Assembly: GCA_016342495.1 (NCBI GenBank)
Contig: JAEIOG010000057.1
Location: 1-33,608, forward strand
DNA length: 33,608 nucleotides
Source of the DNA: Phycisphaerae bacterium
GTDB lineage: Bacteria; Planctomycetota; Phycisphaerae; Sedimentisphaerales; SM23-30
Direction of reading: 5' to 3'
Position numbers and translations under genes: made by a program. Shown one piece after another: positions 1-33,608 of this stretch. The notes beneath the pieces were generated by a model, which was given only the letters and a program-made list of their open reading frames with translations, was not told the DNA's origin and did not search any database. The first letter of the stretch is position 1. Each line of letters opens with the position of its first letter.

Positions 1-143
1 CTTAACACCATGGTTAAAAATAACCAAATTTGGGGTGAAAATGTTGAAAATTTAGCTTGACGAAAGACAGTCGCTACATTTGCCCAACCTACCAGGCTGC
101 CATTATAGCTCGCCAGCATACGCCAGCCATCATAATACCCATG
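1..143 (-). pseudogene. Rhs/YD-repeat core scrap
   Basis: The minus-strand frame reads YYDGWRMLASYNGS at about 140-99. This nearly repeats YYDGWRMLASYDGS in the Rhs gene at 712-2211. A TAG stop at 146-144 blocks it upstream, and after the match it drifts into unrelated sequence that runs open to the window edge. It is downstream of the toxin-tip and immunity-candidate pair on the same strand. That is how displaced Rhs tips are often left behind after recombination. It is a remnant, not a working gene. Confidence 0.7.
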
Positions 144-154
144 CTACCGAATAA

Positions 155-652
155 TCACTCCAAAGAGTTCGGCAAAGCCTTAACCATGACCACTTTGCCT
201 TTTTGAATCCTAAAATATTGTGTTCTATGGCCCGCACATGCTGAAATAAATCGATCATACTGCCAATCAGTGTAAATCTCATAAATTCTACCTTCCACTA
301 AGTCAGACGGCATCCCAGTCTTTGGAAAAATTTGTTTTGCATTATTAGTAGCGCCATTTTTGGTTTTGAAATCTTGAGGTATTTCACCATATTCAAGACT
401 ATTACCATAATAACTTGCTAATTTAATATGCCAAATAATTTCCCCATTCAAGGCATCTGTAATAATCAATGAGTCAAATCCGTCCATTGTGGCATAATTT
501 ACTTTAAAAGACAGCTTGCCATCCTCAAATACTGGTATGGCTTTGCCTAAAATCGGGCCAAAGACATTAATCGAAATAAGACAATATAAAATCAGTAACA
601 CTAGCAATGTTATTAATATCAATTTTATAGCTTTTTTTTTACTGTATATCAT
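155..652 (-). CDS. small membrane-anchored protein, candidate immunity protein of the upstream Rhs tip
   Basis: This is a 165-residue protein. It has a lysine-rich start (KKKAIK), one strong hydrophobic segment at about residues 9-32, and then a polar domain of about 130 residues, presumably outside the membrane. The distal part has aromatic and charged stretches (YEIYTDWQYDRF near residue 125). I do not recognise the family. It starts 59 bp after the stop of the Rhs gene on the same strand, the position where polymorphic toxin loci keep their immunity gene. A membrane-anchored periplasmic immunity protein would suit a toxin acting on the cell envelope. The start ATG has only a weak ribosome site. 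The immunity role is inferred from position only; an unrelated small exported protein is the alternative. Confidence 0.55.
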   Translation of the reverse strand: MIYSKKKAIKLILITLLVLLILYCLISINVFGPILGKAIPVFEDGKLSFKVNYATMDGFDSLIITDALNGEIIWHIKLASYYGNSLEYGEIPQDFKTKNGATNNAKQIFPKTGMPSDLVEGRIYEIYTDWQYDRFISACAGHRTQYFRIQKGKVVMVKALPNSLE

Positions 653-711
653 TTAACTAGCCCATTATTGATACAGAAAATTTAATCCAATACTTCCATT
701 TTCATATGCCG

Positions 712-2211
712 TCATCTAAAGTAACTATCACGAGTTTCTGGACTACGAGTTGGCTTTGGATTTGGCGTCCCCCCCTTCCAGGGAAGAGACCAAGATTTAA
801 ACCACCAATACCCCTCTGACCACGCCTCATCTATATTGTATGATGGTGTACTTTTGCCAGGGTGTGAACCATCCATCTCAGCCATTGTCAAGCCTGCAGC
901 AGCTACTGCTGCTCTCACAAATGTATTGCTATTTGTTTGCAGTGCTTTATAATTTGAACGTGGCCATCTAGTAAATGTTGGACCAATTTGAAAACCATCC
1001 TGTTCTGCATATTTATATGTTTTAGCAAAAGCAATGATACGATTCCATTTTTGCTTAATCCACTGTGGGCTACCATCAGCAATTGGCATTATATTATTCC
1101 CTCTATCTTGGTCATACCTGATATATGCTATCGAAACACCTTTCTTGGCCCATTTTCTCCCACCATAAGCTTTGTTTTCTTTCCGCGAAGCCCAAACAGT
1201 CCAACCTGGGTCAGCTAGCAATTCAACATCTGCAATTTTTTTCGCTGGACAACATAGCTTTTTATTAATTTCTTCTTTGGAATACCCCTCTGTATACTGT
1301 TTTGCTCCCCCAAAAAATCTACACTTGGTCTCCCAAAGCTGCAAAGAGTAATGCCATGCTACAGTGCCTGTTCCACTTACTCCTCGGTCTGCTACTGCAA
1401 TAAAATCGGTCCCCATTGGATCTATACGGTTAACCGAATTACTCCCCACATACTGATAAAAATTCAATCCATCGACATATCCAAGCGGATCGCTACTTAG
1501 GAATCTGCCGGTATAGGTATCATAATACCTATGTTTATAATACATCAGCGTTAGGCTACTATTATCCAGCACATCAAGCCGCTGGCCGGTGAAGGCTATG
1601 CAATTGTCAAAAGAGCTATTGGTGCGAACATTGAAATTCGCATCGTATATTTTCTGCTGGCCGTAGGCATTATATTCATACCGTTCAACCACGGCTCCGG
1701 CATCATCCAGTATCGCTACCGGGCTGTAAAGATGGTTATGGGCGACGTAATAATCATTGCCGCCATCGGTCATCATCAGCACTTCGTCAAGATAGTTGCC
1801 ATAAACAAATTCCTGCCGGGCAACATCACTACCATCATAACTGGCCAGCATCCGCCAGCCATCATAATAATAGCGGGTAACCTGGGAAGCTATGCAATCT
1901 TCTTTTTCGATGCGGCGGCCAAGAGCATCATATTTATATTTTACCACATCAATGGGCGTTTGTCCACTATACTTATATATACGAATCAAACGATTTTCCG
2001 CATCCCACTGATAATGATAGCCTTTGCCATCGGTTAGAAGGTTGCCATTATGGTCATAAGTACAGTTTATATCGAAAGTTCCAGATGTTTCATTATAGCG
2101 GTTAGTCTTATCATTTACCGCATAGGCTTCATTGGTTCCATCACGGTTAATGACACCAATACGGTTGCCAAGCTGGTCATAATTGAAGCCCGGTGTAATG
2201 AGACGTTGCAT
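712..2211 (-). CDS. Rhs/YD-repeat protein C-terminal part with unique tip (5'-truncated)
   Basis: There are 499 codons. Residues 10-265 are YD-repeats (YDQLGNRIG, YDHNGNLL, YKYDALGRRIE, YYDGWRML). They close with the hallmark of the Rhs core end, RYYDTYTGRFLSSDPLGY followed by FYQYVGSNSVNRIDPMG. Everything after Asp-Pro-Met-Gly (about 267-499) is a unique tip. It contains AWHYSLQLWE near residue 285 and NSNTFVRAAVAAAGL near 435. The His-strand followed by an Asn-Ser-Asn-Thr-Phe helix recalls permuted papain-like folds of the DUF3750 kind, so a hydrolase or amidase toxin is a low-confidence guess. Complete Rhs proteins are far longer. The apparent start codon lies inside a 22-bp perfect palindrome of an interspersed repeat, so the true 5' end was lost and expression is doubtful. 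Confidence 0.85.
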   Translation of the reverse strand: MQRLITPGFNYDQLGNRIGVINRDGTNEAYAVNDKTNRYNETSGTFDINCTYDHNGNLLTDGKGYHYQWDAENRLIRIYKYSGQTPIDVVKYKYDALGRRIEKEDCIASQVTRYYYDGWRMLASYDGSDVARQEFVYGNYLDEVLMMTDGGNDYYVAHNHLYSPVAILDDAGAVVERYEYNAYGQQKIYDANFNVRTNSSFDNCIAFTGQRLDVLDNSSLTLMYYKHRYYDTYTGRFLSSDPLGYVDGLNFYQYVGSNSVNRIDPMGTDFIAVADRGVSGTGTVAWHYSLQLWETKCRFFGGAKQYTEGYSKEEINKKLCCPAKKIADVELLADPGWTVWASRKENKAYGGRKWAKKGVSIAYIRYDQDRGNNIMPIADGSPQWIKQKWNRIIAFAKTYKYAEQDGFQIGPTFTRWPRSNYKALQTNSNTFVRAAVAAAGLTMAEMDGSHPGKSTPSYNIDEAWSEGYWWFKSWSLPWKGGTPNPKPTRSPETRDSYFR

Positions 2212-2254
2212 GCAACGTCTCTACCATTTGGTGATGTGGCCGGATATGTGTTGG
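2192..2254. repeat. GTAG-foot palindromic repeat, family R1
   Basis: A perfect 22-nt palindrome at 2200-2221 (GAGACGTTGC half-site plus its complement) is followed by CTAC, which reads GTAG on the minus strand. About 30 further bases (ATTTGGTGAT then GGCCGGATATGTGTTG) are shared. A second copy is at 13018-13081 with only a few differences. This copy truncates the Rhs reading frame. Confidence 0.85.
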
Positions 2255-2516
2255 GCACCCGGCGTCAAATTGCAAAGCAAATGAGTTTTAGAGGCTTTGC
2301 CGCAGGCAAATACCATAACCAACCAGCGTCACAAACACATTGTAACACTAGCAGAATTTCAAACATTCACCATCCAAAACAAACAGAAAACCCTGCGAAT
2401 CATGTCAATAAAATGCTATTCCAAGTTTGTGCCTACATCACCATCGACCTGCTTTACAGGTCAATGCTACTCCGGGGCGGGAATTGTGGTTTTTTTGTCA
2501 ATCTGCTATACCTGTT
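2255..2516. other. non-coding stretch without recognisable gene
   Basis: Open frames here are short, lack ribosome sites and contain no motif I recognise. The Rhs frame does not continue into it on the minus strand. It may be debris of the lost Rhs 5' part or of a deleted gene, but the sequence does not show which. Confidence 0.4.
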
Positions 2517-2600
2517 GAGTGAGATTTTCGGGTGGAAAGGGGGAAAAAATAAGAACTGGGACAAGGATTTTGACGGATTATGCGGGTTTTTATGGGATTT
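2517..2600. repeat. interspersed repeat, copy 1 (GACGGAT..GCGG type)
   Basis: This stretch begins GAGTGAGATTTT, contains TTTTGACGGAT and ends in a G-rich TGCGGG/GGGATTT run. It aligns over about 80 bp with 9811-9891, in the same order and orientation. A shorter related run (CACGGATTTAAGCGGATT) occurs at 18934-18951. Confidence 0.7.
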
Positions 2601-2657
2601 AATAAGTTTTAATCAGCATGGACGTTTTTTTCTTGATTTTCTGGACGAAAATTAAAG

Positions 2658-3057
2658 TTAGCGGGTCGCTGCCGTTGGGCGATGTTTGTTGGAGATGGAC
2701 AGAAGCCCCGAAGGGGCGGTATATTTTAGCCCAGGGCATCGCCCTGGGGATAGAACGTCAAAGCCCATTTTATGCACTGTAAGGGCAATATAATCAATCC
2801 TATGGGATTATGTCGGCCTTACAGGCCTGAAAAGAGTGGCGTGGGCTTTAACCCAGGGCGTTGCCCTGGGCTATGTTATGCTGGCCTTACAGGCCCGATG
2901 GGTGGTAGCATTATTGCGGGGTGTCGGACGGTCGGGACAGGTATAGAGACAAGGCATGCCTTGTCTCGGTTGGGGTTGGTCGGTGTTTAGGGCAAGTATT
3001 TAGCGGGTCGCTGCCGCTGGCCGCTGTTTTGTGGGCAGGCACAAGGCCTGCCCCTAC
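2658..3057. repeat. cluster of nested palindromic repeats
   Basis: Several units lie in a row. A GCGGGTCGCTGCCG unit is at about 2660, with related copies at about 3003, 5183 and 23586. GCCCCGAAGGGGC is at about 2705. CCCAGGGC-atc-GCCCTGGG is at about 2731 and again with a GTT loop at about 2853. GGCCTTACAGGCC units are at about 2815 and 2883. The 22-nt palindrome with half-site GAGACAAGGC is at 2946-2967. GGGCAGGC/GCCTGCCC followed by CTAC is at 3033-3057. No gene is credible here, although a 72-codon frame crosses the cluster. Confidence 0.85.
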
Positions 3058-3070
3058 GGGTGTGTTTGTA

Positions 3071-3155
3071 ATATTTTAGTTAAGTGAAGTAATGTGGATA
3101 ATTGGTATCGCTATTGCGATATGAATTTTATCAGCATGGGCAGAGCCCATCCTAC
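3071..3155. repeat. 85-bp composite repeat, copy A
   Basis: The unit runs ATATTTTAGTTAAGTGAAG, then ATAATTGGTATCGCTAT, then TTTTATCAGCATGGGC-aga-GCCCATCCTAC. It matches 10213-10297 and 18967-19051 at the same length and order. Its right end is the hairpin ATGGGC-aga-GCCCAT, which also occurs alone elsewhere in the window. It sits about 265 bp before groEL1. Confidence 0.85.
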
Positions 3156-3323
3156 TATTTTCATATGGATGTGGTGGCCTGTCAGCTTGGCATAATTTTA
3201 CTGTCAAGCTGACAGGATGACAGTTGGGATCACTAAAAAGCTATAAAAATTAATCTATTAAAATATTATATCTCGTTATTTAGCAGGCACTTAAGCTTAT
3301 AAGTAAATAATGTCATTTTAGTT

Positions 3324-3339
3324 TGGCACTATCTTTGCT
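3324..3339 (+). promoter_or_regulatory. sigma-54 (RpoN) promoter of groEL1
   Basis: TGGCAC at 3324-3329, five bases, then TTGCT at 3335-3339. This is a full match to the -24/-12 consensus TGGCAC-N5-TTGCW. Transcription would begin near 3350, leaving a leader of about 70 nt before the groEL1 start. No convincing sigma-70 pair and no CIRCE repeat was seen in the same gap. An enhancer-binding protein site could not be identified by eye. Confidence 0.75.
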
Positions 3340-3392
3340 CTTGTATTTATGCCCATGTGCGTACATGGCTAAAAAGAAATATAATCTACTAA

Positions 3393-5096
<1,704 letters not shown>

Positions 5097-5116
5097 CAGG
5101 CAGCCAGGGCGAGGCA

Positions 5117-5212
5117 TTTTTATCAGCGTGGGCATGGCCCATCCTACCTGTGGTAGGGGGACGGTTGTATGAAATGATGTTAGCGGGTCGCTACCGCTCG
5201 CCGCTGTTTGTA
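5117..5212. repeat. two repeats in the groEL1-groES gap
   Basis: TTTTTATCAGCGTGGGC-at-GGCCCATCCTACC at 5117-5148 is the ATGGGC/GCCCAT hairpin family with a changed loop. TTAGCGGGTCGCTACCGCTC at 5180-5199, followed by GCCGCTGTTTG, is the GCGGGTCGCTG family. There is no T-run, so the hairpin is not an evident terminator. Confidence 0.75.
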
Positions 5213-5276
5213 TGTAGTGTTTTAAGAAATATAAAGTTAAAGCTTTTAATAAAAAAATATAAATCAGGAGTTGACT

Positions 5277-5573
5277 ATGAAAGTTAATATTAGACCTTTG
5301 GATGATAGAGTTGTTGTAAAACAGACTGAAGCACAAGAAGTTACCGCTGGCGGTATTGTTTTGCCTGACAGCGCCAAAGAAAAACCTCAGCAGGGCACTA
5401 TCGTAGCTATCGGAGCTGGTAAAATGCTTGAATCCGGCAAACGTGGCGAAATGTGCGTTAAAGTTGGCGATGAAATTTTCTATGGCAAATATGCTGGCAG
5501 CGAACTGGAAGTTGATGGCGAAAAATTCGTTATTCTTCGCGAAGGTGAGATTCTGGCAGTTTTGAATAAATAA
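5277..5573 (+). CDS. groES: co-chaperonin GroES
   Basis: This 98-residue protein has the full GroES pattern. It begins MKVNIRPLDDRVVVKQ, continues to the mobile-loop region EVTAGGIVLPDSAKEKPQQG and VGDEIFYGKYAGSE, and ends in a basic residue after ILAVL. The ATG at 5277 is preceded by CAGGAG. An in-frame TTG two codons earlier is ignored because it overlaps the ribosome-site spacing. GroES caps the GroEL ring during folding. It lies between two groEL genes, 58 nt before groEL2, so it probably shares a message with groEL2 and could serve both rings. Confidence 0.97.
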   Translation: MKVNIRPLDDRVVVKQTEAQEVTAGGIVLPDSAKEKPQQGTIVAIGAGKMLESGKRGEMCVKVGDEIFYGKYAGSELEVDGEKFVILREGEILAVLNK

Positions 5574-5631
5574 GGCATAAAGTACAAGGCAGAAGATTTT
5601 TTGGTTTGTGCAATTTATAGGAGTAAATACA

Positions 5632-7242
5632 ATGGCCAAACAGATGATGTTTGATGATAATGCCCGCCGAGAGATGCTTGATGGTTTAAAGCAACTTGCC
5701 GCGGCAGTAAAAGTGACAATGGGCCCAACCGGTCGTAATGTAGTTTTGCAAAAAAGTTTTGGCAGCCCACGGGTTACCAAAGATGGTGTCAGTGTTTCCA
5801 AAGAAATTGAATTAGCTGAGCCATTTAAGAATATGGGTGCTAAGATGGTTAATGAAGTTGCCAGCAAGACATCTGATGTCGCTGGCGATGGCACAACCAC
5901 CGCTACGGTTTTAGCTGAAGCTATCTTTACCGAAGGTTTGAAATATCTGGCAGCTGGTGCTAATCCTGTTGCTTTGCAGCGTGGTATCACAAAAGCTGTG
6001 GGTGTGGTTTCAGATTCGATTACCAAGATGAGCAAAAAGATTAAAGGCCCTAAAGACATCGCAAAAGTCGGTGCTATTTCGGCTAATAATGATCCTGCTA
6101 TTGGCAAACTTCTTGCTGAAGCAATGGAAAAAGTTGGTTCTAATGGTGTGATCACTGTTGAAGAAGGCCAAACCATGCAGACCGAACTGGAAGTCGTAGA
6201 AGGTATGCAGTTTGATAAAGGCTATCTGTCACCATATTTTATTACTAAGACTGATACGATGGAAGCGGTCATGGAAGACTGTTGCATCCTGATTCATGAA
6301 AAGAAGATTTCCAATCTTCGTGAACTTGTTCCACTGCTGGAAAAGATCGCTCATTCTGGCAAACCTTTGGTTATTATTGCTGAAGATGTCGAAGGTGATG
6401 CCCTTGCCGGCTTGGTTATTAACCGTTTACGTGGCACATTGAAAGTTGCAGCTGTAAAAGCTCCCGGTTTTGGTGATCGTCGCAAGGCAATGCTGGAAGA
6501 TATCGCGGTATTAACCGGCGGTCAGCTGATCAGTGAAGATTTGGGTCTGAAACTGGAAAATATCGAAGTCGCTCAACTTGGTCAGGCGCGTCGTATTGTC
6601 ATCAGCAAAGACAATACCACTATTATTGAAGGTGCTGGCAAGAAAAAAGATATTAAAGCTCGCCTTGAACTGTTAAGTGCCATGATCGAAAGAACTACCA
6701 GTGATTATGACCGTGAAAAATTGCAGGAACGTTTAGCTAAACTTTCTGGTGGTGTAGCTGTCGTAAGAGCCGGTGCTGCAACCGAAACTGAAATGAAAGA
6801 GCGCAAGGATTTGCTTGAAGACGCATTGCATGCAACTCGTGCAGCAGCCGAAGAAGGCGTTGTACCTGGCGGTGGTGTTACTTATTTGCGTTGTATCGAT
6901 GCGGTACAAAAAGCCAAAGCTGAAATCACAGGTGATATGACTTTTGGTTTTGATATTATCGCCAAGGCATTGACCTGGCCAGCGACTCAGATCGTTGATA
7001 ACAGTGGCATTGATGGTGCGACTGTTGTAGCTGAGATTCTGGAGATGAAGGGTGCGATGGGTTATAATGCTGCTACCGGTCAATATGTTGATATGATCGA
7101 AGCTGGAATTATTGATCCGGCTAAGGTTACTCGCAGTGCTCTGGTTAATGCTGCTTCGGTATCAGGATTGATGCTGACAACAAATGTATTGGTTACTGAT
7201 TTGAAAGATGATGATGAACCAGTAGCTGGTGCGATAAGTTAA
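5632..7242 (+). CDS. groEL: chaperonin GroEL, paralogue 2 (no GGM tail)
   Basis: This is a 536-residue GroEL with the complete signature set: [47 protein letters not shown] and [12 protein letters not shown]. It ends in an acidic tail, [14 protein letters not shown], without Gly-Gly-Met repeats. Its apical domain differs from paralogue 1 (for example [18 protein letters not shown]), so client specificity may differ. ATG at 5632 is chosen because TAGGAG lies 8 bases upstream; an open extension to GTG at 5608 reads through that ribosome site. It sits directly after groES and ends in a terminator. Confidence 0.97.
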
Positions 7243-7256
7243 TAGATGATAAATCG

Positions 7257-7285
7257 GCCCTCGAGTTCAGGCTCGGGGGCTGTTT
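7257..7285 (+). terminator. Rho-independent-like terminator after groEL2
   Basis: The stem GCCCTCGAG / CTCGGGGGC (one G-T pair) has loop TTCAGG and is followed by TGTTT. The T-tract is weak. It lies 15 bp after the groEL2 stop, so it should end the chaperonin transcript. Confidence 0.65.
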
Positions 7286-7318
7286 GATTAAAGTAAGGTG
7301 TTCGCTTTGCTCATTTGT

Positions 7319-7474
7319 TTTTATCAGCATGGGCGAAGCCCATCCTACCAAGATTTATCAGCATGGGCAGAGGATGTTGGGTTGAGTTAGTGTAACCAAG
7401 GGGCCGCTTTTGGCGGACCCTTGCCACCCGTGGCTCATTTATTACTATCAGCATGGGCAGAGCCCATCCTACCT
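7319..7474. repeat. three REP-like units before dnaJ
   Basis: TTTTATCAGCATGGGC-gaa-GCCCATCCTACC is at 7319-7349. A half-unit TTTATCAGCATGGGCAGAGG is at 7354-7373. A full unit is at 7445-7473. Between them is a G-rich run (GGGGCCGCTTTTGGCGGACC) resembling one at about 22225. All units face the same way. Confidence 0.8.
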
Positions 7475-7519
7475 TGCTATCGTTGGTTATTAGAACTGTA
7501 TTATATTGAAAGTTGAGAG

Positions 7520-8671
7520 ATGTCGTCAAGTAAGCGAGATTATTATGAAGTGCTCGGTGTCAGTCGGGAAGCGACAGATGATGAGATAAAGCGTTCGTAT
7601 CGTCGAATGGCGATGAAATATCATCCAGATCGTAATCCAGACGATAAGGATGCTGAAAAGAATTTCAAAGAATGCGCTGAAGCATTTGAAGTTTTAAGTG
7701 ATAAAGATAAGCGTGCCAGCTATAATCAGCATGGCCATGAAGGTTTGCGCGGTCAGCGTATGCACGATTTCAATCACATGGGCTTTGATGATATTTTTAG
7801 TATGTTTGGCGATATTTTTGGCGGTGGCATTTTTGGTAACGGTGGCGGGCGTAGTCGTCGTGGCGGCGGTAATCGGCCATCGCGTGGTTATGATATTGAA
7901 GCCCAGATTTCCCTGACACTTAATGATGTTCTCAATGGTGTCGAAAAGGAAATTGAATATAGTCGTCGTGAGCGCTGCGAACATTGCAAAGGCAGCGGTT
8001 CACAGCCCGGTCATGACATGACACCATGCGTGCAGTGTGGCGGCCAGGGTCAGGTCGAGCAATCGGGTATGGGCGGATTATTTCGAATGGTAACAACTTG
8101 CCCTCGCTGTAAAGGTCAGGGGAAAGTTATCAGCCATCCTTGTGAAAAATGTAAGGGGCAGGCAACGGTAATAAAGAAACATAAGATTTCTGTTAAGATT
8201 CCCGCTGGCATAAGTGATGGTCAGGCTATCCGTATTACCGGTCAGGGCGAACCGGGGGCGCATGGCGGGCCTAATGGTGATTTGTATTGTTATATGAATG
8301 TTGCCGAAGATCATTTTCTGGATCGCGATGGCAATAATCTGGTTGTTACGGTACCGCTTAGTTTTAGTCAGGCCGCCCTTGGCGCGAAGGTAGAAGTGCC
8401 AACGCTGGAAGGTAAAAAAGAAATTGAAGTTCCCCATGGCACACAATATGGCCAGGTGCTCAAGATGAAAGGGCAGGGTTTGCCCGATATGCGACATGGC
8501 AAGCGAGGGGATTTGTTGGTTCAGGTATTAATTGAGATACCTAAGAAGCTGAGTAAGGAGCAGGAAAAACTCCTGCGTGATTATGCCAGGCTGGAATCGA
8601 AAACTGTTATGCCTGGCCAGAAAAAATTTATGGATAAGCTCAAAGATTATTTTTGCAGCCTGTTTTTCTAA
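7520..8671 (+). CDS. dnaJ: chaperone DnaJ (Hsp40)
   Basis: The 383 residues show a canonical type I DnaJ. The J-domain ([20 protein letters not shown]) has HPD at about 37-39. A Gly/Phe-rich linker lies at about 85-118. The zinc domain has four CxxCxGx(G/A) repeats: [24 protein letters not shown] and CEKCKGQA. The usual C-terminal substrate domains ([34 protein letters not shown]) follow. It delivers unfolded clients to DnaK and stimulates its ATPase. The start is preceded only by a close, weak GAGAG. grpE follows after 13 bp; dnaK itself is not in this window. Confidence 0.97.
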
Positions 8672-8684
8672 ATGGAAAGTATAA

Positions 8685-9269
8685 ATGAGTAAGAAAAATA
8701 AAAAACAACAAGCAGAACCTCAAGAACAATCTGAGGTAAATGAAGGTGAAACTCAGGAGCAGGTTCAGGAGCCTAAAATTGATTTGGCGGCAATGCTGGC
8801 GGATATGACTGACAAATATCAAAGGCTTGGCGCTGATTATCAGAATTATCAGAAACGTGCCGAACGTCAGATTAATCAGGCCAGTGAGTTTGCTAAAGAG
8901 TCAATCGTAAAAGCTCTTTTGCCGGTGCTGGATAATATGGATCATACAATGGAGAAGGGGCATACTTCTAATAATATAGCCGAGCTAATGCAGGCGGTAC
9001 AGATTGTTTTTGACCATTTCAAAAATACCCTTGAAGGTCAGGGCCTAAAGACTATCGCTGTTAAAGCAGGTGCTGAGTTTGACCCGGCCTGTCATGAAGC
9101 TATGCTGCATGAAGAAAATGGCGATATTACACCAAATGCCATCGTTCGTGAATTGGCCAAAGGTTATACGATGAATGACAGGACATTGAGGCCTGCGCGG
9201 GTTTCAGTTGCCAAAGCTCCGGTAGAACCTGTTGAAGATAATCCTGAAGTTGAACAGGGTGGAGAATAG
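8685..9269 (+). CDS. grpE: nucleotide exchange factor GrpE
   Basis: This is a 194-residue protein. An acidic, glutamine-rich N-terminus (about 1-35) leads into the long dimerising helix (LADMTDKYQRLGADYQNYQKR). The GrpE head follows, with ALLPVLDNMDHTME, EFDPACHEAMLHEE and the C-terminal signature GYTMNDRTLRPARVSVAK. GrpE releases ADP from DnaK. It lies 13 bp after dnaJ and 2 bp before the next gene, so the four genes from dnaJ to yacG form one operon. Confidence 0.96.
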   Translation: MSKKNKKQQAEPQEQSEVNEGETQEQVQEPKIDLAAMLADMTDKYQRLGADYQNYQKRAERQINQASEFAKESIVKALLPVLDNMDHTMEKGHTSNNIAELMQAVQIVFDHFKNTLEGQGLKTIAVKAGAEFDPACHEAMLHEENGDITPNAIVRELAKGYTMNDRTLRPARVSVAKAPVEPVEDNPEVEQGGE

Positions 9270-9271
9270 CG

Positions 9272-9586
9272 ATGCCTACTTATGATTATCAATGCCCGGA
9301 TTGCAATTATAGCTTTGAATTATTTCAATCGATAACTGCCAAACCCGAAAAAAAATGTCCGGAATGCGGCAAGAATAATGTCAAAAGATTGATTGGAATT
9401 GGAGCTGGGGTTATTTTTAAAGGCGGCGGCTTTTACGAAACTGATTACCGCAGTGAAAGCTATAAAAAAGATGCTGATGCTGATAAAGCTGCCAGTAAAC
9501 CGGTAGTCGAAACGGCTAAGGCGGTTCCTGACGCCAGTGAAGCTAAGCCTAAGCCTGAGAAAAAAGCTAAAAAGGAAGCGAAATGA
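9272..9586 (+). CDS. FmdB-type zinc-ribbon protein
   Basis: This 104-residue protein opens with MPTYDYQCPDCNYSFELFQS. A second pair, CPECGKNNVKRLIG, completes a four-cysteine zinc ribbon, followed by the family's FKGGGFYETDY (near residue 50). The C-terminal third is a low-complexity Lys/Ala/Pro tail, probably disordered. FmdB-family proteins are small putative regulators of uncertain role. The stop overlaps the start of yacG by 4 nt (ATGA), showing translational coupling. Confidence 0.9.
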   Translation: MPTYDYQCPDCNYSFELFQSITAKPEKKCPECGKNNVKRLIGIGAGVIFKGGGFYETDYRSESYKKDADADKAASKPVVETAKAVPDASEAKPKPEKKAKKEAK

Positions 9587-9750
9587 AGCGATATTGCCCG
9601 ATTTGTCATGATGAAGTAGTCGATGGTTTGAAGGGGGCATTTGCTCCGTTTTGTTCGGAACGCTGCCAGTTGGTTGATCTGCACGGTTGGCTGACGGAGA
9701 AATATGCCATGCCTGCCCAGGAAGATGACCCTGAAATATTTGAAGAATAG
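9583..9750 (+). CDS. yacG: YacG-like zinc protein (DNA gyrase inhibitor family)
   Basis: This 55-residue ORF begins with MKRYCPICHDEVV. It has the CxxC...CxxxC zinc pattern (CPIC, then FAPFCSERCQLVDLHGWL) and the typical acidic end DDPEIFEE. YacG binds gyrase and lowers its activity in Escherichia coli; the role here is by homology. Its ATG overlaps the preceding stop and it is closed by a strong terminator, so it is the last gene of the dnaJ-grpE operon. Confidence 0.9.
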   Translation: MKRYCPICHDEVVDGLKGAFAPFCSERCQLVDLHGWLTEKYAMPAQEDDPEIFEE

Positions 9751-9755
9751 TAATC

Positions 9756-9791
9756 AAAAGCCCATTTGTCCAGAACGATGGGCTTTTTTAT
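9756..9791 (+). terminator. Rho-independent terminator
   Basis: AAAAGCCCAT, a loop of about 12 bases, then ATGGGCTTTTTTA. The A-tract on the left makes it partly bidirectional. It begins 6 bp after the yacG stop. Confidence 0.92.
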
Positions 9792-9810
9792 TGTTGAAAT
9801 CCGATTTCGT

Positions 9811-9891
9811 GAGTGAGATTTTTTAGTGGCGGGGTGAAAATGTAAGAATAGGACACGAATTTTGACGGATCGGGCGGATTTTCGCGGATTT
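9811..9891. repeat. interspersed repeat, copy 2 (GACGGAT..GCGG type)
   Basis: It begins GAGTGAGATTTTTTAG, contains GGACACGAATTTTGACGGAT, and ends in GGGCGGATTTTCGCGGATTT. It is the partner of 2517-2600. The rest of the gap to 10139 holds no gene or motif that I recognise. Confidence 0.7.
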
Positions 9892-10139
9892 GATTGGGCA
9901 AGAACTAATGATTACTTAAATGGTTTTTGTGGGTTTTTAGCTGGCAGAGCCTGTTTTAAAGCAATTAGTTTTTGATTGTCACTGATCGGGTTAAGTTTTT
10001 TTATTATGGTTATTGGTGACTATAAGCCTGGGAGGGCGTAATTTGAGCATGAGTTATTTATTAAGTGTATATTGAATATGGCTTTAGGTTTGCTACCAAA
10101 TTAACTCGCTTATGCAAATTCTTTCCACAAAAAATAAGA

Positions 10140-10167
10140 TTGAATACTATCGGGACAGCTCTATAAT
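10140..10167 (+). promoter_or_regulatory. sigma-70-type promoter
   Basis: TTGAAT at 10140-10145, 16 bases, TATAAT at 10162-10167. It is about 207 bp ahead of the membrane-protein gene at 10374, with an operator-like palindrome and composite repeat copy B in between. Confidence 0.6.
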
Positions 10168-10173
10168 ATAATC

Positions 10174-10194
10174 AAACTGACTAATAGTCAGTTT
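10174..10194. promoter_or_regulatory. perfect palindrome at the transcription start (TetR-like operator)
   Basis: AAACTGACT-aat-AGTCAGTTT: 9-bp arms, 3-base centre, 7 bases after the -10 box, so it covers the expected start site. The TGACTAnnAGTCA form is common among TetR-family operators. No TetR-like gene is in the window. A short RNA hairpin is an alternative reading. Confidence 0.6.
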
Positions 10195-10212
10195 AAAGTT
10201 AAAAACTAAGTA

Positions 10213-10297
10213 ACATATTAGCCAAGTGAAGCAATAAAAATAATCGGTATCGCTATCGCGATATAATTTTTATCAGCATGGGCAGAGCTCATCCTAC
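10213..10297. repeat. 85-bp composite repeat, copy B
   Basis: It has the same order as 3071-3155: ATTAGCCAAGTGAAGCAAT, ATAATCGGTATCGCTATCGC, then TTTTTATCAGCATGGGC-aga-GCTCATCCTAC. It lies in the leader of the following gene. Confidence 0.85.
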
Positions 10298-10373
10298 AAC
10301 TTGCTTGATATAGCTAATATGCTAAAAGTTTGTGTTTTTAGGTATGGTTTAAAAAATTTGGGAAGGAAATCTT

Positions 10374-12149
10374 ATGTCAAGTTCATCTGATAATTGTTCA
10401 TTGATGGGGTCGCTGCCTTTTTTGAAGTTATTCCGTTGTTTTCGGATTTCGATTCATCCGGCCAAGCTGGCTTTGGCATTGATGGCTATTTTTATCCTTT
10501 GCGTGGTGGGGTGGATAATGGATTTTGTCTGCCCGGATAGTTCCAAGGTTTATATGACTGCGCCGGGGGCTGGTCAGGTGGTTATGAGCGAGCTGGATTA
10601 TTATGCGGTTACGGCCAGCGATAAGTTGCGTGATTTTGAACAGCAGCGTGAAGTTTTTGCTAAAGATTATCGGGATTTGCTGAAAGTGTCACTTAAACAT
10701 CCGGGGAATTTTCCTAATCTTAGCGATAAAGATATTGATGACTTGCTTGATAAGGGTAAGGCTGTCGAAACTATTACCCGGCATTATGATAAATCTTATC
10801 CGGATTCACTGGCATTGCTGGATGAACTTTATCTCAAGCAAAAAGAGGGTATTCAGAAAAGCTATAATACTCTGATTGAAAAAGATGATTCTGATGCTGT
10901 GGCTTTGCGAACTAAGCTTTCGGGGGAGCTGGCTCAGTTGGAATTGGTAAATAATCAGGTTTTTGAATATTTGACTTGCGGGCCGGCGATGGATGTAGAT
11001 CAGAAGTTTGAGCCCTGGTTGGGAATTCTTTTGGCCGACGGGCAGGATGAAGTGGCGATTTCTGATGCTTTGATGTTGGCTCATGCTAACAAAATTGCGG
11101 ATCTGGCCCAGCCTAAGGGGGTGTTTAGTTCATTTTTGAAATTCAAGCTTGATAGAATGCATCGTATCGCCAGCGCTTTGGCTTTATTGGATTTTACCGC
11201 GGCGAAAAATGCTATTGTTGAAATATTTGCCGGCAGTGCTTATATGCTGCGAATGCATACGGTGATGACTTATATTTTGATGCTCGCTGGCTTGGTGGTC
11301 TGGGCGGTTTTTGGGGGGGCGATTTGTCGTATTACTGCTTTGCAGATTACCCGGGATGAACAGGTTGGGGCGATGCATGCCTTGAAATTCAGTTCATCGC
11401 GGCTTATCAATTTTATTGGTGCACCATTATGGGCTTTTGCGGTTATTTTTGCTTTTGGCGTGGTGATATGGCTATTGGGTTGGCTGGTGGTGATTCCATC
11501 GGCTGGTGCGGTTCTTGCCGGGCTGGTTTTCTGGATTACCCTTATTGCCGGAGCGGTTATCGCTTTATTTTCGATTGGCACGGCAATGAGTTTGAATATT
11601 ATGTTCCCATCGGTTGCCGTGGAAGGCTTTGACAGTTTTGATGCTTTGAGCCGTTCGCTGAATTATATTTATTCCAAGCCCTGGCATCTATTGGGTTATT
11701 CACTTATATCGGGTATTTATGGGGCGATTTGTTATTTGTTTATTCGGATGTTCGCTTTTGTTTTGCTGTTGACGACATATTATTTCTTTGCTGCTTCGGC
11801 TAATCATGGTCAGGCCAGCAATATAGCCGCCACCGGTAGACTTTCTGCGATGTGGGCCAAGCCGGCCTATAGCAATCTTCAGCCAGCGATTAACTGGAAT
11901 GCACTTTGCGGGGCAGAAACTTTTGGTGCTGTTTGTATATGGTTCTGGGTGGCTTTGGTGGCATTGTCGGTTTTGGCTTTTGCCGTTAGCTTTTTTTATT
12001 CGGTCAATACCGTTATCTATATTTTGCTCAGGCAGAAAGTTGATGGTGTGGATCTGGAAGCAGTTTATCTGGAACATCGGGTTGAAGAGCTTGTCGCCCA
12101 AGGGTTGCCTGATGAAGTCTTAACCATGAAAACGGACCCGGTGGATTAG
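10374..12149 (+). CDS. multi-pass membrane protein of unknown function
   Basis: This is a 591-residue protein. One hydrophobic segment at about 33-52 is followed by a charged, helix-rich, presumably extracytoplasmic domain (about 55-300). Next comes a membrane domain with about six further segments (near 307-330, 352-375, 380-405, 455-480 and 525-560). In the middle is a polar ITRDEQVGAMHALKFSSS segment before the third group. I do not recognise a named family. It resembles the large uncharacterised membrane proteins of planctomycetes with an N-terminal soluble insertion. The start is supported by GGGAAGGA 7 bases before ATG. It stands alone, after a promoter/operator pair and a repeat. Confidence 0.85.
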   Translation: MSSSSDNCSLMGSLPFLKLFRCFRISIHPAKLALALMAIFILCVVGWIMDFVCPDSSKVYMTAPGAGQVVMSELDYYAVTASDKLRDFEQQREVFAKDYRDLLKVSLKHPGNFPNLSDKDIDDLLDKGKAVETITRHYDKSYPDSLALLDELYLKQKEGIQKSYNTLIEKDDSDAVALRTKLSGELAQLELVNNQVFEYLTCGPAMDVDQKFEPWLGILLADGQDEVAISDALMLAHANKIADLAQPKGVFSSFLKFKLDRMHRIASALALLDFTAAKNAIVEIFAGSAYMLRMHTVMTYILMLAGLVVWAVFGGAICRITALQITRDEQVGAMHALKFSSSRLINFIGAPLWAFAVIFAFGVVIWLLGWLVVIPSAGAVLAGLVFWITLIAGAVIALFSIGTAMSLNIMFPSVAVEGFDSFDALSRSLNYIYSKPWHLLGYSLISGIYGAICYLFIRMFAFVLLLTTYYFFAASANHGQASNIAATGRLSAMWAKPAYSNLQPAINWNALCGAETFGAVCIWFWVALVALSVLAFAVSFFYSVNTVIYILLRQKVDGVDLEAVYLEHRVEELVAQGLPDEVLTMKTDPVD

Positions 12150-12156
12150 GTTGGGT

Positions 12157-12262
12157 GGCCGATTGGGGATGATATTTTATCAGGATGGGCAGAGATCATT
12201 CCGGCGGCAATCGGCCAGTGTGAATATGGAGAATATTTAACAGCGTGGGCATGGGCCACGTT
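12157..12262. repeat. degraded REP-like units inside an inverted repeat
   Basis: TTTTATCAGGATGGGCAGAGATCATTCC (12176-12203) and CAGCGTGGGC-at-GGGCCACG (about 12241-12260) are decayed copies of the ATGGGC/GCCCAT family. GGCCGATTG at 12157-12165 and CAATCGGCC at 12208-12216 form a 9-bp inverted repeat just after the membrane-protein gene. It has no T-run, so it is not a clear terminator. Nothing else is seen up to 12408. Confidence 0.55.
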
Positions 12263-12408
12263 GCCTGGCTAATTAAAATGTGATTTAAAGTTTGTGGCTA
12301 TTTCCCCATCGGGCTGCTGCGCAGACCAATGTCACCCCGTATGTTTATTGGGATTTGGCAGGTTGCGGGTACTCGGCGGCGGCGCACAGCGATAATAGAT
12401 ATTGAAAT

Positions 12409-12691
12409 TCATTCATTTTTATTCATCATAAATTGTATCGGATGCTTCACACAGGTTCCTTGTATCGGAATTTCTTTTTCGAATTTCGTTTGATTATCTT
12501 CGCTGGCGGCAAAACCTTCCTTCTTTAGGTAAACCGATAATTCATAGCCCTCAACGCCCTTAATGCAAAACCGCCCTTGCTCATCAGTTGTGGTGTAGGC
12601 AGTTACACTGTTCACTTTTGGCTCAATACCTGTTTGAACTTGGATTGACCAAAAAGATAAGTAATATAATTGCCGAGACTTTTTTTTTCAT
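12409..12691 (-). pseudogene. broken carboxypeptidase-regulatory-like domain gene
   Basis: The C-terminal frame (12615-12409) reads TTTDEQGRFCIKGVEGYEL and ends in HPIQFMMNKNE. This is the pattern of a small carboxypeptidase-regulatory-like (Cna-B-like) beta-sandwich. Upstream, the same frame continues as YLSFWSIQVQTGIEPKV but has no start. A start with signal-like MKKKVSAIILLIFL lies in another frame at 12691 and hits a stop after 22 codons. The two join if the A9 run after the ATG is read as A8. This is either a real frameshift or a homopolymer error. The protein is also much shorter than family members. Confidence 0.6.
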
Positions 12692-12764
12692 TTTTAACAC
12701 CCTAATTTTATCATTAATAATTTTCCTTCAGGAAGGCTTAACGCTTTGGCTACATCGCTGAGTA

Positions 12765-12962
12765 TCAAGCGTTCAATATACTTGGAATTGCTATATTTGG
12801 CAATAGTTGAATATGCCAATCATCGGGGCATTTGACGTAATCATGCTGCACCGGATTAAAATGGATATAATCGACATGATTTTGCAAATCCACCTCATTA
12901 CGTATACGATGCTCCTAGAACCGCCTTTGGCAGACCCAGCTTTCCGCTTCTTTACTCGCAAA
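12765..12962 (-). pseudogene. 3' remnant of a REP-associated tyrosine transposase (RAYT)
   Basis: The frame reads WVCQRRF*EHRIRNEVDLQ and then HVDYIHFNPVQHDYVKCP. This is the C-terminal signature of Y1-type REP-associated transposases (RFWEHRIRDE..HVDYIHxNPV). The TAG at 12917-12915 replaces the conserved tryptophan codon. A TGA at 12965-12963 closes the frame upstream, and a REP-like hairpin lies about 15 bp further. The catalytic His-x-His and Tyr regions are gone. Only about 66 codons survive, so it is dead. Confidence 0.8.
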
Positions 12963-12977
12963 TCATTTTGCAACCAT

Positions 12978-13007
12978 ATTTTATCAGCATGGGCAGAGCC
13001 CATCCTT
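12978..13007. repeat. REP-like unit next to the RAYT remnant
   Basis: ATTTTATCAGCATGGGC-aga-GCCCATCC. It directly abuts the 5' side of the transposase remnant, as REPs flank their RAYT gene. Confidence 0.85.
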
Positions 13008-13017
13008 GTCCCCTTTT

Positions 13018-13145
13018 GGTGTAATGAGACGTTGCATGCAGCGTCTCTACAATTTGGTGATTTAGCCGGATATGTGTTGAGGTTTAAGGTGGGGTACGGG
13101 TGCCTGGCGGGTTTGGTTTGAGACAAGGCATGCCTTGTCTCTACC
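13018..13145. repeat. R1 copy 2 plus GAGACAAGGC palindrome
   Basis: 13018-13081 repeats 2192-2254 (one arm base changed, GTTGCATGCAGC). The 22-nt palindrome with half-site GAGACAAGGC at 13120-13141 is followed by CTAC. It lies between the RAYT remnant and the methyltransferase gene. Identical palindromes are at 2946 and 23613. Confidence 0.85.
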
Positions 13146-13184
13146 GGGTATTGCCATGTATGGATTAGTTTGCCGGGTGTGTTT

Positions 13185-15035
13185 TTAGATTTGGTTGAGT
13201 TTGATTTTGTTTAGAGCGGCCAGTGCGATATTTACATTGCCAAATGGGGCGCTGACGGCGAAGCCGGCGACCCGGTCGGATATTTCATCTATCAGTTCAC
13301 GGGCGATCTGGATGCCCAGTTCCCGGCCTTGTTCCTTGGTTTTGCCTGCTGACATTCTTTTGAGCATGGCATCGGGGACCACTACGCCGGGCACTTCGTT
13401 GGCCATAAACTCGGCATTTTTGAAACTGGCAAAGGGCCAGATGCCAGCGATGACCGGGATGGCATAATCTTTGGTCGCATCGAGAAAATCATAAAGCATC
13501 TGCGGGTCAAAGATAGGCTGAGTGATAGCATATTCAGCGCCAGCTTTGACCTTACTGATATATCTTTGGATTTCACGATCCAGTTCAGCTGCGACCGGGT
13601 TGGCTCCTACGCCGATGACCATCGAAAGCGGTGGTGTAAATTCATTGCCACCAATATCAATGCCACGGTTCAGCGCAGAGGCGGCATGGGTCAGGCCAAT
13701 AGCATCCATGTCAAATACAGCTGTAGCATCGGGGTAATGGCCCAGCTTCGGTGGATCACCGGTAATAAAAAGCATATTCCGCAGGCCAATTGCCTGGGCG
13801 CCCAGTAAATCAGACTGGATGCCAATAATATTTCTATCACGACAGCAGACATGCAGTAATGGTTCGATGTCGGTATGGCGTAAAATTTCAATAGCGGTAA
13901 CCAATGGCGAAACGCGGCTGGAGGCACGCGGGCCATCGGGGATATTGATTGCGTCGATGCCATGGCTGGCGCATACTCTGGCTTTTTCTAATATGGTTGA
14001 AAGATCTGCGCCACGGGGTGGGGTGATCTCGATAGTGGTGATTTTTTCGCCGGAGACTAATTTTTGGCCAAAGCTGGAACGCTGGGCCAGCGGTATCGGC
14101 TCGGTGCCCTGAGGTTTTGCCTGATCGGTTATGGTGATAACCGATTGGTGGGCGGCGATGGCAGCTTTGTCCAGACCCCGGATAGTCTTAACTATTTCTT
14201 TTATATGAGCAGCTGAAGTTCCGCAACAGCCACCAATGATTTTTACACCTTTTTCAAAGAAGCGTTTGGCATATTCGGCCATATATTCTGGCGTGCACAT
14301 ATACATCTGGCGGCCATCAACTTCGCGGGGCATGCCAGCATTGGGATGAACTGCGATGGGTTTATCGGTAGCTTTGCGAATGGTATCGACCGCGTTGAGC
14401 ATCATGGCCGGGCCAACTGAACAATTTATTCCGACTGCTACAACCTGGTCATAACCTTGAATCTGGCTGATGGCATTAGTGAGTCGCTGGCCATAGGCGG
14501 TTTCCTGAAATTCATTGGTTGTAAGCTGAGCAATGACAGGCAATGAACAGATAGCCGCAGCTTCGATAGCGATTTGCAGCTGATCGGCACCGAGGAAAGT
14601 TTCCAGCTGGATAAAGTCCACGCCAGCATCAGCTAAGGCTTTGATCTGGACCTGAAACTGTTTTTTAAGCTTGGCTGCCTTGGCAACATCGCTGAGAATA
14701 AACTGGGTTTCAATTGGCCCGACAGCTCCGGCGACCATGATATTATCACCTGCGGCACTGCGGGCAATCTGGACTGCTTTGGTATTGATTTCAATGACTC
14801 TATCGCCAAGGCCAAAGCGTCCCAGTTTTTTTTCGCTGGCACCGAAACTGTTAGTTTCAATGAAGTCCACGCCGGCTTTGACATATTGGCTATGGACATC
14901 AGCGACAATATCGGAGCGGGTCAGGTTCAGCTCATCAAAGCAGCTGTTGAGAAACACGCCACGTTGATAAAGCTCGGTGCCCATGGCGCCATCGCCGAGG
15001 ATGACATTATTTTTTAATTTTTCTAATAAGTTCAT
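13185..15035 (-). CDS. bifunctional homocysteine S-methyltransferase / 5,10-methylenetetrahydrofolate reductase
   Basis: A 616-residue fusion like Bacillus YitJ. Residues 1-290 form the homocysteine methyltransferase barrel. It has GDGAMGTELYQRG near the N-terminus, ETNSFGASEKKL, GINCSVGP and GGCCGTSAAHI, whose three cysteines bind the catalytic zinc. Residues about 330-616 are the FAD-dependent reductase (TIEITPPRGADLS, HVCCRDRN, FITGDPPK, AEYAITQPIFDP, PVIAGIWP). It would reduce methylene-THF and pass the methyl group to homocysteine. The start is set at MNLLEKL (15035). The longer open frame upstream only translates a 7-bp tandem repeat. An S23-type cassette separates it from thiC on the same strand. 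Confidence 0.93.
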   Translation of the reverse strand: MNLLEKLKNNVILGDGAMGTELYQRGVFLNSCFDELNLTRSDIVADVHSQYVKAGVDFIETNSFGASEKKLGRFGLGDRVIEINTKAVQIARSAAGDNIMVAGAVGPIETQFILSDVAKAAKLKKQFQVQIKALADAGVDFIQLETFLGADQLQIAIEAAAICSLPVIAQLTTNEFQETAYGQRLTNAISQIQGYDQVVAVGINCSVGPAMMLNAVDTIRKATDKPIAVHPNAGMPREVDGRQMYMCTPEYMAEYAKRFFEKGVKIIGGCCGTSAAHIKEIVKTIRGLDKAAIAAHQSVITITDQAKPQGTEPIPLAQRSSFGQKLVSGEKITTIEITPPRGADLSTILEKARVCASHGIDAINIPDGPRASSRVSPLVTAIEILRHTDIEPLLHVCCRDRNIIGIQSDLLGAQAIGLRNMLFITGDPPKLGHYPDATAVFDMDAIGLTHAASALNRGIDIGGNEFTPPLSMVIGVGANPVAAELDREIQRYISKVKAGAEYAITQPIFDPQMLYDFLDATKDYAIPVIAGIWPFASFKNAEFMANEVPGVVVPDAMLKRMSAGKTKEQGRELGIQIARELIDEISDRVAGFAVSAPFGNVNIALAALNKIKLNQI

Positions 15036-15051
15036 TGTTTTGTTCCAAAAA

Positions 15052-15096
15052 AAGGCAAAAGGCAAAAGGCATAAGGCATAAGGCATAAGGCATAAG
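15052..15096. repeat. 7-bp tandem repeat, left arm of S23 cassette
   Basis: There are six consecutive heptamers, AAGGCAA twice and AAGGCAT four times, then AAG. The last 15 bases, GGCATAAGGCATAAG (15082-15096), are the exact complement of 15475-15489 on the other side of the S23 gene. The array sits just before the methyltransferase start and inflates its open frame by 17 codons. Confidence 0.9.
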
Positions 15097-15110
15097 CAAA
15101 TGCGAAATAC

Positions 15111-15473
15111 TTAGTGCTTTGCGATTTTTTTTGTTAGGGAAACAAGCATTTTTTCAATTTCAATAAGCAGGTTGGCTATATTGTCATAACTTTCGAAGGC
15201 AAGATAATTTTCACATCTGGCGATTTCCAGCTGGGTTTGAATTTCATATAAAGAACCAGTTGCCATTCTTAGAAAACGTACATAATCTTGCGTTGAATTT
15301 CTTCCATAGCCTTCGGCGATATTGCTTGGCACAGAAACAGCGGCTCGGCGGATTTGATTTGTCAGACCAAAACGTTCATCTTCTGGGAATCTTTTAGTCG
15401 CATGATATATATGTTTAACCATATCCATTGACTTTTGCCAAACAATCAAATCTCTATAAGTATTTATATTCAT
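15111..15473 (-). CDS. four-helix-bundle protein (23S rRNA intervening-sequence / S23 family)
   Basis: This 120-residue protein matches the S23 family along its length. It has YRDLIVWQKSMDMVKHIY, then FGLTNQIRRAAVSVPSNIAEGYGR (split at about residue 43) and FLRMATGSLYEIQTQLEIA. The last helix ends in KKIAKH. These proteins are often encoded inside intervening sequences of 23S rRNA or as stand-alone cassettes; their function is not settled. Here the gene is bracketed by a perfect 15-bp inverted repeat of heptamers, which suggests it arrived as a unit between thiC and the methyltransferase gene. No strong ribosome site precedes its ATG. Confidence 0.92.
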   Translation of the reverse strand: MNINTYRDLIVWQKSMDMVKHIYHATKRFPEDERFGLTNQIRRAAVSVPSNIAEGYGRNSTQDYVRFLRMATGSLYEIQTQLEIARCENYLAFESYDNIANLLIEIEKMLVSLTKKIAKH

Positions 15474-15474
15474 A

Positions 15475-15497
15475 CTTATGCCTTATGCCTAGTGCCT
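15475..15497. repeat. right arm of S23 cassette
   Basis: CTTATGCCTTATGCC (15475-15489) followed by TAGTGCCTTT. It is the inverted partner of GGCATAAGGCATAAG at 15082-15096. It ends 5 bp before the stop of thiC. Confidence 0.85.
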
Positions 15498-15502
15498 TTG
15501 AT

Positions 15503-16780
15503 TTATAATGATTCTTTCAATTCTTTGCTGATTCGCACTGAGCACCAGTCTTTGCCACACATGGTGCAGTGATCTTCATTGGGCAGCATTTTTTCTTTGT
15601 GCATTCTGGTTGCGGTTTCGGTGTCGATGGCTAAATCCAGGTGTTTGTCCCAATCGAGATTAGCTCTAGCGGTAGACAGTTCATCATCCCATTTACGGGC
15701 ATCGCCAATTTTCAGTGCGACATCGGCAGCATGGGCGGCTATCTTATAGGCAATAATCCCCTGACGGACATCGTCTGCGGTTGGCAAACCCAGATGTTCG
15801 CGTGGTGTGACATAACATAAAAACGATGCGCCATGATAGGCCGCGGCGGTTGCTCCGATAGCGCTGGTGATATGGTCATAGCCTGGAGCGATATCAGTTA
15901 CCAGTGGGCCCAGCACATAAAACGGCGCGCCATTGCAGATTTCCTGCTGAATCTTCATATTATATTCAATCTGGTCATAAGGGACATGGCCAGGGCCTTC
16001 AACCATGACCTGGCAGCCTTTGGCTTGTGCCCGGGCGGTCAGTTCGCCTAAAACCTTCAGTTCGCCAATTTGTGCTTCATCGGTAGCATCAGCTAAACAA
16101 CCGGGACGGAGGCCATCGCCTAATGAAAAGCATACATCGTTTTCGAGCATAATGTCACATAAGTCATCGAAAATAGTATAGAATGGATTTTCTTTTTTGT
16201 GATAGTTCATCCATTTAGCGATTAGTGAGCCACCGCGGCTGACGATTCCGGCCAAACGTTTTTTAACTAATGGGAGATGCTGGCGCAGGAGGCCGGCATG
16301 AATTGTGAAAAAGTCTACACCCTGGGCGGCTTGTTTGCGACAGGTTGCCAGGATATCATCATAGGTTAATTCCTGGATGGGTTTATTACCCATAATCATT
16401 TCATATAGAGGAACTGTTCCCATTGGTACCGGGCAATGGTCGATTAAATTTTTGCGGCAGCGGTCAACATCGCCACCGGTGGAAAGGTCCATCATTGCAT
16501 CAGCGCCGTATTTCAGCGCGATATTCATTTTAGCCAACTCGCAGGCATCATCGCTATCCAGCGGGGAGGCCCCGATATTGGCGTTAATCTTAGTGCTGAT
16601 GGCACGGCCTATGCCAACGGGTTTGAGCATGCCGGCGAGGTGAATTTTGTTGGCTGGGATAACCAGCTTGCCATCGGCGATATGTTGACGAATGAATTCA
16701 GCTTCGACTTTTTCAAAGTTGGCTACATATTCCATTTCTTTAGTGATAATACCCTTGCGGGCTTGTAATAATTGAGTCAT
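15503..16780 (-). CDS. thiC: phosphomethylpyrimidine synthase ThiC (short form)
   Basis: The 425 residues match the short ThiC form lacking the N-terminal extension of enterobacterial ThiC. Visible blocks are KINANIGASPLDSD, MDLSTGGDVDRCR, PVPMGTVPLYE, FFTIHAGLL, FSLGDGLRPGCLADATD, VEGPGHVPYDQ and FLCYVTPREHLGLP. The C-terminal cluster motif CTMCGKDWC binds the radical-SAM 4Fe-4S centre. The enzyme converts aminoimidazole ribotide to the HMP-P moiety of thiamine. I saw no TPP-riboswitch motif in the about 80-bp gap upstream. It runs in the same direction as the glycosidase-like gene before it and the S23 cassette after it. Confidence 0.96.
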   Translation of the reverse strand: MTQLLQARKGIITKEMEYVANFEKVEAEFIRQHIADGKLVIPANKIHLAGMLKPVGIGRAISTKINANIGASPLDSDDACELAKMNIALKYGADAMMDLSTGGDVDRCRKNLIDHCPVPMGTVPLYEMIMGNKPIQELTYDDILATCRKQAAQGVDFFTIHAGLLRQHLPLVKKRLAGIVSRGGSLIAKWMNYHKKENPFYTIFDDLCDIMLENDVCFSLGDGLRPGCLADATDEAQIGELKVLGELTARAQAKGCQVMVEGPGHVPYDQIEYNMKIQQEICNGAPFYVLGPLVTDIAPGYDHITSAIGATAAAYHGASFLCYVTPREHLGLPTADDVRQGIIAYKIAAHAADVALKIGDARKWDDELSTARANLDWDKHLDLAIDTETATRMHKEKMLPNEDHCTMCGKDWCSVRISKELKESL

Positions 16781-16862
16781 GATTGTCTTTCTGTTTTTCT
16801 TATAAAAGTGAGTAAGAGAGTAAGTGTATAATTCTCAATTTCTTAATCACTATATTTTAAAA

Positions 16863-18674
16863 TTATCCTTTGATCAGTAAAATCAGCATCTGCATCGGCG
16901 GGATGGCTGATTCATTATTTAATTGTATATATTGATAGTCAAGGTATTTCTGGGGCTGTAAAAATTCTTCCCGGGTTAGCTTGCCATGTTCGTCGAGGTC
17001 TTTAACTGATTTAATTTTAATGGGCAGGTTTCCGAAATTTAATTTTGCGTCCAGAGCCCAGTCAAAACTGATATTAAGTAATGCCACTATCATTTTTTTG
17101 TTGTCAGGTTGTCTGACGACAAATGGCACAATATCGGGTGTTTTTTCGATATGGCAGGGCAACTTGCCCCGGACCAGCCAGGTGAGCATATCACGGGTAT
17201 GCCTTTGCCGATGAATAGTCATAAGAGGGAAACAGTTATGCTTATTAACGGTAAAAGGTAAAATGATGCAGCGCTGATTCTTTTCGATATTATCAAATTT
17301 GACTGCACCGGGTGTGGTTGATTTACAATTTTTTGTCGCAAGGGTGGTGATGACTTCGCAATTTTTGTGTATTGGATCGATCAATCGCCAGTCATTTTCT
17401 TCTAAGACGTTAATCCAGGGAGTCGGGAAGCTGAAATATGGGGCGGCCAGGCCCTGGTAGCTGAGGATTTCATCTTGCACATCTTTGATTGGTCGGCCAA
17501 CAGTTGCCCCGAGCATTTCGCTATAGCCTTCGGCTTGCAATAGTTCAGCGGTATAGCAATCCATAATGACTCCAGCATTAAAGATGATTTCCAGCTGTTC
17601 ATGTTTCAGCAGTAATGGTCCGCGTCCTACCAGAATATAAGGCCAGTCCATTGTCGAATGACTTGTGACTTTGCTGACCGGGACAAAACTTACCGGTATC
17701 CCCATCCGCCATAGCATTTGGGCCCAGCAGTCGACTATGTCAGTTGTGCCATCATCGGCGATGACAATTTGTACACCTTCATTTATAAGTTTGTTTGCGG
17801 GCACATCAAAATAATCTTCAAGTTTCAGCCTTTGCTTGAGAAAGCTATTGTGCATTTGCAAAAACAGGTTTTCATGTTCGGAGGCGGTGCCGGCCATATC
17901 GAAGCAATCCAGCTGCATATTATGTATGCCCATTATCTGGTTGATATTGCTTTGCATCTGAGTTGCTTCAGCTGATTTGATATAGCCACTGGCATGATAA
18001 TTTTCCATTATAGGCACTAATTCGATTTTGTCAGCTAAGGCTTTATTTACCCCCGTTGCCAGAGCGGCGTTTAAGATACCACAGCGGTCCCGGTCTGAGA
18101 CAAAATTGCCTTCAAATGCCATCGAAACTCTTTTGCCCCCGGAAAGGGTTTCGGCGATTTCAACGGCTGTTACATCATATTGACTATAGTGGTCATGGTC
18201 CGCGGCGATCAGACCCAGCAGGGTTTTGGGTTTTTCTTTGTGGACGATCTTACTGATAGCTTTATAGAAGTTCAGCATATCCTTGCGATTCAGTTGGCCA
18301 AAAAGGTCCATTCCCCGGTCATCAACCCATAATCTAGTCGCCCGGATAGCGGTGGCCTTTTTGTACATTTTTTTGATATATTTAGTATAATCAGGGTCAC
18401 TGGGTACGTGACTTTTAAGGCCTGGCAGGATAATTTCAACGCTGACACCACGGCGGATGAGCTTGTTGGCAATTTTAATCATCCGTTCAAAACGTTCATT
18501 TAATTCGCCTACTTCGAGCATTTCATCATCATAGCCCATCGCAGTAATATCTAATGCTACGTTACGGGCATCGACCTGGGCTAAGCAGTCAATGACATTA
18601 TTGATCTTATGATCGGTATAGAGCCCGCGCCAACCGAAAGAAAGAATCATCCTTGAGTCTTGATTTTTTGTCAT
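16863..18674 (-). CDS. glycoside-hydrolase-like barrel protein of unknown specificity
   Basis: This is a 603-residue protein. Residues 1-310 look like a TIM-barrel sugar hydrolase: alternating strands such as VALDITAMGYDD, VSVEIILPG, ATRLWVDDRGMD, TLLGLIAADHDHY and LVPIMENYHA, the last with Glu-Asn. Residues about 325-440 resemble a Rossmann-like domain of the beta-galactosidase-trimerisation kind (VQIVIADDGTTD, WPYILVGRGPLLLKHEQLE). The end is beta-rich (PFVVRQPDNKKMIVALLNIS). The family is not identified with certainty, and substrate and catalytic residues are not assigned. It has no signal peptide. Start ATG at 18674 is chosen because AAAGGA lies 6 bases upstream; the frame opens 13 codons earlier without a ribosome site. 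A hairpin lies in its leader. Confidence 0.7.
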   Translation of the reverse strand: MTKNQDSRMILSFGWRGLYTDHKINNVIDCLAQVDARNVALDITAMGYDDEMLEVGELNERFERMIKIANKLIRRGVSVEIILPGLKSHVPSDPDYTKYIKKMYKKATAIRATRLWVDDRGMDLFGQLNRKDMLNFYKAISKIVHKEKPKTLLGLIAADHDHYSQYDVTAVEIAETLSGGKRVSMAFEGNFVSDRDRCGILNAALATGVNKALADKIELVPIMENYHASGYIKSAEATQMQSNINQIMGIHNMQLDCFDMAGTASEHENLFLQMHNSFLKQRLKLEDYFDVPANKLINEGVQIVIADDGTTDIVDCWAQMLWRMGIPVSFVPVSKVTSHSTMDWPYILVGRGPLLLKHEQLEIIFNAGVIMDCYTAELLQAEGYSEMLGATVGRPIKDVQDEILSYQGLAAPYFSFPTPWINVLEENDWRLIDPIHKNCEVITTLATKNCKSTTPGAVKFDNIEKNQRCIILPFTVNKHNCFPLMTIHRQRHTRDMLTWLVRGKLPCHIEKTPDIVPFVVRQPDNKKMIVALLNISFDWALDAKLNFGNLPIKIKSVKDLDEHGKLTREEFLQPQKYLDYQYIQLNNESAIPPMQMLILLIKG

Positions 18675-18721
18675 TGTAGTCCTTTTCTGCTTAGTATATT
18701 CTTCTGCCATCAAATAGGCAC

Positions 18722-18759
18722 AACCCTAACCCGGTAAGGACCGGGAACCAAATAGGGTT
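18722..18759 (-). promoter_or_regulatory. hairpin in the leader of the glycosidase-like gene
   Basis: The outer stem is AACCCTA/TAGGGTT (18722-18728 and 18753-18759). The inner stem is CCCGGT/ACCGGG (18730-18735 and 18740-18745) with a 4-base loop. It lies 48-85 nt ahead of the start at 18674, in a minus-strand transcript. No T-run follows. It does not match a riboswitch class I know. A further inverted pair, CATTCTGAC (18761) and GTCAGAATG (18861), lies upstream. Confidence 0.5.
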
Positions 18760-18966
18760 TCATTCTGACTGACAATAAAATCCTGACCATTTTACGCAAG
18801 ATTTCATTTGTAAGAGCATAAATAATAGCTTGATACATGCCTTATGACCAGCAAAAACCTGTCAGAATGTATAACACTTTGGCTATAAGAAGCAAGTATT
18901 TGATTATTGTCATAGGAAATAATATATTAGTCACGGATTTAAGCGGATTATTAGTGATTAATGGTA

Positions 18967-19051
18967 ATATTTTAGTCAAGCTAAGCAATACGCAATAATC
19001 GGTATTGTAAGGGTGATGTGATTTTTAGCAGCATGGGCATAGCTCATCCTA
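18967..19051. repeat. 85-bp composite repeat, copy C
   Basis: It runs ATATTTTAGTCAAGCTAAGC, ATAATCGGTATTGTAAGG, then TTTTTAGCAGCATGGGC-ata-GCTCATCCTACC. It is more diverged than copies A and B. Again it lies ahead of a plus-strand gene. A short CACGGATTTAAGCGGATT run precedes it at 18934. Confidence 0.8.
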
Positions 19052-19129
19052 CCTGACCTGGTAATGCCAAGTAGTAGCGACGGAATAGCCAAAATCACAC
19101 GCCGTTCTGGGATGGGCATAAGTAATTGT

Positions 19130-19157
19130 TTGACAATTATCGCTTTGGTATTACAAT
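19130..19157 (+). promoter_or_regulatory. sigma-70 promoter of the acyltransferase gene
   Basis: TTGACA at 19130-19135, 16 bases, TACAAT at 19152-19157. The start site near 19164 gives a leader of about 38 nt to the ATG at 19202. The promoter lies inside the longer open frame that begins at 19064, which argues against that upstream start. Confidence 0.7.
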
Positions 19158-19201
19158 TATTGTCCTTGTTAGCTATAAATTATTCCCCTTTAAGAGTTTA
19201 T

Positions 19202-20170
19202 ATGAGCAAAAAAGTCCGTAAAAAGCGAAAAAAACCTAATAAATTTGTCGATTATATGGTCTATCTGGCCTTGCGGCTGGTTTCGGTCTTTATTCAGATT
19301 CCTGATACCGCCACTTCGGTACGGATGGCTCGGGCATTGGGTTCTGGGCTCTGGGCAATATATAAACGCGGCAGAATCCGGGCTATTGATAATCTGCGTC
19401 AGAGTTTTCCCGACAAAGATGACAGTTGGTATGAAGCGACCGCTAAACGCAGTTTAGAGCAGATAGCGATGCTGGCCTTTGACAGCCTGCGCTGTACGCG
19501 ATTGATTACCCGGTCGACCTGGAAACAGCATATCGTGCTGGAAGATAATCTGGCGGCGGCCCTGAAGATTATTATGGGCGGCAGGGGTGTGATCATGGTT
19601 ACGGGACATTATGGGAATTTCGAGGTTTTGGGCTATGTGCTGGCTACTTTAGGGTTGGAATCCTATTCGGTGGCCCGCCCAATCGATAATCCTTATATTA
19701 ATCAGTATTTGTTGGGAGTGCGGGAGAATCAGGGCCAGATTATTGTCGATAAGAAAGGTGCCACCGAACAGATATTAAATATTCTGGAACAGGGATCAAC
19801 TTTGAGTTTTGTAGCAGATCAAAACGCGGGGAAAAAAGGCATTTTTGTCGACTTTTTTGGCCGAAAAGCATCAACTTATAAGAGTATCGGCCTGCTGGCG
19901 ATGCAATATGATTTACCGATTGTGGTGGGCTATTGTCGCCGCATTGGTGATGAGTATAAGTTTAGTGTTGGTGTGGAAGAAGTTATTTATCCGGATCAGT
20001 GGAAACAGCAAGATCGTCCGCTGGACTGGATTACCCAACAATACACCGCCGCGATTGAGTCATTTATCCGTAAGGACCCCAGCCAATACTGGTGGATACA
20101 TCGCCGGTGGAAGACCCGGCCCCCGGCGGAACGCAGGGCAGCCAAGGCTAAAGAAAAACAAAGTATCTAA
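19202..20170 (+). CDS. LpxL/HtrB-type lipid A acyltransferase family protein
   Basis: This is a 322-residue protein. A lysine/arginine-rich start (SKKVRKKRKKPNKF) is followed by a membrane-anchoring hydrophobic segment (VYLALRLVSVFIQIP). The acyltransferase core shows GVIMVTGHYGNFEVLGYVL, with the catalytic H-x4-E, then VADQNAGKKGIFVDFFG and ending QYWWIHRRWKTRPP. The family transfers a secondary acyl chain to lipid A precursors at the inner membrane. I chose ATG at 19202. The frame is open from 19064, but that start touches a repeat and the extension contains the promoter. If the extension is real, it adds 46 residues with a hydrophobic stretch. Confidence 0.9.
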   Translation: MSKKVRKKRKKPNKFVDYMVYLALRLVSVFIQIPDTATSVRMARALGSGLWAIYKRGRIRAIDNLRQSFPDKDDSWYEATAKRSLEQIAMLAFDSLRCTRLITRSTWKQHIVLEDNLAAALKIIMGGRGVIMVTGHYGNFEVLGYVLATLGLESYSVARPIDNPYINQYLLGVRENQGQIIVDKKGATEQILNILEQGSTLSFVADQNAGKKGIFVDFFGRKASTYKSIGLLAMQYDLPIVVGYCRRIGDEYKFSVGVEEVIYPDQWKQQDRPLDWITQQYTAAIESFIRKDPSQYWWIHRRWKTRPPAERRAAKAKEKQSI

Positions 20171-20248
20171 TTTGTTGTGTAATAAAGATTTATGTTTTAG
20201 CGTTATATAGTTATTCATATTATTTATTCTTACTGAAAGGAGTTCTGT

Positions 20249-21361
20249 ATGAAGAAGTTAACTCTTTTATTGACAGGTATTTGCATTTTAGGTACGGTTG
20301 GTTTTGGTCAGGTGAGGAAGGTCAGGCCAGTGCAGGTGCCGGTGATTGAATTTGGTCAGGAGGCACCGGATTTTAATCTGCCAAAGCTCAATTTTGTGGA
20401 AGAAAATGGTAAGAAAATCGGTAAAGTTTCGTCTGAAATGGTTAAATTATCGAGTTTTCGGGGAAAAAAGCCGGTGGTTTTGATCTTTACCAGCTATACA
20501 TGACCACCTTTCGCCCGTCAAGCACCGATGGTCGAAAAGTTGTACGTGTCGTACAAAGATAAAGCGGAATTCTTTTTAGTTTACATATCTGAAGCTCATG
20601 CTAACCTGTTGAAAAAGGGTGAGAAAAAGCCTGAAAATACCGAGGAACGTGCGATTTTAGCGTCAAAATGTCTGGAAAATTGCAAGTTGACTATGCCAGC
20701 AGTTATAGATGGGATGGATGGTAAGGTCGAGAAGATGTATGCGGGCTGGCCTGATAGATTTTGTGTGGTGGATCTGGATGGCAAGGTGGCCTATTATAGC
20801 GGGCGAGGGCCCTGGGGGTTTAAGCCTGATGAAACTGAGAAGTATTTGAAGGAATTATTAGCCGGGAGTGGTCGGATTACGCCATCGGTTTATGATGATT
20901 ATGGAGATGCAGTTGATGGTCTGCGATGTTCATTTGGACTAAACTTAGATAGTATTGAAGAAGGCAAGCCCATTGTTTCGGTGGTACGGATAAAGAATGT
21001 TTCCAAAAAAGCGATCAGCTTTAATGATGTGCCGATTTATCGAGGGAATGATGTTTCGATGAAAGATGCCGAAGGTGTTGATATCCAGCGTCGAAATATG
21101 GTGAATTATTATAAGCCTGAACAGGCCAGCAGAAAGATTACGATTGAGCCGGGCAAAGTTTATGAAATTATGATAAAAGGTGAGCTGGGCAAAATAGAAT
21201 ATGAAGCTAAGGATGTGATTTTTAAGACTGTTGATGTTGAATTGAAATTGCCGGTTGGCAAAGAGCTGACGGCTTGCTGGAGTAAAGAAATTACGATAAT
21301 GGGTGAGAAGCCCAAGACGGTAAAGCTGAAGAGTAAGCCATTGACTTTTGTGGTTGAATGA
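20249..21361 (+). CDS. deiodinase-like selenoprotein (in-frame UGA at residue 85)
   Basis: The 370 codons include one TGA at 20501-20503. Residues 1-20 are a signal peptide (KKLTLLLTGICILGTVGFG). Residues 35-185 form a thioredoxin-like domain: GQEAPDFNLP, LSSFRGKKPVVLIFTSYT, U85, PPFARQAPMVEKLY, FFLVYISEAHA, and later DGMDGKVEKMYAGWPDRFCVVD. The T-U-P-P-F motif and the YIxEAH block are those of iodothyronine deiodinases and their bacterial relatives. Residues about 190-370 are a beta-rich domain I do not recognise. The frame is uninterrupted on both sides of the UGA, and AAAGGAG precedes the ATG. Read as a stop, it would leave an 84-residue stub and a startless remainder. A terminator follows. 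The substrate is unknown; a redox or dehalogenase role is possible. Confidence 0.88.
20502..20556 (+). promoter_or_regulatory. possible SECIS region 3' of the UGA codon
   Basis: Three pairings are visible just after the UGA. They are GACCA (20502-20506)/TGGTC (20529-20533), CTTTCG (20508-20513)/CGAAAAG (20533-20539), and the 7-bp hairpin TTGTACG-tgt-CGTACAA (20540-20556). The first two overlap and are alternatives. Bacterial SECIS elements lie in this coding stretch, but none can be chosen by eye. Confidence 0.35.
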
Positions 21362-21369
21362 TTTTTATG

Positions 21370-21395
21370 AGCCTCTAGATTCGGAGGCTTTTTTT
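21370..21395 (+). terminator. Rho-independent terminator
   Basis: AGCCTC, loop TAGATTCG, GAGGCT, then a run of seven T. It begins 8 bp after the selenoprotein stop. Confidence 0.92.
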
Positions 21396-21401
21396 CTGGA
21401 T

Positions 21402-21430
21402 TTGACTTGCTTGCGGGGGGCTGGTATAAT
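21402..21430 (+). promoter_or_regulatory. strong extended -10 promoter
   Basis: TTGACT at 21402-21407, 17 bases, TATAAT at 21425-21430, with TG one base before the -10 box. It sits immediately after the terminator and drives the short ORF at 21470. Confidence 0.85.
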
Positions 21431-21469
21431 ACGTGGGTGTTTAAGTTGGTGTTTAACAGGAGAAGTCTT

Positions 21470-21586
21470 ATGAATATTAACGGGATTTGTGCGGGATTTA
21501 ATCGATTGTTTTTGACTTTGTCTGTAATTGTAATGGTTGTTACAGGTGCGGCTGATGGTTCGGTTGATTATATTGCCGCGATGTGA
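21470..21586 (+). pseudogene. truncated signal-peptide ORF (38 codons)
   Basis: ACAGGAGAAG precedes an ATG that opens 38 codons. It reads NRLFLTLSVIVMVVTGAADG, a signal peptide with a possible cleavage near TGA-AADG. It stops at a TGA lying inside the sequence GCGATGTGATTTCGATTAAA, which corresponds to the middle of the composite repeat. A perfect promoter and ribosome site in front of almost no protein suggests a secreted-protein gene cut by repeat insertion. A genuine small exported peptide is the alternative. Confidence 0.55.
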
Positions 21587-21625
21587 TTTCGATTAAATCA
21601 GCATGGGCAAAGCTCATCGGACCTG
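21576..21625. repeat. partial composite repeat
   Basis: GCGATGTGATTTCGATTAAA then TCAGCATGGGC-aaa-GCTCATCGGACC: the right half of the 85-bp repeat, diverged. It ends 24 bp before the lipoprotein gene. Confidence 0.7.
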
Positions 21626-21648
21626 GCAAATTGGATTGGAGATGATAA

Positions 21649-22134
21649 ATGCAAAAATATATAATTATACTATTAGCTCTGATGAGCCTTTGTTCTGGGT
21701 GTAATTTGAGCAATAAAAAGAATGAATTTAAGCCTTGGCAAATCCAAGGCTATAGAGAAACTGTTTATCGGGTGGAGTGCAAAGATGAACTGGGTGAGGG
21801 GTACCTAGTGGCTACATTACATTCAGGCGATTATAAAGGTATTTTGGCCCAAAGTGGCCCCAGTGTAAGTGCTAGAGCTTATTGGAAATGCACCATGGGA
21901 ATACCTTTTATTTTTGATGAGGAATTGATTATTAAATGGGAACATTCTGAAAGCATGCAAATAGGGAGTAAAAGTGATTATTATGAAAAGACTTTTGACA
22001 TTCGTTCTTATTATAAATATCGCAAGCAGATACATTCATTTGAGATAGTTTTCGTTGCACCGGATGACGTTGAGATCAGATTCTATGATAAAGGTTTGGG
22101 GCATGGTGGGCGTAATTTAATTGTTCCAGAATAA
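21649..22134 (+). CDS. predicted lipoprotein of unknown function
   Basis: This 161-residue protein has a lipobox: IIILLALMSLCSGC, with the lipidated cysteine at residue 18. The mature part is mostly beta-strand-like and charged, with YRVECKDELGEGYLVAT, YYEKTFDIRSYYKYRK and a C-terminal RFYDKGLGHGGRNLI. I do not recognise the family. GGAGATGATAA precedes the ATG. No partner gene is evident; RodA/FtsW follows about 215 bp later. Confidence 0.8.
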   Translation: MQKYIIILLALMSLCSGCNLSNKKNEFKPWQIQGYRETVYRVECKDELGEGYLVATLHSGDYKGILAQSGPSVSARAYWKCTMGIPFIFDEELIIKWEHSESMQIGSKSDYYEKTFDIRSYYKYRKQIHSFEIVFVAPDDVEIRFYDKGLGHGGRNLIVPE

Positions 22135-22351
22135 TAATATATAATGACAATCACCTTTGAAATTGATTTCATTAGGCACTGTACCTGTTTTTATATTTTT
22201 CCGGAGGTATTTTGGATGGGCCAAGGGGGCCGCTATTGGCGGAGGTCTGATACCTGGGGCGGGAAGGGGCAATGATTTAGATGCAATTGCTCCTGGGATT
22301 AATCGTATCGGTGCTTGCTGGTGGGGTTGGGATTTGATATGATTGTGGGTG

Positions 22352-23545
22352 ATGAAACGATTTTATAATATAATCTGGCAAGGGCGGCTGTCGGCTTTGA
22401 GGCTGATAATGCTGTTTATGGTAGCGGCGTTGCTGGGGGTTGGCCTTAGTTGCTTTGGGTCAATGCGCGATGCTGGCGGGGTGGATTATTTTCATAAGCA
22501 GGTGCAATGGGTATTTATTGGCGGTTTTGTCTTTGTCTGTATGAATGCGATTAATTATCGCAAGTTGGGTAAATATACTGATTTGATATTTATGGTGACT
22601 TTATTGCTGTTGGCGGTTGTACTGGTTGGTAAGGTGTTGATAACTAAGGGAGTGCTGGAGGTGAAGAATCCCTGGATACCGCGTATAAATGGGGCGTGCA
22701 GGTGGATCGTGCCGCACCCGCGTATGCGTTTGCAGCCCTCGGAATTTGCCAAGTTGGGTTTTATTATGATGTTTGCGTGGTATCTGCGTGACAGATTTGA
22801 CCATCGCACGATTAAAGGGTTATTGAAATGTTTTGTGTTGGCGGCTATGCCAATGTCGTTGATTCTTTTTGAGCCGGATTTGGGGACGGTTTTACTGTTT
22901 GTACCAATTTTTTTTGCTATGCTGTTTGCCGCGGGGTGTCGGATTCGTCATGTGATTGTGATATTTTTACTGGTACTGCTGGCTATGCCGCTGGCTTATA
23001 AGTTTGGGTTGAAGCCATATCAGCGGGATCGGGTTATGATGTTTTTTAAGCAGAATTCAACCGATAAAAACTGGCTTAGAGATGAAGGTTATCAGCTGCA
23101 TCATTCCAAGTCGGCCATTGCAACGGGGGGACTGTGGGGCCAGGGTAAGGATGGTTTTTATGTTAAAAATAATACTTTACCGCATCGGCATAATGATTTT
23201 ATCTGGGCGATGATAGCACATCAATGGGGGATTGTTGGCTGTTGCGTGGTGCTGGGGATATATGGTGTTCTGGTAGTTGCGGGTCTGGAAATAGCATCGG
23301 TGCAGGTTGATCCGTTTGGCAAGCTGATAGCGGTGGGGGTTACTACGATGCTGGCTACGCAGATGATCTTGAATATTGCAATTGCGATGGGACTGGTGCC
23401 ACCTACGGGGATGACCTTGCCATTTGTAAGCTATGGCGGGTCGAGTATGCTCAGCAGTTTTATGGCTATCGGGTTGCTGGTTAATGTTGCGCGGCATCAG
23501 GAACATGAATTGATGGCTAAGGAAGCGTTTGTGTTTGAGGATTGA
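22352..23545 (+). CDS. RodA/FtsW-family (SEDS) peptidoglycan glycosyltransferase
   Basis: This 397-residue protein has about ten membrane segments and the SEDS landmarks LQPSEFAKLGFIM, LFEPDLGTVLLF, LPHRHNDFIWAMIAHQWG and VPPTGMTLPFVSYGGSSM. SEDS proteins polymerise glycan strands from lipid II with a class B PBP. The lack of a fused or adjacent PBP leaves rodA versus ftsW undecided. A loop of about 35 residues with NPWIPRINGACRWIVPHP precedes the LQPSEFAK motif. The start is taken at ATG 22352; the frame is open three codons further at a TTG. The 210-bp gap upstream has no convincing gene. Confidence 0.94.
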   Translation: MKRFYNIIWQGRLSALRLIMLFMVAALLGVGLSCFGSMRDAGGVDYFHKQVQWVFIGGFVFVCMNAINYRKLGKYTDLIFMVTLLLLAVVLVGKVLITKGVLEVKNPWIPRINGACRWIVPHPRMRLQPSEFAKLGFIMMFAWYLRDRFDHRTIKGLLKCFVLAAMPMSLILFEPDLGTVLLFVPIFFAMLFAAGCRIRHVIVIFLLVLLAMPLAYKFGLKPYQRDRVMMFFKQNSTDKNWLRDEGYQLHHSKSAIATGGLWGQGKDGFYVKNNTLPHRHNDFIWAMIAHQWGIVGCCVVLGIYGVLVVAGLEIASVQVDPFGKLIAVGVTTMLATQMILNIAIAMGLVPPTGMTLPFVSYGGSSMLSSFMAIGLLVNVARHQEHELMAKEAFVFED

Positions 23546-23584
23546 TGGGGAAGGGAGTTTGTTTGCTGGTATTGAGTGGAATCG

Positions 23585-23640
23585 TCGGGTCGCTGGCGCT
23601 GGCCGTTATATTGAGACAAGGCATGCCTTGTCTCTACAGG
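23585..23640. repeat. GCGGGTCGCT-type unit plus GAGACAAGGC palindrome
   Basis: TCGGGTCGCTGGCGCTGGCC is followed by the 22-nt palindrome at 23613-23634 and CTAC. It fills the gap between two convergent genes and ends 3 bp before the methyltransferase stop codon. Confidence 0.85.
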
Positions 23641-23642
23641 GT

Positions 23643-24416
23643 TTATTGTGATCTCTGGCGGAGGGCTTCGTAGAGTAGGATCGCTGCTGAGCATGAGACG
23701 TTTAGGGAATCCATTTTGCCATTCATGGGGATGGTTACTTTTTGGTCGGCTTGTGATAGCCAATCGGTTGGCAGGCCATCGTGTTCGGAGCCTAAGATGA
23801 TGGCGGTGCGGCCTTTGTAATCGATATCGGTATAGTTGGTGGTTGCATCGGGAGAGGTCAGGATGGCTTTGATATTGTTCTGTTTGAGCCAATTGCAAGT
23901 CTGGTCGATACTTAAAACGAAAGTTGGCACAGTAAAAAGTGCACCAAGGCTGGCGCGAACTGCGTTTGGGTTATAGATATCGATGCCAACATTATCAGCG
24001 ACAATCATGGCATCGACGCCAACGGCATCGGCGGTGCGGAGCAGGGCGCCGAGATTGCCGGGCTTTTCTACGCCCTGGGCGATGAGGATGAGACAATCGT
24101 CTTTGAGTTTGAGATTATCGATGGTGGTTTCGGGAATTTTGGCGATAGCTAGCAGGCCTTCGGTTTTGCCGCGATAAGCGATTTTTTCATAAACTTCGGG
24201 AGTGACTTCGATCAATTCGCAATCATATTGATGGCTATAATATGGATTGATCCCCGGGCAGTGAATTATAGCAGAAAAAATGATACCGGCATTGCGGGCA
24301 TGGATGAATTCCTTGTAGCCTTCGATAATAAAGCAGCCTTGTTCGTAGCGTGCTTTCTTTTTGTGCTGCAAGGAAATGATCCGCTTGACAGTTGTGTTTT
24401 GGGGGCTGGTTATCAT
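23643..24416 (-). CDS. SpoU/TrmH-family RNA 2'-O-methyltransferase
   Basis: This 257-residue protein has an N-terminal substrate-binding domain (about 1-95, with QGCFIIEGYKEFIHA) and a SPOUT knot domain. The latter shows VEKPGNLGALLRTADAVGVD, NPNAVRASLGALFTVP, AIILGSEHDGL and the C-terminal VTIPMNGKMDSLNVSCSAAI with the AdoMet-binding knot. It methylates a ribose in rRNA or tRNA; the exact target is not readable. Its ATG is 3 bp after the gpsA stop, so the two are co-transcribed. Confidence 0.94.
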   Translation of the reverse strand: MITSPQNTTVKRIISLQHKKKARYEQGCFIIEGYKEFIHARNAGIIFSAIIHCPGINPYYSHQYDCELIEVTPEVYEKIAYRGKTEGLLAIAKIPETTIDNLKLKDDCLILIAQGVEKPGNLGALLRTADAVGVDAMIVADNVGIDIYNPNAVRASLGALFTVPTFVLSIDQTCNWLKQNNIKAILTSPDATTNYTDIDYKGRTAIILGSEHDGLPTDWLSQADQKVTIPMNGKMDSLNVSCSAAILLYEALRQRSQ

Positions 24417-24419
24417 TGT

Positions 24420-25421
24420 TTAAGCTTGTGATTCGGGTTTTAGTTCGCGGGTCATTAGTTCGGTGATGGCGGCTGCGACATCTTTATTATCGAAGATGAT
24501 TTCGTGGACGGCATGGGCGATAGGCATTTCTACCTGGTATTTATCGGCGAGTTTCTGGAGGCTGCGGGTGGTATTGACGCCTTCTACCTGTCCGGGGATA
24601 TTGTCCAGTGCCTCTTCGACTGTTTGGCCAGAGCCGATCATCTGGCCAAAGGTGCGGTTGCGGCCATGGGGGCTGTAGCAGGTGGTAATCAGGTCACCGA
24701 TACCGGATAAGCCCATAAAGGTTTCGGCTTTGGCGCCCATTGCTACGCCCAGGCGACTGATTTCGACTAAGCCACGGGTCAATAGTGCCGCTTTGGCATT
24801 GTCACCGCCCTGGAGGCCATCGATAACCCCGGCAGCGATAGCGATAACGTTTTTGGTGGCTCCGGCAATTTCGGCGCCGATGACATCGCTATTGGTATAG
24901 ACCCGCAGCCAACTGGTGGCAAATGTTTTTTGAATCTGTTGGGCTAAGGTAAGGTCATTGAAGGCTACTGTTGCGGTCGCCGGAAGCGAGCGGGCCAGCT
25001 CATCGGCGATATTAGGCCCGGAAAAGACCGCTAATGGACGCGGCGAGACTATCGAGCCGATGATTTCGGTGGGTCTTTCCAGGGTTTCAAATTCTAGGCC
25101 CTTGGTAAGAGAGACAATGGGGGTATTAGCTGGCAGGAATGGGGCTAATCGTTTCCAAACACCGCGTAGAAAGACGCAGGGCACCGCCGAGATAATCAGG
25201 GCGGCATCTTTAAAGACTGCCTGGTCATCAGCATTGATCTGCATGGCGATGGGCAGTTTGACACCGGGCAGGAAGCGGGTGTTTTCACGATTTTCATCGA
25301 TCATTCGCAATTGTTCATCACTATGGCCCCACATGGTGACCGAATAACCCTTGTTGGCAAGAATTAAACCGCATACCGTGCCCATGGCACCATCGCCTAT
25401 AACAACTATTTTTTCTGACAT
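24420..25421 (-). CDS. gpsA: NAD(P)-dependent glycerol-3-phosphate dehydrogenase
   Basis: This 333-residue protein has the Rossmann motif VVIGDGAMGTVCG near the N-terminus. GDGAMG replaces the usual GxGxxG with Asp in place of Ala/Ser. It also has SLTKGLE, VFSGPNIADELA, AGATKNVIAIAAG (catalytic Lys), GLSGIGDLITTCYSPHGRNR and the closing VEGVNTTRSL. It makes sn-glycerol-3-phosphate for phospholipids. ATG at 25421 is chosen since GGAG lies 6 bases upstream; the frame is open 13 codons further. It is first in an operon with the RNA methyltransferase. Confidence 0.96.
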   Translation of the reverse strand: MSEKIVVIGDGAMGTVCGLILANKGYSVTMWGHSDEQLRMIDENRENTRFLPGVKLPIAMQINADDQAVFKDAALIISAVPCVFLRGVWKRLAPFLPANTPIVSLTKGLEFETLERPTEIIGSIVSPRPLAVFSGPNIADELARSLPATATVAFNDLTLAQQIQKTFATSWLRVYTNSDVIGAEIAGATKNVIAIAAGVIDGLQGGDNAKAALLTRGLVEISRLGVAMGAKAETFMGLSGIGDLITTCYSPHGRNRTFGQMIGSGQTVEEALDNIPGQVEGVNTTRSLQKLADKYQVEMPIAHAVHEIIFDNKDVAAAITELMTRELKPESQA

Positions 25422-25514
25422 ATCTGCTCCGATAGCGTTAAATACATTATAATCCCACATAATTCCCTAATTTAACAATATTTTACGTTCAATAACAAGT
25501 CTAAAATAAAAACG

Positions 25515-25542
25515 TTGAAATTCGCTGTTAAACCATTATATT
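25515..25542 (+). promoter_or_regulatory. sigma-70-type promoter
   Basis: TTGAAA at 25515-25520, 16 bases, TATATT at 25537-25542. It is ahead of the small membrane-protein gene at 25598. Confidence 0.5.
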
Positions 25543-25597
25543 GTTTTAGTGGGTTCTGAGGTAATATTAGGTTTGTTAATTCAGAAAGGGTTTAATT

Positions 25598-25804
25598 ATG
25601 AGTCAAAAAGACAAATCACCCGAGGGCGTTTCAGAAAATATCCTAGGCATTATTATCTATGCCTGTGTGATTATCGGGATTATCAGCTTTGCCGGTGCTT
25701 TAATCATCAGTTGTAGTGAAAGTGATTATATCGGTTCAGGTATCTGGCTGTTAGCATCGGCATTATCTTTTGGTCTGGCTGCTAATGCTATGATGAGAGA
25801 GTGA
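25598..25804 (+). CDS. small two-TM membrane protein
   Basis: This 68-residue protein has two hydrophobic helices (about 15-38, ILGIIIYACVIIGIISFAGA, and 46-64, GSGIWLLASALSFGLAANAM), separated by a short acidic loop (SCSESDY). AAAGGG precedes the ATG. I do not recognise a family. It is followed 35 bp later by the creatininase-family gene on the same strand, so the two may share a message. Confidence 0.7.
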   Translation: MSQKDKSPEGVSENILGIIIYACVIIGIISFAGALIISCSESDYIGSGIWLLASALSFGLAANAMMRE

Positions 25805-25839
25805 ATGGGTACACAGAGTTTTAAGGATTGATATATCTA

Positions 25840-26634
25840 ATGAATAATAATCTATACAGCCAATCGGGGCCATGGCAGTTGCTTACTGCCTCGATGGGGC
25901 AGTTGAAAAAGTATAAATATGAAGTCGCTGTTATTTCTACTTCGGCTACCGAAGCGCATAATCAGCATTTGCCCGAAGGTCAGGATGTATTGCATACCAG
26001 CTATGTTGCTAATGAAGTGGCACGTATAGCATTTGAGCAGACTCAATCGGTTATCGCTTTGCCAATTATTCCTTTTGGTGTTGATTGTAATTTGATGGCC
26101 TTTCCGCTGACTGTCCATATTTCTCAGGATACGCTTAACCTGGTTCTGTTGGATATTATCAAGTCTTTGATGAGCCATGGAATAAGAAAGATAGTCATTC
26201 TCAACGGTCATGGTGGCAATGACTTTGGGCCTTTTGTGCGGCAAACTCAGTGTGATCTTGATGTGCATTTGTTTGTTTGCCATTGGTGGAAGGTGGCGAT
26301 GGATTGTTATGACCAGATTTTCGATCGGCCCGATGATCATGCCGGACAGATGGAAACATCAGTGGGGTTGGAACTTTTTCCGGATTTAATCGAATTGGAT
26401 ACCGCTGGCGATGGGATCGCCAGAAAGTATCGTTTTGAGGCATTAGAAAAAGGCTGGGCTAAGACCAGCCGGGATTTTGGCAAGGTCAATCCCAACTGTG
26501 CCTGTGGTGATCCGAACGGGGCTACTGCTGAGAAAGGCCGTCAGTATCTCGATATCGCTGTTGGCCGTATAGCGGAATTCCTGATTCAGCTGGCAAATGA
26601 GCCGATTGATGCCGATTTTCCTCATGAAAAGTAA
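25840..26634 (+). CDS. creatininase-family metal-dependent amidohydrolase
   Basis: The 264 residues show the family's metal ligands in order. TEAHNQHLPEGQD is the variant of EQHGPHLP, followed by VILNGHGGNDF, DDHAGQMETSVGLEL (metal-binding Glu), and GDPNGATAEKG near the end. The family includes creatininase, FAPy deformylases and mycofactocin-pathway MftE; the substrate here is unknown. The start is taken at ATG 25840, as AAGGA precedes at about 12 bases; a TTG four codons earlier is an alternative. Confidence 0.9.
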   Translation: MNNNLYSQSGPWQLLTASMGQLKKYKYEVAVISTSATEAHNQHLPEGQDVLHTSYVANEVARIAFEQTQSVIALPIIPFGVDCNLMAFPLTVHISQDTLNLVLLDIIKSLMSHGIRKIVILNGHGGNDFGPFVRQTQCDLDVHLFVCHWWKVAMDCYDQIFDRPDDHAGQMETSVGLELFPDLIELDTAGDGIARKYRFEALEKGWAKTSRDFGKVNPNCACGDPNGATAEKGRQYLDIAVGRIAEFLIQLANEPIDADFPHEK

Positions 26635-26761
26635 AGAAAATCAGGTAATTATCGCCTAAAATGGCCATTATATGTTGAATTTCCTTTATATTCTCGCTAA
26701 AATGGATATTGATGTGTATCTGTTAAATCTCTCTTTTTACATTTCTTGGAGGAAGTATAAA

Positions 26762-29524
26762 ATGGTTACCCCCCGAACTATCAGAATTTCACTATCGTTT
26801 ATTTTCCTGTTTTTAGTGATCTGTTTTATCAGCAGTGCTACTGTTTATGCCGACAGTTATGCCCTGGATCTGGATGGCAGTGGTGATTATATCGAAACCA
26901 GCCAAACCGCTACCCAACTGGGCATCGAAGGCAATAAACCCAAGACTATCTGCCTATGGGTTTATACTCGTGCTTTCAATAATGGTGGGATATATGATAT
27001 CGGCAATCATTCCACAGCTCAGAATTTTGCGATTCGCACTCTCACCAGCAACAACGTATGGCGTATTGAATATTATGCCTATTATCGGGATTATACTATT
27101 GATTCTCTGAATAAGTGGGTGCATTTTGCTCAAACTTATGATGGAACGACCGCCAGAGTTTATGCTAATGGTAAACTTATTGATGAATGGACTTTGAATC
27201 TAAATATCACCGATTCGATTCCTTTGCGGATTGGAAACTGGGGTGGTTCTACCTTAAATGGTATTATGGATAATGTTCATTTGTATGATACTGCCCTGGA
27301 CGAAATGGATATTGTAATGGATATGTATGGGACTATCGCTACCAGTTTGATTGCGGATTGGGAATTTGACGAGGGTAGCGGCACGGTCGCAGTTGATCCG
27401 GTTGGTGGGTTTGATGGCACGCTGACCGGTGACCCGCAATGGGTTGTCCCTGACCGTGTTGATCCAGATGCTCAACCGGATTTGTTGCTTCGTACTGATA
27501 ATGAACAGGGGTATCTTGGCGATGATATTTATAATGATATATCGGGCCAGACTAAAACTCAAACTATGGGTTTAGCTGAAACAGCAATTTATGATATTGT
27601 TCTGCAGAATGACAGTTCGGCGATTGATGGCATTACTGTTACTGCTTCGCCAGCGGATGCTAACTGGGATGTTAAATATATTCTGGTCAATACTCAGATT
27701 GATATTACCGCTGAATTAACGGATATGGCTGGTTATGAATTTGCCTTAGATGGCGGAGCGATCTTGCCGATACAAATTCAGGTAAAACCAACTCCGCTGG
27801 GTATTGCATCTTCTGCGACAAAAGATATTACACTAACGGCAACTTCGGTTATCGACCCGGCTAAGACCGATCAGGTTAGAGCTTCGACCACTTATCAAAC
27901 AGGCTTTAGTCATCCTAAAACTATGACCTATACCACTAGTGCTGATTTTGCTGGGGGAATGGCTGTTGGAGTTGAATATACAACCGTGCCTGATCAGCTT
28001 CAGCTTAAAGAACAGTCTTCAACATTTCCTTATATCTGGGTGCCTAATAGTAATGAAGGCACAGTTTCGAAGGTTGATACCCGCACAGGCAAAGAACTTG
28101 GCCGCTATCGTACCGGGCCTGCGACCAATGGTAATCCATCCCGAACAACCGTTGACCTTTATGGCAATTGCTGGGTAGGTAACAGGAATACTGGCTCTGC
28201 GGTAAAAATCGGCTTACTTGAAAATGGTCAGTTTATGGACCGCAACTATAATGGCATAGTCGAAACATCACGCGATGTCAATGGCGATGGCAATATTACC
28301 GGTTCTGAAATTCTGCCATGGGGCCATGATGAATGTGTGCTTTATGAAGTGATACTCATCAACAATGTTGAAACCAGCAATGTTCCTGGCTTATATACAG
28401 GTGCCTATGTAAATAATGCTGATGACCCGGGTGTTCGTGGTATTGCTGTTGATGCAAATAATAATGTATGGCTGTGCGGGCATAATACCCATCAGTTCTA
28501 TTATGTTGATGGGCAAACCGCTCAGATTCTGAAAAAGATTGATGTCAGCACTCCGGGTACTTCGCGGCATACCTCTTATGGTGCTGTTGTTGATAAAAAT
28601 GGAATACTCTGGTCTTCTGGTCAGGAATTTAAAGATGTTGTTCGTTTTGACCCTTCTACTGATACTTATACTACAATTGAATTGGGTCATTACAGTTATG
28701 GCATGGGGCTTGATCAGTATGGTCATCTTTTTGTTTCAGGATGGACTGATACCAGACTTACTCGTATTGATATTAATACAGGAGTTATTGACTGGAGCAT
28801 AACAGGCAAATATCAGACTCGCGGTGTGGCATGTACCGATGATGGTGATGTATGGCTGGCGAATACCGGTCTGGATAATGTCTCGCGTTTCACAAATGAT
28901 GGTGTATTTATTACAGATATCGCATTGCCCGCTGGCTCAAATCCGACAGGGGTTTCGGTTGATGATGAAGGCTTTGTATGGGTGGTGAATTATGGCAATG
29001 GTTATATCCATAAAATTGACCCCGATACCAATTCCATTGTTCTTTCTAAAAATGTGGTTAATACCACTCATTATGGTTATAGTGATATGACAGGTACTGT
29101 TTCACATAGTTCAACTACCCGAATAGGTTTGTGGTCTAATGTTTTCAATACTTATACACCTGATACTCAATGGGGTCTGGTTTCCTGGAATAGTTCAGAA
29201 CCTAAGGGGTCATTAGTGACAGTGAAAATCAGAAGCTCTAATGATCGGCGAAACTGGTCAGTCTGGGAAGATGTTACAAATTACGCTGCTGCCAGGCGGA
29301 CACCGAATGGGCGCTATCTTGAAGTTCAGGCATCCCTGCAAAGCTTTGACCCGACAGCGGCTCCGATTTTGTATGATCTTTCCATTACAGCATTTCCGTG
29401 TTGTGGCGACCCGGATCATCCGTTCCCAATGGGAGATATTAATTATGATTGCAGTGTAGATATTTTTGATTTTGGGATTCTGGCTAACAATTGGCTAATG
29501 CAAACAGCCAGCGATATTGATTGA
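26762..29524 (+). CDS. large secreted LamG / beta-propeller protein with dockerin-like end
   Basis: The 920 residues begin with a signal peptide (ISLSFIFLFLVICFISSATV, cleaved near YA-DS). A concanavalin-like LamG domain follows (about 32-215; YALDLDGSGDYIET, WVHFAQTYDGTTARVYANG). Next is a beta-sandwich stretch. Residues 440-790 are a Vgb/NHL-like beta-propeller with repeats such as RGIAVDANNNVWLCG, DGDVWLANTG and DDEGFVWVVNYGNGYIHKI; one blade holds an EF-hand-like DVNGDGNITGSE. After a further sandwich the end reads GDINYDCSVDIFDFGILANNW, one dockerin-like calcium repeat typical of planctomycete exoproteins. It probably binds sugars or surfaces. GGAGG precedes ATG 26762; earlier in-frame starts lack a ribosome site. 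Confidence 0.88.
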   Translation: MVTPRTIRISLSFIFLFLVICFISSATVYADSYALDLDGSGDYIETSQTATQLGIEGNKPKTICLWVYTRAFNNGGIYDIGNHSTAQNFAIRTLTSNNVWRIEYYAYYRDYTIDSLNKWVHFAQTYDGTTARVYANGKLIDEWTLNLNITDSIPLRIGNWGGSTLNGIMDNVHLYDTALDEMDIVMDMYGTIATSLIADWEFDEGSGTVAVDPVGGFDGTLTGDPQWVVPDRVDPDAQPDLLLRTDNEQGYLGDDIYNDISGQTKTQTMGLAETAIYDIVLQNDSSAIDGITVTASPADANWDVKYILVNTQIDITAELTDMAGYEFALDGGAILPIQIQVKPTPLGIASSATKDITLTATSVIDPAKTDQVRASTTYQTGFSHPKTMTYTTSADFAGGMAVGVEYTTVPDQLQLKEQSSTFPYIWVPNSNEGTVSKVDTRTGKELGRYRTGPATNGNPSRTTVDLYGNCWVGNRNTGSAVKIGLLENGQFMDRNYNGIVETSRDVNGDGNITGSEILPWGHDECVLYEVILINNVETSNVPGLYTGAYVNNADDPGVRGIAVDANNNVWLCGHNTHQFYYVDGQTAQILKKIDVSTPGTSRHTSYGAVVDKNGILWSSGQEFKDVVRFDPSTDTYTTIELGHYSYGMGLDQYGHLFVSGWTDTRLTRIDINTGVIDWSITGKYQTRGVACTDDGDVWLANTGLDNVSRFTNDGVFITDIALPAGSNPTGVSVDDEGFVWVVNYGNGYIHKIDPDTNSIVLSKNVVNTTHYGYSDMTGTVSHSSTTRIGLWSNVFNTYTPDTQWGLVSWNSSEPKGSLVTVKIRSSNDRRNWSVWEDVTNYAAARRTPNGRYLEVQASLQSFDPTAAPILYDLSITAFPCCGDPDHPFPMGDINYDCSVDIFDFGILANNWLMQTASDID

Positions 29525-29555
29525 AAATCAAATACCCCCCTCAAATCCCCTCCAT

Positions 29556-29587
29556 CAGGCCGGCTTAAGACCCCGGCCTGTTTTTTT
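29556..29587 (+). terminator. Rho-independent terminator
   Basis: CAGGCCGG and CCGGCCTG form a perfect 8-bp stem with a 9-base loop, followed by seven T. It closes the secreted-protein transcript 32 bp after its stop, between convergent genes. Confidence 0.93.
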
Positions 29588-29604
29588 GTGGCGGCTAAGA
29601 GTAT

Positions 29605-31953
29605 TTATATCCAGCGTTTAATTTTAACCCTAACACCTTTACCGGACTTTACAATCGCTATTGGTTTGGTGCATTGGATAGCTACTTGCTCTGGTATTGA
29701 CTGTTTTGCATATTGAGCGATCATGGGTTTATTGGTGGTGCCCATTACTATAAGATCATATTTTAGTGATTCTGTCAGTATTGCATTAACAGGGTTTTTT
29801 GATTTAATTGTTTTTGTATTGATGCGATCGGGGTTAATATCTAATTGTTTAAGTTGTTTTTCAAGGAATTTTTGAGTTTCAAATTTATGTTTAGCTGACC
29901 CGGTATCAATATTTAATAATGTTATGGAAGTATCTTTGTCTTGTTCCAGTTTATTTAACATGGCGGCCACTTCGACAGCAAAATCACTATTTGGCCCGCC
30001 AGCGACAGGTACCAGCACATTTTTAAATATTTTATCGCTGGTGCAGTCTTTCAGGATAACGATGCAACAAGGGGATTGTTCAATAATTGGATCGATAGTT
30101 GAACCGATATTAAAAAGTCCTTTATTATGTTGGCCATGCCAACCCATAACGAGCATTTTGGTTTTCTTTTGGCGTAGAGCTGAGACGATCCCTCTAGCAT
30201 GATTGCGACAGTACCGCAGGGTGGTGGCGATTGGGAAGTCTTTCTGCAAATGGTTCATAGCATCGATTAAAGTTTCTTTGCCGGGTTGGGTATAGAGTTC
30301 GGCATCATGAAGTGATATCTGGTCGGGCACTTCAATCATGTGAATTAATTCAATGCGAGCATCTTTTGCCCCGCAAAGTCGATAGGTGCCATTAAGCAAT
30401 GATTGGGCGTTGGCTGGGTTAGCGACAGCTACCATGACCGGATATTTATTTTCTGCTTCACGGTCATATTCGGTTTCTTCAAGGATAAGAATTTCATCTT
30501 CGGTTGTTATAGCATGTGATTTTGAATAGAAGATGTAAAATAGAAGTCCAATAAAGATCCACAAAGGAGTGATGATCAGAGCTTCTTTTTCTACATGAGT
30601 AAACAAGCCAAAAGCCAGAAAGAACTGGCAGATAATAGCTAATATCGGGAATAAGGGAAAAAGAGGCATGAGAAAACCATAAGTAAGCTCATCAGCCATA
30701 TTGCGGCGAATCTTGATCGCACTTAAATTAACCAGAAAGAAAAGGAACAGGAACATTAAACTGGCACAGGTGGCAACCTTGATGGCATCTAAACTAATGA
30801 TAATTGTCAGGATTAATATTGCCGTAGCGATTAAAGCCATAAACGGGGTTTTTTTGACGCTATGGATGCGGGCAAAAATAGGCGGCAGCATCTTATCACG
30901 ACCTAATGCATATGAAGCCCGAGTAGCGGAGAAGATGGTGGCATTAAGAGCGGAAGTCGATGAGAAGATAACCGCCAGTGTCAGGATGAAATGACCATAA
31001 GGCAAAATATGTGGAATAGCTTTGCGAAAGCCTTTCTCTTCATCAAGTCCAATCCATTTGTATGGTTCCATCCCTTCAAGGAAGCCGCTGCCAGCTTTTA
31101 CGGAAACTACGGTCGCCACTGATACAAAGAAGTAGATAACCGTAACAATCAAGACCGAAAACAGCATCGCCTTGGGCAGATTTTTGCGAGGTTCGATAGC
31201 TTCATCACCCGCCTGGGCGATAACTTCATAACCTTCAAAGGCGACATAGACTACGCCCATGGTCATCAGAAGTTTGCCCCAGCCTTCGGGCATAAATGGT
31301 TGAAAGTTATGGAGTCTAGAAGGATCTTTTGAGATTGCAATGATACCGAAAACACCAATGGTCAAAACAAATAAAGTCTGGCCCATGGTGATGATAGCGC
31401 CAATCTTACCAGTTTCCGATGCACCACGGAAGTTAATGTATATAAAGAGGATAGCAGTTGTGACCGCTAATATCTTAACTGCGGTATCAGTTTCTACAGG
31501 TAGCCAATCCAGCCAGCTACAAGTATCGCAGAAATCAACGGTGTAAATAGAAAAAACAATGGCGTACATGGCACCGGCGACACTGGAGGCGAACCATTCC
31601 ATCCAACCGGCAATGAAGCTGGCAGGTTTTCCAAAGCCAATGCGGGCATAGTTGTAAGCTCCGCCCGCTTGAGGTATGGCAGAAGAAAGTTCAGCGAAAC
31701 TAAAAGCGGTGAACAGGGCCAGTAAGCCATTCATTGTAAATGTTAATACCAACCCGCCAGGGCCTACTTTGCCAATGGAATAACCCATGCCAATAAAAAC
31801 TCCAGCACCGATCATCATGCCCAGTCCCATCATGGTAAGATGGAATAATGATAAATCGCGAGAAAGTTCGCCATGGGGTTTAGGGTTTTGACTTGCGGGA
31901 TGATTTGTGGAAGAAGTATGGCTGCTACCTGAGTCTTGGTGGGAATCGGTCAC
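29605..31953 (-). CDS. APC-family amino-acid transporter fused to two universal stress (USP) domains
   Basis: This is a 782-residue protein. A polar N-terminus of about 30 residues leads into 12 transmembrane segments of the amino acid-polyamine-organocation superfamily: LTMMGLGMMIGAGVFIGMG with the unwound GAG motif, AELSSAIPQAGGAYNYAR, and VAFEGYEVIAQAGDE. The cytoplasmic part (about 495-782) has two USP-like domains: KMLVMGWHGQHNKGLFNIGS and, in the second, DLIVMGTTNKPM. The fusion suggests transport tuned by nucleotide or stress state; substrate is unknown. It starts at GTG 31953 after GGAG, overlapping a 50-residue ORF by 4 nt. Confidence 0.93.
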   Translation of the reverse strand: MTDSHQDSGSSHTSSTNHPASQNPKPHGELSRDLSLFHLTMMGLGMMIGAGVFIGMGYSIGKVGPGGLVLTFTMNGLLALFTAFSFAELSSAIPQAGGAYNYARIGFGKPASFIAGWMEWFASSVAGAMYAIVFSIYTVDFCDTCSWLDWLPVETDTAVKILAVTTAILFIYINFRGASETGKIGAIITMGQTLFVLTIGVFGIIAISKDPSRLHNFQPFMPEGWGKLLMTMGVVYVAFEGYEVIAQAGDEAIEPRKNLPKAMLFSVLIVTVIYFFVSVATVVSVKAGSGFLEGMEPYKWIGLDEEKGFRKAIPHILPYGHFILTLAVIFSSTSALNATIFSATRASYALGRDKMLPPIFARIHSVKKTPFMALIATAILILTIIISLDAIKVATCASLMFLFLFFLVNLSAIKIRRNMADELTYGFLMPLFPLFPILAIICQFFLAFGLFTHVEKEALIITPLWIFIGLLFYIFYSKSHAITTEDEILILEETEYDREAENKYPVMVAVANPANAQSLLNGTYRLCGAKDARIELIHMIEVPDQISLHDAELYTQPGKETLIDAMNHLQKDFPIATTLRYCRNHARGIVSALRQKKTKMLVMGWHGQHNKGLFNIGSTIDPIIEQSPCCIVILKDCTSDKIFKNVLVPVAGGPNSDFAVEVAAMLNKLEQDKDTSITLLNIDTGSAKHKFETQKFLEKQLKQLDINPDRINTKTIKSKNPVNAILTESLKYDLIVMGTTNKPMIAQYAKQSIPEQVAIQCTKPIAIVKSGKGVRVKIKRWI

Positions 31954-32102
31954 TTATTATCTCCTTTTAAGGCTTTCCTGGCAGAACCATAACCCTTAGC
32001 AGAAAATTTATTAATTTTTTTGATAGAAATTAAAACAAGCCACACTATTGAAAATAGCGCTAAACTTATTAATGATATGCCTATTGTTGTATCTGTATCC
32101 AT
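31950..32102 (-). CDS. 50-residue single-TM peptide coupled to the transporter
   Basis: ATG at 32102 opens 50 codons: an acidic start (MDTDTT), one hydrophobic segment (IGISLISLALFSIVWLVLIS, residues 7-26), then a basic tail (KKINKFSAKGYGSARKALKG). Its TGA overlaps the transporter's GTG (AAGTGACC), a classic coupled arrangement, and the transporter's GGAG lies within its last codons. Topology would be N-out, C-in. I do not recognise it. It may be an accessory subunit of the transporter. Confidence 0.6.
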   Translation of the reverse strand: MDTDTTIGISLISLALFSIVWLVLISIKKINKFSAKGYGSARKALKGDNK

Positions 32103-32343
32103 GGGGAATTTATAGCATAAATTATGAATTTTTCAAGCTAAACCTTGGTGTTTATTGATAATGATAAACAAATATTTAGTCGGTATTGTGACTGATTCAG
32201 GTATCTTTTATAGATAAAGAATAATTTCCTCTCACTTTTAAAAATCAAGGAGTTGGTCTGTAGTTTCTTGGGATTTAATTTATTTGGCTTAAGTCTTTAT
32301 TTTGCAAATACTTATGTGTGAGGACGTTCCATTTTTTAATGTA
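32103..32343. other. intergenic, nothing recognised
   Basis: This AT-rich gap lies between two minus-strand genes. No open frame with a ribosome site, repeat or terminator-like hairpin with a T-run was found. Confidence 0.4.
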
Positions 32344-33171
32344 TTACACGTTACTTATTTCAGAAGATTCAGTTTTAATTTTTTTGCCAAAGCAGATTGC
32401 GTTTTCTGGGCAGACTTCTATGCATCTTGCGCAGGAGAAACAATCGGGTTTGATATTTTTGCCATCCAGAATGGCATCCATTGCCAGTGAAGGACAGGCT
32501 TGAGTACAAGCTCGGCATTTTGTGCATTTGTCTGTTTTGATCTGAATACGATTAAAGCTGAAATTTTCAGCCAACCAACCAGTTAGTCCAAATGGGCAGA
32601 ACAGGTGGCACCATGGGCGATAGATGAAAGTACTCAAAGCCAGAATAAGGAAGATAAAAATTCCGGCGGCGATACCTATCATTGTCGGGTGGAATATTTT
32701 AAATGGATCAATAATTCCCACAATATCCATGCCAATAGCAAATGCTAATGCTGCCAAGACAACTAGCGATATTATGCGGATGGAGTTGGTCAGTGCAAAT
32801 GAAAGTTTTTTAGGTTTTAATAAGGGTTTTTCGCGTTTTTTGCCTTTGGCTAATTCAAAAATCAAATCCTGAAGCGTTCCAAATTGGCATCCCCATGAAC
32901 AGATAAATTTATTAGCGAAAATAACCATTAGTGTAAAAACAATAAAAGCAATTAGTCGTGGCGGGAAGATTACACCTTTGTCGGCAAAAAGCGTGATGGC
33001 GTCTTTGACTGTGCCCATTGGGTTCGGATCTGCGCCAAGAATTACTCCAAAGAGAATTAAAGAGGTTAGTAATAATTTCCAGCGATTGGAACTGGTGATT
33101 TTACTTTTTTTTATCATTGCTAATATGACAGAAAGCCAGATGACCCATAGTGTAAATTTTACCAGAATCAA
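32344..33171 (-). CDS. membrane 4Fe-4S ferredoxin-type protein (NapH/CcoG-like)
   Basis: At least 275 residues. About five membrane helices surround two cysteine motifs of the NapH/NosR type: FICSWGCQFGTLQDL near residue 90 and YRPWCHLFCPFGL near 190. Two classical 4Fe-4S ferredoxin motifs follow: CTKCRACTQACP and CFSCARCIEVCP. It should pass electrons at the membrane; the partner is unknown. The start is unclear: 33171 is a TTG without a ribosome site, and the first ATG in frame (33117) falls after the first helix. The frame stays open to a TGA at 33303, reading TWLNCYEDFQKPLSSLKLTD, again without ATG. The 5' end may be lost to the adjacent IS66-type gene. Confidence 0.85.
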   Translation of the reverse strand: MILVKFTLWVIWLSVILAMIKKSKITSSNRWKLLLTSLILFGVILGADPNPMGTVKDAITLFADKGVIFPPRLIAFIVFTLMVIFANKFICSWGCQFGTLQDLIFELAKGKKREKPLLKPKKLSFALTNSIRIISLVVLAALAFAIGMDIVGIIDPFKIFHPTMIGIAAGIFIFLILALSTFIYRPWCHLFCPFGLTGWLAENFSFNRIQIKTDKCTKCRACTQACPSLAMDAILDGKNIKPDCFSCARCIEVCPENAICFGKKIKTESSEISNV

Positions 33172-33332
33172 TTTGAAATTTTTCTGGAATTCTTTAATGT
33201 TGGCCTTGATTTGCGTGTCGGTCAGTTTAAGTGATGATAATGGTTTTTGGAAGTCTTCGTAACAATTTAGCCACGTGGAGTAAATTTCTTGAAAAAAGTT
33301 TCAAAAAAGTGCCAAATGTTAATATAGGCAAC

Positions 33333-33360
33333 TTGCGCTTTGCGCAAATTTAGGTATAAT
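33333..33360 (+). promoter_or_regulatory. promoter with palindromic -35 region
   Basis: TTGCGC (33333-33338), 16 bases, TATAAT (33355-33360). The -35 box is half of the perfect palindrome TTGCGC-ttt-GCGCAA (33333-33347), an operator-like arrangement. The expected start site coincides with the ATG at 33367. Confidence 0.6.
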
Positions 33361-33366
33361 TTCGCT

Positions 33367-33608
33367 ATGGAAAAACATAGCGTTGAAAATGAATTTGATT
33401 TGCCTTTGGATGGCAATTTGACAGCTGAGCAAGCCGAAGCGATCTTTGCTCAGGGAAAAGATGCGGTAGTGTTTGCATTGCTGAAGTTATCGAAGATCGC
33501 AGGCGAAGCTAAGCAGGCGGCGGCTCTGGGAGCGGATGACCCGGCATGTCCTTCGGGGCAAAAGCCAGCGTTTGTCAAAGAAAATAAAAGCGATAAACGC
33601 AAACGGAA
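33367..33608 (+). CDS. IS66-family transposase, N-terminal part (cut by window end)
   Basis: There are 80 codons to the edge: LTAEQAEAIFAQGKDAVVFA, then LLKLSKIAGEAKQ and SGQKPAFVKENKSDKRKR. This is the N-terminal helix and basic linker of IS66 transposases (PSGQKPxYxK..KRRKK). No tnpA/tnpB-like ORFs precede it, so it may belong to a single-gene IS66 subgroup or be an orphan. The start ATG directly follows the -10 box by 6 bases, with no ribosome site. Confidence 0.75.
   Translation, partial: MEKHSVENEFDLPLDGNLTAEQAEAIFAQGKDAVVFALLKLSKIAGEAKQAAALGADDPACPSGQKPAFVKENKSDKRKR

Follow-up and report, generated by a model that had tools for sequence, protein, structure and literature searches.

Deiodinase-like selenoproteins were reported in bacteria in 2005, in the Sargasso Sea selenoproteome (PMC1088965); a bacterial selenocysteine (Sec)-containing deiodinase core has been known since then and is not new. 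A 2026 review places these proteins among the families of largely unknown biological function (PMC13188914), and UxxC is the motif listed for the family in reviews (PMC13188914, PMC9312934). The animal enzymes are better described. Roles have been assigned to the residues of Dio3, including Trp207 and His219 (PMC7506546), several of Ser167, Thr169, Sec170, Tyr197, Glu200 and His202 are needed for Dio3 or Dio1 activity (PMC7506546, PMC9141512), and DIO1 requires its proximal Cys for turnover with GSH (PMC9141512). Here we analyse a gene in a 33,608-nucleotide stretch of DNA from a Phycisphaerae bacterium (the window, meaning the whole stretch). On sequence grounds its product is almost certainly a Sec-containing protein of the deiodinase family. 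It is probably best explained as an exported selenoprotein of the deiodinase branch, in which a Sec selenolate reductase would be supplied with electrons from a membrane cytochrome system or from thiols.

A first-pass annotation had described one reading frame with a ribosome site, a signal peptide and a terminator, broken by a single TGA. Our analysis agrees: the TGA at the position of Sec85 is the sole interruption of the frame, and reading it as U yields a protein of 370 residues (Table 1). Translation likewise places the TGA in the redox position of a Thr-U-Pro-Pro-Phe motif, with U85 inside FTSYTUPPF and the YISEAHA block at residues 112-118. The match to PF00837 (T4_deiodinase; residues 69-201, E 2.1e-22) spans both sides of the TGA, which excludes a chance open frame. 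An altered genetic code was considered and ruled out by the TGA stops of rhs, rodA, a 950-aa ORF (26672-29524) and the selenoprotein gene itself. The annotation had argued the same from rhs, gpsA and the selenoprotein gene; gpsA in fact ends in TAA, and the argument remains valid because the four genes named above end in TGA. The proposed export is supported by the hydrophobic, signal-like N-terminal stretch, through which the product would cross the inner membrane.

Table 1 Features of the selenoprotein locus (window coordinates)
Feature	Position	Strand	Basis or remark
Upstream lipid A acyltransferase family gene	19064..20170	+	PF03279; in window and G012
Shine-Dalgarno-like ribosome site AAAGGAG	20236..20242	+	Read in sequence, just before ATG 20249
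Selenoprotein gene, 370 aa, Sec = residue 85, true TGA stop at end	20249..21361	+	
Signal-peptide-like N-terminus MKKLTLLLTGICILGTVGFGQ	20249..20311	+	Hydropathy and translation
Deiodinase-family thioredoxin-fold domain, residues about 36-203	20354..20857	+	PF00837 and 9h48 matches
In-frame TGA = Sec85 in S-Y-T-U-P-P-F	20501..20503	+	Homologue comparison
SECIS-type hairpin UUUCG.CCGUC[AAGCACC]GAUGG.UCGAAA	20509..20537	+	Apical loop begins 16 nt after UGA and contains G
Cys141, candidate resolving Cys for Sec	20669..20671	+	Conserved in at least 90% of homologues; role inferred
C-terminal BsuPI-like beta-sandwich	20873..21358	+	PF12690 matches of homologous domains, model pLDDT 82, 3isy fold match
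Intrinsic-terminator-like hairpin followed by T-tail	21369..21390	+	8 pairs

The genome that contains the window (G000; 5.4 Mb, 95% complete) was searched family by family. SelA (467.6 bits), SelB (336.2 bits) and tRNA-Sec (73.6 bits; confirmed by ARAGORN) were present together with two SelD genes, at C10 and C205, the latter being itself a UGA protein, with UGA as the Sec codon of CAGU. All four of selA, selB, selC and selD, whose absence the annotation had considered fatal to its reading, are therefore encoded. Conservation of the codon was another point on which that reading had been made to depend. The column aligned with residue 85 holds TGA in 16 of 16 members of the closest clade (window included) and in 54 wider homologues, 70 sequences altogether, and a Cys codon (TGC or TGT) in 11 homologues. 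In a sample of the phylum, 125 of 392 genomes gave a match, mostly with exactly one in-frame TGA. These results bear directly on the reading that takes the TGA for a sequencing error or for the true stop of a pseudogene, with the downstream ORF (20528-21361) translated alone. A mechanical ORF of 277 aa does begin at the ATG at 20528, but all 15 clade relatives and the 54 wider homologues carry TGA at the same codon, the remaining homologues carry Cys there, and the genome possesses complete Sec machinery. A recurring sequencing error is excluded because the TGA is kept at one column in 70 sequences and replaced by Cys in 11. We regard the error or pseudogene reading as refuted in practice and its probability as close to negligible. 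The identity proposed earlier, a selenoprotein of the deiodinase family, is thus borne out by the PF00837 match, the Sec machinery and the conserved UGA/Cys column, and the predicted decoding of UGA 85 as Sec through the SelA, SelB, tRNA-Sec and SelD of this genome, with a hairpin directly after the codon, is strongly supported.

The nucleotides after the UGA, which the annotation had recommended searching for a SECIS element, form a hairpin with G in its loop. Taken alone it is not significant (P about 0.08-0.12 by synonymous-codon randomisation). In the 70 Sec sequences taken together, the longest stem that closes a loop containing G has a mean of 5.9 pairs, where 3.8 would be expected (z about 15, a value that is not a true probability as the sequences are kin); 13 other positions of the same genes, used as a control, gave z from -2.2 to 1.8. 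As the compared sequences are related, more weight falls on the positional control as an argument for the hairpin. These figures come from the synonymous-codon test and a looser, position-controlled rule; under a strict rule, by which the G had to be the first or second nucleotide of the loop, the window fared poorly, and that rule was dropped. In close relatives (L138 and L146/L147) the hairpin keeps its register and is built from other base pairs, and the cytochrome-fused relatives described below have weak hairpins. The Cys homologues (L065-L075) retain a signal after the Cys codon (z 4.5, n=11), which may be a SECIS relic; the family signal may therefore be partly inherited. An Rfam covariance search of 18-24 kb of the window returned no RNA family.

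The N-terminal domain scores 80 bits against PF00837, for which the curated cut-off is 27. The AhpC-TSA and Redoxin models match too, the former with 36 bits. The best PDB sequence matches are two solved deiodinase catalytic cores, 9h48 (mouse DIO2; E 1.6e-15) and 4tr3 (E 4.9e-12); 9h48 is also the top fold match (E 1.4e-11), followed by ResA/DsbE structures. The protein has both S-x-T-U-x-P-F (Sec/Cys) and the Y-x-x-E-A-H block, a network that is invariant in the homologue alignment. In alignment with Dio3, Ser167, Thr169, Sec170, Tyr197, Glu200, His202, Arg225 and Arg260 correspond to S82, T84, U85, Y112, E115, H117, R134 and R170, and Arg275 aligns with the R of GRGP. Cys141 lines up with no Cys of the mammalian enzymes and may be the resolving Cys for Sec85.

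These kept residues, together with deiodinase 2 as the best match in both sequence and fold, would fit an exported reductive dehalogenase for small organic compounds carrying iodine or bromine, with a selenenyl halide as the intermediate, as in the animal deiodinases; a low-potential multihaem donor of the kind found in the relatives would suit such an enzyme as well. Several features argue in the other direction. The proximal Cys that DIO1 requires (Dio3 Cys168, two residues before Sec) is Tyr83 in the window and Cys in 0 of 81 sequences, the omega-loop Trp (equivalent to Trp207) is absent in 16 of 16 clade members, and the equivalent of His219 is absent from the window protein. Of the 54 wider Sec homologues, 28 do have a Trp after EAH. 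Thyroid-type deiodination is not supported, since proximal Cys, omega-loop Trp and His219 equivalent are all missing, and thyroid hormone is absent from bacteria. We consider a dehalogenase unlikely, and a reductase of peroxide-like substrates is favoured over dehalogenation because the features for deiodinase turnover and thyroid hormone binding are those that this sequence lacks.

The remaining C-terminal part had been called an unrecognised domain. That description stands insofar as the window domain has no match in Pfam (PF12690 included) or NCBIfam, and it fails insofar as the domain probably has a BsuPI-like Ig fold, one that occurs in many proteins of the class. AlphaFold, given residues 209-370 on their own and 14 sequences, produced a beta-sandwich (pLDDT 82, pTM 0.78) whose first Foldseek match was BsuPI (3isy, E 5.6e-4). 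In the VIA comparison 3isy had Z 8.6 (rmsd 3.4, 114 aligned), but other Ig-like folds come close to it in score; a metalloendopeptidase domain gave 9.1-9.4, and the Ig domains of transglutaminases gave about 7. Sister domains match Pfam BsuPI (PF12690) weakly, with E 7.6e-4 and 0.012 and scores of 16-19.9 against a cut-off of 22.9. A profile search of 397 genomes of the class located the domain in 23, as part of other types of large protein, and therefore it is a mobile beta-sandwich, probably BsuPI-like, not a deiodinase-specific novelty. It could serve as a non-catalytic spacer or docking module.

The 16 clade members belong to the same order (161 genomes), and their clade has tree support of 100/100. 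Three consist of the Sec domain alone, three (the window, G791 and G776) add the BsuPI-like domain, and ten carry in addition six CXXCH motifs of conserved spacing. The CXXCH motifs of these fused relatives match the Pfam cytochrome c3-like or doubled CXXCH models below cut-offs only; in G012 the doubled CXXCH model of NCBIfam exceeds its cut-off. The window protein is without the haem part, and a separate hexahaem module was found neither in its own genome nor in seven relatives, a searched set that held no positive control. In G012, a member of the window's own family, the fused form is preceded by the same lipid A acyltransferase-family gene that precedes the window selenoprotein gene, which makes the two loci look like orthologues; the haem module would have been lost or gained between them, in a direction that the tree does not settle. 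BsuPI-like plus multi-CXXCH proteins also occur without a Sec domain (L108 and L112, in G626 and G659), where the preceding gene is conserved and encodes a twin-arginine-like leader.

Fusion to a c-type cytochrome, with the ResA/DsbE fold matches and the predicted export of the protein, could be read as the mark of a thiol-disulfide reductase of cytochrome c maturation (ResA/CcmG-like) whose fused cytochrome is a former client. Such a role is rather improbable, for the motif is UPPF, with neither CxxC nor UxxC, and the deiodinase matches outrank ResA. Other family members are fused to EF-hand, PDZ, thioredoxin or, weakly, AhpD/CMD-type domains, and this variety of partners argues for a general redox module. 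A narrower form of our preferred explanation is an exported peroxide reductase (GPx/peroxiredoxin-like) for oxidant defence, in which a hydroperoxide would oxidise Sec85 to the selenenic acid, Cys141 would resolve it and a thiol or cytochrome would reduce the enzyme again. The AhpC-TSA and Redoxin matches, the conserved Cys141, the thioredoxin and AhpD/CMD-type fusions and the existence of Cys versions of the enzyme are all consistent with this version. The PF00837 score, however, lies far above that of AhpC-TSA, and the invariant, deiodinase-typical Y-x-x-E-A-H network has no clear purpose in a peroxidase. We hold a dedicated peroxide reductase to be a serious candidate that falls somewhat short of an even chance.

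Analysis of the gene neighbourhoods points to a possible electron donor. A NapH-like Fe-S membrane protein (Fer4_5) is encoded directly upstream, on the same strand, in seven genomes with the fused gene. A NapH-like gene lies near tRNA-Sec in eleven genomes, the window's own included, and five of the eleven have the order tRNA-Sec, small membrane protein, NapH-like gene, fused selenoprotein gene. G764 is an exception to this arrangement, and in G782, G785 and G773, where the contigs are short, tRNA-Sec was not detected. In the window's own genome the NapH-like orthologue (51% identity to the query) adjoins tRNA-Sec on contig 35 (L156 5312-7699); the window selenoprotein gene itself stands outside any such cluster. 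By guilt by association, these arrangements suggest that electrons may pass from the NapH-like protein through the cytochrome to Sec. A quinol-linked NapH-like Fe-S protein, a hexahaem cytochrome c and a Sec site, encoded with tRNA-Sec, might together form a new electron-transfer system, a proposal that we advance tentatively. The open-access literature yielded no report of the BsuPI-like and cytochrome fusions or of the tRNA-Sec/NapH-like cluster, and no paper in which a deiodinase is joined with a multihaem cytochrome.

Several further arrangements were observed in these surroundings. tRNA-Sec, the NapH-like gene and the small membrane protein gene recur together (L134, L138, L142-L144, L156, L157-L159, L161 and L162), and in this order their proximity is seen even without an adjacent selenoprotein gene. 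A thioredoxin-like gene (FWDMEQRPSRYCI type) lies downstream of the fused selenoprotein gene in L139, L140, L141 and L144, on the opposite strand and convergent to it. The window also encodes a second polyferredoxin membrane protein of a different type (Fer4_5 + Fer4_9; 32344-33171, minus strand), 11 kb from the selenoprotein gene, and two different groEL genes (3420-5096 and 5608-7242) with a single groES between them, upstream of dnaJ and grpE.

Under our preferred explanation of an exported Sec reductase, the selenolate, held in the S-x-T-U / Y-x-x-E-A-H network, would attack an electrophile, be it a peroxide, a halogenated compound or a disulfide. The oxidised Sec would probably be resolved by the family-conserved Cys141 and then reduced again, either by an exported thiol or with membrane electrons, which the relatives would draw from the fused six-haem cytochrome and from the NapH-like Fe-S protein encoded next to it. 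For this electron-fed mechanism as a whole we put the chances at about even. If the tentatively proposed electron-transfer system exists, a deiodinase-fold selenoenzyme would be reduced by haems instead of thiols, and the window version would have lost the haem module or never gained it. The cytochrome-fused relatives beside tRNA-Sec and the NapH-like gene provide a concrete hypothesis for electron donor and cell location. Fusion and neighbourhood together make the function of the bacterial deiodinase-like selenoproteins, which have been without one for 20 years, directly testable, with a bearing on the ancestral chemistry of the animal deiodinases.

Comparison with known systems serves to place the window protein. 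With the bacterial deiodinase-like selenoproteins (PF00837) it shares the deiodinase-type thioredoxin fold, Sec in the redox position, a SECIS-type hairpin and the existence of Cys homologues; it differs in having UPPF instead of UxxC, an added BsuPI-like domain and a shortened omega-loop without Trp, and in having relatives fused to a hexahaem cytochrome c. Residues 36-200 match the C-terminal half of the NCBIfam 'deiodinase family protein' model (NF038285, deiodinase_rel; E 2e-41), but the score of 142.6 is below the cut-off of 250 and the N-terminal half of the 347-position model is missing in the window. The C-terminal domain is a beta-sandwich similar to the Bacillus intracellular proteinase inhibitor BsuPI (PF12690, 3isy), whereas here it is a presumably exported, appended module that does not reach the PF12690 model and whose likeness to the inhibitor would be one of fold. 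Vertebrate DIO1-3 (4tr3, 9h48) share the overall fold and have Ser, Thr, Sec-Pro-Pro-Phe, Tyr, Glu-Ala-His and Arg at the matching positions. In contrast to these enzymes, the window protein lacks equivalents of the proximal Cys (Tyr83), His219 and Trp207, and has instead a bacteria-specific Cys141, a predicted signal peptide for export and an extra domain at the C-terminus.
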